From Flavobacteriaceae bacterium (GTDB taxonomy: Bacteria > Bacteroidota > Bacteroidia > Flavobacteriales > Flavobacteriaceae), in the NCBI GenBank assembly GCA_024742935.1, contig JANSXN010000007.1, positions 1 to 59,042 of the forward strand: a stretch of DNA of 59,042 nucleotides. Reading direction: 5' to 3'. Each line of letters starts with the position of its first letter. Positions within the stretch are counted from its first letter, which is position 1. A program made the translations under genes and the position numbers. The notes under the pieces were generated by a model. The model was not told where the DNA came from. It ran no database searches and worked only from the letters and a program-made list of their open reading frames with translations. This document shows positions 1-59,042 of the stretch, piece after piece.

Positions 1-84
1 ACAAAAAAGCTAGCTTTATTAAGAGAAAAAGTTTTAAAGAAATATAGCCACTCTCAAATCCAACAACTTATTAAGTCACCATAA
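1..84 (+). CDS. C-terminal end of an unidentified protein (partial)
   Basis: An open frame enters the window at base 1 and ends in TAA at 82-84. It encodes 27 residues, lysine- and leucine-rich and probably helical, ending in QLIKSP. The piece is too short to assign to a family. The next 265 bases hold no gene, only the hairpin at 172-230, and the following gene runs on the other strand. It could also be a chance open frame. Confidence 0.3.
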   Translation, partial: TKKLALLREKVLKKYSHSQIQQLIKSP

Positions 85-171
85 AACTTTCTTAATAGAT
101 AATCTAATCCCTAATTGTAACATCAAATAAACTATTAGGTGCGGGAATGAAGAAGTTGTGTTGTTAGTCGT

Positions 172-230
172 AAGGCGGAAAGGTCCCCAATTTTACTTGG
201 GGATAGAGCCGATGAGAAGCTTTTCGCCTT
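172..230 (+). other. Strong nested hairpin, possible structured RNA
   Basis: Bases 172-182 pair with 220-230 in an 11-bp stem with one G-T wobble. Inside it, 184-190 (TCCCCAA) pairs perfectly with 197-203 around a 6-base loop. The unpaired stretch 204-219 contains GAGCCGATGAG. A T-run at 243-249 follows, as expected at the end of a short + strand transcript. The element is much more GC-rich than its surroundings. I compared it from memory with cobalamin, fluoride, ZTP and hammerhead consensus sequences and saw no match. It may be a small RNA, a terminator complex or a mobile repeat. Confidence 0.4.
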
Positions 231-349
231 TGCGCGTAGAGCTTTTTTTGTTTTTAGTTAATTCTGCTATAAAGCTGTTTTTGGATGAATTTTAAGAATT
301 TTGGGTATTATTTTAGTGCCCCTTTAAATTCTTTTGGTAGTCCCATTTT

Positions 350-1607
350 TCAAAAATCACCTAGCTTATGTTTCTTTGGGTTTTTCTTAAAATAGTTTAT
401 AATAGAAGGCGCCGTGATTCCATGTAAAATAATAGAAAATAAAATAATATATGCAGCAATTGAGTAAAGCTCATATTTGTTTTCAAACAAATCTGTTTGC
501 ATAAAAGCCCAGGAAAGATAAAAAACTGACCCCACACCACGTATCCCCAAAAAACTGATCGCCAGCTTATTTTTAAGCGAATCTTTAATTCCCGCCAAAG
601 CAATCATTCCGGCCAAAGGTCTTAGAATTAAAACAAAAGCAGCACTGAAAAGAATGCCTTTCCAGTCTGTTATATCCAAAATTCCATTCATAATAGTTCC
701 CCCGAATAGAATAATCCAAACCACAATTAAAAGACGTTCAATCTCGTGATTGAAATCATGCATTTTCTTTTTATACTTTCCGCTCACATTTTCTGAATAA
801 CGCAGACTGAGTCCTGCAAAAAAAACAGCCATAAAACCATAGCCGTGAACCAATTCGGAAATACCATAAACAGCAAATGTCAGTGAAAGAGCTAAAAAAC
901 CATCATAGGTTTGAATACCCTTCCATTTTTTTAAATGAGTGAGAATATATCCAATAAATCTGCCAATCAATATACCCACAAGAATACCAATTGCAATTTT
1001 CAACAACAATGTATTCCAAAACCAATTCCCAAAGTTAAATGCCGCAAAACTTCCCGCCTGGACGACCAAAACGGCAAGATATGTAAAAGGAAAAGCCAAG
1101 CCGTCGTTTAGGCCGGCCTCAGCGGTAAGAGAAAAACGTATTTTATCCTTGAGTTTGTCTTCCCGCTCGGGGTCATCTAACTGAACATCTGAGGCCAAAA
1201 CAGGATCTGTTGGTGTTAAAATAGCAGCCAGTAACAGTGATGCTGGAACACTTAAAGCCAAAAAAATAAGTCCCAATAAAATAAGTCATTAACATCGTTA
1301 AAGGCATCGTTATGGCAATAAGTAACAAGGGTCTTTTCCAAACCTTAAAACTGTGATCGTTTCCTATTTTTAAGCCGGCACCCATCAATGATATAATGAC
1401 AATGGCTTCAGAAAAAATCATGATAACATTGTCACTCCAGAGTAAATCAGTCCATCCCATGGGGATGCCAACGATGTAAAGAAAAATACCTATTGGCAGA
1501 AGAATTATTGGCGAGCTTACTTTGATTTTTTCAGAAATTGACGGTAGCCATGCCATGAGTAACGTTGCAAAACCCAAACTTGCCAGAAGTATGTAGTGGT
1601 CTTTCAT
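350..1607 (-). pseudogene. CPA1-family Na+/H+ antiporter (NhaP type), split by a frameshift
   Basis: Two overlapping frames together make one cation:proton antiporter of about 418 residues, the usual size for prokaryotic CPA1 proteins. The upstream part (1173-1607) starts MKDHYILLA and carries the first membrane helices. The downstream part (350-1276) carries TPTDPVLASDV and AGLNDGLAFP, the signatures of the ion-binding core, and then about eight more helices. The frames meet at a run of seven A on the + strand (1260-1266). Removing one base joins them smoothly as TYFLALSVPA. The protein would exchange Na+ for H+ across the inner membrane. Both halves keep good sequence, so the break is recent, a slippage switch or a sequencing error. 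Confidence 0.85.
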
Positions 1608-1751
1608 CAGATCAATATTTTTTTAATCGCTCAGTTAGAATTACTAAAAATATTTTAGTTAAAAAATAGTACTCATAAATTTAAAAATAAAACTTTTTAA
1701 GAAACCTCTCTCTGTTTTTTAAAAAGTTTAGCAAATAAAACACCCACATTT

Positions 1752-1874
1752 ATGAAACCATTATATAAGTTTATGATTTGTATAATTAAAAGTTATAGAA
1801 TGCCAGACTATGACCTTAATAAGCTGGATGAAGGCTGGAGACAAAAGGCAATGAATAGTTGGACTAATTTTTAG
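1752..1874 (+). CDS. Possible 40-aa small protein
   Basis: An ATG at 1752 opens a 40-codon frame ending in TAG at 1872-1874, overlapping the last 4 bases of the converging LysR gene. The product has a mixed hydrophobic N-terminal half (MKPLYKFMICIIKSY) and a polar, tryptophan-containing C-terminal half with DEGWRQKAMNSW. I recognise no family and no clear promoter precedes it. It is the only open frame of note in the 263-base gap between the antiporter and LysR genes, and may be a chance frame. Confidence 0.2.
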   Translation: MKPLYKFMICIIKSYRMPDYDLNKLDEGWRQKAMNSWTNF

Positions 1875-2794
1875 TATCTGTCATACCAACCAAAATTTAA
1901 ATTAATTATTTTCTTTTTTTCCTTTTTTATATGGTTTAAGTAAGCTAAAGCTACAGGAGAAAACTTTTTGCCTTTCATCCAAATAATCTGCCAGTTTGAT
2001 TTGATGGGAAAGCCTCCCACAGGAATAATTTCCAGATCCCCGTTTTTTAACTCATTTTTGATCCCGATTATAGGCATTACTGAATAACCAAGCCCTGCAA
2101 TAACAGCTTGTTTTACAGCTTCATTTGAGGTGAGCTCCATTTTTTTTAACACCGGAAGGTTGTTTTTCTTCATAAAGTCTTCCATTACCTGCCTGGTGCC
2201 TGAGCCTTGCTCTCTATAAATCAATGGTATTTTACTGAAAATATCTTTACTGTTATGTTCTTTTTTTAAATCTTGTCCTTTGGAACCAATCAAAAAAAGC
2301 TTGTTTTCCATAAGTTCAATACTTTCGGTATTGAGTTTTTCGGGAAGAACAGAAACGAGTGCAATATCCACTTCATTGTTTTCGAGGTTTTCAATTACTT
2401 TCGATTTATTTGTCACATCCAAAGACAGATTTACACCCTGATTTTGCTGAACAAATGAAGATAAAAAATAAGGCATGACATATTTTCCGGTAGATACAAT
2501 TGAAATCTTTAACCGCCCTGAAAGTTGTCCCTGAAAAGCCAAAGTCCTTGAGTTAATCGTTTCTACTTCCCGGATTATATTTTCTGCAATTTCTGCAATT
2601 TCTTTCCCAAATTCTGTAATGTATATTTTTCTGCCTATGACCTCAGTAAGAGGAATTTCAAACTGTTCCTGAAAATTTTTTAGCTGAATTGAAACAGCCG
2701 GTTGAGATAAGTGCAATTCCTTAGATGCCTTTGTAACACTTTGAGTTTGGGCAACCTTTAGATAAACCTGTAACTGATGTAGCGTATAGTTCAT
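1871..2794 (-). CDS. LysR-type transcriptional regulator
   Basis: The 307-residue product has the standard LysR length and order. A winged helix-turn-helix occupies about residues 3-62, with the recognition segment SQPAVSIQLKNFQEQF. A linker helix follows, then a periplasmic-binding-protein-like effector domain at about 90-290. It is transcribed away from the 90-aa gene and sbtA, an arrangement that in LysR systems usually means control of the divergent genes. By analogy with CmpR and CcmR, which control bicarbonate transport in cyanobacteria, it may sense a carbon metabolite; that is inference. The start ATG lies at 2792-2794 and the shared spacer is 179 bases. Confidence 0.9.
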   Translation of the reverse strand: MNYTLHQLQVYLKVAQTQSVTKASKELHLSQPAVSIQLKNFQEQFEIPLTEVIGRKIYITEFGKEIAEIAENIIREVETINSRTLAFQGQLSGRLKISIVSTGKYVMPYFLSSFVQQNQGVNLSLDVTNKSKVIENLENNEVDIALVSVLPEKLNTESIELMENKLFLIGSKGQDLKKEHNSKDIFSKIPLIYREQGSGTRQVMEDFMKKNNLPVLKKMELTSNEAVKQAVIAGLGYSVMPIIGIKNELKNGDLEIIPVGGFPIKSNWQIIWMKGKKFSPVALAYLNHIKKEKKKIINLNFGWYDRY

Positions 2795-2973
2795 TAAAAT
2801 ATATTATATGTTATATCAAATATATAAATATTTTTTTATAAATACTTTAAGCGAAATTTGCTCCAACAAAAATTGATATGAGAGGTAAAAGTAAAAACAA
2901 TATAAGGCCAATTTTTACAAAACATCTTTTCAAGTTTAATCCCATAGAGTTATTAACAAAAATGTACTAAGCA
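2795..2973. promoter_or_regulatory. Divergent promoter/operator region between lysR and the sbtA operon
   Basis: This 179-base spacer separates two divergent starts. Its lysR-proximal part (about 2798-2850) is extremely AT-rich and full of partial dyads such as ATATTATATGTTATAT, as expected for LysR binding sites (T-N11-A). No single operator can be pinned down by eye, and no clear TAnnTTTG box is visible for either direction. Confidence 0.4.
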
Positions 2974-3246
2974 ATGAAGAAGTTAAAACTAATTGAAGGA
3001 AAATTTAATTCTGAGGAGGCTAAAGAAATTCTTCTTAGTCTTATAAACAGTAAAATTCAGTTTCACACCATCAATGAATTTAGTCTACAAGAACGCACAG
3101 GTGAATCAAAATCTACGTCTACAGAACGAATAAAAGAATTGCTGGAAACAAAAGAACTCATTTTATCAATTATAGAAAAATCAAAAAAAGAAAACCTATT
3201 TCTAGATATTCATTCAACCCTTAATATAGACTATTGCTCAAAATAA
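2974..3246 (+). CDS. Conserved-looking 90-aa protein of unknown function upstream of sbtA
   Basis: The product is a small, charged, soluble protein without signal peptide or membrane helix. It starts MKKLKLIEGKF, has a helical EEAKEILLSLINSKIQFH segment, then a conserved-looking QERTGE turn and a second long helix (residues about 47-75). From memory, proteins with this EAK...IQFH...ER.G pattern occur in other Flavobacteriia, but I know of no assigned function. It lies 45 bases upstream of the bicarbonate transporter and is almost certainly co-transcribed with it. The place is where cyanobacteria put the PII-like SbtB next to SbtA, but the sequence does not look like a PII protein. Confidence 0.75.
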   Translation: MKKLKLIEGKFNSEEAKEILLSLINSKIQFHTINEFSLQERTGESKSTSTERIKELLETKELILSIIEKSKKENLFLDIHSTLNIDYCSK

Positions 3247-3291
3247 ACTAAAACACATAGCAGATTTCAATTTAATCAAATTCTAAAAAAT

Positions 3292-4251
3292 ATGACTCTT
3301 GACTTATTGATTGATAACTTAACCAGCCCTGCTTTACTTTTTTTTGTAATGGGAATACTGGCAGTTCAACTAAAAAGTGATTTAGAAATTCCTGAAGGCT
3401 CATCAAAATTTATCTCCCTTTACCTACTTTTCTCCATTGGATTTAATGGTGGCCGCGAATTAGCTCACAGTGAATTTAATTTAGAAATAATCTGGACCGC
3501 ACTTTTTGGAATCATTACGGCTATCGTGATTCCTTTCTATACTTTTTTTCTATTAAAGAGAAAATTAAGCATTGAAAATTCTGGAGCAATAGCTGCTGCA
3601 TATGGCTCCATAAGCGCCGTTACCTTTGTTACAGCAGTTTCATTTTTAGAATTTCAGCAAATTGACTTTAGTGGGCATATGGTAGCTCTTATGGCATTGA
3701 TGGAAGCCCCTGCGATTGTAATTGGGGTTATTTTGATTAAAATTTATGGAGAAAAAGAGCAAAATTCTCCTAAAATGAAAAGCCTTGTAAGTCACTCTTT
3801 TGCAAATGGCAGTGTGGTGATGATCCTGGGAAGTTTAATCATTGGACTTTTGGCAAGTGAAAGTCAAGCCCAAGGCATATCACCCTTCACAACAGATATT
3901 TTTAAAGGGTTCCTCGCAATTTTTCTATTGGATATGGGAATCATAAGCGGTAGAAAATTAGGGGACTTTTTTAGGAGCGGCTGGTTTACCACGGCATTCT
4001 CAATTGTCATTCCATTAATAAATGGATGTGTTGTTGCTTGGTTAAGCTTTTTGGTAACTGAAAATGTTGGAGATAGATTTATGCTTTCCATCCTGGCAGC
4101 AAGTGCCTCATACATTGCTGTTCCCGCTGCAATGAAAATAGCTGTGCCAAAAGCAAATCCCAGTCTTTATTTGCCAATGGCCCTGGCGGTCACCTTTCCT
4201 TTCAATATCACTTTTGGGTTTCCCATTTATTTGTCAATAATTGGAAGTTAA
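3292..4251 (+). CDS. sbtA: Sodium-dependent bicarbonate transporter, SbtA family
   Basis: The 319-residue, roughly ten-helix membrane protein shows the SbtA (formerly DUF897) pattern. The first helix has SPALLFFVMGILAVQLKSDL, followed by an IPE motif and the conserved SIGFNGGREL in helix 2. A hydrophilic loop lies near residues 155-165, and the second half repeats the first (GFLAIFLLDMGIISGRKL). The family imports HCO3- with Na+ across the inner membrane. In a heterotroph this would feed anaplerotic carboxylation rather than Rubisco. It follows the 90-aa gene by 45 bases, divergent from the LysR gene. The length is somewhat shorter than the cyanobacterial protein, mainly in the cytoplasmic loop. 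Confidence 0.88.
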   Translation: MTLDLLIDNLTSPALLFFVMGILAVQLKSDLEIPEGSSKFISLYLLFSIGFNGGRELAHSEFNLEIIWTALFGIITAIVIPFYTFFLLKRKLSIENSGAIAAAYGSISAVTFVTAVSFLEFQQIDFSGHMVALMALMEAPAIVIGVILIKIYGEKEQNSPKMKSLVSHSFANGSVVMILGSLIIGLLASESQAQGISPFTTDIFKGFLAIFLLDMGIISGRKLGDFFRSGWFTTAFSIVIPLINGCVVAWLSFLVTENVGDRFMLSILAASASYIAVPAAMKIAVPKANPSLYLPMALAVTFPFNITFGFPIYLSIIGS

Positions 4252-4335
4252 AAAATAGTATTTTAGAATTAATTTTAAGTAAAGTAAAAAAGTTTTAGCG
4301 CCATTTTCATATCTTTAATTCTCAATAAATAAACT

Positions 4336-4893
4336 ATGATTTTAGAAATTATCAAACGCCGCCGCGCTGTTTTCCCTGCTCAATACAACCAAAAGCCCAT
4401 TTCAAAAGACCAAATTCTTCAGGCACTGGAAGCTGCTAACTGGGCGCCCACTCACAAACGCACAGAACCCTGGCGGTTTAAAGTATTACAAGAAGAAAGT
4501 CTGGTTAAACTTGGAAACTTTTTGGCTGAAAAATACAAAACAACAACTGATAATTATTCTGACTTTCAATACAACAAACTTAAAGAAAACCCCACAAAAG
4601 CATCTTGCATAATCGCCATATGTATGCAACGTGACCCCAAAGAATCTCTCCCCGAGTGGGAAGAAGTAGCAGCTACTGCTATGGCCGTTCAAAATATGTG
4701 GTTGGTTTGCACTGATATGAATATTGGTGGGTATTGGAGTTCGCCGGGATTAATTAAACACATGCACGAGTTTTTTGACTTCGCGGCGGGCGAAAAATGC
4801 CTCGGCTTTTTCTATATGGGTAATTTTGATGAACCCTTACCCGAAGGTTTTCGCAAAAGCGGTATTGAGGATAAAGTTTCTTGGTTTGAATAA
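4336..4893 (+). CDS. Nitroreductase family protein
   Basis: The 185-residue product fits the small NfsB/YdjA-type flavin oxidoreductases. The FMN-phosphate-binding RRRAVF motif sits at about residues 8-13, the APTHKRTEPWRF segment at 37-48, and the conserved glycine-rich GGYWSSPGL near 135. Members are cytoplasmic FMN homodimers that reduce nitro compounds, quinones or related substrates with NAD(P)H; the physiological substrate cannot be told here. It stands 84 bases after sbtA with its own start region. A TATCTTTA sequence just upstream resembles a -7 box with one mismatch. Confidence 0.88.
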   Translation: MILEIIKRRRAVFPAQYNQKPISKDQILQALEAANWAPTHKRTEPWRFKVLQEESLVKLGNFLAEKYKTTTDNYSDFQYNKLKENPTKASCIIAICMQRDPKESLPEWEEVAATAMAVQNMWLVCTDMNIGGYWSSPGLIKHMHEFFDFAAGEKCLGFFYMGNFDEPLPEGFRKSGIEDKVSWFE

Positions 4894-5002
4894 AATTTAA
4901 GGTAGGGTATTTCAAAACATAGCTGTTCATTTAATAAGTCATGATAAATATCATATTTGTTAGATTAATGTTTTGTAAATTCACTAACTAAATTCTCCAG
5001 TT

Positions 5003-5245
5003 ATGGAACGTAGAAATTTTATTAAGAAATCCGGTCAGATTCTACTTGCCGCATCAACGCTTTCAGTTACTGCATCTTTTTTAGCTTCCTGCAGTTCTGA
5101 TGACGATGGTTTTTTTAACGATGGGTATTATGGTGACGGTTACTATGACGACGGTTATTATGGTGATGGTTACTATGATGATGGATACTATGACGACGGG
5201 TATTATGATGATGGTTACTATGGCGACGGGTATTATGGCGGATAG
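5003..5245 (+). CDS. Tat-type lipoprotein with YY(G/D)DG pentapeptide repeats
   Basis: The product has only 80 residues. The N-terminus ERRNFIKKSG matches the twin-arginine motif, followed by a hydrophobic stretch and a lipobox (LASC, Cys30). After SSDDDG come FFNDG and then eight Tyr-Tyr pentads (residues 42-80): YYGDG and YYDDG variants, the last shortened to YYGG. The mature part thus has 16 tyrosines among about 50 residues and no globular domain. Tat export usually serves proteins folded or modified in the cytoplasm. A large glycosyltransferase gene starts 87 bases downstream with no terminator between, so this may be its substrate (inference). Synonymous codons vary between repeats, pointing to selection on the peptide. 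Confidence 0.8.
   Translation: MERRNFIKKSGQILLAASTLSVTASFLASCSSDDDGFFNDGYYGDGYYDDGYYGDGYYDDGYYDDGYYDDGYYGDGYYGG
5111..5242 (+). repeat. 15-bp tandem repeat array encoding Tyr-Tyr pentads
   Basis: Nearly nine 15-base units follow each other in frame. Each encodes two aromatic residues, Gly/Asp, Asp and Gly. The units differ mostly at third codon positions (tat/tac, ggt/ggc/gga/ggg, gat/gac), and the second Tyr codon is always tat. Confidence 0.9.
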
Positions 5246-5332
5246 ACCGTAAGTCTTTTTCCATCATTCCTACTTTCACATTACACTCAATTAGTTTTGG
5301 GATGGTTTTAGTATTGTCTAAAAAACGCAACA

Positions 5333-7402
5333 TTGAATTCAATTTTATTTTTACACGACACCAATATCAATACACCCAGAGGTGCTGAATTAACTATCAA
5401 AGAACTTATTGAACTCGGCGAGAATAAAGGCTTTTCTATTTCAACAAACCTACTCACACATTTTGAATCTGCTAAAAATGAGATAGTAAATTCAGACCTG
5501 GTAGTTTTAAACAGTACTTCAAGGTGCAATTTTGAATTTGAACTTTTAGAGTTTTTAATTGCATCCTCCACACCCTATATAAAAGTGGAGTATGATTATA
5601 ACTTTTGTGTGCGCAGAAACATTTTATGCACCGTTGACCGAAACGTACAAAGTTGTTGCAACACAGATAAATTTCATCTTTACAGAAAACTGTTTGCTCA
5701 GTCAGAACTAAATATTTTTCAATCGCCAAAACACTATGAGGCTCATTTTGATTTTTATGGCAAAGCTGTGTCAAAGCACCTCATTATGCCACCCACAGTT
5801 CAAATCGAGCATTTAAAACCCTCAACATTTAAACAAGACCACACCATCCCCTTTTTTGGAGACTTGAATTACTTGAAAGGCGGTAATGCATATATTGATT
5901 ATGCTTTGGAACATCCCAAACTAAATTTCACAGTATATGGAACAAACCGTATAAGGAGAGAAATACCGGAAAATATTTCATTCCACAACCCGGTTGCAAA
6001 TACAGAGGTTTTAGAAATATTGGGTAAAACAAAACAATTTATCTGTCAGCCCGTTTGGCCCGAACCTTCCGGCAGGCTTGCTGCAGAAGCTTTTCTTTCT
6101 GGTTGTGAAATGATTACCAACGATCGAATCGGAACTTTTTCATTTGAATTTTATCCTCATGATAAAGAACAAGCCATAAAGGAAATTAAACAAGCCCCTG
6201 AAAACTTCTGGAATGCTATTCAGAAGATTTTAGTAGCCAAAAAAACTGTTGAAAAGCAAAAAAATTTAGGAAAAGTCTTAGTTTATAAAAGTTATGGTGG
6301 ATTGGGTGATATCTTTTTTGCCATTCCGGCAATCAATAAAATAGCTGAAGTTTCAGAAAAAGTTGACTTTGCTGTAGCTCCAAGACTCGTCCCATTTTTT
6401 AAAAAGTACTTAGAAAAAGTCACTGTCGTTGATGAAACTGAAGCCAGAAACCGGGAAAATAATTATGACAATGTCTATGAACTGGGCAACTACCCGGCTT
6501 TTAGGGGTTATGATTTACCACATGCATTAAAATACCCCACTCATAAAAAAGTAAAACAACACGCCATTCAGCATTATATTGATACAGTTTCAAAACTTCA
6601 CAAAAGGATTGATAACCATCTTGAGGTTTACCCTTATTTTGAAAGAAACCCAAATCCTAAGGAGAAGTATTTTGTGGTTCATCACGGTGCCGGTTTTCTT
6701 TTAAAAATATGGCCCACAGAAAAGTATGCAGCTTTAATAGAACGTTTACACGAAATGTATCCCCACCTGAAATGCAAAATCATTCAAGGCCCTGATGACC
6801 CTGATATTAAAAGTTGCTTTTCAAAAAAAATGAATCATGTTGATTATGTTACAGGCGGCATGGAAGACGTTGGCGAAGCCATGGCAGGGGCACTTTTCCA
6901 CATTGGTAATGACGCAGGAATCACTCACGTGGCAGGCGCTTTCAATGTGCCTTCAGTGGGAATTTACGGCCCAACCGGGCCGGGTAGTTGGGGTAGCTTT
7001 GCTAAGCATAACGAACTCATTTGGGGTAAACAGGGAGTTTGTAACATTCGCTGCAATTATGATGTAATTTTAAACTGTGAGCACAGAATCTGTTTAAATT
7101 CTGTAACCGTTGAGCGCGTTCTTGAAGCCTTGTACAAACTGCTTCAAAAGGCATATCCTTCAGCTGAAAAATCACTTAGAGCAAACCCGATGCTCGATGT
7201 TCAATTTGGAAAAAATGACTGTATCTTAAACTTAGGAGGAAACGAATTCCTTATTGAATATCAGGATGATAAAATGAAAAATCAATTGGAACTATTATTT
7301 GAAAATCCAATAAATATTGACGCTGCCAATCAAGACTTGCAACTTGCTATTTCTCTGTTTATCCAGCAAAATATACTTTTTGAAATCCCGGAATTTAACT
7401 AA
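5333..7402 (+). CDS. Two-domain glycosyltransferase (GT4-like plus GT9-like) with a C-terminal extra domain
   Basis: The 689-residue protein begins with TTG; an in-frame stop at 5309-5311 leaves no better start. Residues 1-290 resemble a GT-B glycosyltransferase: a Cys-rich centre with YDYNFCVRRNILC, then WPEPSGRLAAEAFLSGC near 240, a GT4-like donor-site pattern. Residues about 305-590 look like an ADP-heptose:LPS heptosyltransferase (GT9): KSYGGLGDIFFAIPAI, HHGAGF, WPTEKYAALI, and HIGNDAGITHVAGAFNVPSV. The last 75 residues form short strands followed by helices ending NILFEIPEF, recalling winged-helix peptide-recognition (RRE/PqqD-like) domains; this is a weak resemblance. No membrane helices are seen, so it should act in the cytoplasm. 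The upstream Tyr-repeat Tat lipoprotein is the likely partner. Confidence 0.8.
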   Translation: MNSILFLHDTNINTPRGAELTIKELIELGENKGFSISTNLLTHFESAKNEIVNSDLVVLNSTSRCNFEFELLEFLIASSTPYIKVEYDYNFCVRRNILCTVDRNVQSCCNTDKFHLYRKLFAQSELNIFQSPKHYEAHFDFYGKAVSKHLIMPPTVQIEHLKPSTFKQDHTIPFFGDLNYLKGGNAYIDYALEHPKLNFTVYGTNRIRREIPENISFHNPVANTEVLEILGKTKQFICQPVWPEPSGRLAAEAFLSGCEMITNDRIGTFSFEFYPHDKEQAIKEIKQAPENFWNAIQKILVAKKTVEKQKNLGKVLVYKSYGGLGDIFFAIPAINKIAEVSEKVDFAVAPRLVPFFKKYLEKVTVVDETEARNRENNYDNVYELGNYPAFRGYDLPHALKYPTHKKVKQHAIQHYIDTVSKLHKRIDNHLEVYPYFERNPNPKEKYFVVHHGAGFLLKIWPTEKYAALIERLHEMYPHLKCKIIQGPDDPDIKSCFSKKMNHVDYVTGGMEDVGEAMAGALFHIGNDAGITHVAGAFNVPSVGIYGPTGPGSWGSFAKHNELIWGKQGVCNIRCNYDVILNCEHRICLNSVTVERVLEALYKLLQKAYPSAEKSLRANPMLDVQFGKNDCILNLGGNEFLIEYQDDKMKNQLELLFENPINIDAANQDLQLAISLFIQQNILFEIPEFN

Positions 7403-7895
7403 AAAGCAACCCCCAGTTTTGATAAATCTTCCATAAAAATAAGCCCAAATAAACAAAAGAAGCAAAAAGTTTCATAAAAGTAGAAGCCAGAAAACCCACA
7501 AAAGAACCAAAAGCAGCTTTCAAAGCATTGTGACGGGTTTTTGTATTTAAGAGTTCCCCCAGATAAGCACCTGCAAAAGGACCAATGATTATTCCAAAAG
7601 GAATTGGCGCAATAATACCAACCAAGAGTCCGACAGTTGCACCTATCATCCCATACCGACTTCCACCAAAACGCTTAGTGCCGATAGCCGGTATGATATA
7701 ATCTAAAACATAAAGAAAAATTGCTAGCACACCTGTTATACTCAGGAATAGCCAATCCATTGGCACCGAAGGTGTCAGATATATCATCAACAAGCCAAGC
7801 CAGCTAATGGGAACTCCCGGCAATACCGGCAATATGCTTCCCAGAATTCCCACGAGCATTAAAATAAAGCCAATACTAACTAATAAGATATCCAT
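7395..7895 (-). CDS. DUF456 membrane protein
   Basis: The 166-residue protein has about five membrane segments and the glycine-rich DUF456 pattern. LGSILPVLPGVPISWLGLL lies at about residues 19-37, and GPFAGAYLGELL near 125. Function is unknown; glycine-zipper-like helices are typical of the family. It converges with the glycosyltransferase gene and overlaps its end by 8 bases, so the two are separate transcripts. The start is ATG at 7893-7895. Confidence 0.85.
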   Translation of the reverse strand: MDILLVSIGFILMLVGILGSILPVLPGVPISWLGLLMIYLTPSVPMDWLFLSITGVLAIFLYVLDYIIPAIGTKRFGGSRYGMIGATVGLLVGIIAPIPFGIIIGPFAGAYLGELLNTKTRHNALKAAFGSFVGFLASTFMKLFASFVYLGLFLWKIYQNWGLLFS

Positions 7896-7995
7896 ACCTT
7901 TTTTTTAAGTAAGTCGAAGATACTATTTTTTGTTACACAAAAGTTTTTCTGTATTCCCTTAAAATATTGTAATTTTCGTCAAACTATCAGGCGAA

Positions 7996-8475
7996 ATGAA
8001 ATTGGGTATCTTTTTATTCTTTCTTGTGGTTCTAGCGAGTTCTTGTGATTCGGTTTTAAACCAAAAAAAAACCTCACAAGAATTTCTTGAGGATGAGCTA
8101 AAAACAATCAACTGGAATGAAGTGGGTACCTACCCGCTTTTTCCAGATTGTGATGAAAGTGAAACCAAAATCAATCAGCAACGATGCTTTGAAACTACCT
8201 TACACAATCACTTAAAAAAATATATTCAAACTCAAGAGCTGGTAAGCAGCGTTTTAATCGATGATACGCTTTTGATTCACCTTAGTATATCAAAAGACAG
8301 CGAGTTTTTCATCACAGAAATTACAGGTGATTCCCTTACGTTTGACACCTTCCCTGAGTTGCAAAACCAACTATATGAAAGCATATCGTCTTTGCCCAAA
8401 GTGGGGCCTGCTTTAAAAAGAAGTGTTCCGGTAAATACAGCGTTTGTGCTTCCTTTGGTTATAAAAACTGAATAA
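7996..8475 (+). CDS. Lipoprotein with a TonB-C-like domain (weak)
   Basis: The 159-residue product has a short signal peptide and lipobox (LASSC, Cys17). The rest contains FPDCDE followed by CFETTLHNHLKKYI, and a final half of alternating strands ending VPVNTAFVLPLVI. This order (a paired-Cys segment, a helix and strands) resembles the TonB C-terminal-like domain often annotated in flavobacterial lipoproteins. Without an N-terminal TonB helix it is probably not an energy transducer. It stands alone, convergent with the following gene and only 2 bases away from it. Confidence 0.65.
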   Translation: MKLGIFLFFLVVLASSCDSVLNQKKTSQEFLEDELKTINWNEVGTYPLFPDCDESETKINQQRCFETTLHNHLKKYIQTQELVSSVLIDDTLLIHLSISKDSEFFITEITGDSLTFDTFPELQNQLYESISSLPKVGPALKRSVPVNTAFVLPLVIKTE

Positions 8476-8477
8476 TT

Positions 8478-9341
8478 TTAAAGTATAAACTTATACCCCA
8501 AAGTTAAATCTACTGAGAACTCGTCGTTGGTGTCAAGACCCGGTGAGACCAGATCATTCAATCCGAAAGTCAAATATCCATTCCCTAGCTTATAATCCAT
8601 CCCAAGTCCCAATGCTATGGGGGCATTCAAAGAGGTTTTTGACAATTCTTCCAAACCTTCTATATTATCTTCAGCCAATTTACTGAAGGTTAAAGTAAAA
8701 AATTTCGCTTGCGCGAAAACAGATAACCGTTCACTATGAATAAACTTAAACCTGTAATTCAAAGCAATTTGTGAGAAGGTTAAGTCATAATCATCTGCTT
8801 CAAATGAATGACGAAATTGAAACACTATAGCATGTCTTTTCAAAACCACATTGTCTGTAATTTCAAACTCTACACCCAGTAAAGGCGCAAATACATTCTC
8901 TGGGTTTGTTGTTGAATTGTTGTTGGAAATTCCACCAAAAGCTCCCAGTCGGGTTTCCAAATCAACACTATTACTGCGCTCAACATAATTTGTGTCTGCT
9001 AACTTATTGTATTTGTTAAAGTAAGACCGCAAACCCACCAGTGTCAAGTTGGTTTTTGAAGCATCAACAGGATAATCTGCCGTGAGTTGATTTAATCTTT
9101 GTTTGTATTCTTCCTGATACTTACCGTCAACACGGGTGTTTTTCAGTTCGACTATATCATCTCCCTTTTTGGCAAAATAACGATACTCATTGTCGATGAC
9201 ATTCCACAGCAAGGTCAAAGGTCCTTCTACTTCGGTTTGAAGAGAATAGCTGTTCCCGTTAACAGTATAGCTTTCCTGAGCAAAAGTGGTTGCAGCAAAA
9301 AGAAAAACAAAAACGATGAATAAATTTCTGAAGGTTTTCAT
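8478..9341 (-). CDS. Outer-membrane beta-barrel protein of unknown function
   Basis: The 287-residue protein has a Sec signal peptide (MKTFRNLFIVFVFLFAATTFA, cut after TFAQ). An N-terminal part of about 85 residues follows, then a run of alternating amphipathic strands (residues about 125-287) ending in LTLGYKFIL, whose terminal aromatic/hydrophobic residues suit BamA-dependent insertion. No specific family was recognised. Residues such as GLGMDYKLGNGYLTFGLNDL show the barrel periodicity. Confidence 0.7.
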   Translation of the reverse strand: MKTFRNLFIVFVFLFAATTFAQESYTVNGNSYSLQTEVEGPLTLLWNVIDNEYRYFAKKGDDIVELKNTRVDGKYQEEYKQRLNQLTADYPVDASKTNLTLVGLRSYFNKYNKLADTNYVERSNSVDLETRLGAFGGISNNNSTTNPENVFAPLLGVEFEITDNVVLKRHAIVFQFRHSFEADDYDLTFSQIALNYRFKFIHSERLSVFAQAKFFTLTFSKLAEDNIEGLEELSKTSLNAPIALGLGMDYKLGNGYLTFGLNDLVSPGLDTNDEFSVDLTLGYKFIL

Positions 9342-9385
9342 AGGGCATAATTTTAGCTAAGGTAAAAAATAAATCGATTTAAAAA

Positions 9386-10513
9386 TTATTTTTTAAATGT
9401 TCTCCCCTTCCAGGTGTAGTTTCCAAACAAAGCCTTTAAAGCAATATAAACCGTTAAAACCGGATATAAAAAAGCCATAAGTCGTAAATAAATCCAATGG
9501 ATTTCTTTTTTAAAAAAAGCATTTAGTTGATAGACAAAAACCTCATCAATAGCCCATTTCACTAGAATGAGCATCAAAAAAAACACTCCGTTTTCAGATT
9601 GAAAAAGCATCCAAAAAGCAAGTAACAAAGCGACATTTGCTGCAATCACCACTATGCCAGTAAATTTACTAAACACACTTTTATAGCCCGAGGTTTTTGC
9701 AGCCCAACGCACCCGTTGATGGACAACAGCAGACCAGTTTTTTTCTGTTTTTGTGTAAACAACGTGCGTTATGTTTTTCAGGAAATGAACTTCGCCCGGA
9801 AAAGCCGACTGCAACTTTTCCAGTAAAAATAGATCATCACCGCTTGCAATATGGTCATTGCCCTCAAAACCATTAACCGACTCAAAGGCTGACTTTTCAT
9901 AAGCCAGGTGTGCCCCATTACCCATGATGGGGGTTTTTAATCCAAATCCTCCCATCGTCACTCCCGCCAAGGTGAGGCTTTCCAGAAATTGATAATGACT
10001 GATAAAAAAACGGTTTTCGGGAATTGCCAAAACAGGTCCGGCAATCATTTTGGATGGGGTGTTTTGAATAAATACATTTAGGTTTTTCAATAGGTTTTCG
10101 GGCAGGATGCAATCGGCATCGGTAGTAAAAATCCAGTTGTGGGTTGCTTTGGAAACGGCCAGTTTGATAGCATCTTTTTTTGGCGAACCGGTTTTTCGTT
10201 CATTATCAATTATTTTCCAGCCGGAAGGTTTCCTTTTCAATACAAATTGCTGAATCGTCACTACTGAAGCATCTTCTGAAGCATCATTGACAAACAGCAC
10301 TTCAAAATAGTTGTCAGGATATTTCAAAGCCAAAATAGACTGCATCAATGCCGGAAGGTTTTCGGCCTCATTGCGAAAAGGAATGACTAAAGTGAAGGTT
10401 GTTTTTCGGGTTGTCTTTTGAACAGAAAACGTTTTCAGCCGAAAGAATCCAATGCCAAATGAGACCATCAAAATAGCATAAAGACCGATAGATAGAATAA
10501 GAAACCAAATCAT
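9386..10513 (-). CDS. Membrane-bound family 2 glycosyltransferase
   Basis: The 375-residue protein begins with a membrane helix. A GT-A domain follows: FTLVIPFRNEAENLP (about residues 41-55), LFVNDASEDAS, TDADCILP with the DxD motif, GDDLFLLEKL, and QRVRW, the QxxRW-type acceptor motif of processive or lipid-linked GT2 enzymes. Two or three membrane helices close the protein. It should transfer a sugar from a nucleotide donor on the cytoplasmic face of the inner membrane. It overlaps the upstream flippase-like gene by 4 bases (10510-10513), so the two form an operon and may act on the same lipid-linked glycan. Confidence 0.87.
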   Translation of the reverse strand: MIWFLILSIGLYAILMVSFGIGFFRLKTFSVQKTTRKTTFTLVIPFRNEAENLPALMQSILALKYPDNYFEVLFVNDASEDASVVTIQQFVLKRKPSGWKIIDNERKTGSPKKDAIKLAVSKATHNWIFTTDADCILPENLLKNLNVFIQNTPSKMIAGPVLAIPENRFFISHYQFLESLTLAGVTMGGFGLKTPIMGNGAHLAYEKSAFESVNGFEGNDHIASGDDLFLLEKLQSAFPGEVHFLKNITHVVYTKTEKNWSAVVHQRVRWAAKTSGYKSVFSKFTGIVVIAANVALLLAFWMLFQSENGVFFLMLILVKWAIDEVFVYQLNAFFKKEIHWIYLRLMAFLYPVLTVYIALKALFGNYTWKGRTFKK

Positions 10514-11469
10514 TTTGTTACCGTTTTTGCAAAATTTTTCGTGTCAAACGAAAGCACAAAATAAGACCCCAATAAAGCAGGTAGCATCACATTCAAAAAC
10601 CACATCATAAAAGCTGTCAAAACTACTATTTGTGCAGGAATTGCGCTAAAAACCAAAACAGCGACACCTCCTTTTACAGCAAAATCAAAAAGCTGTAAAA
10701 CCGGCAAAGCACTGCTAAACAAATACATCACAAAAACCAAAGGCAAGGTCTCAATCCAAGAAACCGGGCTTAGTAAAGAAAGTAAAAAGCAAAACTGAAA
10801 AGAGAAAAACACATAGCGCGCACCACTGAAAAGTAGAATTTTCATTCGGGCAGTTTTTGGGATACTCCTTATAAAATCAGTTATTTTTTGGAGGGAAAAC
10901 CCTTTAATTTTTGAGGTACTTCCAGAAATTTGTCGCTTACCAAAAAAAAGTGAAAGCAGTCCAAGACCCATAAATAGTAAATAACCTTCCAGCCACTGTG
11001 GGAAATTCCATTTTATAAAGAAAAAGAGACCTAAAAACCCAAAAAGCAAGGTTGCGCATAATTGTGCCATATTGCCCAAAAAGTTTAAAAAAACAACCTT
11101 TTTTGCTTGATTTCTTCCATAAAAGAGTGTTTTTGCTCCATATTCGCCCATTTTAAAAGGTGTAAATATTGATGAAGTATGCGCCGTTAAAACCTGTTTT
11201 GTGCTTTCGGGAAGAGAAATTTTTTTCAGTTTAGAGACCAAAACCTGCCATTTCAAGATTTCAAATAACCAATTTAAAAAGGAAAGTGCTACTAAAACAA
11301 TCATATTTTCAATCTGAAACAAGGAAGAAGACCAAAAATTTTCCATAAAACCTCCCAAAGTAAAAATCTCTTGTGTGGATATTCTATGGTAAATAAAACC
11401 AAAAGCCGCAATTACCACAATTACTTTTAGCAGGACAAAGAGATATTGTTTAGATTTGTAAGTACTCAT
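10510..11469 (-). CDS. Lysylphosphatidylglycerol synthase TM-region/flippase-like membrane protein
   Basis: The 319-residue, eight-helix membrane protein matches the UPF0104/LPG_synthase_TM family. Conserved features include NWLFEILKWQVLVSKL near residue 65 and FTPFKMGEYGAKTLFYGR near 105. The last helices surround FDFAVKGGVAVLVFS. Family members move or modify lipids and often accompany glycosyltransferases. The downstream GT2 gene overlaps its stop codon, indicating translational coupling. The start ATG at 11467-11469 lies 26 bases from the divergent ruvC start, so both promoters share a very short region. Confidence 0.82.
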   Translation of the reverse strand: MSTYKSKQYLFVLLKVIVVIAAFGFIYHRISTQEIFTLGGFMENFWSSSLFQIENMIVLVALSFLNWLFEILKWQVLVSKLKKISLPESTKQVLTAHTSSIFTPFKMGEYGAKTLFYGRNQAKKVVFLNFLGNMAQLCATLLFGFLGLFFFIKWNFPQWLEGYLLFMGLGLLSLFFGKRQISGSTSKIKGFSLQKITDFIRSIPKTARMKILLFSGARYVFFSFQFCFLLSLLSPVSWIETLPLVFVMYLFSSALPVLQLFDFAVKGGVAVLVFSAIPAQIVVLTAFMMWFLNVMLPALLGSYFVLSFDTKNFAKTVTK

Positions 11470-11495
11470 AAGGAGTAACCAAAGTACTATATTTC

Positions 11496-12050
11496 TTGAA
11501 CACAGAAAAAATTATATTAGGCATCGACCCGGGGACCACCATTATGGGCTTCGGACTCATCAAAGTGGTGAATAAAAAAATGGTGTTTCTGCAACTCAAC
11601 GAGCTGCAACTCAAAAAATATGACGATCATTACGTCAAGCTAAAAATCATTTTTGAACGCACTATAGAACTCATTGATACCCACCATCCTGATGAAATCG
11701 CCATTGAAGCTCCGTTTTTTGGAAAAAATGTGCAGTCGATGCTCAAGTTAGGAAGAGCACAAGGCGTTGCCATGGCTGCCGGACTTTCAAGACAAATCCC
11801 CATTACTGAATACTCCCCAAAAAAAATCAAAATGGCCATCACTGGAAACGGAAACGCCAGTAAAGAACAGGTCGCAAAAATGTTGCAAAGCCTTTTAGAA
11901 CTCAAAGAACTCCCCAAAAACCTAGACTCCACAGACGGACTTGCAGCGGCAGTGTGCCATTTTTACAATATGGGAAAAACCACCGGTGAAAAAAGTTATA
12001 CCGGCTGGGGGGCGTTTGTGAAACAGAATGAGGGACGAGTGAAAAAATAG
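11496..12050 (+). CDS. ruvC: Crossover junction endodeoxyribonuclease RuvC
   Basis: The 184-residue protein is the Holliday-junction resolvase that cuts four-way DNA junctions with RuvAB. The RNase H-like fold shows its acidic residues in order: GIDPGTTIMGFG (Asp at residue 11), AIEAPFFGKNVQSMLKLGRAQG (Glu near 67), and DSTDGLAAAVCH near 146. The start is TTG at 11496; no in-frame ATG lies closer to the conserved LGIDPG. The stop codon TAG (12048-12050) forms the first bases of the inverted repeat bounding the next cassette. Downstream of the cassette is hemW. Confidence 0.93.
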   Translation: MNTEKIILGIDPGTTIMGFGLIKVVNKKMVFLQLNELQLKKYDDHYVKLKIIFERTIELIDTHHPDEIAIEAPFFGKNVQSMLKLGRAQGVAMAAGLSRQIPITEYSPKKIKMAITGNGNASKEQVAKMLQSLLELKELPKNLDSTDGLAAAVCHFYNMGKTTGEKSYTGWGAFVKQNEGRVKK

Positions 12051-12073
12051 TGTTCAGTGGTCAGTGGTCAGTA
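12048..12073 (+). repeat. Left inverted repeat of the four-helix-bundle cassette (7-base period)
   Basis: The sequence reads as heptads TGTTCAG, TGGTCAG, TGGTCAG and begins at the ruvC stop codon. Its first 12 bases (TAGTGTTCAGTG) are the exact reverse complement of 12489-12500, and most of the rest also matches with a few changes. It can form a long hairpin with the right copy. Confidence 0.8.
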
Positions 12074-12099
12074 TAAAAGATAAATTTAAAATAATCAAT

Positions 12100-12474
12100 A
12101 TGAGATTTCAGGATTTAATTGCTTATAAAAAAGGGTTTCAATTATCTATGAAAATATTTAACCTTTCTAAGTCTTTTCCCAGAGAAGAACAGTATTCACT
12201 CACAGATCAAATTAGAAGAAGTTCGCGTAGTGTTTGCACCAATCTTGCTGAATCCTATAGAAAAAGAAATTACCCTAAAAGCTATGCTTCTAAGTTAACA
12301 GATAGTGACGCCGAAAATTCTGAAACTCAAGTTTGGCTGGAATTTGCTTTGGAATGTAAGTATCTTGACAAAACAACATTTGATGAGCTCACTTCAGAAA
12401 GTGAAGAAGTTGGAAAACTTCTAAATTACATGATTTTAAACCCAAACAAATTTGGCGTTAAAACAGAAAACTGA
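12100..12474 (+). CDS. Four-helix-bundle protein (S23/Avd-like family)
   Basis: The 124-residue protein starts MRFQDLIAYKKGFQLSMKIF. It continues with FPREEQYSLTDQIRRSSRSV, NLAESYRKRNY and AENSETQVWLEFALECKYL, the diagnostic pattern of the four-helix-bundle family first known from intervening sequences of 23S rRNA genes and structurally related to Avd of diversity-generating retroelements. These are small basic cytoplasmic proteins thought to bind nucleic acid. The ATG at 12100 fits the family start better than an upstream in-frame GTG at 12064 inside the repeat. The gene sits alone between ruvC and hemW, bounded by inverted heptad repeats, as if inserted as a unit. Confidence 0.88.
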   Translation: MRFQDLIAYKKGFQLSMKIFNLSKSFPREEQYSLTDQIRRSSRSVCTNLAESYRKRNYPKSYASKLTDSDAENSETQVWLEFALECKYLDKTTFDELTSESEEVGKLLNYMILNPNKFGVKTEN

Positions 12475-12500
12475 TCACTGCTACTGAACACTGAACACTA
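12471..12500 (-). repeat. Right inverted repeat of the four-helix-bundle cassette
   Basis: This copy starts in the last codons of the four-helix-bundle gene and ends 4 bases before the hemW start codon. Read on the - strand it begins TAGTGTTCAGTGTTCAGT, matching the left copy with a few substitutions and a one-base gap. Heptads CTGAACA CTGAACA are plain on the + strand. Confidence 0.8.
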
Positions 12501-12504
12501 AAAA

Positions 12505-13632
12505 ATGCAAGGAATCTACCTCCACATCCCCTTCTGCAAACAAGCCTGCCACTACTGCGATTTTCATTTTTCGACTTCGTTGAAAAAGAAAACAGAACTT
12601 GTAGAGGCACTTTGCCAAGAACTTGTTTTGCGGAAAAACGAACTTTCCGGTACAGTGGAAACGATCTATTTTGGTGGCGGGACTCCCAGTTTGTTGACCC
12701 GTGAAGAGCTTGCCCTCATTTTTAAAACAATTTACAATAACTATCCGGTTGCTGAGCCTGTCGAAGTAACCCTCGAAGCAAATCCCGACGACCTCACCGA
12801 AGAAAAAATCAAACAGCTGGCAGATTCACCCATTAACCGGTTGAGTATTGGCATTCAGTCGTTTTTTGAAGAAGATTTAAAGTTGATGAACCGTGCGCAC
12901 AATGCTCAAGAAGCAGAACATTGTCTGACTTTGGCTACTAAATATTTTGAAAACATTTCCCTCGACCTCATTTATGGCATTCCGGAAATGACTAACGAGC
13001 GCTGGAAACAAAATATTGAAAAAGCGCTTTCTTTTGGTATCCCTCATATTTCAAGTTATGCACTAACCGTCGAACCCAAAACGGCTTTGGAGACCTTCAT
13101 CAAAAAAGGCATTGTCCCGCCCGTGGATGATGCCCTGGCTGAAAAACATTTTTTCACGCTCATAGAAACATTGGAAGCAGCTAATTTTGTGCATTATGAA
13201 CTCTCCAATTTTGGCAAGGAAAGTTATTTCAGCAAAAACAACACGGCTTACTGGCAAGGGAAAAGTTATCTGGGCATTGGCCCATCAGCACATTCTTATG
13301 ACGGCAAGAATCGCAGTTGGAATGTGAGAAACAACACCTTGTACATCAAAGCGATTGAAAAAGGTGAACTACCCTCAGAAACCGAAAGCCTTACCACCAC
13401 AGACCGTTATAACGAATATGTCATGACCGGCCTGCGCACCATTTGGGGAGTTTCTTTGCATCGGGTAGAGCAAGAATTTGGAGAGCGATACAAAGACTAC
13501 CTCCTGCAACAAGCCCAAAAACACCTGGAAGAACACCTCCTCTATTTGGACGGCGACACGCTTTTGGTCACTAAAAAAGGAAAATTTTTAAGTGATGGGT
13601 TGGCGAGTGACCTTTTTCTATTAAATTTATAG
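12505..13632 (+). CDS. hemW: Radical SAM protein HemW (heme chaperone)
   Basis: The 375-residue protein begins YLHIPFCKQACHYCDFHFS, the CxxxCxxC cluster of radical SAM enzymes in the context typical of HemW. GGGTPSLL follows at about residue 58, then LEANPDD, RLSIGIQSF, and GIPEMTNERW. The C-terminal third contains YVMTGLRTIWGV and the HemW winged-helix domain. HemW binds heme and helps deliver it to membrane targets; it is often misannotated as coproporphyrinogen dehydrogenase. It begins 30 bases downstream of the cassette and is likely separated from ruvC by it. The cyclase-family gene follows 14 bases later. Confidence 0.9.
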   Translation: MQGIYLHIPFCKQACHYCDFHFSTSLKKKTELVEALCQELVLRKNELSGTVETIYFGGGTPSLLTREELALIFKTIYNNYPVAEPVEVTLEANPDDLTEEKIKQLADSPINRLSIGIQSFFEEDLKLMNRAHNAQEAEHCLTLATKYFENISLDLIYGIPEMTNERWKQNIEKALSFGIPHISSYALTVEPKTALETFIKKGIVPPVDDALAEKHFFTLIETLEAANFVHYELSNFGKESYFSKNNTAYWQGKSYLGIGPSAHSYDGKNRSWNVRNNTLYIKAIEKGELPSETESLTTTDRYNEYVMTGLRTIWGVSLHRVEQEFGERYKDYLLQQAQKHLEEHLLYLDGDTLLVTKKGKFLSDGLASDLFLLNL

Positions 13633-13646
13633 AAAAATAGAACACC

Positions 13647-14399
13647 TTGAAGACCACAATCTACCACCAAAACCAACTATACAATATTGATTTATCAAAA
13701 CCATTGGACATTTCCATACCGCTCGTTGCCAGCAAAAAAAACCCCAATGCCTGGTACATTGACGAGCCCAAAATTGAACCGGTAGAAGACGACGGCTGGA
13801 TTGCCAAAGTGAGTGAAGGCGCCTCTATCAACTTCAATAACATTCAATTCAATCCGCATGCACACGGCACACACACAGAGTGTTACGGGCATATTTCTGA
13901 AGAGTTTTACTCGGTGAACAAGGCGTTGAAACAGTTTTTCTTTCTGGCAGAAGTGATCACCGTCGCCCCTGAAACTTTTGGAAAAGAAGACAAAGTCATT
14001 TCCAAAAAACAAATCGAAAAGGCACTAAAAGGCAAAACACCAGAAGCCATTGTCATTCGCACCATTCCAAACACTCAGGAAAAACGCTCCAAACAATATT
14101 CACATACAAATTGGCCTTACTTACTGGAAGATGCCGCTTTATTTTTAAGGGAAATTGGCGTGGAGCATTTATTGATCGACTTACCCTCTGTGGATCGTGA
14201 AAAAGATGAGGGCGAATTGCTCGCACACCGTGCTTTCTGGAATTATCCTGACAACCCAAGAAAAAATGCCACCATCACCGAATTTATTTTCGTGAAAAAC
14301 GACATTAAAGACGGTACCTATTTCCTGAATTTGCAAATGGCCTCGTTTGTCAATGACGCTTCGCCGAGTAAACCGGTCCTGTATGAAGTTTTGAGTTAA
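13647..14399 (+). CDS. Cyclase-family (kynurenine formamidase-like) metal hydrolase
   Basis: The 250-residue protein belongs to the cyclase/formamidase fold. The metal-binding HAHGTHTECYGH lies at about residues 71-82 and is preceded by LDISIPL; later come AIVIRTIP and LLIDLPSVDREKDEG. Kynurenine formamidases are somewhat shorter (about 210 residues) and no other kynurenine gene is near, so the substrate is open. The start is TTG at 13647, 14 bases after hemW, which suggests co-transcription. Confidence 0.83.
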   Translation: MKTTIYHQNQLYNIDLSKPLDISIPLVASKKNPNAWYIDEPKIEPVEDDGWIAKVSEGASINFNNIQFNPHAHGTHTECYGHISEEFYSVNKALKQFFFLAEVITVAPETFGKEDKVISKKQIEKALKGKTPEAIVIRTIPNTQEKRSKQYSHTNWPYLLEDAALFLREIGVEHLLIDLPSVDREKDEGELLAHRAFWNYPDNPRKNATITEFIFVKNDIKDGTYFLNLQMASFVNDASPSKPVLYEVLS

Positions 14400-14410
14400 T
14401 ATAGATTTTT

Positions 14411-14440
14411 TTGGAATTTGGTGCTTTAAATTTGGAATTT
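14411..14440 (+). repeat. Heptad-period intergenic repeat (TTGGAAT type)
   Basis: The 42-base gap before the next gene is filled by TTGGAAT TTGGTGC TTTAAAT TTGGAAT. The first 16 bases recur exactly at 46601-46616. It ends 2 bases before the next ATG. Confidence 0.7.
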
Positions 14441-14442
14441 AT

Positions 14443-14787
14443 ATGAAAACAACCCTAAAACTAGAAGAACTCGCATTATTCCTATTAGGGATTTTCCTGT
14501 TTGTTCAGCTGCCTTTTGTCTGGTGGTGGTTTTTGGTTTTGATACTCGCCCCGGATATCGGAATGCTGGGGTATCTTTTCGGAAATAAGGCCGGGGCATT
14601 TTCTTATAATTTGTTTCACCATCGGGGAGTTGCCGTTGTGGTTTATTTGGCAGGCATTTATTTTCAGTCAGAAATAGTCCAACTAATGGGTGTTATTCTT
14701 TTTTCGCATGCTGCAATGGACAGGCTCTTCGGCTACGGCTTAAAATATGAAAAAGGATTTAAGTTTACCCATTTGGGAGATCTCTAG
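14443..14787 (+). CDS. DUF4260 membrane protein
   Basis: The 114-residue protein has three or four membrane helices and matches DUF4260: LAPDIGMLGYLFGNKAGAF (about residues 32-50), YNLFHHRGVAV, and the C-terminal HAAMDRLFGYGLKY. Function is unknown. The gene is bracketed by two short period-7/8 repeats, one upstream at 14411-14440 and one downstream at 14793-14820. Both types also occur together at 46567-46624. Confidence 0.83.
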   Translation: MKTTLKLEELALFLLGIFLFVQLPFVWWWFLVLILAPDIGMLGYLFGNKAGAFSYNLFHHRGVAVVVYLAGIYFQSEIVQLMGVILFSHAAMDRLFGYGLKYEKGFKFTHLGDL

Positions 14788-14792
14788 AAACG

Positions 14793-14820
14793 CACTCACA
14801 AACTCAATAACTCACAAACT
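14793..14820 (+). repeat. Short-period intergenic repeat (CACTCACAA type)
   Basis: The unit ACTCACAA, ACTCAATA, ACTCACAA, ACT repeats with period 8. Its reverse complement (AGTTTGTGAGTTATTGAGT) closely matches 46567-46585. It fills the gap between the DUF4260 gene and the next start codon at 14824. Confidence 0.7.
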
Positions 14821-14823
14821 ATA

Positions 14824-15189
14824 ATGAATATCGAGCAATACCGAAACTACTGCATAAACAAAAAAGGGGTGACTGAACACTTTCCATTTGATGATGATGT
14901 ATTGGTGTTTAAGGTAATGGGAAAAATGTTTGCGCTTTCTTCTCTTAAAAAATGGGAAGAAGGTACTCCCTCTGTAAACTTAAAATGTGACCCTGACTGG
15001 GCTTTGGAATTGAGGGCGCAATATGAAGCTGTGCAACCGGGATATCATATGAATAAAAACCAGTGGAATACCGTGTCCATAAATCAGGAGTTGACTGATA
15101 AAATTATTTTTGAACTCATCGATCATTCCTATGATTTGATAGTCGCAGGCCTGACCAAAAAACTGCAGGCTGAATTAGCCAATTTGTAA
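14824..15189 (+). CDS. MmcQ/YjbR family DNA-binding protein
   Basis: The 121-residue protein has the YjbR/CyaY-like fold pattern: YCINKKGVTEHFPFDDDVLVFKV at the start (residues about 9-31), KMFALSSL, SVNLKCDPDWALELR, and PGYHMNKNQWNTV followed by LIDHSYDLIVAGL. Members bind double-stranded DNA in vitro through a shallow groove, but their cellular role is unsettled. It precedes the membrane MutS paralogue by 36 bases. Confidence 0.87.
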   Translation: MNIEQYRNYCINKKGVTEHFPFDDDVLVFKVMGKMFALSSLKKWEEGTPSVNLKCDPDWALELRAQYEAVQPGYHMNKNQWNTVSINQELTDKIIFELIDHSYDLIVAGLTKKLQAELANL

Positions 15190-15225
15190 TTTTAGCTGTA
15201 ATTTCGAAGCTTTTAAATCACATCG

Positions 15226-17004
15226 ATGTCTCAGACTCCGCATACATTTTACATCTCTCAAGTTGAAGGTTTTCAAAAGCAACTCAATAGCATCAAGCAA
15301 AAACTATTTGCCTCCAGTATGTTTCGGTTGGGGTTGTTTGTGTTGATTTGCTATGGGATTTATTTCTTTTTTGGTGATGCGAGATGGGTAATTGGAGTGA
15401 TCCTTTTGGGCAGTGCTCTATTTTTGTATCTAATTTCGCGCCATAGCGACTTGTCTTTTCAAAAGAAATTGTTTCAGGAACTTATTAATCTCAATAAAAA
15501 AGAACTCAAAGCATTAAAAAGAGAGGTCACAGATTTTCCGGAAGGCAACGAGTTTAAAGATGATTTCCATTATTACAGTCAGGATATTGATTTGTTTGGC
15601 AAAGGTTCATTTTATCAATACCTCAATCGCACAGCCACTCGTGAAGGTGCACAAACACTGGCAGAAAAACTAAAAAGCAACGCGATTGAGGACATTCAAA
15701 ACAAGCAGGATGCCATCAAAGAACTTGCTAAAAAAGCATCTTGGCGACAGGATTTTACCGGTTATGCCTCCATTTCAAAATCTGAAACTTCCACTGCAGA
15801 AGTGGTTCAACTTTTAAAAACGCACACCTATTTTATGCCACAAATGATGCGCATTTTGCCCATTGTGTTTTCGTTGCTTTCCCTGGCGGTGTTTGTCGCT
15901 TTATTTCTCGATATTATTGGTTTTAAGCAAGTGTTGCTCTGGCTCTTGATTGGTTTGGGAATTTCAGGGGTTTACTTAAAAAAGGTAAATGACCTTTCGG
16001 CAAAAATGGATAAAACCCAGGAAGTGTTTCAACAATATCATTATTTATTGATGCAAATTGAAAAAACAAATTTCGCTTCAGCGAAATTAAAAAGTTTACA
16101 GCATCAAATTGCCGTTGAAAACGAGAAAGCCTCCTCGGTCGCCCAAAAGTTTTCTAAAAAACTAAATGCCCTTGATCAGCGTAAAAATATGTTGCTAGGT
16201 TTTATTATCAATGGGTTTTTACTTTGGGACCTCAACCAAAGCTATCAAATTGAGCAATGGATGAAAACTTATGCCCACAAAGCCAAAGACTGGTTTGCAG
16301 TCATCGCTGAAATAGATGCCCTCAACTCCCTGGCCAATTTCACTTTCAATCACCCTCACTATACATTTCCTGAAATTACCAACGCAAAAAACGTGATTGA
16401 AGCAAGAGATTTTGTGCATCCGCTTTTAGGTCCGGAAAAAGCAGTGACCAATCATTTCAACATTGAAAACCAACAGTTTTTCATCATCACCGGCGCCAAT
16501 ATGGCCGGAAAAAGCACGTTTTTAAGAACCGTCTCCTTAGGAATTCTTATGGCAAATCTTGGACTTCCGGTGTGTGCGACCTTCTTTAGGTATTCGCCCA
16601 TCAAACTTATCACCAGTATGCGCACCACAGATTCGCTCACAGATGATGAATCTTATTTCTTTTCAGAATTGAAACGCCTCAAATTCATAGTAGACCAAAT
16701 CGCCACCGATAATTATTTTATCATTCTTGACGAAATTTTAAAAGGTACTAACAGCACAGATAAGGCTCTGGGCTCCAAAAAATTCATTGAAAAACTGGTT
16801 GCTTCACATTCAACAGGAATTATTGCCACCCACGATTTAAGCTTGTGTGAAGTGGAAAAAGACCACGACGAAGTGAAAAACTACTATTTTGACGCAGAAA
16901 TTATTAATGACGAATTGCATTTTGATTACACCATCAAAAATGGGATTGCACAAAATATGAATGCTTCTTTTTTACTGAGGAAGATGAAAATTGTGGATGA
17001 TTAA
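15226..17004 (+). CDS. Membrane-anchored MutS paralogue
   Basis: The 592-residue protein ends in a MutS-type ATPase: P-loop GANMAGKSTFLRT at about residues 424-436, then TDDESYFFSELKRL, the Walker B segment YFIILDEILKGTNSTDK, and ATHDLSLCEVE. The middle is a MutS core/lever-like helical region. The mismatch-binding domain with its Phe-x-Glu motif is missing. Instead there are two pairs of membrane helices, at about residues 30-70 and 208-255, placing it in the inner membrane. Similar proteins occur across Bacteroidota and are usually labelled MutS, but a role in mismatch repair is unlikely without the mismatch domain. Its function is unknown. Confidence 0.85.
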   Translation: MSQTPHTFYISQVEGFQKQLNSIKQKLFASSMFRLGLFVLICYGIYFFFGDARWVIGVILLGSALFLYLISRHSDLSFQKKLFQELINLNKKELKALKREVTDFPEGNEFKDDFHYYSQDIDLFGKGSFYQYLNRTATREGAQTLAEKLKSNAIEDIQNKQDAIKELAKKASWRQDFTGYASISKSETSTAEVVQLLKTHTYFMPQMMRILPIVFSLLSLAVFVALFLDIIGFKQVLLWLLIGLGISGVYLKKVNDLSAKMDKTQEVFQQYHYLLMQIEKTNFASAKLKSLQHQIAVENEKASSVAQKFSKKLNALDQRKNMLLGFIINGFLLWDLNQSYQIEQWMKTYAHKAKDWFAVIAEIDALNSLANFTFNHPHYTFPEITNAKNVIEARDFVHPLLGPEKAVTNHFNIENQQFFIITGANMAGKSTFLRTVSLGILMANLGLPVCATFFRYSPIKLITSMRTTDSLTDDESYFFSELKRLKFIVDQIATDNYFIILDEILKGTNSTDKALGSKKFIEKLVASHSTGIIATHDLSLCEVEKDHDEVKNYYFDAEIINDELHFDYTIKNGIAQNMNASFLLRKMKIVDD

Positions 17005-17051
17005 AATTCATTTGACTACTTTTATAACGCACTAACCAAAAAACAATCATT

Positions 17052-17693
17052 ATGAAAAATATTTTAACACTCCTTCTTGTAAGTACATTATTTTTCGCTT
17101 GCGGCGAAAAAGAAACCGAAAAAGCAGAGGACGTTTATGAAGAAATTGTAGAAACTGAAGAAAAAAGCACAAAATCTCCCGGCGCCAAAGAATTCTGGAA
17201 TTCATTAAAAGCCCTTTGCGGCAAAGCCTTTGAAGGCGAGCTCGTGACTGCTCCTGCCAATGATGATTTTGCAGGCAAAAAACTGGTTATGCACGTTTTA
17301 TCTTGTGATGATGAGCAAATTTTGATTCCTTTTAATGTGGGGGACAATCTTTCACGCACCTGGATTTTTACCTATAAAAATGATCGCATTACCTTAAAAC
17401 ACGACCACCGTCAACAAGATGGAAGTGATGATGAATTAACCATGTATGGCGGTACATCCACAAACAGTGGTTTGCCAGGCATAGCGGTGTTTCCCGCAGA
17501 TGAAGAAACACTGGAGCGCATAGAACCGGCTGCTACCAATGTGTGGTGGGTAACTGTTGATGAGAATGCCTACACTTACAATTTAAGAAGACTTGGTACC
17601 GAGCGTGTTTTTACCGTTTCATTTGATTTGACAAAAGAAATTGAAATCCCCGAGCCCTCCTGGGGATGGGAAGATTTTTCAGTAAATGAGTAA
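17052..17693 (+). CDS. Lipoprotein of unknown function
   Basis: The 213-residue protein has a signal peptide and lipobox (FFACG, Cys17). A Glu-rich spacer (residues about 20-45) leads into a globular part with WNSLKALCGKAFEG, SCDDEQILIPFNVG, SRTWIFTY and HDHRQQDG. I recognise the type from other flavobacteria as an unassigned secreted lipoprotein. The HDHR and NTG/NSG segments do not match an enzyme motif I know. It ends at a strong terminator before atpD. Confidence 0.75.
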   Translation: MKNILTLLLVSTLFFACGEKETEKAEDVYEEIVETEEKSTKSPGAKEFWNSLKALCGKAFEGELVTAPANDDFAGKKLVMHVLSCDDEQILIPFNVGDNLSRTWIFTYKNDRITLKHDHRQQDGSDDELTMYGGTSTNSGLPGIAVFPADEETLERIEPAATNVWWVTVDENAYTYNLRRLGTERVFTVSFDLTKEIEIPEPSWGWEDFSVNE

Positions 17694-17713
17694 CTCCATC
17701 TAAAAACATTTTT

Positions 17714-17748
17714 AAAACGGGTTGAAGTTAAAATTCAATCCGTTTTTT
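17714..17748 (+). terminator. Rho-independent terminator after the lipoprotein gene
   Basis: AAAACGGGTTGAA pairs with TTCAATCCGTTTT around a short AT-rich loop, with one mismatch, and runs into T-rich sequence. Confidence 0.8.
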
Positions 17749-17852
17749 ATTTTTTTTCACAAAAAAGCGCCTCAAAAATTATTCGTGCATTCACGGGATT
17801 TTTTTAGAAAAAAAATCTCCTTTCCGTTATATTTTATTTCATTTAAAAAAAC

Positions 17853-17860
17853 TATCTTTG
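17853..17860 (+). promoter_or_regulatory. -7 box ahead of atpD
   Basis: TATCTTTG fits the Bacteroidota TAnnTTTG consensus, 72 bases upstream of the atpD start. This implies a leader of about 65 bases. No clear TTTG lies 19 bases upstream. Confidence 0.6.
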
Positions 17861-17926
17861 CGCCTTGAAAATCGAACCTTATTTCCTGAGGTTTTTATGA
17901 TAATTAATTTGCTAAACAATAAATAG

Positions 17927-19438
<1,512 letters not shown>

Positions 19439-19443
19439 AAAAT

Positions 19444-19503
19444 TCAATGTTCAAGGTTCAATATTAAATGCTGAACCTTGAACTTTAAACTTTGAACTTG
19501 AAT
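19444..19503 (+). repeat. Heptad-period repeat with 11-bp inverted repeat between atpD and atpC
   Basis: The spacer reads TTCAATG TTCAAGG TTCAATA, then a short gap, then CTTGAAC TTTAAAC TTTGAAC TTGAATT. TTCAAGGTTCA (19450-19460) and TGAACCTTGAA (19472-19482) are exact reverse complements, so the atpDC mRNA can form a hairpin just before the atpC start codon. Confidence 0.75.
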
Positions 19504-19504
19504 T

Positions 19505-19783
19505 ATGAAATTAGAAATCATATCACCCGAAGCCGTTTTATTACAGTCTGAAGTAAAATCAGTTGCTGTACCCGGCGTGAATGGTGAATTCCAAATACTG
19601 GATAATCACGCACCTATTGTTTCCATTCTTCAGGAAGGGCTTATCAAAATAGATGGCAACATTACCATTAATGAAAATGTGAAAAAGAAATTTTCAAAAA
19701 ACGATGAAGGCAGATGGACACTTTTCATTAATAGTGGTACTTTGGAAATGAATAATAACAAAGTGATTATTCTTGCAGATTAA
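19505..19783 (+). CDS. atpC: F1F0 ATP synthase subunit epsilon
   Basis: The 92-residue product is the N-terminal beta-sandwich domain of the epsilon subunit only: LEIISPEAVLLQSEVKSVAVPGVNGEFQILDNHAPIVS is the family signature. The C-terminal helical hairpin, which inhibits ATPase activity in Escherichia coli, is absent, as is usual in Bacteroidota. Epsilon joins F1 to the rotor ring. The gene is followed by a strong terminator that separates it from the Mrp operon. Confidence 0.94.
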   Translation: MKLEIISPEAVLLQSEVKSVAVPGVNGEFQILDNHAPIVSILQEGLIKIDGNITINENVKKKFSKNDEGRWTLFINSGTLEMNNNKVIILAD

Positions 19784-19805
19784 AAATCAATTTACATAAA
19801 AAAGT

Positions 19806-19839
19806 AAAAACCCGATAATCCCGATTATCGGGTTTTTTT
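19806..19839 (+). terminator. Terminator after atpC
   Basis: AAAAACCCGATAATC pairs with GATTATCGGGTTTTT around a very short loop, followed by T residues. This is one of the strongest terminators in the window. Confidence 0.92.
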
Positions 19840-19924
19840 ATGTCATAATGTTACCAAGTTGTTAAACCTTCTATTTCTTGAATTTTAAAGTGAGTCCTTT
19901 ATTTCAAAAATTCCTAAAATCCAC

Positions 19925-19932
19925 TATATTTG
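19925..19932 (+). promoter_or_regulatory. -7 box of the Mrp operon
   Basis: TATATTTG matches the -7 consensus; TTTC lies 19 bases upstream where TTTG is expected. The box overlaps an in-frame TTG at 19930, which therefore cannot be the start. The ATG at 19954 is chosen for mnhA. Confidence 0.7.
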
Positions 19933-19953
19933 CTATTGACACTTTACAAACTT

Positions 19954-22260
19954 ATGCTGATAGCAATACTCACAGGTTTTCTTTTTTCAATTTTTTTGGT
20001 GTTTGCCGGTAAGTATCTGAAAGGCAGGTTGGCCATACTTTCAGCACTTGTTCCTTTAGGTCTTTTTGTTTATTTCTTAAATTTTTCCAAGCGCATAGCA
20101 AACGGTGAGGTTATCTCTCAAACTTTTGAGTGGGTGCCTTCTTTGGGCGTAAATCTTGGCTTTACATTGGATGGTGTTTCACTCATCTTTGCCCTAATGA
20201 TTACCGGCATTGGGTTTTTGGTCTTTGCCTATACTGCAGCATATCTGAAAGGGCACGAGTTCCTGGATCGATTTTATGGTTATTTAGGAATTTTTATGGC
20301 AGCAATGCTGGGTGTGGTGCTGTCAGACAATATCATATCGCTCTTTGTTTTTTGGGAATTAACCAGTATCAGTTCGTTTTTTCTCATTGGTTTTAACAAC
20401 AAAGAAGAAGCTTCCAGAAAATCTGCAATTTTAGCTCTGGCCATCACCGGAACCGGAGGTCTTTTACTACTGGCCGGGGTATTGATTCTGGGGAATGTTG
20501 CCGGCACTTATAGTATTGCTGAAATGCTTTCTTCCAAAGAAGTGATAGCTGACAGTGCTCATTATATACTCATTGTACTACTTATTTTTGGAGCCGCTTT
20601 CACAAAATCGGCTCAGTTTCCATTTCACTTTTGGTTGCCCGGTGCAATGAAAGCGCCCACTCCTGTTTCTACCTATCTGCACTCTGCAACTATGGTAAAA
20701 GCCGGTGTTTATTTATTGATGCGTTTTACTCCTGTTTTGGGAAGTACAGAGTTATGGAATTCCACCTTAATAATTGTGGGGGCTACTACCATGGTTTATG
20801 CCGCCATACACACCATCTTTAGAACCGATTTAAAGGGAATACTTGCCTATTCAACGATATCAGCTTTAGGAGTCTTAGTGTTTTTAATAGGTCTGGGAAC
20901 TCAGGATGCCCTTCTGGCGGCTTGTGTTTTTATTTTGGTTCACGCTCTGTATAAAGCTACCTTATTCCTTGTCACGGGTATTATTGACCACGAGACGGGA
21001 ACACGAGATATTACGAAATTAGCCGGGCTTAGAAAAGTATTGCTGCCGGTAGCCATAGCGGGTATTTTAGCAGCTATCTCAAATGCCGGAATACCGCCAA
21101 GCTTTGGATTTTTAGGAAAAGATTTAATTTATGAAGCCACGCTGCATTTTGGAAATTCGGCGGTGTTACTCACTATCTTGGCAATTGTCACAAATATCTT
21201 ATTACTTTATGCCGGTTTTTTAGCGGGCATCAAGCCCTTCACCGGAAAACTCCCGACTACTTTTGAAAAAGTACATTTGCCCAGTTTTTTAATGTGGCTA
21301 CCCCCTTTAATTTTAGCCACACTTGGAATCCTCATTGGGCTATTTCCCTCTATCATTCAAGGATCTTTGATACAGCCTGCTGTGACCGCTCTTGGTGAAA
21401 GTGGCAGCGAGATTCAATTAAAGCTCTGGCACGGATTTAATTTAATTTTAGCTCTGAGTGCTACAACAATTGGCGTGGGTGCTCTGCTCTATTTTATAAT
21501 GAAACCTTCTCAAAAGCTGGAAAATGGGATTGCAAAACTTGAGTTTATTGCTCCTCAAACACTCGTTGAAAAATTTGGGTTTGGCTTTGGAAAATTTTCA
21601 AGATTCACGACGGGACTAATTCAAAACGGTTATCTGCGCTATTATGTGTCTGTCATTATATTGTTTTTGGTAATATTAACAGGCTATACTCTAATACAAA
21701 ACACAAAATATGTATTTGATTATGATTCCTTTTCGGTTTTAACCGTCTATGAAGTCTTGACAGTATTAGTAATGATCGTTGGAATTCTTTTTACTGTTTT
21801 CACGAAGTCGCGACTTGCTGCAGTAGCAGCAATGGGTGTTGTGGGTCTTGCTATCAGCCTTATTTTTGTATATTACAGTGCCCCGGATCTTGCAATGACA
21901 CAGTTTTCAATCGATACATTGACCGTTATTTTATTTGTACTTGTTTTGTATAAATTACCAAAATATTTAAACTTTTCAGATTACAAAGTACGCATTAAAG
22001 ACGGTGTTTTATCACTTGTTTTTGGTGCATTAATAACGGTTTTAGCACTTGAGGTTTTGAGTGAGCCGCAAGGCTCTCAATTAACTGATTATTATGCTGA
22101 AAATGCCTATGTTTTGGCCAAGGGGAAAAACGTAGTGAATGTAATTTTAGTTGATTTCAGAGGAATTGACACTTTTATGGAAATTGCAGTGCTTACCATT
22201 GCAGCTATTGGTGTATTTTCTTTGTTAAAATTGAGGCTTACAAGTAAAAATAGAAGATAA
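19954..22260 (+). CDS. mnhA: Mrp Na+/H+ antiporter subunit A
   Basis: The 768-residue protein is the large subunit of the Mrp complex, related to NuoL of complex I. The proton-translocating region has PGAMKAPTPVSTYLHSATMVKAGVYLL, followed by the KATLFLVTG segment. The C-terminal part (from about residue 600) adds the DUF4040-like APDLAMTQFSIDTLTVIL and the MbhE-like VNVILVDFRGIDTFMEI, so this is the full MrpA type. The complex exports Na+ in exchange for H+ at the inner membrane. It is the first gene of mnhABCDEFG. The start at 19954 was chosen because the promoter box covers the upstream TTG. Confidence 0.94.
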   Translation: MLIAILTGFLFSIFLVFAGKYLKGRLAILSALVPLGLFVYFLNFSKRIANGEVISQTFEWVPSLGVNLGFTLDGVSLIFALMITGIGFLVFAYTAAYLKGHEFLDRFYGYLGIFMAAMLGVVLSDNIISLFVFWELTSISSFFLIGFNNKEEASRKSAILALAITGTGGLLLLAGVLILGNVAGTYSIAEMLSSKEVIADSAHYILIVLLIFGAAFTKSAQFPFHFWLPGAMKAPTPVSTYLHSATMVKAGVYLLMRFTPVLGSTELWNSTLIIVGATTMVYAAIHTIFRTDLKGILAYSTISALGVLVFLIGLGTQDALLAACVFILVHALYKATLFLVTGIIDHETGTRDITKLAGLRKVLLPVAIAGILAAISNAGIPPSFGFLGKDLIYEATLHFGNSAVLLTILAIVTNILLLYAGFLAGIKPFTGKLPTTFEKVHLPSFLMWLPPLILATLGILIGLFPSIIQGSLIQPAVTALGESGSEIQLKLWHGFNLILALSATTIGVGALLYFIMKPSQKLENGIAKLEFIAPQTLVEKFGFGFGKFSRFTTGLIQNGYLRYYVSVIILFLVILTGYTLIQNTKYVFDYDSFSVLTVYEVLTVLVMIVGILFTVFTKSRLAAVAAMGVVGLAISLIFVYYSAPDLAMTQFSIDTLTVILFVLVLYKLPKYLNFSDYKVRIKDGVLSLVFGALITVLALEVLSEPQGSQLTDYYAENAYVLAKGKNVVNVILVDFRGIDTFMEIAVLTIAAIGVFSLLKLRLTSKNRR

Positions 22261-22274
22261 AAAATAAGTAAATC

Positions 22275-22688
22275 ATGAAAACAATTATTTTAAGGACAGC
22301 CTCAGATTATTTATTACCGTTGCTGCTTTTGTTTTCAATTTTTATTTTACTTCGCGGGCATTATTTGCCGGGAGGTGGTTTTGTGGGTGGACTCATAGCT
22401 TCTATTGCTTTTGTTTTACACGCTTTTGCAAATGGATTGGAAAACACAAAAAACCTGTTGAGATTACACCCCGGATATTTAATGCCACTGGGTCTTTTAG
22501 TAGCTACTTTAGCCGGGTTATCACCCATATTTGTTGAAAACCTTCCTTTTATGACAGGAATTTGGTTTCAAGAACCCTTGCCTGTAATTGGTATGATAGG
22601 CTCAGCTCTTTTCTTTGACATAGGGGTCTATCTTGTCGTTATTGGCGTTTCATTAACCATCATTTTTACAATAACAGAATCTGCATAA
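22275..22688 (+). CDS. mnhB: Mrp antiporter subunit B
   Basis: The 137-residue, four-helix protein has the MnhB signature [21 protein letters not shown] (about residues 26-46) and a C-terminal [13 protein letters not shown]. It is a structural subunit near the A/C interface of the antiporter. It lies 14 bases after mnhA and 2 bases before mnhC, in the standard order. Confidence 0.93.
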
Positions 22689-22690
22689 CT

Positions 22691-23044
22691 ATGGAGTTTT
22701 TACTTGCCATATTAATAGGACTTTTATATGCTTCAGGCTTGTATATGATGCTACGCCGCAGTTTAGTTAAACTAATTATAGGCCTTATCTTATTAAGTAA
22801 TGGTGCCAATTTATTGATTTTTCTTTTGGGAAGAATTACAAAAGGAAAACCGCCCATTATTCCGGAAGAATCTTACAACTTTCTGGACGCATATGCAGAC
22901 CCAGTACCACAGGCTTTGATTTTAACTGCCATTGTGATTAGTTTTGGTTTGCAATCCTTTGCGATTGTATTAATCAAACGCGCATACAAGGTCGTTAAAA
23001 CAGACGATTTAGACCAAATGAACTCAACAGACGAATTTTCATGA
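22691..23044 (+). CDS. mnhC: Mrp antiporter subunit C (NuoK-like)
   Basis: The 117-residue protein has three membrane helices and the NuoK-like core [29 protein letters not shown]. The family segment [21 protein letters not shown] follows at about residues 71-91. Its last codons overlap mnhD by 4 bases (ATGA). Confidence 0.93.
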
Positions 23045-24549
23045 TACAACACATTGTTTTATATCCAATTATTGTTCAGTTGCTTTTGGCAATACTGTTG
23101 CTGTTTTCATGGAATAGTATTAAAATACAAAAGCTGATAAGTGCCGGAGGAAGTATTATAAGTTTGTTAGTTTCTATTGGATTGATAATGACCGTTTGGA
23201 ATGAGGGAACATTAACAATTCAATCAGGAGGTTGGGAAGCTCCTTTTGGAATTACATTTGTTGCAGATGCTTTTGCAGCAACCATGGTATTACTAACTGC
23301 TATTAGTGGTCTTGCTGTATCCTTTTTTACAGTAGGAACCATTCTAAAAGCACGGCTCAAATTTGGGTTTTTACCTGTTTTACATTTCCTGTTTTTAGGA
23401 TTAAACGGTGCCTTTTTAACCGGTGATATATTCAACCTATATGTTTGGTTTGAAATCATCATCATTAGTTCGTTTGTATTAATCACTTTGGGTGGCGAAA
23501 AGAAACAAATTGAAGGAGCTGTTAAATATTTCACCCTTAACATTTTTGCATCTGTAATCTTTTTAACAGCCATTGCCGTTTTATATGGATTGACAGGCTC
23601 ATTGAACATGGCCGACTTAGCTTTAAAAATTGCTGCCATAGAAAACCGGGGGTTGGATGAAGTAACAGCCATTTTATTTTTAATAGGTTTTGGAATTAAG
23701 GCCGCTATTTTTCCGTTGTATTTTTGGTTGCCGGCTGCATATCATACTCCACCGCCTGCAGTATCGGCTGTTTTTGGTGGACTTTTAACCAAAGTGGGGG
23801 TGTATGCACTTATTCGTGTTTTTACCTTAATTTTTGTTGGAGATGTATTTCTTGAAAATATCATACTGGTTTTAGCCGGGTTCACAATCGTTGCAGGTGC
23901 GCTTGGAGCTCTGACCCAAAACAATATTGCCAAAGTTTTTTCTTATCTTATCATCTGCCATATTGGTTTTATGATTTTAGGTCTTGGATTATATACTGAA
24001 GCAGCGATTGCCGCTGCCATTTTTTATGTCATCCACGATATTGTTGTCAAGACCAATCTCTTTATGGTGGGTGGTTTGATTTACAGAATTAAAGGGACCT
24101 ACAGTATGAGAGATCTGGGTGGTATTTATGCAAAATATCCCCTCCTGTCTTTATTAATGATTATTCCTTTGTTTTCTTTGGTAGGAATCCCACCATTTTC
24201 AGGGTTTTGGCCAAAGCTTTCATTAATCACTGAAAGTTTTAAAATTGATAATTATTGGTTGATTGCGGCACTTTTATTTGGAACTTTTATTACCTTGTTT
24301 GTGATTGCACGCCTTTGGGCAGAAGTATTCTGGAAAAAGGGTAAAAAATTACCCGAAATTCAAAACTTCAGATACTATGATAAACTAAAAATTGAAAAGA
24401 AAATTGAAATAGTAGGCCCAATACTATTTTTAGCTTTCATATCACTTTACATAGGTTTTGGTGCAGAAAACATTCAACAACTGGCTATGAGAGTGGGAGA
24501 AGAATTAATGAACAATCAAATGTATATACAAGCTGTTTTAGGAAAATAA
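23041..24549 (+). CDS. mnhD: Mrp antiporter subunit D (NuoM/N-like)
   Basis: The 502-residue protein has about 14 helices and the proton_antipo_M pattern: [21 protein letters not shown], the helix-7/8 segment [33 protein letters not shown] (about residues 225-257), and a lysine-bearing [14 protein letters not shown]. It is the second ion-translocating module of the complex. It overlaps mnhC by 4 bases and is followed by mnhE 3 bases later. Confidence 0.95.
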
Positions 24550-24552
24550 AAA

Positions 24553-25029
24553 ATGAGAAGTAAATTTTTAAGCAACATATTACTAACATTGGTTTGGGTC
24601 GCATTGACGGGCAGCTTTGCGCTTCTCAACTTTGTGTTTGGTTTTATTTTAAGCTTTTTAATACTTTGGGTCATCTCAAATGGACAAGGGGAATCAAAAT
24701 ACTTTAAGATTCTCCCAAAAATGATTTCCTTTATCTTTTTCTTTTTGTATGAACTATTTAAAGCAAATCTTCAAGTGGCTTATGATGTGGTTACTCCAAA
24801 GTTTTATATGAAACCCGGTATTGTAAAAGTTCCGCTTGACGCGAAAACAAATATGGAAATTACGCTTTTGGCAAACTTGATATCCCTTACCCCCGGCACC
24901 TTAAGTCTCGATGTGTCAAATGACAGAAAAGTCCTTTATGTACACGCTATGTATGTTTCAGATAAAGAAAAGTTTATAAAAGGTATTAAGCAAGGATTTG
25001 AAAAACGATTATTAGAAATTTTAAGATGA
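24553..25029 (+). CDS. mnhE: Mrp antiporter subunit E
   Basis: The 158-residue protein has two or three N-terminal helices and a cytoplasmic C-terminal domain. The conserved part runs from FFLYELFKANLQVAYDVV to ANLISLTPGTLSLDVSNDRKVLYVHAM, diagnostic for MnhE. It overlaps mnhF by 4 bases. Confidence 0.93.
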   Translation: MRSKFLSNILLTLVWVALTGSFALLNFVFGFILSFLILWVISNGQGESKYFKILPKMISFIFFFLYELFKANLQVAYDVVTPKFYMKPGIVKVPLDAKTNMEITLLANLISLTPGTLSLDVSNDRKVLYVHAMYVSDKEKFIKGIKQGFEKRLLEILR

Positions 25030-25301
25030 CCTTATACGACTATTTATATTACATTTTATTACCAATACTTTCGTTTTCGATTGTATTACTATTTATTCGT
25101 TTTTTAAAAGGTCCAAGTATTGTTGACCGTGTTATTACTCTTGATTTATTAATTACCACCGGAATTGGAGTTATTGCTATTTATAGCATAACAACAAACC
25201 AACCCACATTTTTGGATATTGCGATGATACTTGCTTTAATTGCATTTCTTGGAACCGTAGCATTTTCCTATTACCTCGAAAAAAGAAATAAAAATGAGTG
25301 A
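25026..25301 (+). CDS. mnhF: Mrp antiporter subunit F
   Basis: The 91-residue protein has three helices and the MnhF signature RFLKGPSIVDRVITLDLL (about residues 25-42) followed by DIAMILALIAFLGTVAFSYYLE. It overlaps mnhE by 4 bases and mnhG by 8 bases. Confidence 0.92.
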   Translation: MTLYDYLYYILLPILSFSIVLLFIRFLKGPSIVDRVITLDLLITTGIGVIAIYSITTNQPTFLDIAMILALIAFLGTVAFSYYLEKRNKNE

Positions 25302-25665
25302 AATAATCATAGGTACATTAGCCACTTTAGGAACGCTGTTTGTCTTGCTGGCAGCTATAGGCGTTATAAGAATGCCCGATACCTATTTGCGCATTTCTGT
25401 AACAACAAAAGCAGCTACACTCGGCATAGGTTTGATTCTGGGCGCTGCAGCTGTTTATTTTAGCGATATTTCAATCACATCAAGAGTGCTTGCCATTATT
25501 TTGTTTATTCTCTTAACGGCACCTGTGGGCGCTCACCTTATTGGACGTGCATCATACTTTATTGGCGTCAAACTTTGGAAAAAATCAGTTATTGATGACC
25601 TGGAGGGTAAATACAAAAAAACCACTCACGAACTCAAAAGTGATCTTGAAGAGGATGAAGACTAG
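25294..25665 (+). CDS. mnhG: Mrp antiporter subunit G
   Basis: The 123-residue protein has three helices with the MnhG pattern AAIGVIRMPDTYLRISVTTKAATLG (about residues 21-45) and FLLTAPVGAHLIGRASY. An acidic, charged tail follows. It closes the operon, so all seven subunits A-G are present once and in order. Confidence 0.93.
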   Translation: MSEIIIGTLATLGTLFVLLAAIGVIRMPDTYLRISVTTKAATLGIGLILGAAAVYFSDISITSRVLAIILFILLTAPVGAHLIGRASYFIGVKLWKKSVIDDLEGKYKKTTHELKSDLEEDED

Positions 25666-25710
25666 AATGTATTTATTTTCTTCATCTTAACTTACAATTC
25701 ATTAATTTAC

Positions 25711-25718
25711 TAATTTTG
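25711..25718 (+). promoter_or_regulatory. -7 box ahead of the JmjC-like gene
   Basis: TAATTTTG matches TAnnTTTG, 22 bases before the ATG at 25741. Confidence 0.5.
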
Positions 25719-25740
25719 GTTAGGTAAATTATTATGAGGT

Positions 25741-26607
25741 ATGAAACTCAAGACCATAGACAGGGTTCAAACAATACCCAAAAAAGCATTTATACAAAAT
25801 TATTTAAAACCCCAAAAGCCCCTAATAATTGAAAAGGGTATTGAGGATTGGATGGCTTTTTCAAAATGGAACCTAGACTATATGGCAAAAGTTGCCGGCG
25901 ACAAAATAGTCCCTCTTTATGACGATAAACCCATAACTGCTGCTAAAAAATTCAATGAGCCGGCACATAAAATGAAAATGTCTGAGTATATCGCTCTGCT
26001 TCAAAAGGAACCCACCAAATACCGCATTTTTTTATGGAACATACTCAAAGAAGTTCCCCAATTACAAAACGATTTTTCTTTTCCTAACCTTGGAATTCGA
26101 TTTTTAAAAAGCTTGCCAATGCTTTTTTTTGGCGGTAAGGATTCCACTACTTTTATGCACTATGACATCGATTTAGCAAACATTATACATGTTCATTTTG
26201 ACGGGAAAAAAGAAATCATTCTTTTTGATCAAAGCCAGACAAAGCACCTCTATAAAGTACCGCACTCCCTTATCACAAGAGAAGATATCGATTTTTCAAA
26301 CCCAGACTATGAAAAATGGCCTGCACTCAAGAAAGCTGTGGGATACAAAATAACCCTCAATCACGGTGAAGTTTTATTTATGCCAGAGGGTTATTGGCAT
26401 TATATGAAATACATCACTCCCGGATTTAGTATGAGCCTTAGGGGTATTCCGCAAAACCCAGTGCACCTTAGCAGGGCTGTTTACAACATATTTGTGATGC
26501 GTCATTTTGATAATTTGATGCGCCGTTGGAAAGGGCAAAAATGGATTGACTCCAAAAATGAAAAAGCGATTTTAAACACGCATAAAAAACTAGATATTAA
26601 GGGATAA
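25741..26607 (+). CDS. Cupin-like JmjC-domain protein (probable Fe(II)/2-oxoglutarate hydroxylase)
   Basis: The 288-residue protein matches the Cupin_8/JmjC group. PLIIEKGIEDW lies near residue 22, the metal-binding HYDIDLANIIHVHFDGKKEIILFD at about 140-163, and the second histidine in FMPEGYWHYMKY near 220. Family members hydroxylate protein or small-molecule targets with Fe(II), O2 and 2-oxoglutarate; the target here is unknown. It converges with recX, overlapping it by 11 bases, and has its own -7 box. Confidence 0.82.
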   Translation: MKLKTIDRVQTIPKKAFIQNYLKPQKPLIIEKGIEDWMAFSKWNLDYMAKVAGDKIVPLYDDKPITAAKKFNEPAHKMKMSEYIALLQKEPTKYRIFLWNILKEVPQLQNDFSFPNLGIRFLKSLPMLFFGGKDSTTFMHYDIDLANIIHVHFDGKKEIILFDQSQTKHLYKVPHSLITREDIDFSNPDYEKWPALKKAVGYKITLNHGEVLFMPEGYWHYMKYITPGFSMSLRGIPQNPVHLSRAVYNIFVMRHFDNLMRRWKGQKWIDSKNEKAILNTHKKLDIKG

Positions 26608-27067
26608 GAGCAACTGTTTTTGAATAAACCAAATCACTTTCCCAACCCCTGTATAAAAGATAATCTGCCAGTTTTTTGCGCTTTTTGTATTTGTTTGTTT
26701 CTCTAATTTGGTTGAGGCGTTTTTCAGAAAGGGCATCAAATGTTATTTGGTATTCTTCTTCATTGATTTCTGCAAGAGATACTTTGATGTTATATGCAGA
26801 AACTTTCCGTTTTTTCAATTCATTGACAATGCGGTTTCTCCCCCATTTTTTAATGGAAAACTTGCCGCGAGCAAAGGCTTTTGCAAATCGGGTTTCGTTA
26901 ATAAAATCGTGCTCCAACAAATGAAGTATGATTTGGTCAACCGCTTCGGGAATGAGTCGCATTTCTCTCAACTTAGTTTCCACTTCCTGATGACAACGTT
27001 CTTGATAAGCACAATAACGCTCCATCTTGGTGAGCGCCTCATCTACAGTATAAACTTTTGAATTCAT
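26597..27067 (-). CDS. recX: Regulatory protein RecX
   Basis: The 156-residue basic, all-helical protein has the RecX pattern: ALTKMERYCAYQERCHQEVETKLRE, then LLEHDFINETRFAKAFARGKFSIKKWGRNRIVNELKKR, three repeats of a three-helix motif. RecX inhibits RecA filaments. It is not next to recA here. It diverges from mutY across 82 bases. Confidence 0.9.
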   Translation of the reverse strand: MNSKVYTVDEALTKMERYCAYQERCHQEVETKLREMRLIPEAVDQIILHLLEHDFINETRFAKAFARGKFSIKKWGRNRIVNELKKRKVSAYNIKVSLAEINEEEYQITFDALSEKRLNQIRETNKYKKRKKLADYLLYRGWESDLVYSKTVALIP

Positions 27068-27124
27068 TATCCCAAAGGAAGCATAATTCTAATAAAAAAG
27101 CAACGCAAACTAAAAGATACCCAC

Positions 27125-27132
27125 TATTTTTG
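27125..27132 (+). promoter_or_regulatory. -7 box ahead of mutY
   Basis: TATTTTTG fits TAnnTTTG, 17 bases before the ATG at 27150, implying a leader of about 10 bases. Confidence 0.55.
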
Positions 27133-27149
27133 TAGGGTTAAAATTCAAA

Positions 27150-28181
27150 ATGTCCTTTACTTCAAAACTTATTGACTGGTACCAAAGCAACAAAAGAGAA
27201 TTGCCGTGGCGTGCTCGCAAAGACCCTTATGCTATCTGGCTTTCGGAAATCATATTACAACAAACCCGCATTGAACAGGGCTTGAAATACTATGAGGCTT
27301 TTATAGAAACCTATCCCACTGTTTTTGATTTGGCAAAAGCTGAAGAAGAAGACGTTTTAAAACTTTGGCAAGGTTTGGGCTATTATTCCCGTGCCCGAAA
27401 CCTGCATCACACTGCCATTTCTATTGTTGAAACCCACAAGGGTATTTTCCCTGAAAATCATTCAGGATTGATGAAACTTAAAGGTATAGGCGATTATACA
27501 GCAAGTGCCATTTCATCAATTTGTTATAACGAACCTCAAGCCGTCGTTGACGGTAATGTTTACAGAGTGCTATCAAGAGTGTTTGGAATTTTCACCCCCA
27601 TTAATTCATCACAAGGAGCCAAAGAGTTTAAGACCCTCGCCCAAAAACTCATTGACACAAAACAGCCCGGAGAGTTTAACCAGGCTTTGATGGAATTTGG
27701 AGCCACACATTGCAAACCTCAAAACCCGGGTTGTGAACATTGTGTGTTTTCATCCACTTGTGTGGCACTCAAAAAGGAGTTTGTAATGCAGCTTCCGGTG
27801 AAAACGGGAAAAACAAAAGTGAGGAAACGTTATTTTAATTATTTGGTGCTTGTTTCTGATGATGAAAAAACAATTTTAGAAAAAAGAACTGAAAAAGGCA
27901 TTTGGAAAAATTTATACCAGTTTCCGTTAATCGAAAAAGAAAATTCTTCAAAAATCACCTTTGAGGAGGTTGAAAAATGCTTTCCCGAGATTGAAATTGA
28001 TTCTGTAACAGTTCATAATGAAATACCTTTAACGCACAAACTTTCCCATCAGCATCTACAAATTCAGTTTTGGGTAGCTTCTACAGCTGCTTTAGGCGAA
28101 AAGGGCTTGCCCATTTCAAAAATAAATGAGCTTCCCGTACCCATTGTGATTCACAATTTTATTGTCGATTTCTCCTTTTAA
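27150..28181 (+). CDS. mutY: A/G-specific adenine glycosylase MutY
   Basis: The 343-residue enzyme removes adenine mispaired with 8-oxoguanine. It has the helix-hairpin-helix region LMKLKGIGDYTASAISSICY and the catalytic aspartate in VVDGNVYRVLSR. The iron-sulfur loop has C-x6-C-x2-C-x5-C spacing (about residues 191-207). A NUDIX-like C-terminal domain (about 225-343) recognises the opposite 8-oxoG. The order mutY-ssb-gldD is that of gliding flavobacteria, except that gldE is missing from its usual place. Confidence 0.95.
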   Translation: MSFTSKLIDWYQSNKRELPWRARKDPYAIWLSEIILQQTRIEQGLKYYEAFIETYPTVFDLAKAEEEDVLKLWQGLGYYSRARNLHHTAISIVETHKGIFPENHSGLMKLKGIGDYTASAISSICYNEPQAVVDGNVYRVLSRVFGIFTPINSSQGAKEFKTLAQKLIDTKQPGEFNQALMEFGATHCKPQNPGCEHCVFSSTCVALKKEFVMQLPVKTGKTKVRKRYFNYLVLVSDDEKTILEKRTEKGIWKNLYQFPLIEKENSSKITFEEVEKCFPEIEIDSVTVHNEIPLTHKLSHQHLQIQFWVASTAALGEKGLPISKINELPVPIVIHNFIVDFSF

Positions 28182-28199
28182 AAGCCACTCAAAATTGGT

Positions 28200-28207
28200 A
28201 TCTTTGA
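28200..28207 (+). promoter_or_regulatory. -7 box ahead of ssb
   Basis: TATCTTTG fits the consensus and lies 21 bases before the ssb ATG at 28229. Confidence 0.55.
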
Positions 28208-28228
28208 TACTTACTAAAATTTCAAATT

Positions 28229-28681
28229 ATGAGTGGTACTGTAAATAAAGTGATGCTAATTGGGCACACAGGTGATGATGTGAAAATGATCCATTTTGAA
28301 GGCGGAAATTGCATTGGCAGATTTCCACTTGCAACCAATGAAACCTATACAAACCGAACTACCGGTGAAAAAGTTTCAAATACAGAGTGGCACAATATTG
28401 TAGTGAGAAACAAAGCCGCCGAAATTTGTGAACGCTACCTGAAAAAAGGTGACAAAGTCTATATTGAAGGTCGTTTAAAAACCAGGAAGTGGCAGGATGA
28501 CCAGGGCAATGAGCGTTATAGTACAGAGATACAATGTACAGATTTTACGTTCTTAACTTCAAAATCTGAATCTGAAACAGCGTCTCAAAAGCCAGAGTCA
28601 TCCACTGTTGAAAAAACCGAACAAACTGAACCGCCTCAAAATCAACCGGTGAATGATCAAGAAGACGACCTTCCTTTTTAA
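28229..28681 (+). CDS. ssb: Single-stranded DNA-binding protein
   Basis: The 150-residue protein has an N-terminal OB fold (VNKVMLIGHTGDDVKM, GRFPLATNE, NTEWHNIVVRNKAAEICERYLKKGDKVYIEGRL). A disordered Gln/Pro/Glu-rich linker follows, and the protein ends in the acidic tail DQEDDLPF that docks repair and replication partners. It coats ssDNA as a tetramer. The same tail ends the DUF3127 protein at 56675-57052. Confidence 0.95.
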   Translation: MSGTVNKVMLIGHTGDDVKMIHFEGGNCIGRFPLATNETYTNRTTGEKVSNTEWHNIVVRNKAAEICERYLKKGDKVYIEGRLKTRKWQDDQGNERYSTEIQCTDFTFLTSKSESETASQKPESSTVEKTEQTEPPQNQPVNDQEDDLPF

Positions 28682-28749
28682 AGTATAATTTGTTTAAATA
28701 ATACCCGTTACAGAGTAAAACACTTTTGCAATTTATTACTAAAAATTCT

Positions 28750-29301
28750 ATGAAATATTTTTTTGCCATTTTTAGTGTGTTGCTTTTCCTCAATTCGTGC
28801 GGACAGGATGTCACAGTAAAACCTAAGGCAATGCTTCACTTACAATATCCGGAGCCTGTTTATAAATCTGTTGATTTTGGGTGTCCGTTTAGCTTTGAAA
28901 TAAACAATCTTGCAAAAGTGAACAAAAAACAAAATTGCTGGGTAAACCTTGAATATTCAAATATGAAAGCAACACTTCATATAACGTATCGTGAGGTGAA
29001 CAACAATCTCGATTCATTGCTTTTTGATGCTCAAAAACTTACTTATGATCATACAATAAAAGCATCTACAATTTTTGAACAACCACGCGTTGATTCTATC
29101 AATGATGTTTTTGGAATGTTGTATATGATCAATGGTAACGCGGCTACTTCCACTCAGTTTTATGCAACTGATAGTTTAAAACATTTTGTTACCGGCTCAT
29201 TGTATTTTAGAAGCAAACCCAATTTTGATTCCATTTTGCCGGCAATATCTTATTTAAGAGAAGATGTTAGGCATATTATGGAAAGTATTAAATGGAAATA
29301 A
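28750..29301 (+). CDS. gldD: Gliding motility lipoprotein GldD
   Basis: The 183-residue lipoprotein (lipobox FLNSC) matches GldD. It has PKAMLHLQYPEPVYKSVDFGCPFSFEI near the N-terminus, NCWVNLEYSNMKATLHITYR, and the C-terminal YFRSKPNFDSILPAISYLREDVRHIM. GldD is needed for gliding and type IX secretion in Flavobacterium johnsoniae, acting in the envelope with unknown mechanism. The start at 28750 gives a proper signal peptide; an upstream TTG at 28726 is less likely. In F. johnsoniae gldE lies between ssb and gldD; here only 68 bases separate them. Confidence 0.88.
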   Translation: MKYFFAIFSVLLFLNSCGQDVTVKPKAMLHLQYPEPVYKSVDFGCPFSFEINNLAKVNKKQNCWVNLEYSNMKATLHITYREVNNNLDSLLFDAQKLTYDHTIKASTIFEQPRVDSINDVFGMLYMINGNAATSTQFYATDSLKHFVTGSLYFRSKPNFDSILPAISYLREDVRHIMESIKWK

Positions 29302-29309
29302 ATTTTAAC

Positions 29310-30200
29310 ATGAGGTTTTTAACTACTTTATTGGCTTTTTTCACAGGTGCTTGGCTATTTGCTCAAAGTTATGAACCCCTTCTTGACCAGATTAATGAAT
29401 GGCAATTAACTTCTTGCAACTTTGGATGTATTACAGATATTTATTATACAGATGGTGACACCCTGGTAAATAACAAAACGTATAAAATCCTTGACGGCTA
29501 TCATTACATAAACCGCAATCTTCTTTTGCGTGAAAATACTTCAGAGAAAAAAGTATACATCACCATTCTTGAGCCTCAATTTGCAGAGGATTTATTACTA
29601 TATGACTTTTCTTTGGATGTAGGTGACAGCATAGAGATGCTAAACCCCATAACACCCTTTCCAACAAATGGCGGCTATTTTTTACTGGATTCCATTAACA
29701 TGTTGCCTTTAGGAAATGGAAATGATTACAGACATTTTTATTTTTCACCTACACCATCAAATACCGTGAGTACTCAAAATGCCATTTGGGTAGAAGGTGT
29801 GGGGTCTTTATCTATCATTAATGCTCCCGGTGGTTATCCTGATATTAATGCTGTGGGTCATTTGAGTTGCTCATTTAAAAATTCAGAGTTATTTTATTCA
29901 AACCTTGATTCCATTAATGTCTGTGAACCTGCAATTCTTGGTATTCCGGAAGCGATAGAATCTTTGAAAGAGATTCAGCTTTTCTCACAATCCGAAAAAA
30001 ATCATTTTCTACTCACAAATACTCAAAAAGTAAATAGTATTTCTGTTTTCGGCTTAACCGGAAAGTTAATTAAAACTATTGCACCCAAAAGTCAAAGCAA
30101 CATAAATCTGGATTTAAGCACTCTTAAACCAGGAATTTATATTCTTAAAATAAAACAAACCAATTACAAACAAAAAACTTTTAAAGTGGTTATTAAATAA
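29310..30200 (+). CDS. Secreted protein with type IX (type A) C-terminal sorting domain
   Basis: The 296-residue protein has a Sec signal peptide (cut near FAQ) and a body of about 195 residues with Cys pairs (TSCNFGC). The C-terminal 80 residues show the Por-secretion/type A sorting pattern: FSQSEKNHFLLTN, ISVFGLTGKLIKTI, NLDLSTLKPGIYILKI, TFKVVIK. It should cross the outer membrane by the type IX system and be attached or released. The start is placed at 29310 rather than an in-frame ATG at 29292, which lies inside gldD and would lengthen the polar N-terminus. Its body resembles no enzyme I know. Confidence 0.85.
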   Translation: MRFLTTLLAFFTGAWLFAQSYEPLLDQINEWQLTSCNFGCITDIYYTDGDTLVNNKTYKILDGYHYINRNLLLRENTSEKKVYITILEPQFAEDLLLYDFSLDVGDSIEMLNPITPFPTNGGYFLLDSINMLPLGNGNDYRHFYFSPTPSNTVSTQNAIWVEGVGSLSIINAPGGYPDINAVGHLSCSFKNSELFYSNLDSINVCEPAILGIPEAIESLKEIQLFSQSEKNHFLLTNTQKVNSISVFGLTGKLIKTIAPKSQSNINLDLSTLKPGIYILKIKQTNYKQKTFKVVIK

Positions 30201-30201
30201 A

Positions 30202-30227
30202 AAACCCCACAATTTCTTGCGGGGTTT
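30202..30227. terminator. Bidirectional terminator between the T9SS protein and the HMA lipoprotein
   Basis: AAACCCC and GGGGTTT enclose a stem with CAA/TTG and a short loop. The element lies between two converging genes and has A/T runs on both sides. Confidence 0.8.
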
Positions 30228-30245
30228 ACAATTTTTAAGGGGTGA

Positions 30246-30653
30246 TTATTCTTCGATTATTTCTTCTGGCGCATTCAATACTTCACCATTCCAGCTAGTC
30301 ACTTCATAAGTGTCACCCGTTTTCTTAACGTTTGCGATTACCAAATCCCTAGTCACTATATCTTCGTCAAATTCTACTTTTGCCATTTTTGATTCAAAAT
30401 CAACCTCAACCGTTTTTACTCCGTCCATTTGAGCAATATTTTTTTCAATCACTTTTGCGCATCCCATCGCACACATCATTCCATCAATTTCAAATTTTGC
30501 TGCAACATAGTTTGCATCAGGATTCAATACTTTTTCTTTTACTTCTTCATCGGCAAGATCAACCGTTTTGATCTCTGGAGAATTTTCATTTTTACAAGAA
30601 ACAAGAATCGCTGAGATTACAAAAAGACCTAAAATATATTTTAAAGTTTTCAT
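30246..30653 (-). CDS. Heavy-metal-associated (HMA) domain lipoprotein
   Basis: The 135-residue protein has a lipobox (ILVSC), a short acidic spacer and an HMA domain. FEIDGMMCAMGCAKVIEKNIAQMDGVKTVEVDFESKMAKVEFDE carries the metal-binding pattern GMMCAMGC, a CxxxC variant of the usual CxxC. It is periplasmic or on the envelope and may bind copper. The start is the ATG at 30651-30653. An upstream ATG at 30677 would lie next to the -7 box and before the expected transcription start. Confidence 0.82.
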   Translation of the reverse strand: MKTLKYILGLFVISAILVSCKNENSPEIKTVDLADEEVKEKVLNPDANYVAAKFEIDGMMCAMGCAKVIEKNIAQMDGVKTVEVDFESKMAKVEFDEDIVTRDLVIANVKKTGDTYEVTSWNGEVLNAPEEIIEE

Positions 30654-30678
30654 TTTTTTGATGTTTTTAAATTTCATA

Positions 30679-30686
30679 CAAATTTA
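30679..30686 (-). promoter_or_regulatory. -7 box of the HMA lipoprotein gene
   Basis: On the - strand this reads TAAATTTG. It lies 25 bases upstream of the chosen start and directly abuts the alternative start at 30677, which it argues against. Confidence 0.5.
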
Positions 30687-30745
30687 CAAAAACAGATGAT
30701 TAATAGATTTAAAATGCTGAATTTTGTTTGAACTTAAAAAAGCAA

Positions 30746-31645
30746 ATGGAAAACCCAAACACCAAATGGTTTTATCTCATTATCCTCTCTATTGTTTGGG
30801 GGAGTTCATTTATCCTTATTAAAAAATCACTGGTGGGATTAACCCCCATACAAGTAGGGTCTTTACGTATTTTTATTGCGGGGCTTTTTTTATTTATACT
30901 GGGATTTAAACGTTTGAAGAAACTCACAAAAACCCAATGGAAGTGGGTAGCTATCGCTGGTTTTATGGGAACTTTTTTTCCTGCTTTTTTCTTTGCCTAT
31001 GCACAAACTGAAATTGACAGTGCCATTACATCCATTCTAAACGCAACAACGCCAATTATGACTTTGATTTTTGGAGCTTTGATTTTTTCAATTGGGTTTA
31101 CGCGCAGACAACTTCTTGGAGTGATTATTGGACTTTTGGGTTGTCTTCTTCTTATTTGGCAAGGGTCTGAAATCAATCCCAATCAAAATTACTGGTATGT
31201 GCTGTTTATCTTTTTTGCCACTGTGGGTTATGCAATGAATGTGAACTTGATTAAAACGCATTTGCAGGAGTTATCACCCTTGGGAATCTCTGCCGGAAGC
31301 TTTTTTACAATCCTTTTTCCCTCTTTTATTATACTGGCAAGTAGCGGTTTTTTTAGTGCTGAAGTTTTACAAAATAAAGAAACACAGATAGCCATTGGTT
31401 ATATTTCTGTACTCGCCATTTTTGGTTCTGCGCTGGCGTTGTTACTCTTTAATAAATTGATTCAAATAAGTACTCCGGTTTTCTCCACTTCTGTGACTTA
31501 CACCATTCCCATTGTGGCTTTGTTGTGGGGAATTTTAGATGGCGAGCAGTTTAGTTTTTTACAGGTGATTGCAGGGGGTATAATTCTATTTGGAGTCATC
31601 CTGGCAAACCGAAAAAAGAGAATAAGAAAAACCGCCCCGGTTTAA
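30746..31645 (+). CDS. EamA/DMT-family transporter
   Basis: The 299-residue protein has ten membrane helices in two EamA repeats. The first opens with YLIILSIVWGSSFILIKKSLVGLTPIQVGSLR. The second starts near residue 146 with NYWYVLFIFFATVGYAMNVNLIKTHL and ends LLWGILDGEQFSFLQVIAGGIILFGVILANRKK. These drug/metabolite transporters export amino acids, nucleosides or other metabolites; the substrate is not predictable. The ATG at 30746 is preferred over a TTG at 30728. The stop codon lies in the loop of the terminator. Confidence 0.88.
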   Translation: MENPNTKWFYLIILSIVWGSSFILIKKSLVGLTPIQVGSLRIFIAGLFLFILGFKRLKKLTKTQWKWVAIAGFMGTFFPAFFFAYAQTEIDSAITSILNATTPIMTLIFGALIFSIGFTRRQLLGVIIGLLGCLLLIWQGSEINPNQNYWYVLFIFFATVGYAMNVNLIKTHLQELSPLGISAGSFFTILFPSFIILASSGFFSAEVLQNKETQIAIGYISVLAIFGSALALLLFNKLIQISTPVFSTSVTYTIPIVALLWGILDGEQFSFLQVIAGGIILFGVILANRKKRIRKTAPV

Positions 31646-31656
31646 GAGGCGGTTTT
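31627..31656 (+). terminator. Terminator overlapping the EamA stop codon
   Basis: AAAACCGCC pairs with GGCGGTTTT. The stem's left arm is coding sequence and the stop codon TAA (31643-31645) sits in the loop. Confidence 0.85.
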
Positions 31657-31700
31657 GTCTAAAATATATTTACATAAGTTTTTTGTCTAAACTTCATTGC

Positions 31701-33767
31701 CTATTCAAAATCTGCATCACTCACGCCTTCGTTGATTTTAATTTCTGAAACTTCAAATTTAATCTCTTGCGGTCCTGCAGTAATACTAATTGTGTGAGGA
31801 AACAATATGTCATCTACTTTGTTATAATCACTATAAAAAATAGACGACTTCATTTGCATACCATTTATTTCACTTGTAGTTTCATCTTTGATTTTTAAAC
31901 CGCTTTCAGCACTGTAGAAGCTTATTTTATTGTCTCCAAACTGAATTGCATATGCGTTGACTCCATCAATGTTTTCAATTCCTTTGAGAGCAGCATTTTT
32001 TGCATTCATTTCGGGAAATGGGCCTGCGCTTTCTTTCATTTGATTAATTTGCTCTTCATCAAACTCCACTTTTTGACCTTGTGACATTCTGTAACCGCTT
32101 TCACCATTAAAGACAGTTTTTTGCATAGCCATACCGCCCATTAATATTGCCTGAGACATTTTACTATCTGTGGTAGTTTTCATTTCCATACCCAACTGCA
32201 TTCCTTGCATAGTTGCCCCCGCAACTGTAAATACAGAGTTTACACTTTCAAGTTTACTTTTCCCACCAATGGCTTTGAGGTAATTGTTTAAAACAGTTTC
32301 TGCTGTTACAGAGGGATCTATCTCAATATTGTAATTAGGTTCTTCTACTTCATTACCATAAATATCAAAATAGAATACCGGAATCATTTTTCCATCACCT
32401 CTGTCGATATTTTTAAGTCCTTCAAGTATTTCAGAGCCTTTTCCTGTTACAACAATGCGGGCTCTTTCTAGTTTAAAATAAGTGTTGGCAACTCTTTTTA
32501 CATCTTCTGCAGTTACAGCATTGATTTTTTTGAGGTAATCTTCATAAAAATCTTTAGGTAAATTTTGTGTTTCTATATTCAACGCATAGTTTGCAATTGT
32601 TTCAGGTCTTTCAAGTGCTAAAACAAAGTTTCCGGTGTATTTTGCTTTGGCTAATGTAAGCTTATCATTCTCCACTAGATTTTCTCTGATGTTTTTAATC
32701 TCGTGAAGCATTTGTACAACAGCACTGTCTGTTACAGCGTTCCTTACACTTGTAGAAGCAAAGAATCTTGTCACGTGTTTACCGGCACCTGTTGAAGAGC
32801 GCGCACCATATGTCCAGCCTTTGTCTTCTCTTAAATTCATGTTTAAGTAGCTATTGAAATCACCTCCTAAAATGCTGTTTGCTACAAGCACGGCATGATA
32901 ATCAGGGTGGTTCATTTCTAAGTTTACCACATTTTCTACAACCAGTTCAGATTGAACGGCATTGGGCATATCAATAAAATTGATTTGAGTAGCGAGTACA
33001 TCTTGCGGCATAGAGTAGCTTACGTCGAGAACAGGTCTTTTAGGCCAGTCTTTAAAATGAAGGTTCACTAATGCTTCAACCTTTGGCAGGGTAACATCAC
33101 CAATAACAACAAGATATGCATTCTCTGGAGAGAAAAAATTGTCATAATAATTTTTCACATCTACTAAGGTGATATTTTGAACCGTTTCTTCTGTAGCAAA
33201 CTCACCTTTGGGGTGTTTTTTACCATAAAGCAATGCAGATGAAACCTGTCTTGAAACATTAGAAACATCTTTTTTATTGTTTTTTAAGGCTTCAAGCAAC
33301 TTGTCTTTTTCTTTTTGAAATTCTTCTTGAACCAGCAAGGGGTTTTTAGCAGCATCTGCAAAGAGTTCAAAAACTTTATCAAAATATTTTGATAAGGAGC
33401 TTGCAAAACCACTTTGAGAACCAAAACTTATGTTGGCGCCTAAAAAGTCAATTTCTTCATTGAATTTGTCTTTTGGAATATTTGTGGTTCCGTTTCCTAA
33501 CATAGCTGCCAGAATTGATTCAACTCCTGCCTTATCCTGAGAGGCATAAAGTGGATTGTCCAGTTGAAGTTGCATTCTAACTCGGGGTAACTTTGTATTT
33601 TTTACAACCATAACTTTCATACCATTGTCCAAATCATAAGAGTGAGGAGTGGCTAAGTTGATAGTGGGAGCAGGTTTTGGTACAGGTCGTTTACTTCTGT
33701 CAATTTGAGCAGTTGAAATGCCTACAAAAAGAAAACAGATTAGAATAGTTAAGATGTTATTTTTCAT
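31701..33767 (-). CDS. M16-family peptidase homologue, non-catalytic partner with C-terminal extension
   Basis: The 688-residue secreted protein has a signal peptide (cut near GISTAQ) and two M16 domains at about residues 45-470. The zinc motif HxxEH is replaced by a GVESILAAMLGNG segment, so this subunit is probably inactive but supplies the R/Y pair for substrate binding (GWTYGARSS). From about residue 490 a LolA-like beta domain follows (ETVLNNYLKAIGGKSKLESV, KDETTSEINGMQMKSS). It lies 12 bases after the catalytic partner; the two should form a periplasmic heterodimer that degrades peptides. Confidence 0.88.
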   Translation of the reverse strand: MKNNILTILICFLFVGISTAQIDRSKRPVPKPAPTINLATPHSYDLDNGMKVMVVKNTKLPRVRMQLQLDNPLYASQDKAGVESILAAMLGNGTTNIPKDKFNEEIDFLGANISFGSQSGFASSLSKYFDKVFELFADAAKNPLLVQEEFQKEKDKLLEALKNNKKDVSNVSRQVSSALLYGKKHPKGEFATEETVQNITLVDVKNYYDNFFSPENAYLVVIGDVTLPKVEALVNLHFKDWPKRPVLDVSYSMPQDVLATQINFIDMPNAVQSELVVENVVNLEMNHPDYHAVLVANSILGGDFNSYLNMNLREDKGWTYGARSSTGAGKHVTRFFASTSVRNAVTDSAVVQMLHEIKNIRENLVENDKLTLAKAKYTGNFVLALERPETIANYALNIETQNLPKDFYEDYLKKINAVTAEDVKRVANTYFKLERARIVVTGKGSEILEGLKNIDRGDGKMIPVFYFDIYGNEVEEPNYNIEIDPSVTAETVLNNYLKAIGGKSKLESVNSVFTVAGATMQGMQLGMEMKTTTDSKMSQAILMGGMAMQKTVFNGESGYRMSQGQKVEFDEEQINQMKESAGPFPEMNAKNAALKGIENIDGVNAYAIQFGDNKISFYSAESGLKIKDETTSEINGMQMKSSIFYSDYNKVDDILFPHTISITAGPQEIKFEVSEIKINEGVSDADFE

Positions 33768-33779
33768 TGATATGTTTTT

Positions 33780-35105
33780 TTATTGTTTATCATTTTCAGG
33801 TAAATATTCCAATCGCAATCGCTGATTGGGGTTTAAGTATTTTCTGGCAGCTTCTCTAATTTCTTCACGTGTGATAGATCTGTAGATATCAATCTCATTG
33901 TTTATCAAATTAATGTCACCATAAAGCATTTGATAGGTCGCAAGAGAACCGGCAATTCCGGCAATTGTAGCGTTGGAATTAACAAACCTGTTTTCAAAAA
34001 CATTTTGTAATTTTTCAAATTCTCTTTCAGAAATTAACTCGTTTTGAAGCTTTACAATTTCTTCATCAATTTCTTTTGTTAAATCGTCCAAAGAGGTGTC
34101 GTTTAATGGTAATGCAAAAGTCAAATACATTCCATAATCTTGTTGACTAACGTTAAAGGCTGCTACTTGAAGTGCCATTTTTTTATCATCAACAAGTTTT
34201 TTGTAGAGTCTGGAACTTTTTCCGTCACTTAAAATAGTAGAAACCATATCGAGCACCCTTGCCTCCCTGGTATTCATTGCCGGTGTTCTGTAAGCATGAA
34301 CAATGGCTGGTATCTGAATATTAGGGTCATAAGCCACAGCATTGATTTGTTTTGTAATGGGTGCTTCTTTAATATTCACTCGGGGTACATCTTCACCTCT
34401 GGGTATAGGGCCAAAATATTGTTGAATCATTTTCTTTACTTCAGGAATATTAATGTCTCCTGCTACAACGAGAGTTGCATTGTTTGGAACGTAAAATTTC
34501 TCATTAAAAGCAAGAAACTCATCCAGAGTAGCAGCATCGAGGTGTTCCATACTCCCAATAGGAGACCACCTGTAAGGGTGCTCTTTAAACATATGCTTTT
34601 TTACCTCAGCAAACAGATTACCGTAGGGTTGGTTGTCAACTCTAAGTCTTTTTTCTTCCTTGACCACTTCGTTTTGAGTATCAACACCAATTTGATTAAT
34701 GATGGGGTGAAGTAAGCGTTCACTCTCCATCCATAGACCCACTTCAACTGCATTGGAAGGAAATATTTCATAATAATATGTGCGGTCGTCACTGGTGTTT
34801 GCATTGTTTGAACCACCGTAAGAGGAAACTATTTTAAACCATTCACCTCTTTCAATATTCTTAGTGCCCTCAAACAGGAGGTGTTCAAAAAAATGTGCAA
34901 AACCGGTGCGATCAGGATTTTCGTCTTTAGCTCCCACTTGATACATAACCGAGGTTATAGCAACTGGTGCAGTATTGTCCTGATGTAAAATAACGTGCAA
35001 ACCGTTATCAAGTGTGTACTCTTCAAATGCAACTTCTTGAGCATTAACTGTGGTGAATACAAAAAGAAGAAGCACTATGGTAAAAAGATTTTTTTTCATA
35101 GTCAT
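33780..35105 (-). CDS. M16-family zinc peptidase, catalytic subunit
   Basis: The 441-residue protein has a signal peptide (cut near VNAQ). Its zinc-binding motif HFFEHLLFEG (HxxEH) lies at about residues 71-80, with the distal Glu region EVVKEEKRLRVDNQPYG near 150. The second domain is typical of insulinase/processing-peptidase relatives. It should cleave peptides in the periplasm. It is the first gene of a two-gene operon and has a -7 box upstream at 35174-35181. Confidence 0.92.
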   Translation of the reverse strand: MTMKKNLFTIVLLLFVFTTVNAQEVAFEEYTLDNGLHVILHQDNTAPVAITSVMYQVGAKDENPDRTGFAHFFEHLLFEGTKNIERGEWFKIVSSYGGSNNANTSDDRTYYYEIFPSNAVEVGLWMESERLLHPIINQIGVDTQNEVVKEEKRLRVDNQPYGNLFAEVKKHMFKEHPYRWSPIGSMEHLDAATLDEFLAFNEKFYVPNNATLVVAGDINIPEVKKMIQQYFGPIPRGEDVPRVNIKEAPITKQINAVAYDPNIQIPAIVHAYRTPAMNTREARVLDMVSTILSDGKSSRLYKKLVDDKKMALQVAAFNVSQQDYGMYLTFALPLNDTSLDDLTKEIDEEIVKLQNELISEREFEKLQNVFENRFVNSNATIAGIAGSLATYQMLYGDINLINNEIDIYRSITREEIREAARKYLNPNQRLRLEYLPENDKQ

Positions 35106-35173
35106 TAAAATTAATTTAATATGTTATTCATTAGTATGTGAAAGTGGATGTTTGTTACACAATTCTTACTCCA

Positions 35174-35181
35174 CAAATATA
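35174..35181 (-). promoter_or_regulatory. -7 box of the M16 peptidase operon
   Basis: On the - strand this reads TATATTTG, 68 bases upstream of the start codon at 35105. Confidence 0.55.
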
Positions 35182-35295
35182 GGGTTTAGTATCATTTTTA
35201 TGGATAAAGCTCTAAAAATTAACAAGGTTTTAATCTTAGTTAAATACATTTTTTACGATATTAGGGAAGAATAATACTAACTAAATCTAAATATT

Positions 35296-35736
35296 ATGAC
35301 AAAACAATATATTAAGCATGGTTTTTTAATAACATTTTTATTAATTGCCTACTTTTTAATTCTGCGCCTTTTGAATTTACATACCCTCACTGTTTTAAGT
35401 GCCTTTAACGCTGTAATTTTTGGGTTTGGAATTTATTTAGCCATCACAAATTACAAAAAAACTCACAAAACCTTTAAATATGAAAAAGGATTTCAGGTGG
35501 GATTGTTAAGTGGTTTTTTAGCTTCTGTTCTCTTTGGAATTGCAATGGCAATTTATATGTACCACATTGAACCCTCCTTTGCAAACACAATTATTGAAAA
35601 TTGGGATATCAACTTGAGTAACGGTCCCTTTGTGCTAATTGTCTCAGTCCTCATTATGGGATTAGCGACCTCTTTTGTGCTCACATTGGCATTTATGCAG
35701 CTGTTGAAAGACTCCTGGAACCAACATCAAAAATAA
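35296..35736 (+). CDS. DUF4199-like membrane protein
   Basis: The 146-residue protein has four membrane helices and the DUF4199 layout. FGFGIYLAITNYKKTHKTFKYEKGFQVGLLSGFLASVLFGIAM follows two N-terminal helices, and a final helix ends FMQLLKDSWNQHQK. The family is common in Bacteroidota and has no known function. It has no close partner on this strand. Confidence 0.75.
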   Translation: MTKQYIKHGFLITFLLIAYFLILRLLNLHTLTVLSAFNAVIFGFGIYLAITNYKKTHKTFKYEKGFQVGLLSGFLASVLFGIAMAIYMYHIEPSFANTIIENWDINLSNGPFVLIVSVLIMGLATSFVLTLAFMQLLKDSWNQHQK

Positions 35737-35764
35737 AACGACACTAAAAAGTGATAGTTAGCCA

Positions 35765-35795
35765 TTTGTATATTCATTTTTTAGATGTATATTTG
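35765..35795 (+). promoter_or_regulatory. Full consensus promoter of rplU-rpmA
   Basis: TTTG (35765-35768), then exactly 19 bases, then TATATTTG (35788-35795). This is the only complete match to the Bacteroidota TTTG-N19-TAnnTTTG promoter I found and is the best taxonomic marker in the DNA itself. The ATG of rplU is 60 bases further. Confidence 0.85.
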
Positions 35796-35854
35796 CGCCC
35801 GCTTTAGAGCAAAATTCTAAGGTATAATTAAGTTTTAATCAACAAAAACAAGCT

Positions 35855-36385
35855 ATGTACGCAATTGTAGAGATAGCAGGGCAGCAATTTAAAGTTGCAA
35901 AAGACCAAAAAGTGTTTGTTCACCGTTTGTCTGAGGAAGAAGGAACGTCTGTTTCTTTTGACAATGTTCTCCTTATAGGAGATGGTGACAACATCACTCT
36001 TGGCGCCCCGGCTATAGAAGGAGCTCAGGTAGGAGCAAAAATTACCAGACACCTTAAAGGTGACAAAGTAATCGTTTTCAAAAAGAAAAGACGTAAAGGT
36101 TACCAGAAAAAGAATGGACACCGTCAATATCTTTCTGAAATTGTAATCGAAAGTATTCTTGCTTCCGGAGCCAAAAAAGCGGCTAAAAAAGAAGAAGCCC
36201 CTAAAGCAGCTCCTAAGGCTGAAAAGAAAGAAACTGTAAAAAAAGAAGCTCCTAAAGCAAAAGCTGTTTCAGAAGATTTAAGCAGCTTAACTGTTGCTCA
36301 ATTAAAAGACTTGGCAAAAGAGAGAGGCCTTGAGGGATATTCTGCTCTTAAAAAAGCTGAATTGATAGACGCCTTAAGTAAATAG
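35855..36385 (+). CDS. rplU: 50S ribosomal protein L21 with C-terminal SAP/Rho-N-like extension
   Basis: Residues 1-102 are a normal L21: MYAIVEIAGQQFKVAKDQKVFVHRL, KVIVFKKKRRKGYQKKNGHRQYLSEIVI. The family usually stops there at 100-105 residues. Here an Ala/Lys/Pro-rich linker (about 108-138) leads to a 36-residue helix-extended-loop-helix module (LTVAQLKDLAKERGLEGYSALKKAELIDAL), like Rho_N or SAP motifs that bind nucleic acid. Such extended L21 proteins occur in other Bacteroidota. It is followed by rpmA after 23 bases. Confidence 0.95.
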   Translation: MYAIVEIAGQQFKVAKDQKVFVHRLSEEEGTSVSFDNVLLIGDGDNITLGAPAIEGAQVGAKITRHLKGDKVIVFKKKRRKGYQKKNGHRQYLSEIVIESILASGAKKAAKKEEAPKAAPKAEKKETVKKEAPKAKAVSEDLSSLTVAQLKDLAKERGLEGYSALKKAELIDALSK

Positions 36386-36408
36386 ATAAAAATTAAAACC
36401 ACAATACA

Positions 36409-36669
36409 ATGGCACACAAAAAAGGAGTTGGTAGTTCCAAAAACGGTAGAGAATCAGAATCAAAACGCTTAGGTGTTAAGATTTTTGGTGGACAAGCAGC
36501 TGTTGCAGGAAACATCATCGTAAGACAAAGAGGCTATACCCACAATCCAGGTGAGAATGTATATGCCGGAAAAGACCACACCCTTCACGCTAAAGTGGAT
36601 GGATTAGTTAAATTTTCAAAAAGAAAAGACAATAAATCGTTCGTTTCAATTGAACCGTTCGAAGCATAG
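36409..36669 (+). CDS. rpmA: 50S ribosomal protein L27
   Basis: The 86-residue protein begins [24 protein letters not shown] and contains [26 protein letters not shown], the L27 signature. The N-terminal arm reaches the peptidyl-transferase centre. The methionine is followed directly by the mature AHKKG sequence, so no Firmicutes-type N-terminal cleavage extension is present. It forms an operon with rplU, ending at a strong terminator. Confidence 0.97.
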
Positions 36670-36690
36670 TTTTTTACATAAATTCATTTT

Positions 36691-36728
36691 AAAAGCCTTT
36701 CAATATTTTTGAAAGGCTTTCTTTTTTT
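36691..36728 (+). terminator. Terminator after rpmA
   Basis: AAAGCCTTTC pairs with GAAAGGCTTT around a 9-base loop, followed by CTTTTTTT. Confidence 0.92.
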
Positions 36729-36777
36729 CAAAAAAATTAATTGTAAATTCATACTCTAACTTTTAAATAAAACCGAT

Positions 36778-37356
36778 ATGAAAAAATTAATGATTTGCGC
36801 AGCGCTTTCGAGCACTATTTTATTTACAAGCTGCTTAGGTTCATTCAGTGCTTTTAACAGCTTGAGAGATTGGAATGATGGATTGACTAGCAATAAATTT
36901 TTAGACAACCTCATCTTTTGGGCTTTAAACATCGTGCCTGTTTATGGCTTATTCTTTATTGGAGATGTCATTATTTTCAATGTTATTGAGTTTTGGTCTG
37001 GTTCAAACCCCATCGCTATGAATGAAGGCGATATTGAAACACAAATTGTTGAAAGAGATGGAAATACTTATAAAATGATTGCTACAAAAAATCACCTTCA
37101 AATCAATGTCATTGATGGTATTGACAAAGGACAATCTTTAAAGATGATTTACAACCCGGAAGAAAAATCCTGGTCTGCCATTAAAGCAGATGGGGAAGTA
37201 ATTAAACTCTCTTCTTTCGAAGATGGTTTCTATATTGTTTACACACCAGACGGTCAAGAAATAAAGATTGATCCAACAGCCACCAAACAAGAAGGCCTTG
37301 CGTTGCTAAACCAAGGTGTTGCAAATTACAGAGATTGTATGCTTGCGATGAATTGA
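36778..37356 (+). CDS. DUF3332 lipoprotein
   Basis: The 192-residue protein has a lipobox (LFTSC, Cys19) and the DUF3332 pattern: LGSFSAFNSLRDWNDGLTSNKFLDNLIFWALNIVPVYGLF, a membrane-like helix (about residues 46-73), followed by NVIEFWSGSNPIAM. The C-terminal part is beta-rich. Function is unknown. It is monocistronic, between two terminators. Confidence 0.87.
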   Translation: MKKLMICAALSSTILFTSCLGSFSAFNSLRDWNDGLTSNKFLDNLIFWALNIVPVYGLFFIGDVIIFNVIEFWSGSNPIAMNEGDIETQIVERDGNTYKMIATKNHLQINVIDGIDKGQSLKMIYNPEEKSWSAIKADGEVIKLSSFEDGFYIVYTPDGQEIKIDPTATKQEGLALLNQGVANYRDCMLAMN

Positions 37357-37376
37357 TATATTCTCTTATTAAAAAC

Positions 37377-37411
37377 AAACCCCCTTCAATTTCTTTTGAA
37401 GGGGGTTTTAT
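37377..37411 (+). terminator. Terminator after the DUF3332 gene
   Basis: AAACCCCCTTCAA pairs with TTGAAGGGGGTTT around a short loop, then T-rich sequence. From here to 37588 I see only AT-rich DNA with no gene. Confidence 0.93.
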
Positions 37412-37588
37412 TTTTTACAATACTCTCTTTTAAATAATTGTAAAAATTCAAATTTGGAAGAATTAAAACACGAGTCTTTAAATTTCAACTCTATTCATTA
37501 ACCAAATATAAGTAGTTAATAAAAATATATTTAGAAATCATTTCGTTAGTGTTAATTTAATGTAATGTTGAGTGTTTTGTAATAAATT

Positions 37589-37626
37589 TTAAACATAAAT
37601 TAACCTAAGGTTATTGTTCTTTAAAC
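37589..37626 (+). promoter_or_regulatory. Pho-box-like direct repeats upstream of the TonB receptor/phytase operon
   Basis: TTAAAC (37589), TTAACC (37600), TTATTG (37611) and TTAAAC (37621) are spaced 11, 11 and 10 bases apart, as in PhoB-type activator sites with 11-bp direct repeats. The array ends next to where the -33 element of the promoter at 37648 should lie, a usual activator position. The palindrome TAACCTAAGGTTA is embedded in it. The link to phosphate control is an inference supported by the phytase downstream. Confidence 0.5.
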
Positions 37627-37647
37627 CTCGAACGTGTTAGAATACAG

Positions 37648-37655
37648 TAAGTTTG
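37648..37655 (+). promoter_or_regulatory. -7 box of the TonB receptor gene
   Basis: TAAGTTTG fits TAnnTTTG, 17 bases before the ATG at 37672. The -33 region (near 37625) is TTAAAC rather than TTTG, consistent with a promoter that needs an activator. Confidence 0.55.
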
Positions 37656-37671
37656 AAAAAACTAACTGAAC

Positions 37672-40488
37672 ATGAAAACACACTACCTATTTACATTGCT
37701 TTTTTTCTCATTTTATGCTGCCGTTTCACAAACGGGTAACATCAGAGGAGTTATAACAGACGCTAATAACATTTATGTTCCCGGAGCAAATGTCTTAATT
37801 GAAGACCTTAGAAAAGGATCCATATCTGATGTTGATGGCGAATTTTTAATTCTTAATGTCCCTGAAGGTACATATAACTTAACAGTAAAATACCTGGGTT
37901 TTGATGACAACATCATAGAAGTATCAGTAGTATCTGGTCAAACAACTACTGCAAATTTTGTTTTAAAAGAAAACGCAGAAGAACTGGATGCTGTTGAAAT
38001 TATAGGTTATACTTTAAGTGGTCAAGCCAGAGCATTAAATACTCAAAAAAACAAATCAAATATTACCAATATAGTTTCTACAGATCAAATTGGTAAATTT
38101 CCCGATGCCAATATAGGGGATGCAATGAAACGAATTCCCGGTATCACCATGCAGGTAGATCAAGGGGAAGCAAGAAATATTATTGTAAGAGGTCTAGCGC
38201 CAGAACTCAATTCTGTTACTCTTAATGGAAGCAGAGTTCCCTCTGCAGAGGGCGATAATAGAAATGTACAGATGGACTTAATTCCATCAGATATGATTCA
38301 AACCATTGAAGTTAATAAAGCGGTAACTCCAGATATGGATGGTGATGCGCTTGGTGGCTCAGTAAATCTAATTACTCGATCCTCGCCTCAAAGTTTCAGG
38401 CTGTCTGCTACAGTGGGCTCAGGAATAAACTTTATTACTGATAAAAGAATTTTAAATGGCTCTTTTTTAATTGGTGACAAGTCAAAAAACAAAAAATTTG
38501 GATGGATGGTTTCAGCTTCCATAAATGACAATGATTTTGGCTCAGACAATGTGGAAGCAGTATGGGCAAATGAAGCAGAGAGCCCGCTAACTGGTGAAGA
38601 TATTACTGTAAATCCCTATGTTGAAGAAAGTGACATCAGGGTTTACCTTGTTCAACGCATAAGAAGAAGCTTCTCGGCAAATTTTGATTATTCATTTGAT
38701 GAGAACAATACCATTTTCTTTAAATCTATGTACAACTGGAGAGACGACCGTGAAAACAGGCTGCGCTTAAGATATGATAACATTGAGCCTGTATTTGCAG
38801 AGGGCACAGAAAATATTATAGGTTATGAGGGAAGAATAAGAAGGCAAACCAAAGGAGGGATTGATGGTGGAAGAATACAAAACACTCGTTTGGAAGACCA
38901 ACGTATGCAAAACTATACCTTGAATGGTGAACATTTAGTGAACAATTTACAGATTGACTGGCTTTTTTCATATGCTAAAGCCTCTGAAGAAAGGCCTAAT
39001 GAGCGATATGCTCAGTATCAAAGAGGTGGAGTTTCGCTTATAGGTGATTTTTCTGACCCGGAATTTCCATTCTTTACACCTTCAAATCCGGGAGAACTCA
39101 CCCCAGACCAGTTCAACTTAAATGCAATTTCAGAACAATATGGGTTAACTGAAGAGGAAGATTTTAACGGAATGGTTAACTTTACTTTACCTGCAGACTT
39201 TTTTGGTCAAGGAGACGGAACCTTAAAGTTTGGGGCTAGAATGAAATTAAAAAATAAATTCAGGGACAATAATTTCTTTGAATATGAACCAACAGCTGAA
39301 AATCCTCAAGCATTTGGAAACCTGGGTAATGTACCATTAAGAGACTATACAGACCCTGACTTTCTTGCAGGATCACAATATGCAGCAGGCTTTTTTATGG
39401 ATCCAAGATTTCTTGGAGGGCTGGATTTAAGCAACTCAAATTTGTTTGATTCTGAAGACATTCCTGATGAATACTTGAGAGCCAATTATGATGTTAGTGA
39501 AGATGTTTTTGCGGGGTATATTATGGCAAATCAAAAGCTTTCAGAAAAATTTAGTGTATTAGCAGGAGTTAGACTAGAAGCTACAAAAATAACCGCAACA
39601 GGTAATGAAATTTTGGAAGAAGAAGAACTCATTGGGCAAATAACAGATGAGAGTTCTTATACAAACATTTTGCCGGGCGTTCATTTTAAATATGATGTAA
39701 CAGATAAAACTGTTTTAAGATTTGCCTGGACAAACACTATTGCCAGACCTAATTATGTAGATCTAGTGCCCTCAGTTGACATTTTACTTGAAGACGAAGA
39801 AATAGTTTTAGGCAACTCTGATTTGGACCCCACCACATCAATGAACTTTGACATTATGGCTGAGCATTACTTTAACTCAATTGGATTACTGTCTGCTGGT
39901 GTGTTTTACAAAAGAATTAATGACTTTATTTATACTCAAATTGGTGAAGTGGCCGCAGGACAACCCAATGCCGGTTTCAGAACATTTCAACCTCAAAATG
40001 GAGACGATGCCTATGTAGCCGGAGCTGAAGTTTCATTCCAAAGACAATTGGATTTTATACCTGGCATTGGTAAAAATTTTGGAATATTTTTAAATTATAC
40101 CTATTTAACTTCTGAAGCAAACGGTATTAGAAACGAAGATGGTGATGAAAGAGGAGATTTAGAATTACCGGGAGCATCACCCAATATGTTTAACGGTTCT
40201 TTATCTTATGCTGATGGTAAATTTAGTGCCAGAATATCCGGAAATTTTTCTGATGCCTACATAGATGAGCTGGGCGGAAATGAGTTTGAAGACAGATATT
40301 ATGACCAACAATTCTTCCTGGATTTTAATATCACTTATGCCTTCACTAAAAACTTAAGAATCTATGCTGACCTGAACAACATCACCAACCAGCCCTTAAG
40401 ATATTACCAAGGTATTAAAGAAAGAACTCAACAAGTTGAGTTTTATGACAGACGCTTAACCTTTGGATTGAAATATGATCTTTTTTAA
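37672..40488 (+). CDS. TonB-dependent outer-membrane receptor (phytase-associated)
   Basis: The 938-residue protein has a signal peptide (cut near AVSQ). A carboxypeptidase-regulatory-like domain lies at residues about 22-105 (GNIRGVITDANNIYVPGANV), then a TonB-box/plug region with VSTDQIGKFPDANIGDAMKRIPGI and DALGGSVNLITRSS, and a 22-strand barrel ending RLTFGLKYDLF. The plug sequence is of the Caulobacter/Xanthomonas carbohydrate-type TonB receptors. A beta-propeller phytase lies directly downstream; such receptor-phytase pairs are known in marine bacteria and suggest uptake of inositol phosphates. A Pho-box-like array precedes it. Confidence 0.92.
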   Translation: MKTHYLFTLLFFSFYAAVSQTGNIRGVITDANNIYVPGANVLIEDLRKGSISDVDGEFLILNVPEGTYNLTVKYLGFDDNIIEVSVVSGQTTTANFVLKENAEELDAVEIIGYTLSGQARALNTQKNKSNITNIVSTDQIGKFPDANIGDAMKRIPGITMQVDQGEARNIIVRGLAPELNSVTLNGSRVPSAEGDNRNVQMDLIPSDMIQTIEVNKAVTPDMDGDALGGSVNLITRSSPQSFRLSATVGSGINFITDKRILNGSFLIGDKSKNKKFGWMVSASINDNDFGSDNVEAVWANEAESPLTGEDITVNPYVEESDIRVYLVQRIRRSFSANFDYSFDENNTIFFKSMYNWRDDRENRLRLRYDNIEPVFAEGTENIIGYEGRIRRQTKGGIDGGRIQNTRLEDQRMQNYTLNGEHLVNNLQIDWLFSYAKASEERPNERYAQYQRGGVSLIGDFSDPEFPFFTPSNPGELTPDQFNLNAISEQYGLTEEEDFNGMVNFTLPADFFGQGDGTLKFGARMKLKNKFRDNNFFEYEPTAENPQAFGNLGNVPLRDYTDPDFLAGSQYAAGFFMDPRFLGGLDLSNSNLFDSEDIPDEYLRANYDVSEDVFAGYIMANQKLSEKFSVLAGVRLEATKITATGNEILEEEELIGQITDESSYTNILPGVHFKYDVTDKTVLRFAWTNTIARPNYVDLVPSVDILLEDEEIVLGNSDLDPTTSMNFDIMAEHYFNSIGLLSAGVFYKRINDFIYTQIGEVAAGQPNAGFRTFQPQNGDDAYVAGAEVSFQRQLDFIPGIGKNFGIFLNYTYLTSEANGIRNEDGDERGDLELPGASPNMFNGSLSYADGKFSARISGNFSDAYIDELGGNEFEDRYYDQQFFLDFNITYAFTKNLRIYADLNNITNQPLRYYQGIKERTQQVEFYDRRLTFGLKYDLF

Positions 40489-40512
40489 TTTATTTTGTTA
40501 GTTATTTTACTT

Positions 40513-40534
40513 AAGGGCACAAATCTGTGCCCTT
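40513..40534 (+). terminator. Intercistronic hairpin between receptor and phytase
   Basis: AAGGGCACA pairs with TGTGCCCTT around a 4-base loop. Only TCGTTG follows, so there is no T-tract. It may reduce read-through or protect the upstream mRNA rather than end transcription completely. Confidence 0.5.
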
Positions 40535-40564
40535 TCGTTGATTTTAACCTTTAACTTTTTACAA

Positions 40565-41575
40565 ATGAAACCACTTTTATTAACACTATTGTCTGTTCTG
40601 TTTTTTTCTTGTGAACAAAAACTTCCGGGTACACCACCTGATATAATAACAGAAACCGCTTTGCATGATACAGATGACCCGGCGATTTGGGTCAATAAAG
40701 AAAATCCGTCAATGAGTATTGTTTTTGGAACAGACAAAGATACTAACGGAGCTATTTATGCCTTTGATCTTGACGGAAAGGTTTTAGAAGATAAAACCAT
40801 AAGAGGACTAAAAAGGCCTAATAATGTCGATATTAGATATGATTTTAAAATTAATGACTCTACAAAAATTGATGTAATGGCTTTTACCGAAAGGGAACGA
40901 AAACAAATACGATTATTTTCTGTTCCGGATATGATACCACTTGATAACGGGGGGTTTCCGGTTTTTGAGGGAGAGACACAACCAGAGTTTGATTTACCTA
41001 TGGGTATAAGCTTTTATCAATCTCAAACAGACTCAATTTTGTATGTTGTTGTAGGTAGAAAAAATGGCCCGGAGACAGGCTATTTACATCAGTTTGAAGT
41101 TCTGTCAGACAGTTCAGGTGTCTCTTTAAATTTAGTAAGGAAATTTGGGAAATTCAGCGGTAAAAAAGAAATTGAAGCCATAGCTGTTGATGATGAATTA
41201 GGCTACATTTATTATTCTGACGAGACGCATTGCGTGCGTAAATACTACGCAGAACCTTCTAAGGGTGATGAAGAATTGGCTTGTTTTGGTGGCGAAACTT
41301 TTAAAAGAGACAATGAAGGAATTGCAATTGCTGCTTACGAAAATGGTGAGGGTTATATTATTGTCTCAAATCAGCAAGCAGAAACATTCAATATATTTTC
41401 CAGAAAAGACAATAGTTTTATAAAAGAAATCAACTTAAACACAAAGCAAACAGACGGCTGTGAAGTGGTTACCATACCCTTAAACGACACATTTAAAAAC
41501 GGTTTGTTTGTTGCAATGAACGATGAAAGAAATTTTTATTTTTATGATTTAGCTAAATTAGGCCTCAGCCAATAA
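40565..41575 (+). CDS. Beta-propeller phytase (3-phytase family)
   Basis: The 336-residue lipoprotein (lipobox VLFFSC) matches beta-propeller phytases: HDTDDPAIWVNKENPSMSIVFGTDKDTNGAIYAFDLDGK (about residues 33-71), RPNNVDIRYDF, and later EGIAIAAYENGEGYIIVSNQQ and DGCEVV. The many aspartates bind the Ca2+ ions needed for catalysis. It would release phosphate from phytate at the cell surface or periplasm. The start at 40565 gives a proper signal peptide. It follows the TonB receptor by 76 bases. Confidence 0.9.
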   Translation: MKPLLLTLLSVLFFSCEQKLPGTPPDIITETALHDTDDPAIWVNKENPSMSIVFGTDKDTNGAIYAFDLDGKVLEDKTIRGLKRPNNVDIRYDFKINDSTKIDVMAFTERERKQIRLFSVPDMIPLDNGGFPVFEGETQPEFDLPMGISFYQSQTDSILYVVVGRKNGPETGYLHQFEVLSDSSGVSLNLVRKFGKFSGKKEIEAIAVDDELGYIYYSDETHCVRKYYAEPSKGDEELACFGGETFKRDNEGIAIAAYENGEGYIIVSNQQAETFNIFSRKDNSFIKEINLNTKQTDGCEVVTIPLNDTFKNGLFVAMNDERNFYFYDLAKLGLSQ

Positions 41576-41593
41576 AATAGAATCCATTATATA

Positions 41594-41632
41594 AAAACGC
41601 CTGCATTATTAAAAATTTGCAGGTGTTTTTTA
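41594..41632 (+). terminator. Terminator after the phytase gene
   Basis: AAAAACGCCTGCA pairs with TGCAGGTGTTTTT, with one G-T wobble, around an AT-rich loop. Confidence 0.88.
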
Positions 41633-41700
41633 TTTATATAATTTATACTCAGTATAGTTAGTATAATTATCCAATCGTTTGTACTTAATTGCTTCTCTTT

Positions 41701-42651
41701 TTATAAATCAAGTACAAATGAATATGCAAGTTCTGCTCGTGGAGTGTTTTCGCCAGTCGCATACGTTTCAACATTCACATTCCCATCTTTTGTTATTGTC
41801 ATTACTCTGAACATTGGGGTATGGTTGGATTCATCAGGAATTTTAGTTCGTTCCAGGCCTGGAATATGAAGGTAGTGCGTGTGATCAATTTTTTTGGAGT
41901 GGTTCACCCTTTCCATATCCATGTGTAAATCACCGGAAATAACTGCGGCAAGATTCGCTTGTGGAATAACTTGATTAATGAATAGTTGGTTGCTGATGCC
42001 CTTTTCAGGGTTTTCCTCATAAACACCCTGTTGTGCTCCATGTACCACTAAAACAACTGGTTTTGGTGCTAAGCGCTTAATTTGTTCAAGAATCCAACTG
42101 GCGCCGCTGTCGTCAAACTCACGACCGTGATCTGGTGAAGCAAATACAAATGCAAGTTTATCATGGTTAATCACATAGCTTTTATTTTTAATATCGCTGT
42201 TCCATTGTTGGGCAAACTCAAGGTAGCGCTCTACTGTGCTACCATATTCCTCGTTACCCATAATGGGATAAAAGGGAACTTTTAATTTTTGAAATACCTC
42301 AGTTGCCGCTTCATATTGTATTTCTGTTCCTTTATGGGCAACATCACCAACACCGATAACAAAATCGATGGGTTGAGATTCCAAAAGTAAATTGATTTGT
42401 TCAACAGCAGCATTTGTATGAGGAAATTCAGCACAGGGTTTTGGTTCACCATCGCCAATAAAAGCCACTCGAAGCAATGTTGAATTGTCTTCAGCATGGT
42501 TTCCAGTAATCGAAAACTCCAATACTTCTTCACTTATACTACCGGTTTTTGTAATTTCTTTGGTTTCTGAGCTTTCTTCATTGGGTTTTCCCTGACAAGC
42601 GGCTAAAAATAAAGTAAGAGAAATAATCGAAAGTTTTAAAAAATTGTTCAT
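41701..42651 (-). CDS. Secreted metallophosphoesterase lipoprotein
   Basis: The 316-residue protein has a lipobox (FLAAC, Cys19). The calcineurin-like motifs appear in order: RVAFIGDGEPKP (near 67), DFVIGVGDVAHKGTEIQY (GDxxH), YPIMGNEEYG (the GNHE position, with Glu-Glu instead of His-Glu), LVVHGAQQG, and SGDLHMDM. The missing His in the GNHE motif is unusual but occurs in some subfamilies. It should hydrolyse phosphoesters in the envelope. It faces the receptor/phytase operon, fitting a phosphate-scavenging locus. Confidence 0.82.
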   Translation of the reverse strand: MNNFLKLSIISLTLFLAACQGKPNEESSETKEITKTGSISEEVLEFSITGNHAEDNSTLLRVAFIGDGEPKPCAEFPHTNAAVEQINLLLESQPIDFVIGVGDVAHKGTEIQYEAATEVFQKLKVPFYPIMGNEEYGSTVERYLEFAQQWNSDIKNKSYVINHDKLAFVFASPDHGREFDDSGASWILEQIKRLAPKPVVLVVHGAQQGVYEENPEKGISNQLFINQVIPQANLAAVISGDLHMDMERVNHSKKIDHTHYLHIPGLERTKIPDESNHTPMFRVMTITKDGNVNVETYATGENTPRAELAYSFVLDL

Positions 42652-42821
42652 CCTAATGTTTTTATTAATATTTAAATGGTACTAAATTGTTGTCTTTTCA
42701 AACTTGTGAATTAACATTCAAATATCTAAAATAAAACACTTTACTCATTCACCCATTCTTTATTAAATTGTTAAATTAATGCTTGATTTTTTCTCTAAGA
42801 GCTTAAGCTTTTCCAAAAAAA

Positions 42822-42848
42822 AACCTCACTAGAAGTAGCGAGGTTTGA
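42822..42848 (-). terminator. Terminator after ahcY
   Basis: On the - strand AAACCTCGCT pairs with AGTGAGGTTT around a short loop (one G-T pair) and runs into eight T. Confidence 0.88.
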
Positions 42849-42868
42849 TTAAGAAATATTTTGTATGA

Positions 42869-44185
42869 TTAATATCTGTAATACTCAGGCTTAAACGGTC
42901 CTTCTACAGTTACACCAATATATTCTGCTTGATCTTCTCTTAAAGTTTCCAACTCTACACCAATACGCTCTAAATGCAGTTTTGCAACTTTCTCATCAAG
43001 ATGCTTTGGTAACACATACACTTTATTTTCATACTGATCTGTGTTTTTCCAAAGCTCAATCTGAGCCAGTGTCTGGTTTGTAAATGAATTACTCATCACA
43101 AAACTGGGGTGTCCGGTAGCACATCCTAAGTTTACCAAACGACCTTCAGCAAGAACGATAATGTCTTTTCCATCAATAGTGTATTTATCTACCTGTGGTT
43201 TGATTTCGTCTTTGGTATTTCCATAGTTTTTGTTCAACCAGGCCATATCAATCTCATTATCAAAATGACCAATGTTACAAACAATGGCTTTATCACGCAT
43301 CCCTCTAAAGTGACGTTCCTCAATGATATCTTTATTTCCGGTAGCTGTACAAACTATGTCAGCATTTCCTATTACTGTATCCAGTCTTTTAACTTCAAAC
43401 CCGTCCATCGCTGCTTGAAGCGCACAAATGGGGTCAATTTCAGTAACGGTAACAATTGAGCCTGCTCCTTTAAAAGAGGCAGCAGTTCCTTTACCCACAT
43501 CACCATAACCACAAATCACCACTCGTTTTCCCGCTAGCATGGTGTCTGTTGCACGTCTCACTGCGTCCACAGCGCTTTCGCGACAGCCATATTTGTTATC
43601 AAACTTAGACTTGGTCACACTATCGTTTACATTAATAGCAGGCATTGGTAAGGTTCCGTTTTTCATTCTTTCATACAGTCGGTGAACCCCGGTAGTCGTT
43701 TCTTCAGACAGTCCTTTGATACCAGAAGCAAGTTCCGGATATTTGTCTAAAACCATATTAGTCAAGTCACCACCATCATCCAAAATCATATTAAGTGGCT
43801 TGCGGTCTTCCCCAAAAAACAAGGTTTGCTCAATGCACCAGTTAAATTCCTCTTCTGTCATTCCTTTCCAGGCATAAACCGGAATTCCTGCTGCCGCAAT
43901 CGCTGCTGCTGCTTGATCCTGAGTAGAGAAAATGTTGCACGAGCTCCAGGTAACCTCTGCTCCAAGTGCCGTTAGCGTTTCAATCAAAACCGCTGTTTGA
44001 ATCGTCATGTGTAAACATCCGGCAATGCGGGCACCTTTTAAGGGTTGCTCGTTTTTAAACTCTTCTCTCAAAGACATTAAGCCGGGCATTTCTGCTTCAG
44101 CGAGTTCAATTTCTTTTCTTCCCCAGGCAGCCAGAGAAATATCTTTTACTTTATAAGCCGTATAAGGCACAGTTTTAGTACTCAT
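42869..44185 (-). CDS. ahcY: Adenosylhomocysteinase
   Basis: The 438-residue enzyme splits S-adenosylhomocysteine into adenosine and homocysteine, keeping methylation running. Motifs are [33 protein letters not shown], the NAD-binding [18 protein letters not shown] (about 222-239), and the C-terminal [10 protein letters not shown], where Lys and Tyr close the NAD site. It stands alone between a terminator and its own promoter. Confidence 0.97.
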
Positions 44186-44221
44186 AATGTTATATTTGTA
44201 TTAAGCAATTTTTTTCGAATA

Positions 44222-44229
44222 CAAAAATA
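44222..44229 (-). promoter_or_regulatory. -7 box of ahcY
   Basis: On the - strand this reads TATTTTTG, 36 bases before the start codon; the divergent PPTase gene starts only 20 bases away on the other side. Confidence 0.55.
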
Positions 44230-44249
44230 CAGATTATCTAGTAAAAGTC

Positions 44250-44876
44250 ATGCCTCTTTACAAAACTATAACAGTAAATACAGAAACTAAAGTTCTCATT
44301 TGGAAGATTGAAGAGTCTTTTAACGAACTCCTCCAAGGAATTTCACTAACAGAAAACAGCACATCCCGCATCTCAAAAATGCTTTCAGATATTCATAAAA
44401 GGGGTTTTTTGAGCGTGCGGCACTTACTAAAAGAAGCCGGTTATACAGACCATGATTTAGTTTATAACGAAAACGGAAAACCCGATTTAAAAAACGATAC
44501 TTGCATTTCAATAACACATTCTCATGAGTTTTCAGGCATTATAATCAGTAAAAATGAAGTGGGCATTGATGTCGAAAAACAACGCGATAAAATATTGCGC
44601 ATCGCCAATAAATTTACCCCGTTAAAAGAATATAGAACACTTGCTAATGTTGATGCAGTGATTCAAAAATTAACCATCGTATGGTGTGCCAAAGAAGCTC
44701 TTTACAAACTCTATGCAAACCCGGGTGTGAGTTTTCTGCATCATATTGACGTAAAAGAATTCCAGTTTGAAGACCTACAAACCAAAGCAGACATCATCTT
44801 TAAAGGAAAAACAAATTCTTATTTGGTTCACTTTTTTGAATTTGAAGGATTCACCTGCGCCTATGCGCTTTGCTAA
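44250..44876 (+). CDS. 4'-phosphopantetheinyl transferase superfamily protein
   Basis: The 208-residue protein has the Sfp-type motifs: NGKPDLKNDTCISITHSHEFSGI (about 74-96), the Mg2+-binding GIDVEKQRDKILRIANKF, and WCAKEALYKLYANPG. It moves phosphopantetheine from CoA to acyl or peptidyl carrier proteins. No carrier protein or synthase is nearby, so it may serve fatty-acid or secondary metabolism encoded elsewhere. The PcrB gene start lies 10 bases after its stop. Confidence 0.9.
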   Translation: MPLYKTITVNTETKVLIWKIEESFNELLQGISLTENSTSRISKMLSDIHKRGFLSVRHLLKEAGYTDHDLVYNENGKPDLKNDTCISITHSHEFSGIIISKNEVGIDVEKQRDKILRIANKFTPLKEYRTLANVDAVIQKLTIVWCAKEALYKLYANPGVSFLHHIDVKEFQFEDLQTKADIIFKGKTNSYLVHFFEFEGFTCAYALC

Positions 44877-44886
44877 AAAGAAATTC

Positions 44887-45600
44887 ATGAATCACTACTA
44901 TCCTTCAATTTTTAGCGCGTTTACACAAAAGCAAAAAATGCTTGCGATTCTCATTGATCCTGAAAAATTTGACACAAAAACTCTTGAAAATTTTCTCTCA
45001 AAAATACCCCAAAGCACCACCCATCTTTTTGTTGGCGGAAGCACAACAACAAAATTACAAACCGAAGAAACTGTCACAGCTCTAAAAAAAGCAACACAAC
45101 TCCCCGTTTTTCTTTTTCCGGGTGATGCTGACCATATTTCAAAAGAAGCTGACGGTATCTTATTCTTAAGCTTACTTTCCGGCAACAATCCCGAATACTT
45201 AATCAAACAACAAATAAAATCTGTAGCCGTTTTAAAAGAAAGCACCATAGAAATCATTCCCACAGGATATTTACTAATTGATGGGGGAAAACAAAGTGCC
45301 GTAGCTCGCGTAAGCAATACAAGCCCCATATCACAAAATGATATAAAGACCATCGTTCATACAGCGCTTGCAGGACAATATATGGGTAAAAAACTCATCT
45401 ATTTGGAAGCCGGAAGCGGTGCAAAAAACCGTGTATCCAATGAAATTATACTTGCTGTAAGTAAGGCAATAAACATCCCGCTAATTGTGGGTGGAGGTAT
45501 TCAATCTGAAAAAGAATTACAACAGGTTTATGAAGCAGGTGCTACCTTGGCTGTTATTGGTACTGCTTTTGAAAAAGAGAACTATAACCATAGATTATGA
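44887..45600 (+). CDS. Geranylgeranylglyceryl/heptaprenylglyceryl phosphate synthase family protein
   Basis: The 237-residue TIM-barrel protein has MLAILIDPEKFD near the N-terminus and LFVGGSTTT. It continues with LLSGNNPEYLI, TGYLLIDGG, and the phosphate-binding IPLIVGGGIQSEKELQQVYEAGATLAVIGTAFE. Family members join glycerol-1-phosphate with a polyprenyl diphosphate. The ATG at 44887 is chosen because upstream in-frame codons would run through the PPTase gene. Its stop overlaps the next gene's start (ATGA). Confidence 0.9.
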   Translation: MNHYYPSIFSAFTQKQKMLAILIDPEKFDTKTLENFLSKIPQSTTHLFVGGSTTTKLQTEETVTALKKATQLPVFLFPGDADHISKEADGILFLSLLSGNNPEYLIKQQIKSVAVLKESTIEIIPTGYLLIDGGKQSAVARVSNTSPISQNDIKTIVHTALAGQYMGKKLIYLEAGSGAKNRVSNEIILAVSKAINIPLIVGGGIQSEKELQQVYEAGATLAVIGTAFEKENYNHRL

Positions 45601-46568
45601 AAAACTTACTAATTTCAATAACATTTATATTATCAAGCTTTTTTGCTTCAGGGCAAATGGTGAAGTTTTATGATAGTGACACAAAAGAACCTGTCTCATT
45701 TGTAACCATATCATTTGGAAATGGTCTGGGAACACACGCAAATGCAAATGGCGAATTCCTCTATCAGAAAAAAAGATATCCTGAAATTGACACCCTCTTT
45801 ATTTCAGCTTTGGGCTATAAAGACCAAACTATACTCACTTCAGAGATAAAAGAAGAATATGCTTTGCAACCAGAAATTGACCAGTTAAAAGAAGTTGTTA
45901 TCACCGCCACTAGAGATGGAAAATATAAAAAACGTGAACTCAAACCCATCACCCATTCCAGCTATCATACCTCCTGGCTGCAAACTGTTGAAAGCGAAAT
46001 GGCGGTTCTTTTTACAAAGTATGACAACAAACCCACACAAATAACCACCCTTTTACTTCCCATCAACATTAAAGAAGAAGTAGCCGGAAAGGTTTTGCAA
46101 GCCAGAAAATTTTCTACCTTAATGCGAGTGAAATTTTATGAAAATGACATGGGCCTGCCCGGAAGAGAAATTTCCTATGGAAATGTGGTTTTCAATGTCA
46201 CCGAACAAGAAAAAAAAGAGGTGTATGAATTGGACGTACTTAAAAACAATGTTTTTATTCCTGAAAACGGACTCTTTGTTTCCATTCAGGTTTTAGGCCC
46301 CACAGACCCTGAGGGAAACCTTGTTCAAACCAAAACCTATAACGAATATGAAACCCCCAGAGGAATTGAAAGAATCGCCATTTCTTTCAGGCCTTTACTG
46401 CCTCTTACTAATCAGATTTCAGGTCAAAAAACCTTGGTAAGGCGCATCTTTTTTAACGATAAAAAATGGCAACCCTTTGATTTTAATTACAACCCCAATT
46501 CAGAATTACTCAAAAAAGGTTACAACAATTATGGCATGGGAGCCAAGTTGCACGTTTATGACAATTAG
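45597..46568 (+). CDS. Secreted protein with carboxypeptidase-regulatory-like domain
   Basis: The 323-residue protein has a signal peptide (cut near FASGQ). A beta-sandwich CarboxypepD_reg-like domain follows at about residues 20-105 (VKFYDSDTKEPVSFVTISFGNGLGTHANANGEF, then ITATRD). A larger beta-rich C-terminal part contains KVLQARKFSTLMRVKFYENDMGLPGREI. There is no TonB barrel. It may bind outer-membrane or surface partners. It overlaps the PcrB gene by 4 bases and ends at a repeat cluster. Confidence 0.78.
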   Translation: MKNLLISITFILSSFFASGQMVKFYDSDTKEPVSFVTISFGNGLGTHANANGEFLYQKKRYPEIDTLFISALGYKDQTILTSEIKEEYALQPEIDQLKEVVITATRDGKYKKRELKPITHSSYHTSWLQTVESEMAVLFTKYDNKPTQITTLLLPINIKEEVAGKVLQARKFSTLMRVKFYENDMGLPGREISYGNVVFNVTEQEKKEVYELDVLKNNVFIPENGLFVSIQVLGPTDPEGNLVQTKTYNEYETPRGIERIAISFRPLLPLTNQISGQKTLVRRIFFNDKKWQPFDFNYNPNSELLKKGYNNYGMGAKLHVYDN

Positions 46569-46624
46569 TTTGTGAGTTAGTGAGTCTGATGAATTCAAAT
46601 TTGGAATTTGGTGCTTGGAATTTT
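46567..46624 (+). repeat. Compound short-period repeat after the stop codon
   Basis: AGTTTGTGAGTTAGTGAGT (46567-46585) begins in the stop codon. TTTGGAA TTTGGTG CTTGGAA TTTT (46600-46624) follows with a 7-base period. The first part matches the reverse complement of 14793-14820 and the second shares 16 identical bases with 14411-14426. Confidence 0.75.
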
Positions 46625-46648
46625 AAAAATTTATAAAAGATTAAAACT

Positions 46649-46909
46649 ATGGACATATCAGTAGAATTAACACTTTCTCCCCTTCAGGATAGTTATGAGC
46701 AACCCATCATCGATTTTATAAAAAAGCTGAGAAACTCGGGATTAAAAACTCTTGAAAATCCGCTGAGCACTCAAATTTATGGCGATTATGACAGCGTGAT
46801 GAACGTGCTAAATTCTGAAATGAAAATAGTACTGGAAGCGGTTGAAAGAGGAGTGCTTTATATCAAGATTGTAAAATCAAACCGCAGCGACTATGTTCCT
46901 CATTTTTGA
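46649..46909 (+). CDS. Thiamine-binding protein (YkoF/MTH1187-like)
   Basis: The 86-residue protein has the ferredoxin-like thiamine-binding pattern: MDISVELTLSPLQDSYEQPIIDFIKKLRNSGLKTLENPLSTQIYGDYDSVMNVL, then a terminal strand. Related proteins bind thiamine or its hydroxymethylpyrimidine part. It overlaps the pnuC-type gene by 17 bases (46893-46909), so the two are coupled. Together with the riboswitch at 50015 this supports thiamine as the substrate of the locus. Confidence 0.82.
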   Translation: MDISVELTLSPLQDSYEQPIIDFIKKLRNSGLKTLENPLSTQIYGDYDSVMNVLNSEMKIVLEAVERGVLYIKIVKSNRSDYVPHF

Positions 46910-47534
46910 TTGGTTGTTTGGGCAATATGAGGCCTATCCTACATCCTACATTATATTGGAAATTAATGCCGTGGTTTTTGGTTTACTATCAGTTTGGTTT
47001 GCCAAAAAAGACAATATTCTGGTCTTTCCCACAGGCATCATAAGCACATTGATTTTTGTCTATTTGCTTTATCAGTGGGAACTCATTGGTGATATGCTAA
47101 TCAATGGCTATTACTTTTCCATGAGTATTTTTGGCTGGTACATCTGGACCCGAAAAGTAGATTCAAGGCATTTAACTCCCATTACTTACAGTACAAAAAA
47201 AGAAAAAATCCTGAGCGTTGTCCTGTTTATTGCCACGCTCCTATTTGTCTATTTTGTGTACCAAATATTTGACAAATGGAATGACTGGGTTGCCATTGTG
47301 GACACCTTCACAACAGCCATATTTTTTGTGGGAATGTGGCTCATGGCCAAAAAGAAAATTGAAAACTGGCTCTTTTGGATTGCCGGAGATCTCATTTCGG
47401 TTCCCTTATATTTGTACAAAGGTTATACCTTTACATCCTTGCAATATTTAATTTTTACAATCATAGCCATTTACGGTTATATGGAATGGAGAAAAATAAT
47501 CAACAACCCAAACCTTCAGGCAAAGACCTCTTAA
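46893..47534 (+). CDS. PnuC-family vitamin transporter (probably thiamine, PnuT-like)
   Basis: The 213-residue protein has seven membrane helices and PnuC motifs: EINAVVFGLLSVWFAKKDNILVFPTGIIS (about residues 24-52), NGYYFSMSIFGWYIWTRK with the WxxWxxx pattern, and NWLFWIAGDLISVPLYLYKGY. PnuC proteins move unphosphorylated vitamins by facilitated diffusion, trapped by a kinase inside. In Bacteroidota some are specific for thiamine (PnuT). The neighbouring thiamine-binding gene and kinase make that the best guess; nicotinamide riboside is the alternative. It overlaps the kinase gene by 49 bases. Confidence 0.87.
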   Translation: MFLIFDWLFGQYEAYPTSYIILEINAVVFGLLSVWFAKKDNILVFPTGIISTLIFVYLLYQWELIGDMLINGYYFSMSIFGWYIWTRKVDSRHLTPITYSTKKEKILSVVLFIATLLFVYFVYQIFDKWNDWVAIVDTFTTAIFFVGMWLMAKKKIENWLFWIAGDLISVPLYLYKGYTFTSLQYLIFTIIAIYGYMEWRKIINNPNLQAKTS

Positions 47535-48064
47535 AGGTTGTTTTTTTCGGACCCGAGTCAACAGGAAAAACAACGCTTGCAAATGACCTTGCTGTTCATT
47601 TCAATACCACTTGGGCAGCAGAATACATGCGGGAATACCTTCAGAAAAAATGGGATATTTCCAAAGAAACCTGTAAAAAAGAAGATTTGATTCCCATCGC
47701 TCAAGGCCAAATGAAAAATGAGGCTTTCGCCGAAATATGTGCTAATAAAGTAGTATTTTACGACACAAATCTGTTACAACTCAAAGTCTATTCTGAAGTG
47801 TATTATAACGGTTACTGCCCGCCTGAAATAGAAAAAGAAGTCACTAGCAGAACCTATGATATCTATTTTTTACTATATATTGATATTCCCTGGGAAGCCG
47901 ATGATTTGAGAGACAAACCCAATGATAGGGAAGCGATGTTTCAGATTTTTGAAGAAGCCCTTAAAATTAAGAATATTTCATATATAACTTTAAAAGGAGC
48001 GTATTCAAAACGACTCGAGACTGCAAAAACAATCCTTGAAAATGCTTTAAAGAATCCCAAATGA
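47486..48064 (+). CDS. NadR-like P-loop kinase (AAA_28 type)
   Basis: The 192-residue protein has the P-loop FFGPESTGKTTLANDLA at about residues 19-35. AEYMREYL, DTNLLQLKVYSEVYY and DIPWEADDLRDKPNDREAMF follow, as in the ribosylnicotinamide kinase domain of NadR. It would phosphorylate the vitamin brought in by the PnuC-type transporter and so trap it. The nicotinamide-riboside signature suggests NAD precursors, while the context suggests thiamine. The start at 47486 lies within pnuC; a longer frame from 47375 has no family similarity there. It overlaps DUF4301 by 4 bases. Confidence 0.85.
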   Translation: MEKNNQQPKPSGKDLLKVVFFGPESTGKTTLANDLAVHFNTTWAAEYMREYLQKKWDISKETCKKEDLIPIAQGQMKNEAFAEICANKVVFYDTNLLQLKVYSEVYYNGYCPPEIEKEVTSRTYDIYFLLYIDIPWEADDLRDKPNDREAMFQIFEEALKIKNISYITLKGAYSKRLETAKTILENALKNPK

Positions 48065-49590
48065 AGTTTAGCAAAAGAGAAATAGAACAAATCAAAGCAC
48101 ACCACCTCACTCCAGAAAAAGTGCTGGGCGATTTACAACAATTTGAAAAGGGCATCCCTTTCACACATCTCATAAGTGCAGCAACACATAACAATGGGAT
48201 TCTTACTTTTTCAATAGAACAACAAAATGACTTAGTTGCTTTATATGAAAAAAATCAAAATACAAACACTATAGTAAAATTTGTACCGGCATCTGGTGCG
48301 GCCACCAGAATGTTTGAGCATTTACACCATTTTGTGGACACTTACAATCCTGACGAACAAAAATTCAATGCGTATCTCAAGGAAAATGACCCTCAAATGC
48401 TTCAGGAGTTTCTAAAAGGCTTACCTCATTTTGCATTTATCAAAAAACTTCGTAAAAAAATTAGAAAACGATTTCCAGATTATAAGTTTTATAAAAAAGG
48501 AAAGCGCACACATTTATTGGTTAAAACACTACTTGAAGAAGAAGGATTGAACTACAGCAATTTGCCAAAGGGGCTCATTCCTTTTCACCGTTATAATAAA
48601 AACACGGCAACGGCTTTTGAAGAGCAATTGCTGGAAGCCGGCCACTATGCCACAAGCCAGAGTCAGGCGTACCTGCACTTTACATTTTCAGAGCAATTTG
48701 TAGAAGACTTTAAAAAAGAATTTATCAACGTAAAAAACCGTGTGGAACGAAAAGCAAAATGCACTTTCAACATCTCTTATTCCTTTCAAAAATCAAGTAC
48801 AGATACCATTGCCGTTACCCTAAATAATAAGCCTTTTAGAGATGGGGACAAGAACTTTCACTTCCGCCCAGCCGGTCATGGTGCGTTGATTGAAAACCTC
48901 AACGATATTGATGCAGATTTGGTCTTTATTAAAAACATAGACAATGTCGTCATTGAAAGCAAGGTCGAAGAAATTGCCCGACACAAAAAAATCCTTGCCG
49001 GAAAATTAATGGAAGTCCAGTCCAAAGCTTTCAAGCTCTTAAAAACCATCGATAAATTTCCAAATGAGCAAACACTTTTGAGAGACGCCCGCGGATTTAT
49101 GGCCTCAGAACTCAATATCAAAAACCTACCGGAAAACCTGGAAGCAGCAAAAAATCTATTGAACAGGCCCATTCGCGTTTGCGGCATGGTACAAAATACC
49201 GGTGCTCCCGGTGGTGGCCCCTTTTGGGTTCAAAGGCCTGATGGCAGCATCTCGCTACAAATTGTCGAACTCTCACAGGTTGACACATCAGACACCCATC
49301 AAATGAATATTGTCAAGGAAGCCACACATTTTAATCCCGTTGATTTGGTATGCGGACTTAAAAATTACAAGGGAGAAAAGTTTGATTTAACACGCTATGT
49401 AAATCCCAATTCAGGGTTTATATCCCATAAAAGTCATCAGGGAAAAACCATTAAAGCACTGGAACTTCCCGGTCTTTGGAACGGAGCGATGGCTCACTGG
49501 AACACCCTTTTTGTGGAAGTACCTTTAAGCACTTTCAACCCGGTGAAAACGGTGAATGATTTGCTTAAGGAAACACATCAGGTAATATAA
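48061..49590 (+). CDS. DUF4301 protein
   Basis: The 509-residue protein matches DUF4301, a family with a nucleotidyltransferase-like character. KFVPASGAATRMFEHLHHF (about 74-92) recalls the glycine-rich loop of sugar nucleotidyltransferases. GLIPFHRYNKNTATAFEEQLLEAG, FRPAGHGALIENLNDIDADLVFIKNIDN and RVCGMVQNTGAPGGGPFWVQ follow. Substrate and role are unknown. It is coupled to the kinase (ATGA overlap) and to arfB (1-base overlap), all in one operon. Confidence 0.85.
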   Translation: MKFSKREIEQIKAHHLTPEKVLGDLQQFEKGIPFTHLISAATHNNGILTFSIEQQNDLVALYEKNQNTNTIVKFVPASGAATRMFEHLHHFVDTYNPDEQKFNAYLKENDPQMLQEFLKGLPHFAFIKKLRKKIRKRFPDYKFYKKGKRTHLLVKTLLEEEGLNYSNLPKGLIPFHRYNKNTATAFEEQLLEAGHYATSQSQAYLHFTFSEQFVEDFKKEFINVKNRVERKAKCTFNISYSFQKSSTDTIAVTLNNKPFRDGDKNFHFRPAGHGALIENLNDIDADLVFIKNIDNVVIESKVEEIARHKKILAGKLMEVQSKAFKLLKTIDKFPNEQTLLRDARGFMASELNIKNLPENLEAAKNLLNRPIRVCGMVQNTGAPGGGPFWVQRPDGSISLQIVELSQVDTSDTHQMNIVKEATHFNPVDLVCGLKNYKGEKFDLTRYVNPNSGFISHKSHQGKTIKALELPGLWNGAMAHWNTLFVEVPLSTFNPVKTVNDLLKETHQVI

Positions 49591-49994
49591 TGAATCAAGA
49601 AACCCTCCTCAATGAACTCACCTTTAAAGCCACCCGCAGTAGCGGTGCCGGCGGGCAACACGTCAATAAAGTGTCGTCAAGGATTGAGCTGAGTTTTGAC
49701 TTACAAAATTCGCAGGGGCTTTCAGAGGATGAAAAAACAAGACTTCAGGAAAAACTAGCTTCGCGTTTAACCAAAGAAGGCATCCTGATTTTAAGCTGTA
49801 GCGAAAGTCGCAGCCAGCATAGAAATAAATCCATAGTCATTGAACGCTTTTTGGAGGTAATCAAAGAAAACCTCAAAGTGAGAAAACCGAGAAAGAAATC
49901 CAAACCCTCAAAAGGAGCCATAGAAAAACGTCTGAAATCAAAAAAGAACAACGCTCTAAAAAAAGCAAACAGAAAACCACCAAAAATTAATTAA
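49590..49994 (+). CDS. arfB: Peptidyl-tRNA hydrolase ArfB (ribosome rescue)
   Basis: The 134-residue protein has the release-factor GGQ loop in SSGAGGQHVNKVSSRIEL (about residues 17-34) and a basic C-terminal tail (RKPRKKSKPSKGAIEKRLKSKK) that enters the mRNA channel of stalled ribosomes. It lacks the codon-recognition domain of RF1/RF2. It overlaps DUF4301 by one base (TAATG) and ends just before the promoter of the riboswitch. Confidence 0.93.
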   Translation: MNQETLLNELTFKATRSSGAGGQHVNKVSSRIELSFDLQNSQGLSEDEKTRLQEKLASRLTKEGILILSCSESRSQHRNKSIVIERFLEVIKENLKVRKPRKKSKPSKGAIEKRLKSKKNNALKKANRKPPKIN

Positions 49995-50001
49995 TATCTA
50001 G

Positions 50002-50009
50002 TAACTTTG
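50002..50009 (+). promoter_or_regulatory. -7 box upstream of the TPP riboswitch
   Basis: TAACTTTG matches TAnnTTTG. Transcription would start near 50016, right at the first bases of the riboswitch P1 stem. No TTTG is seen 19 bases upstream. Confidence 0.6.
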
Positions 50010-50014
50010 CACCA

Positions 50015-50150
50015 TCTCAAAGGGGTGCTGATTTAGTGATGAGTTGATCAACTTTTAACCAATAACTATTAACCAATCACTAAAAAGGCTGAGATTATAC
50101 CCAATGAACCTGGGCGGGTAATGCTGCCAAGGGACAGAAGCAACGTGCTT
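50015..50150 (+). promoter_or_regulatory. TPP riboswitch (THI element)
   Basis: GGGGTGC (50022-50028) opens the element. GGCTGAGATTATACCC and, a few bases on, GAACCTGGGCGGGTAATGC then CCAAGGGA are the conserved thiamin pyrophosphate-binding segments. The P3 arm is enlarged by a hairpin, TTTAGTGAT (50032-50040) with ATCACTAAA, whose right side reads as heptads TTAACCA ATAACTA TTAACCA ATCACTA. AAAGGGG (50019-50025) can also pair with CCCCTTT at 50166-50172, a possible expression-platform switch. The riboswitch precedes the TonB receptor gene and should lower its expression when TPP is plentiful. Confidence 0.93.
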
Positions 50151-50275
50151 CAACTGTGTGTGAACCCCCTTTATAATTCGGCTCGAGCGTCTTATTCAGG
50201 GTTTTTTTATGCAGTTTTTTAAACCATTATTAACCAAAGAATAATGCCCCTTTTATTCGTAAAAAAACTTTACGA

Positions 50276-52513
50276 ATGAAAACTTTATCCTTATCCCCAC
50301 GCAGGTGGGGATCTCGTCATCAAAACTCCTTATTCAGGAGCTCACTTTTAATAGGTTGTATAACAGTGATTACCACTGCCCCACTACTCGCCCAGCAGGA
50401 AAACGACACCATCACGAAACCCGAAATGCTGGACGAAGTACTGGTAAAATCAGTTAGGGTCGATGCAGATTCGCCCATTACTCACTCCAATCTTGACAAG
50501 GAAGAATTAGAGAAACGCAACTTAGGACAAGACATCCCTATTTTGCTCAACTATTTACCTTCTGTGGTAAGTACCAGCGATGCCGGTGCCGGCGTGGGCT
50601 ATACATACATTCGTGTGAGAGGTAGTGACGCTTCACGCGTAAATGTGACGCTAAACGGAATTCCTTTCAACGATTCTGAAAGTCAAGGCTCCTTTTGGGT
50701 CAACCTGCCCGATTTTGCTTCCTCCATTGAAAATCTGCAGTTGCAGCGCGGTGTGGGAAGCTCCACTAATGGCTCAGGCGCTTTTGGTGCCAGTTTAAAC
50801 TTATTAACCGATGCGGTTTCCAAAGAGGCCGGCGGTGAAATTTCTAACTCTTTCGGTAGCTTTAACACACGCAGACACAACGTCAAATTCACCACAGGCT
50901 TACTCAATGACCATATAGAAATCGCCGGAAGACTTTCTGCCATCGCTTCAGATGGGTATATCGACCGGGCATCATCTGATTTGAAGTCCTATTTTCTTCA
51001 AGGCTCCTATGTAGGTGATAATACCTTGATTAAAGCCATCGCATTTGGCGGACACGAGGTGACGTATCAAAGCTGGTTTGGCATTGATGCCGAAACCCTC
51101 GAAGAAGACAGAACATTCAACCCTGCCGGGATGTATTTTGATGCCAATGGGAATATGAAATTTTATGACAATGAGGTGGATGACTACAAGCAAGACCACT
51201 ACCAACTCCACTGGAATCAGCGCTGGAACAATTACTGGTCAACTAACATTGGTTTAAATTACACCTATGGCAGAGGCTTTTTTGAACAATACCGGGAAGA
51301 TGATCCCTTTAATTTTTATGGTCTCGAACCCATTGAAGTGGAAGGCGAAATTGTTGATGAAATGGACCTCATTCGCCGTCGCTGGCTCGACAATGACTAT
51401 TATGTTCTCAATGCCAATGCCACTTACAAAAAAAACAATCTGGAAGTGACTTCGGGGCTGTTTTACAGTTTGTATGAAGGTGATCACTTTGGCGAAATCA
51501 TCTGGGCACAATATGCAGCTGGTTCAGAAATAAGGGATAATTATTACTTCAGCGATGCAACCAAACGTGAGTTTACCGTGTTCTCAAAAGCCACCTATAA
51601 AATCAATGACCAATGGCAGGCTTATGGTGATTTACAAGGGAGGTTTATCAACTATAAAACCGGCGGGATTACCTCAGACACAGCTGTGATTGACGTGGAT
51701 GAAAGCTATAGTTTTTTCAACCCAAAAGCCGGTTTGAGTTACCAGCTTAACACGAGCAACCAGTTTTATTTGTCTTACGGAAGAGCACATCGTGAACCCA
51801 CCAGAAACGATTTTGAAGGAGGAATCAACACACCGGAGAAACTCGACGACTTTGAATTGGGCTGGCGATTTTCTTCAGAAAGAGTCAACTTTAACACCAA
51901 CCTGTTTTATATGGACTACAAAGACCAATTGGTGCTTTCGGGCGAGTTGAATGATGTGGGGGCCCCCTTGCGCACTACCAGTGGTGAAAGTTACCGCCTG
52001 GGGATTGAAGTAGAGGCAGAGATCCGCTTGAATAATCAGTTGCGCTGGATGCCAAATTTCTCTTTAAGTCAAAACAAAAACCGCAATTTTATTGCTTCAA
52101 AAGATGGCGAACTGGTGAACCTGGGCACGACCAACATTTCGTTTTCACCCAATGTGGTAGCCAACAGTATGCTGATTTACCAACCGTTTGAAAACTTTCA
52201 AGTGGGCTGGTTGACTAAATTTGTGGGGGAACAGTATATGGGCAATATCGACAGTGAGGCTTCAAAATTGGACAGTTTCTTTATCAACGACCTCAATCTT
52301 GTATATGAGATCAAAGACATTCCTGTGTTTTCTTCCATTTTACTCAATGGGATGGTCAACAATATTTTTGATGTAAAATATGTGTCAAACGGGTATTTTT
52401 TCACCTTTGACGACGACTTTTCAGAACCGGGAACCATAACAACAGTTGAAGGCGCCGGCTATTACCCACAGGCAGGTATTCACTTTATGGCGGGTGTGAC
52501 TTTGAAGTTTTAA
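50276..52513 (+). CDS. TonB-dependent receptor under TPP riboswitch control (probable thiamine receptor)
   Basis: The 745-residue protein has a signal peptide after an unusual N-terminal stretch (LSPRRWGSRHQNSLFRSS) encoded by a palindrome-containing segment. The hydrophobic part is LLIGCITVITTAPLLAQ. The TonB box lies near LDEVLVKSVRV. The plug domain spans about 60-175 (GAGVGYTYIRVRGSDASRVNVTLNGIPFND, RGVGSSTNGSGAFGASLNL) and the barrel ends GVTLKF. It lacks the carboxypeptidase-like domain. The riboswitch upstream makes thiamine or a precursor the likely ligand; the PnuC-type transporter upstream would carry it across the inner membrane. Confidence 0.9.
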   Translation: MKTLSLSPRRWGSRHQNSLFRSSLLIGCITVITTAPLLAQQENDTITKPEMLDEVLVKSVRVDADSPITHSNLDKEELEKRNLGQDIPILLNYLPSVVSTSDAGAGVGYTYIRVRGSDASRVNVTLNGIPFNDSESQGSFWVNLPDFASSIENLQLQRGVGSSTNGSGAFGASLNLLTDAVSKEAGGEISNSFGSFNTRRHNVKFTTGLLNDHIEIAGRLSAIASDGYIDRASSDLKSYFLQGSYVGDNTLIKAIAFGGHEVTYQSWFGIDAETLEEDRTFNPAGMYFDANGNMKFYDNEVDDYKQDHYQLHWNQRWNNYWSTNIGLNYTYGRGFFEQYREDDPFNFYGLEPIEVEGEIVDEMDLIRRRWLDNDYYVLNANATYKKNNLEVTSGLFYSLYEGDHFGEIIWAQYAAGSEIRDNYYFSDATKREFTVFSKATYKINDQWQAYGDLQGRFINYKTGGITSDTAVIDVDESYSFFNPKAGLSYQLNTSNQFYLSYGRAHREPTRNDFEGGINTPEKLDDFELGWRFSSERVNFNTNLFYMDYKDQLVLSGELNDVGAPLRTTSGESYRLGIEVEAEIRLNNQLRWMPNFSLSQNKNRNFIASKDGELVNLGTTNISFSPNVVANSMLIYQPFENFQVGWLTKFVGEQYMGNIDSEASKLDSFFINDLNLVYEIKDIPVFSSILLNGMVNNIFDVKYVSNGYFFTFDDDFSEPGTITTVEGAGYYPQAGIHFMAGVTLKF
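50293..50312 (+). repeat. GC-rich palindrome inside the receptor's signal-peptide codons
   Basis: ATCCCCAC and GTGGGGAT pair perfectly around GCAG, followed by CTCGTCAT. The sequence resembles the palindromic intergenic repeats common in Bacteroidota. It encodes SPRRWGSR, upstream of the real hydrophobic core. Confidence 0.7.
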
Positions 52514-52521
52514 ATAGAATA

Positions 52522-52558
52522 AAATTTCCCCCTCAAGAATGTGTGAGGGGGATTTTTT
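52522..52558. terminator. Bidirectional terminator after the TonB receptor
   Basis: AATTTCCCCCTCA pairs with TGAGGGGGATTTT around a short loop, with runs of T in both directions. The next gene converges. Confidence 0.9.
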
Positions 52559-52572
52559 GATAATTAGTCTTT

Positions 52573-53004
52573 CTAATTAGTAATAGTAACCACACTCCCA
52601 CTTCTCACTGCTCTGTAGCGTTGCATGGGGTACAAATCTGGTTGGGTTGTGTGTTGTCCTGTAATGATATTGTATTTATTCTCATCTTCAGGACAAGGGC
52701 AAGTGGCCTCAATACCTTCAATGGTCATTCGGGAACAATCGTTTGGGGCGTGGTTGGGATCTGTTAAGTCAAGTGCGACATACTGATTGTTGTCAATATT
52801 ATAGACAACAATGCCTTTGATGCCCTGCGCATTGATGATAATACTGTTTCCGGGAAAATTAAGCGGATTGTACTGTGGCAAGCTTAAATCCAGTTGCAAA
52901 TTCACCAGCGGGTCAATCAAAAAGGGATTGTTTTGATTCACATTATCGTCTGATTTGCAAGACAATAAAATCAAAAATAAAGCAAGAGTAACAAAAATTT
53001 TCAT
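52573..53004 (-). CDS. Degenerate Rieske-like lipoprotein
   Basis: The 143-residue protein has a lipobox (LLSC, Cys16) and a beta-rich body. GIKGIVVYNIDNNQYVALDL leads to NDCSRMTIEGIEATCPCPEDENKYNIITGQ, which has the layout of a Rieske iron-sulfur domain. The expected CxH...CxxH ligands read C-S-R and C-P-C-P, so both histidines are missing and a [2Fe-2S] cluster is unlikely. Similar proteins exist in other flavobacteria next to greA. Function is unknown. Confidence 0.7.
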   Translation of the reverse strand: MKIFVTLALFLILLSCKSDDNVNQNNPFLIDPLVNLQLDLSLPQYNPLNFPGNSIIINAQGIKGIVVYNIDNNQYVALDLTDPNHAPNDCSRMTIEGIEATCPCPEDENKYNIITGQHTTQPDLYPMQRYRAVRSGSVVTITN

Positions 53005-53059
53005 AAGAATAAATTAGGTTGACAATTTACAATAAAATCAAGGACAATTAAATTTTTAG

Positions 53060-53135
53060 TATATTTGCATTTAAATCCCGTCGCGAATGGGATTTTTTAG
53101 TTCCCGCGGTTGAACATAAGTTCAGGTTGGCGGGA
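53060..53135 (+). promoter_or_regulatory. Promoter and structured leader of greA
   Basis: The -7 box TATATTTG lies at 53060-53067. Just downstream, AAATCCC (53073-53079) pairs with GGGATTT (53089-53095) and a T-run follows, a terminator-like hairpin inside the leader. A second hairpin pairs TCCCGC (53102-53107) with GCGGGA (53130-53135) and holds an inner stem TGAAC/GTTCA. The greA start is at 53165, so the leader is about 90 bases. Early termination of greA transcripts (autocontrol) is plausible. Confidence 0.65.
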
Positions 53136-53164
53136 TTCTTTATATTTTATAAAACGATGAAGTT

Positions 53165-53641
53165 ATGAGTAAAGTATCTTATTACACAGCAGAAGGATTA
53201 AAAAAATTGAGGGATGAGCTGGATTTTTTAAGAGATGTTGAGCGACCTAGAGCCTCACAAGCCATTGCCGATGCACGCGATAAAGGTGACTTGTCAGAAA
53301 ACGCAGAATATGATGCTGCAAAAGAAGCACAGGGCATGCTGGAACTGCGCATTTCTAAAATGGAAGAAATAGTTGCCAATGCACGATTGATTGACGAGTC
53401 ACAACTGGACACTTCAAAAGTACTGGTGCACTCCACTGTTAAGATAAAAAACACGGCAAACAACGCCCAAATGACCTACAAGCTGGTAGCTCAAAGCGAA
53501 GCAGACCTCAAAGCAGGAAAAATATCAGTAGATTCTCCCATCGGGAAAGGATTACTCGGTAAAAAAGTAGGCGATACTGCAGAAATTCAAGTGCCAAACG
53601 GAACTGTAAAGTTTGAAATTCTTGAAATTTCAAGGGATTAA
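53165..53641 (+). CDS. greA: Transcription elongation factor GreA
   Basis: The 158-residue protein is a typical GreA. A coiled-coil N-terminal half contains LDFLRDVERPRASQAIADARDKGDLSENAEYDAAKEAQGMLELRI with the acidic DLSENAEY tip. The FKBP-like C-terminal domain ends KFEILEISRD. It rescues backtracked RNA polymerase by stimulating transcript cleavage. A structured leader precedes it and a terminator follows. Confidence 0.97.
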   Translation: MSKVSYYTAEGLKKLRDELDFLRDVERPRASQAIADARDKGDLSENAEYDAAKEAQGMLELRISKMEEIVANARLIDESQLDTSKVLVHSTVKIKNTANNAQMTYKLVAQSEADLKAGKISVDSPIGKGLLGKKVGDTAEIQVPNGTVKFEILEISRD

Positions 53642-53661
53642 TTTTTATTTCAAAAGGATTC

Positions 53662-53691
53662 AAAAACCCTCAACCTGTCTGGGGGTTTTTT
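53662..53691 (+). terminator. Terminator after greA
   Basis: AAAAACCCTCA pairs imperfectly with TGGGGGTTTTT, followed by T residues. Confidence 0.82.
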
Positions 53692-53739
53692 ATGAAGTGA
53701 TTTAAATTTTAAGTATCTTTAGCTTATAAATTCTTTTAT

Positions 53740-54129
53740 ATGCCAACAATCTTCACAAAAATTATCAACGGCGAAATCCCCTGCCATAAAGTTACTGAGG
53801 ACGAACATTTCATTGCCTTTCTCGACATCAATCCCAACGCCAAAGGACATACCTTGTGTGTTCCAAAAGTAGAGGTCGATAAGGTTTTTGACCTGGACGA
53901 AACCACTTATTTAAACCTGATGCAATTCTCCAGAAAAGTCGCTAAAGCACTTGAAAAAACTGTTTCATGCAAACGGGTTGGAGTTGCCATTATTGGTCTG
54001 GAAGTTCCACACGTGCACGTGCACCTCATCCCGTTAAACCAGATGAGTGATATGGATTTTAGTAAAAAAGTATCGCTTTCAACAGAAGAACTTCAAACAC
54101 TTGCAAAACAAATCAATGCCGCTTTGTAA
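53740..54129 (+). CDS. HIT-family nucleotide hydrolase
   Basis: The 129-residue protein has the histidine-triad motif HVHVHLIPL at about residues 88-96. It begins TIFTKIINGEIPCHKVTEDEHFIAFLDINPNAKGHTLCVPK, like HinT-type proteins. Members hydrolyse AMP-linked substrates. It overlaps the thioesterase gene by one base (TAATG). Confidence 0.92.
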   Translation: MPTIFTKIINGEIPCHKVTEDEHFIAFLDINPNAKGHTLCVPKVEVDKVFDLDETTYLNLMQFSRKVAKALEKTVSCKRVGVAIIGLEVPHVHVHLIPLNQMSDMDFSKKVSLSTEELQTLAKQINAAL

Positions 54130-54560
54130 TGAATGAAAAGGATTTTCCTCTGGAAATTGAATTGAGAATAGTCTGGAGCGACCTGGATGTCTATGAACAC
54201 GTGAACAATGTCAACATCATTAGGTATTTACAATCGGCGCGGGTGAATATCTGGGAGCTTTCGGGGCTTTACAAAAGTTACAAGGAAACAAACCGGGGCC
54301 CTATGCTGGTTTCTTCAAAAGTGGATTTTAAAAAATCTCTGTTTTATCCGGGGACAATTACTATTAAATCGCGCGTGGGTTCTATTAAAAACAGCAGCTT
54401 TAGCTTAGAACATATTATTTTAAACGCTCAAGGCGAAATCTGCATAGAGGCTAAGGACGTTGCTGTATGTTTTGATTTTAATACCGAAAAAACCTATCAA
54501 ATTCCGGATAACCTTAGGACTATTTTTAAATCCTATTCCTCCAGTCGCAAAGAAATTTGA
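54129..54560 (+). CDS. Acyl-CoA thioesterase (hotdog fold, 4HBT)
   Basis: The 143-residue protein has the hotdog pattern ELRIVWSDLDVYEHVNNVNIIRYLQSARVNIW (about 10-41). The catalytic Asp in WSDLD and the HVNN motif are typical of 4-hydroxybenzoyl-CoA thioesterase-like enzymes. VDFKKSLFYPGTITIKSRVG follows. It hydrolyses acyl-CoA; the acyl chain is unknown. It is co-transcribed with the HIT gene and overlaps the converging kinase gene by 28 bases. Confidence 0.9.
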   Translation: MNEKDFPLEIELRIVWSDLDVYEHVNNVNIIRYLQSARVNIWELSGLYKSYKETNRGPMLVSSKVDFKKSLFYPGTITIKSRVGSIKNSSFSLEHIILNAQGEICIEAKDVAVCFDFNTEKTYQIPDNLRTIFKSYSSSRKEI

Positions 54561-55690
54561 AAGGTTGTGCCCACTCCCTTTTCTGATTGTTTTACTTTTA
54601 TTTTTCCGCTGTGATAATCTTCTATAATTCTTCTTGTAAGCGAAAGTCCCAATCCCCATCCCCTTTTTTTGGTTGTGTAACCGGGTTTGAATATGGTTTT
54701 AAAGTCCTTTTTGGGAATTCCCTTACCGGTATCAGCAATAAATATATAAACTGATTTTGTGTTCTTTTGTATGGAGATTGTAACTTTTCCCTTTCCCTTC
54801 ATTGCATCAATGGCATTTTTAACCAAATTTTCTATCGCCCAACTGTACAACTGCTTATTCAATTTCACATAAATAGGCTCGTCTGGAATTTCCAGTTCAA
54901 ATTCTATGAGTTTTGAGCTGCGTGCTTTCAGATAATCAAAGGATTTTATGGTTTCAGAAACCACATCTTTTTTGTTTAAAACCGGCAGGGAACCCACTTT
55001 AGAAAAACGATCTGTTATGGTTTGAAGCCTGAAAATATCCTTTTCCATCTCACTGATATATTCAGGGTTGATATGTTCAGATTTTAATATTTCGGTCCAA
55101 CCGATTAAGGATGAAAGAGGCGTCCCAATTTGATGTGCGGTTTCTTTTGCCATACCCGCCCACAATCTGTTTTGTTCTGCTGCTTTTCGGGTTCTGAAAA
55201 AGAAATAAACCACGCCCACAAAGAGTAAAATCATTATGATAATAGCAGCGGGGTAATATTTAAGTTTGTTGATTATAGTTGAGTTTCCATAATAAATAGT
55301 CGCATAAATTTCATCTCCATAGGTTACATCAATGGGCTCATATTGTGTTTTAAAAAGCTCTATAAGAGCTTCAATCTTGTTTTCATTTTCAACCTGATCT
55401 TCAGCTATGTTGATAACATCATAATCATTTGATTCATAATTATGCATAATTACAGGCGTATTGTTATTGCTCTTTATAATTTCAAAAGCGAGATCTGCAA
55501 CACTTGCTTCCAAATCATCATCTCCAAGTATTTCTGCATAAGCTGCGCTTAGCACTTCCATTTTTATACGCTCGTTTTCTTTAAGTTCATTAAAGAAAAT
55601 GTATGTATTCCATAAAATTATACTGACTGAAATAAGAGAGAGAATAACAAAAACAACCCTGAAATAATTTTTTTCACTTTGCATAAACAC
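54533..55690 (-). CDS. Sensor histidine kinase (no adjacent regulator)
   Basis: The 385-residue protein has a membrane helix near residues 10-30, a periplasmic sensor segment of about 110 residues, and a second helix near 147-167. The H box TAHQIGTPLSSLIGW lies near 187, the N box ENLVKNAIDAMKGKG, G1 ADTGKGIP, and G2 GWGLGLSLTRRIIEDYHSG. It would autophosphorylate on the H-box His in response to an unknown envelope signal. No response regulator gene lies beside it, so its partner is elsewhere. Confidence 0.93.
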   Translation of the reverse strand: MFMQSEKNYFRVVFVILSLISVSIILWNTYIFFNELKENERIKMEVLSAAYAEILGDDDLEASVADLAFEIIKSNNNTPVIMHNYESNDYDVINIAEDQVENENKIEALIELFKTQYEPIDVTYGDEIYATIYYGNSTIINKLKYYPAAIIIMILLFVGVVYFFFRTRKAAEQNRLWAGMAKETAHQIGTPLSSLIGWTEILKSEHINPEYISEMEKDIFRLQTITDRFSKVGSLPVLNKKDVVSETIKSFDYLKARSSKLIEFELEIPDEPIYVKLNKQLYSWAIENLVKNAIDAMKGKGKVTISIQKNTKSVYIFIADTGKGIPKKDFKTIFKPGYTTKKRGWGLGLSLTRRIIEDYHSGKIKVKQSEKGVGTTFQISLRLEE

Positions 55691-55782
55691 AAGAATTAAC
55701 TGCTAAATATAACAGAATTCTATCTAACAAATTGTGTTCATAAAATATAGACACAATCTCTTTAGGTTTTTCACACTTTCGT

Positions 55783-55790
55783 TACCTTTG
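55783..55790 (+). promoter_or_regulatory. -7 box touching the flavin reductase start
   Basis: TACCTTTG matches TAnnTTTG and ends 5 bases before the ATG at 55796. With a start site about 7 bases downstream, the mRNA would have almost no leader. Confidence 0.55.
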
Positions 55791-55795
55791 CTTTT

Positions 55796-56671
55796 ATGAT
55801 TTCATTTGATCCCAAAGACCTCTCTGTTGGAAGAATGCACGGTTATCTGCTGGGTGCTGTAACTCCCAGGCCCATTGCTTTTGCCAGTACCATTGATAAA
55901 AAGGGAAATATTAATTTATCCCCTTTTAGTTTTTTTAATGTGTTTAGTGCCAACCCGCCCATTTTGATATTTTCGCCGGCAAGGCGCGGGCGAGACAATA
56001 CTACAAAACACACATATGAAAATGTACTTGAGGTCAAAGAAGTGGTTATCAACATAGTCAATTTTGACATGGTGCAACAAATGTCACTCTCTTCAACCGA
56101 ATACCCCAAAGGTACCAACGAGTTCCTCAAAGCAGGATTAACACAACTCACATCAGAAAAAGTAAAACCCCCGCGAGTGGCTGAGAGCCCTGTGCAGTTT
56201 GAATGTAAGGTAAATGAGGTCATCCAATTGGGAAAAGAAGGCGGTGCAGGAAACCTTGTGATTTGTGAGGTTCTTAAAATTCATATTGATGAATCGATTT
56301 TGGATGAAAATCAGGTCATTGACCAGCACAAAATTGATACGGTAGCCAGAATGGGAGGGAATTGGTACAGCCGTTCAAACAAAGGAATGTTTGAAGTGCC
56401 AAAGCCATTAACATCTCTGGGAATTGGAATCGATCAAATACCCAATGAAGTAAAATCAAGCACCCTATTAACGGGGAATGATATAGGGATGCTTGGAAAT
56501 ATTGAGCAACTTCCTTCTGAGGAAGAAATCAATCAATTTGTTTCAAAAAATATTTCGGTAAGAACCGTTTTAAGTTCTTCAGATACCATTGAAATTCATA
56601 AATTAGCACAATCATATTTACAACAAGGAGACATCCCTTCTGCATGGAAGGTATTGCTCGCAAAAATTTAA
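55796..56671 (+). CDS. Flavin reductase-like FMN-binding protein
   Basis: The 291-residue protein starts MISFDPKDLSVGRMHGYLLGAVTPRPIAFASTIDKKGNINLSPFSFFNVFSANPPILIFSP, the flavin_Reduct signature. The N-terminal barrel (to about 200) binds FMN. An additional C-terminal stretch of about 90 residues is predicted helical. It may reduce flavin for a monooxygenase or act on its own substrate. DUF3127 follows 3 bases later, so the two are co-transcribed. Confidence 0.9.
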   Translation: MISFDPKDLSVGRMHGYLLGAVTPRPIAFASTIDKKGNINLSPFSFFNVFSANPPILIFSPARRGRDNTTKHTYENVLEVKEVVINIVNFDMVQQMSLSSTEYPKGTNEFLKAGLTQLTSEKVKPPRVAESPVQFECKVNEVIQLGKEGGAGNLVICEVLKIHIDESILDENQVIDQHKIDTVARMGGNWYSRSNKGMFEVPKPLTSLGIGIDQIPNEVKSSTLLTGNDIGMLGNIEQLPSEEEINQFVSKNISVRTVLSSSDTIEIHKLAQSYLQQGDIPSAWKVLLAKI

Positions 56672-56674
56672 AAA

Positions 56675-57052
56675 ATGGAAGTACAAGGAAAAATTAAAAT
56701 GATAGGTGAAACACAAACCTTTGGAAACAATGGGTTTAGAAAAAGAGAAATTGTAGTTACTACAGAAGAACAATACCCTCAACATATCATGGTTGAATTT
56801 GTTCAGGATAAAACCGATTTGTTGAACAATTATGCCGAGGGTCAAAATGTAAAAATTAGTATTAATCTGAGGGGACGCGAGTGGGTAAATCCTCAAGGTG
56901 AGACTAAATACTTCAATTCAATTCAAGGATGGCGTATTGAAAATGTTGCACAAGAAAACACCGCAACAGACATCCCTCCCATGCCACCGGCAGATGCTTT
57001 TGAGCCTGTCAACGATTTAAACGAGGAAGATCACGACGATTTGCCTTTCTAA
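56675..57052 (+). CDS. DUF3127 protein with SSB-like acidic tail
   Basis: The 125-residue protein has an OB-fold-like core (GKIKMIGETQTFGNNGFRKREIVVTTEEQYPQHIMVEFVQDK, then WVNPQGETKYFNSIQGWRIE) matching DUF3127. A Pro-rich linker with PPMPPADAF leads to the C-terminus EDHDDLPF. The last residues DDLPF are identical to the end of the SSB protein in this window, the tail that docks SSB partners. This suggests a nucleic-acid-related role; no experiment is known to me. It ends at a terminator. Confidence 0.88.
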   Translation: MEVQGKIKMIGETQTFGNNGFRKREIVVTTEEQYPQHIMVEFVQDKTDLLNNYAEGQNVKISINLRGREWVNPQGETKYFNSIQGWRIENVAQENTATDIPPMPPADAFEPVNDLNEEDHDDLPF

Positions 57053-57067
57053 AAAACGACACACTTT

Positions 57068-57097
57068 AAAGCGCAGTATACCTGCGCTTTTTATTTT
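57068..57097 (+). terminator. Terminator after the DUF3127 gene
   Basis: AAAGCGCAG pairs with CTGCGCTTT around TATAC plus one base, then TTATTTTT. Confidence 0.92.
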
Positions 57098-57105
57098 TCA
57101 TTAAA

Positions 57106-58479
57106 ATGGCATTTACCAAAACCCTCGAAAAAGTTTTTGAAAAATTTGTGCCCTCACCCTTTGTGATTGCGGTTTTTTTAACTGTTTTAACGATTGTACT
57201 TGCCTTGATTTTTACTCAAAACACTTCCGGAGAAAACCACCTGGGCTCCATCTTGAAGTATTGGGAAAAGGGTATCTGGAACAACGATCTGCTAGTTTTT
57301 GGGTACCAAATGATGCTCATTCTGGTTTTGGGTCACATACTGGTTTTAAGCAAACCCCTAAGCAAATTTACAGACTATGTTACTGGCTTTGTGCACTCCA
57401 CAGCTAGTGCCGTTGTACTGGTGAGTATAACTACCATGCTTGTAGCTTTTTTCAACTGGGGTCTGGGACTCATTTTTGGAGCTATTATGGCTAGAAAAGT
57501 TGCCGAAGCATCCCTAAAAAGAGGCTTTGAAATCAATTATCCACTAGTGGGAGCTGCGGGATATGTGGGCTTGATGATTTGGCATGGTGGTATAAGCGGC
57601 TCTGCTCCTTTAAAAGTGGCTGAAGCAGGACATTTACCTGCACTAATGGAAGGCATTGTTTCACCGGAAACAGTCAATCAAATACCAAATTTAATCTCAA
57701 CAGGTCAAACCGTTTTAAGTTGGTGGAACCTCATCATTTTTGCAGTATTACTTATTATCATCCCTTTGACACTCTATTACCTTGCAAAAAAATCACATTC
57801 AAAAAAAATTGCACTACCTGTAAAAACTTCAAACCCGGAATCTGAAGAAAGTTCTTCAACAAACAAAATTGAAAACTCAAAAATCGCTGCAATAGGTTTT
57901 GGTACGCTACTACTGGCTGCTTTTTTTATTCAGTATTTTGACTCTTTGAAATCATTAATTATCACTCCAAACATGCTCAACTTCTTTATGTTGGGTCTGG
58001 GTATTGTTTTGCACGGAAGTTTTAAAAGCTTTGGAAATGCTTTGGGAGATGCAATTTCAGGAGCTTCTGGAATATTGATTCAGTTTCCACTTTATTTTGG
58101 CATTATGGGCATTATGAAAGATGCCGGTATGGTAACAATGATTAGTAACTTTTTTATAAGTATTTCTAATGAAACTACACTTCCTATTTTCACTTTTTTC
58201 AGTGCCGGATTGGTCAATATATTTGTACCTAGTGGGGGTGGTCAATGGGCATTACAGGGTCCCATCATAATTGATGCTGCGCTGCAGCTAGGGGTTCCTT
58301 TACCAAAAATAATAATGGCTCTTTCTTATGGTGATCAAATCACAAACATGTTGCAGCCGTTCTGGGCGCTTCCTTTGCTTGCCATAACAAATTTAAAAGC
58401 CCGCGAAATCTTGCCTTATACCGTTATTTTAATGCTTGTGGGCAGTGTCATTTTTTTGGGAGGCTTGGTATTATTTTAA
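57106..58479 (+). CDS. AtoE/TIGR00366-type short-chain fatty acid transporter
   Basis: The 457-residue protein has about 11 membrane helices. FEKFVPSPFVIAVFLTVLTIVLAL opens it, followed by FFNWGLGLIFGAIMARKVAEA and the family motif VNIFVPSGGGQWALQGPIIIDAA (about 367-389). It ends NMLQPFWALPLLAITNLKAREILPY. AtoE of E. coli takes up short-chain fatty acids such as acetoacetate or butyrate; the substrate here is inferred. It begins 9 bases after a terminator. Confidence 0.9.
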   Translation: MAFTKTLEKVFEKFVPSPFVIAVFLTVLTIVLALIFTQNTSGENHLGSILKYWEKGIWNNDLLVFGYQMMLILVLGHILVLSKPLSKFTDYVTGFVHSTASAVVLVSITTMLVAFFNWGLGLIFGAIMARKVAEASLKRGFEINYPLVGAAGYVGLMIWHGGISGSAPLKVAEAGHLPALMEGIVSPETVNQIPNLISTGQTVLSWWNLIIFAVLLIIIPLTLYYLAKKSHSKKIALPVKTSNPESEESSSTNKIENSKIAAIGFGTLLLAAFFIQYFDSLKSLIITPNMLNFFMLGLGIVLHGSFKSFGNALGDAISGASGILIQFPLYFGIMGIMKDAGMVTMISNFFISISNETTLPIFTFFSAGLVNIFVPSGGGQWALQGPIIIDAALQLGVPLPKIIMALSYGDQITNMLQPFWALPLLAITNLKAREILPYTVILMLVGSVIFLGGLVLF

Positions 58480-58485
58480 GAAACT

Positions 58486-59042
58486 ATGGTCTATCTACAA
58501 GAAAATTCACCCTTCCCGCCAGTAAAACTTGCCGATGAAGACGGACTGCTTGCACTGGGTGGTTTACTGACTTCAGAACGCTTGATGACTGCCTATCGTT
58601 CGGGTATATTCCCCTGGTTTAGTGGCAATCAACCGGTTTTGTGGTGGAGCCCGGACCCAAGAATGGTTTTATACCCTGAGAACTTCAAAACTTCAAAAAG
58701 CCTGCTGCAAAAAATAAAGAGTAATCGTTTTAACATTACTTTCAATACCGCTTTCACGGATGTAATTCAAGCCTGTGCACAAATAAAACGAAAAAATGAA
58801 AGCGGCACCTGGATTACAAAGGGAATGCAGGATGCCTATATTGAACTTCACCGCCTGGGCCATGCCATTTCAGTTGAAGTATGGAAAGAAACTGAATTAA
58901 TTGGAGGGCTCTATGGTATTGACCTGCCTGAACAAAAAATATTCTGTGGTGAAAGTATGTTTCACAAAGAAACAGATGCCTCTAAAATTGCATTTTATCA
59001 CTTGGTAGAAAAATTAAAATCCAATAGTTATAAGCTTATAGA
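58486..59042 (+). CDS. aat: Leucyl/phenylalanyl-tRNA-protein transferase (partial, cut by the window end)
   Basis: The frame from ATG at 58486 stays open to the window end (185 codons plus 2 bases). It reads FPPVKLADEDGLLALGGLLTSERLMTAYRSGIFPWF, then VLWWSPDPRMVL, SGTWITKGMQDAYIELHRLGHAISVEVW, GGLYGIDLPEQKIFCGESMF. These are the Aat signatures. The enzyme adds Leu or Phe to N-terminal Arg/Lys of proteins, marking them for ClpAP. The full protein is about 210-230 residues, so only the C-terminus is missing. Confidence 0.95.
   Translation, partial: MVYLQENSPFPPVKLADEDGLLALGGLLTSERLMTAYRSGIFPWFSGNQPVLWWSPDPRMVLYPENFKTSKSLLQKIKSNRFNITFNTAFTDVIQACAQIKRKNESGTWITKGMQDAYIELHRLGHAISVEVWKETELIGGLYGIDLPEQKIFCGESMFHKETDASKIAFYHLVEKLKSNSYKLI

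Follow-up and report, generated by a model that had tools for sequence, protein, structure and literature searches.

The window analysed here, a stretch of 59,042 nucleotides from a Flavobacteriaceae genome (contig JANSXN010000007.1 of GCA_024742935.1), carries two adjoining genes on the forward strand, the first encoding an 80-residue lipoprotein with twin-arginine and lipobox signals and eight DGYY units, and the second a 689-residue glycosyltransferase that begins at a TTG start (Table 1). A gap of 87 bases (5246–5332) separates them. The ORF coordinates agree with the first-pass annotation, which had placed a repeat protein of this kind directly ahead of the enzyme. The opposite strand of the window has a GT2-type gene ~2 kb downstream (9386–10513), so other glycan genes are close by.

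Table 1. Coordinates of the paired genes and of the features within them
Feature	Position	Strand	Basis
Precursor, a YYxDG-repeat lipoprotein of Tat type, 80 aa	5003..5245	+	ORF and tandem repeats; retained just ahead of the enzyme
Signal/leader: twin-arginine signal and lipobox to Cys30; presumed recognition leader	5003..5092	+	Met-to-Cys length, RRxF[LIV]
SSDDDG after the lipid Cys; resembles lipoprotein export signals (surface display)	5093..5110	+	Asp/Glu count
Array of eight DGYYx repeats; presumed substrate region	5120..5242	+	Tandem Repeats Finder, unit analysis
Enzyme, GT4-GT9-RRE-like fusion, 689 aa	5333..7402	+	ORF, Pfam, alignment, predicted structure
GT4-like module (aa 1-303), exchangeable	5333..6241	+	Structure matches
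GT9 module (aa 313-606), constant in enzymes	6269..7150	+	Pfam PF01075, WaaC structure match
Invariant C570, C574, C582 and C587, a possible metal knuckle within GT9	7040..7093	+	Alignment of 30
RiPP-recognition-element-like C-terminal domain (aa 611-689)	7163..7399	+	Predicted structure, stand-alone homologue

Pairing and distribution of the two genes

The pairing of the repeat lipoprotein and the enzyme is real. A protein search with the enzyme and a separate search with the repeat DNA pattern picked the same 28 of 397 Flavobacteriaceae genomes, with both absent from the remaining 369, and the convergence of two separate searches indicates a pairing that is more than chance. In 27 of these 28 genomes, the enzyme gene is immediately preceded by the repeat ORF, while in the last (G131) the enzyme lies at a contig end and the pattern match is a chance DGYYDDGYY within a very large ORF of a different contig; the verified figure is therefore 27 of 28. 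That very large ORF appears alpha-2-macroglobulin-like by eye, and the N-terminal fragment of the G131 enzyme is not GT4. Wherever the distance was measured (29 of 29 loci), the repeat ORF lies upstream at −4 to 183 bases from the enzyme, and it also immediately precedes the enzyme in all 26 loci from a contig search, several of which are the same records as in the family set. The first-pass expectation that the repeat ORF regularly adjoins the transferase was borne out, and homologues beside ordinary LPS genes with no repeat peptide, which it had named as evidence against its reading, did not occur among the 26 loci searched.

In six genera, some genomes are positive and others negative, and in all six the enzyme and the repeats change jointly. 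Co-inheritance of two neutral neighbours with no common function would be compatible with the restriction of all cases to one family and with a neighbourhood that is partly syntenic, a nitroreductase being found no more than two genes away in 17 of 29 loci, but the shared 28 of 397 genomes, the joint presence or absence in the mixed genera and the varied flanks (18 clusters among 25 mechanically called upstream ORFs) make this explanation very improbable. The nitroreductase also counts against it, as its presence, unlike that of the repeat ORF, varies independently of the enzyme. For this reason it was rejected as a third obligatory partner: the congener G004 has a nitroreductase and no enzyme, the reverse is true of G019, G032 and G033, and the nitroreductase lies on another contig in G001 and G002 and ~11 kb off in G016.

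In other families of the order, the enzyme search returned four weak matches (E 2e-5 to 1e-3). A phylum search (395 genomes, many of those listed being Flavobacteriaceae themselves; E 1e-30, at most four candidates scored per genome) matched only G000 and its congener G003, and a class search (281 genomes, E 1e-15) matched only G000 and four distant GT9s without the tail; neither revealed a tail-bearing relative outside the Flavobacteriaceae. Enzyme searches of plasmids (E 1e-30) and of viral contigs gave no match. A profile of the C-terminal tail strongly matched the same 28 family genomes and gave eight weak hits in genomes outside this set (E 8e-5 to 0.01). One of these eight, in G333, was discarded as chance, since it is antisense to another ORF and contains stops.

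A repeat lipoprotein with the layout of a precursor

The first gene product runs 30 residues to the lipobox Cys, followed by SSDDDGFFN and then the array, which Tandem Repeats Finder located at 5118–5237 with periods of 15, 30 and 45. Across 45 distinct precursors, the distance from Met to Cys is 30 residues in 44 and 31 in one, RRxF[LIV] is present in all 45 (the set having been selected by an RR near the start), and all 45 have at least two Asp/Glu at positions +2 to +7 after the lipid Cys, comparable with the published lipoprotein export signals SDDFE and SDDDD (PMC5080379). Combined with a TatC in the genome (E 3e-62), the twin-arginine, lipobox and acidic motifs mark a putative Tat-exported lipoprotein with a predicted surface location. 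Additionally, the short gene, conserved leader, distinct array core and adjoining modifying enzyme are the features by which a RiPP precursor is recognized.

In the D-G-Y-Y codons of 394 repeat units from these precursors, the first two positions are invariant, as the choice of units by their amino acids itself fixes, and position 3 is freely variable; because only the third position varies freely, the array is a feature of the protein and not a DNA artefact. Each precursor contains 3–18 YY. The arrays are composed of 830 Tyr, 696 Asp, 469 Gly, 6 Ser and 0 Thr among 2034 residues, so Tyr is practically the sole hydroxyl residue and composition favours it as the acceptor. Glycosylation by the enzyme of a Ser or Thr beside the lipid Cys, with the array as a spacer or ligand-binding element, would draw on the Ser or Thr found within two residues after the Cys in most precursors and on the description of bacterial Ser/Thr glycosylation as commoner than that of Tyr (PMC12645811). 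This is nonetheless unlikely given the strong constraint on the array, both in YY number and in the first two codon positions, and given that a second precursor in G256, next to a free-standing copy of the tail, still has an array, short as it is at three DGYY units.

A fused glycosyltransferase with an RRE-like tail

The enzyme is composed of GT4 and GT9 modules joined in one protein, as the first-pass annotation had read it, plus a tail of 79 residues. Pfam (E up to 0.1) matched GT9 alone (PF01075, E 4e-16), while the predicted structure of residues 1–303 is a GT4-like fold with Z of 18–23 to GT4-type structures, some of which are titled as GT4. The GT9 module is most similar, in sequence and in fold, to the LPS heptosyltransferases WaaC and WaaF, with the predicted structure matching WaaC at Z 18.8 and 22% identity. 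Asp326 and Lys458, presumably the catalytic and donor-binding residues of GT9, align with WaaC residues (the Asp326 stretch scoring 0.6 bits only) and are invariant in 30 of 30 aligned enzymes; together with the PF01075 match and the GT-B fold, they assign the module to GT9. The four Cys listed in Table 1 are also invariant in all 30, along a stretch that is modelled with low confidence. As proof of kinship to TibC this cluster was dropped, because ordinary distant GT9s have Cys clusters too. The GT4 module is absent in L031 and L033 and truncated in L032: the GT9 and the tail are the near-constant parts, and the GT4 is exchangeable, lost or replaced at some loci.

Profiles for gmhA and rfaE domain II had no match in the genome that carries the locus, and both matches to rfaE domain I fell below the cut-off (L125 the better, L126 the weaker). 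By eye, L125 resembles a carbohydrate kinase and has a purF-like ORF next to it. Judged by these profiles, the ADP-heptose pathway seems to be absent from the genome, so a straightforward reading of the GT9 as a heptosyltransferase is not warranted, and heptose was judged unlikely as the sugar. The WaaC/WaaF matches and the GT2-type gene downstream on the other strand would also suit glycosyltransferases that build an envelope glycan, with the lipoprotein as a regulator, anchor or export partner instead of a substrate. That reading is improbable. An unsystematic look at the listed neighbours revealed no evident glycan-assembly cluster, and the four distant GT9s, three of which lie by a flippase-like ORF (by eye), have no counterpart of the tail. 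The tail is likewise missing from the second GT9 encoded in the genome that carries the locus, and the four short loci around the distant GT9s showed no repeat lipoprotein.

Modelled alone, the tail reached a pLDDT of 86.8 with the order b-b-b-b-a-a-b. A canonical RiPP recognition element (RRE) has three helices; the predicted fold of the tail is one helix below this count and has a terminal strand. The best structure matches are ThcOx (Z 9.2 and 8.8, two entries), PbtF (8.9) and TbiB1 (8.0), and only these four chains reach Z 8 or more, a value below which a match may reflect simply a common arrangement. PqqD, the comparison proposed in the first-pass annotation, scores 5.8, lower than ThcOx, PbtF and TbiB1. 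With Foldseek, RiPP-pathway proteins make up 11 of the best 12 rows, at a best E of 0.06 and with no match at 0.001; the matched part is the RRE for ThcOx and PbtF, as ranges and title show, and presumably for the rest. Searches of Pfam and NCBIfam with the tail (E up to 1) returned no match, and a PDB sequence search nothing significant (best E 0.83, to unrelated proteins). The best matches thus suggest a small winged-helix-type domain closest to the RREs, a structural match only, and to that degree the earlier proposal of a RiPP-type recognition domain holds; the reading also withstood the objection that the first-pass annotation had named, a tail lacking the winged-helix fold.

The tail is fused to the enzyme in 30 of 30 aligned sequences and also occurs discretely beside a precursor, both being arrangements by which an RRE is recognized. 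The stand-alone homologue is an 82-aa ORF (L092:4849-5097 in G256) flanked by the second repeat lipoprotein and by a GT2 gene, at a locus with no GT9. Leader and tail co-vary beyond GT9 to a modest degree (partial rank correlation 0.47, 0 of 999 permutations), and leader and GT9, given the tail, do so as highly (0.52), in a set that left out L051 (no profile match, broken ORF) and L092 (no GT9). The tail might instead be an ordinary winged-helix domain for dimerisation or scaffolding, on an enzyme that recognises the array itself in the way that TibC recognises its repeat protein. The ribosomal-oxygenase winged helices (Z 7.0–7.7) and the absence of a sequence-level RRE match in Pfam, NCBIfam and PDB are in line with this, as is TibC itself, which glycosylates its substrate with a GT9 fold, a beta-barrel and an iron finger (PMC4358343). 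Conversely, the share of RiPP-pathway proteins among the best Foldseek rows and the stand-alone copy adjoining a precursor render it rather unlikely. It should be noted that this alternative overlaps with the preferred RRE reading on the chemistry, and the likelihoods given to the explanations do not sum to one.

Proposed glycosylation route and its relation to known systems

From the gene pairing, co-occurrence, domain architecture, RRE-like fold and repeat constraint computed here, we infer that the two genes probably constitute a RiPP-like protein glycosylation system, in which an RRE guides the cytoplasmic glycosylation of a Tat-exported lipoprotein. The precursor would be the short lipoprotein, with its conserved 30-residue Tat signal acting as the leader and the DGYYx array as the modified region. 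The RRE-like C-terminal domain would grip the precursor, probably via the leader, and in the cytoplasm the GT9, plus the GT4 where present, would glycosylate the repeats at many residues, tyrosine hydroxyls being the most probable sites. The modified chain would then leave via Tat, be lipidated and cleaved at Cys30, and be displayed on the outer surface. The first-pass reading of the locus is partly supported by these results, and its tyrosine acceptors, its leader held by the tail and its modification before Tat export are kept here as conditional steps. That annotation knew of no described system with such a layout, and a literature search found none, judged from search results alone. The chances are about even that this is the first RRE-guided multi-site tyrosine glycosylation, a GT4-GT9-RRE fusion coating a repetitive Tat lipoprotein in the cytoplasm.

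The known RREs (PqqD, ThcOx/LynD/TruD, MccB, lasso B1 and PbtF) are likewise ~80-aa winged-helix domains fused or adjacent to a modifying enzyme that lies by a short precursor, whereas here the fusion is to GT4-GT9, detection is at the level of structure only and the leader would be a Tat lipoprotein signal. A 2025 RRE survey describes fusions to PF00535 (GT2-type) glycosyltransferases, and its main text has 0 occurrences of 'PF01075' (PMC12710340). The bufferins, which are MNIO-modified RiPPs with Sec signals and DUF2063-RRE partners, also have an export signal in place of the typical leader and an RRE-type partner, and lipoprotein signals are predicted for ~16% of Buf2 (PMC12452194). They differ in a modification mainly on Cys, in an iron enzyme and in the use of Sec and not Tat; 'Tat' and 'glycosyltransferase' each have 0 occurrences in the main text of the bufferin paper (PMC12452194).

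BAHT/TibC systems share a heptosyltransferase-fold enzyme and a four-Cys knuckle, and in them the enzyme hyperglycosylates a surface protein (PMC4358343). The fold match of TibC to the enzyme ranks 10, behind better matches to WaaF and WaaC. In contrast to BAHT/TibC, the enzyme has a GT4 fold or nothing before the GT9, carries an extra RRE-like part and spaces its Cys x3-x7-x4, where those of TibC are at 339, 342, 358 and 370 (PMC4358343). Neither the N-terminal beta-barrel nor the TibC-type iron-finger spacing that characterize a BAHT was found. Further, no ADP-heptose genes were found in this genome.

To our knowledge, neither an RRE nor a Tat lipoprotein is part of the Paenibacillus alvei SpaA S-layer system. 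SpaA resembles the proposed product in bearing sugar O-linked to the tyrosines of a surface protein, and differs in a glycan that is begun by the polyprenol-linked initiation enzyme WsfP and moved by a proposed oligosaccharyltransferase (PMC2943079). Cacaoidin, a ribosomal peptide with a disaccharide on Tyr and GT2 and GT4 enzymes in its cluster, differs as a Streptomyces lanthidin modified at a single Tyr, with three named glycosyltransferases, all GT2 or GT4 (PMC8068269).

Should the proposed route hold, a RiPP-style enzyme would yield a surface glycoprotein and not a peptide natural product, uniting RiPP leader recognition with surface protein glycosylation, fields otherwise kept apart. It would also account for the use of Tat by a tiny repetitive lipoprotein, as exit would follow modification. 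A compact two-gene system would allow direct tests of tyrosine glycosylation, of export-signal recognition by an RRE and of the exchange of glycosyltransferase partners, and could become a tool for programmed tyrosine glycosylation. Enzyme-bearing genera with named strains are Aequorivita, Altibacter, Flavobacterium and Planktosalinus.

The repeat lipoprotein and its partner transferase

The layout described in the first-pass annotation, a repeat lipoprotein (the precursor) 87 bases 5′ of a transferase (the enzyme), was confirmed in the window, and in 27 of the 28 enzyme-bearing genomes found by searching 397 Flavobacteriaceae genomes the repeat ORF lies directly upstream on the same strand. 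In the 28th (G131), the enzyme sits at a contig end and the DGYYxDGYY match elsewhere is due to chance. A separate search for the DGYYxDGYY DNA pattern returned the identical set of 28/397 genomes, and the reversed control had no match among the genomes listed. Six genera (g73, g116, g149, g175, g243 and g252) contain both positive and negative genomes, and in each the enzyme and repeat change jointly, the negative genomes of g243 and g252 being only 88% and 79% complete, respectively. The pair also occurs in 26 of 26 loci from a search of genome contigs (Planktosalinus, Aequorivita, Altibacter, Flavobacterium, Halomarinibacterium and MAGs), several of which are the same records as the family genomes. 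Precursor and enzyme are spaced by -4 to 183 bases in 29 of the 30 flanked loci examined, those in which the enzyme was recognised; the sequence of the remaining locus (L057) ends inside the enzyme.

Features of the window discussed in the text
Feature	Position	Strand	Description
Antiporter-like gene (named by eye)	350-1607	-	Two overlapping ORFs in different frames (1173-1607, 144 aa; 350-1276, 308 aa)
Tandem duplication	1258-1287		15-base, within the split antiporter-like gene
Sbt_1 bicarbonate-transporter gene with its neighbours	1871-4251		PF05982, E 2e-113; 90-aa ORF before it, divergent LysR regulator
Nitroreductase-family gene	4336-4893		Adjoins the pair
Precursor ORF	5003-5245	+	80 aa; twin-arginine motif, lipobox LASC (Cys30), eight DGYYx units
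Repeat array	5118-5237		Placed by Tandem Repeats Finder
Enzyme	5333-7402	+	689 aa, TTG start
GT2-type gene	9386-10513	-	PF00535, E 4.5e-19

All 45 distinct precursors carry an RRxF[LIV] motif and Asp or Glu within +2 to +7. Their Met-to-Cys distance is 30, except for a single precursor with 31, and each array contains between 3 and 18 YY pairs. Across their 394 repeat units, which were chosen by amino-acid sequence, codon positions 1 and 2 of D, G, Y and Y are constant while position 3 is free to vary, indicating that the array is conserved as protein despite drifted DNA. At the fifth position the units mostly have D (305) or G (71), with E (6), N (4), V (3), C (2), M (2) and S (1) making up the rest. 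The 2034 array residues comprise 830 Tyr, 696 Asp, 469 Gly, 6 Ser, 0 Thr and 33 others, making tyrosine practically the sole hydroxyl acceptor within the array. In 18 of the 45 precursors a stretch of >60 aa follows the array; this conserved stretch is roughly 100 aa long (L006, L014 and other loci), and the examples tested had no Pfam match above cut-off and no NCBIfam match. Altibacter lentus (L037:4881-5911) encodes a tandem pair of repeat lipoproteins 5′ of a single enzyme, one stopping after the array and the other with this extra C-terminal stretch.

Transferase modules and the C-terminal tail

The fusion of GT4-like and GT9-like modules anticipated in the first-pass annotation is borne out by an AlphaFold2 model of the enzyme (30 sequences, pLDDT 84), which places a GT4-type fold, with Z reaching 23, at residues 1-303 and GT9 at residues 313-606 (Z 18.8 and 22% identity against WaaC). 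Foldseek ranked WaaF, a Veillonella GT9 and WaaC at the top and TibC tenth. Pfam returned GT9 only, and the NCBIfam rows, a single chance match aside, were GT9 models that fell short of their cut-offs. All 30 aligned enzymes share Asp326, Lys458 and four Cys without variation, and the MGD and K-x-W positions of WaaC align at Asp326 and Lys458, the MGD part scoring only 0.6 bits. The full GT4-GT9-tail architecture occurs in 24 of the 28 family genomes; two (G292 and G182) encode GT9-tail without GT4 next to a DUF5672-GT2 fusion, in G250 the GT4 is truncated and a convergent GT2 is present, and the G131 enzyme has a different N-terminal fragment. Thus, GT9 and tail are near-constant and the partner transferase is exchangeable. 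GT2 ORFs belonging to a single cluster adjoin four loci (L093, L094, L095 and L120).

The tail (residues 611-689), the last 75 residues of which were proposed earlier as a possible RiPP-type recognition domain, was modelled alone as b-b-b-b-a-a-b (pLDDT 86.8, 25 sequences) and had no significant sequence match in Pfam, NCBIfam or PDB sequences. RiPP-pathway proteins fill 11 of the first 12 Foldseek rows at weak E-values (best 0.06, none at 0.001). The modelled fold agrees with the proposal, as VIA-align Z is at least 8 only for ThcOx (9.2 and 8.8), the PbtF RiPP recognition element (RRE; 8.9) and TbiB1 (8.0). Ribosomal oxygenases, including structure 2xdv, score 7.7 to 7.0 and PqqD 5.8. On this fold only, the tail is a candidate RRE.

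A tail profile search recovered the same 28 genomes strongly, all at E 2.6e-19 or better; it also gave eight weak matches and found a second copy in G256. This copy is an 82-aa stand-alone homologue. At its locus (L092:4081-5332), which has neither GT9 nor GT4, it sits between a GT2 gene and a 59-aa repeat lipoprotein carrying three DGYY units. The tail is mostly fused, discrete once and beside a precursor wherever the flank is visible, which is RRE-like behaviour. The second GT9 of the source genome and four distant GT9s from other families are without a tail; no precursor was seen in the short loci of these four (2.6-3.6 kb), and a flippase-like ORF, named by eye, adjoins three. Leader and tail similarity correlate beyond GT9 (partial rank correlation 0.47, 0/999 permutations, 43 pairs), which is weak evidence for leader binding because leader and GT9, once the tail is accounted for, correlate just as strongly (0.52).

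A proposed glycosylation route and its precedents

In the proposed route, the tail would grip the precursor leader while GT9, aided by GT4 or another transferase, would put sugars on the array tyrosines in the cytoplasm. Tat would then carry the modified chain out (TatC is encoded in the genome), signal peptidase II would free Cys30 for lipid anchoring and an export signal would bring the lipoprotein to the surface. As the chemistry is inferential, the glycosylation reading of the pair is probable rather than firm. The enzyme may instead serve some other glycan, in favour of which a GT2-type gene lies ~2 kb downstream of the pair on the opposite strand. For glycosylation of the precursor, ADP-heptose is an unlikely donor, because searches of the source genome (99.4% complete) recovered neither gmhA nor rfaE domain II, and gave no match above cut-off for rfaE domain I.

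The individual parts have precedents. Bufferins provide one for an export signal replacing the leader, though theirs are Sec signals with DUF2063-RRE partners (PMC12452194), cacaoidin for tyrosine O-glycosylation of a RiPP (PMC8068269) and TibC for a heptosyltransferase-fold enzyme hyperglycosylating a surface protein (PMC4358343). A structure-guided survey includes RREs fused to GT2-type glycosyltransferases (PMC12710340), and the acidic +2 to +7 region of the precursors is similar to SDDFE and SDDDD, lipoprotein export signals that bring a reporter to the Capnocytophaga surface (PMC5080379). Consistent with the earlier remark that no described system of this layout was known, neither a GT9-RRE or GT4-GT9-RRE fusion nor the lipoprotein was found described in listings of open-licence literature. 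Each part belongs to a known kind, whereas their combination appears to be new; a sugar on tyrosine, if confirmed, would raise the novelty further.

Surrounding genes

Neighbouring ORFs of the flanked loci, called mechanically and possibly including spurious ones, form 18 clusters among 25 upstream and 12 among 28 downstream. A nitroreductase-family gene lies within two genes of the pair, upstream or downstream, in 17 of 29 loci; a tie to the enzyme was rejected, as its presence or absence is independent of the enzyme. The 90-aa ORF 5′ of Sbt_1, for which no Pfam match lay above cut-off, may be a regulatory partner. The split of the antiporter-like gene may reflect either a genuine frameshift or a mistake in the assembly; in the congener locus L034 the gene is intact, as a 418-aa ORF with a similar beginning.
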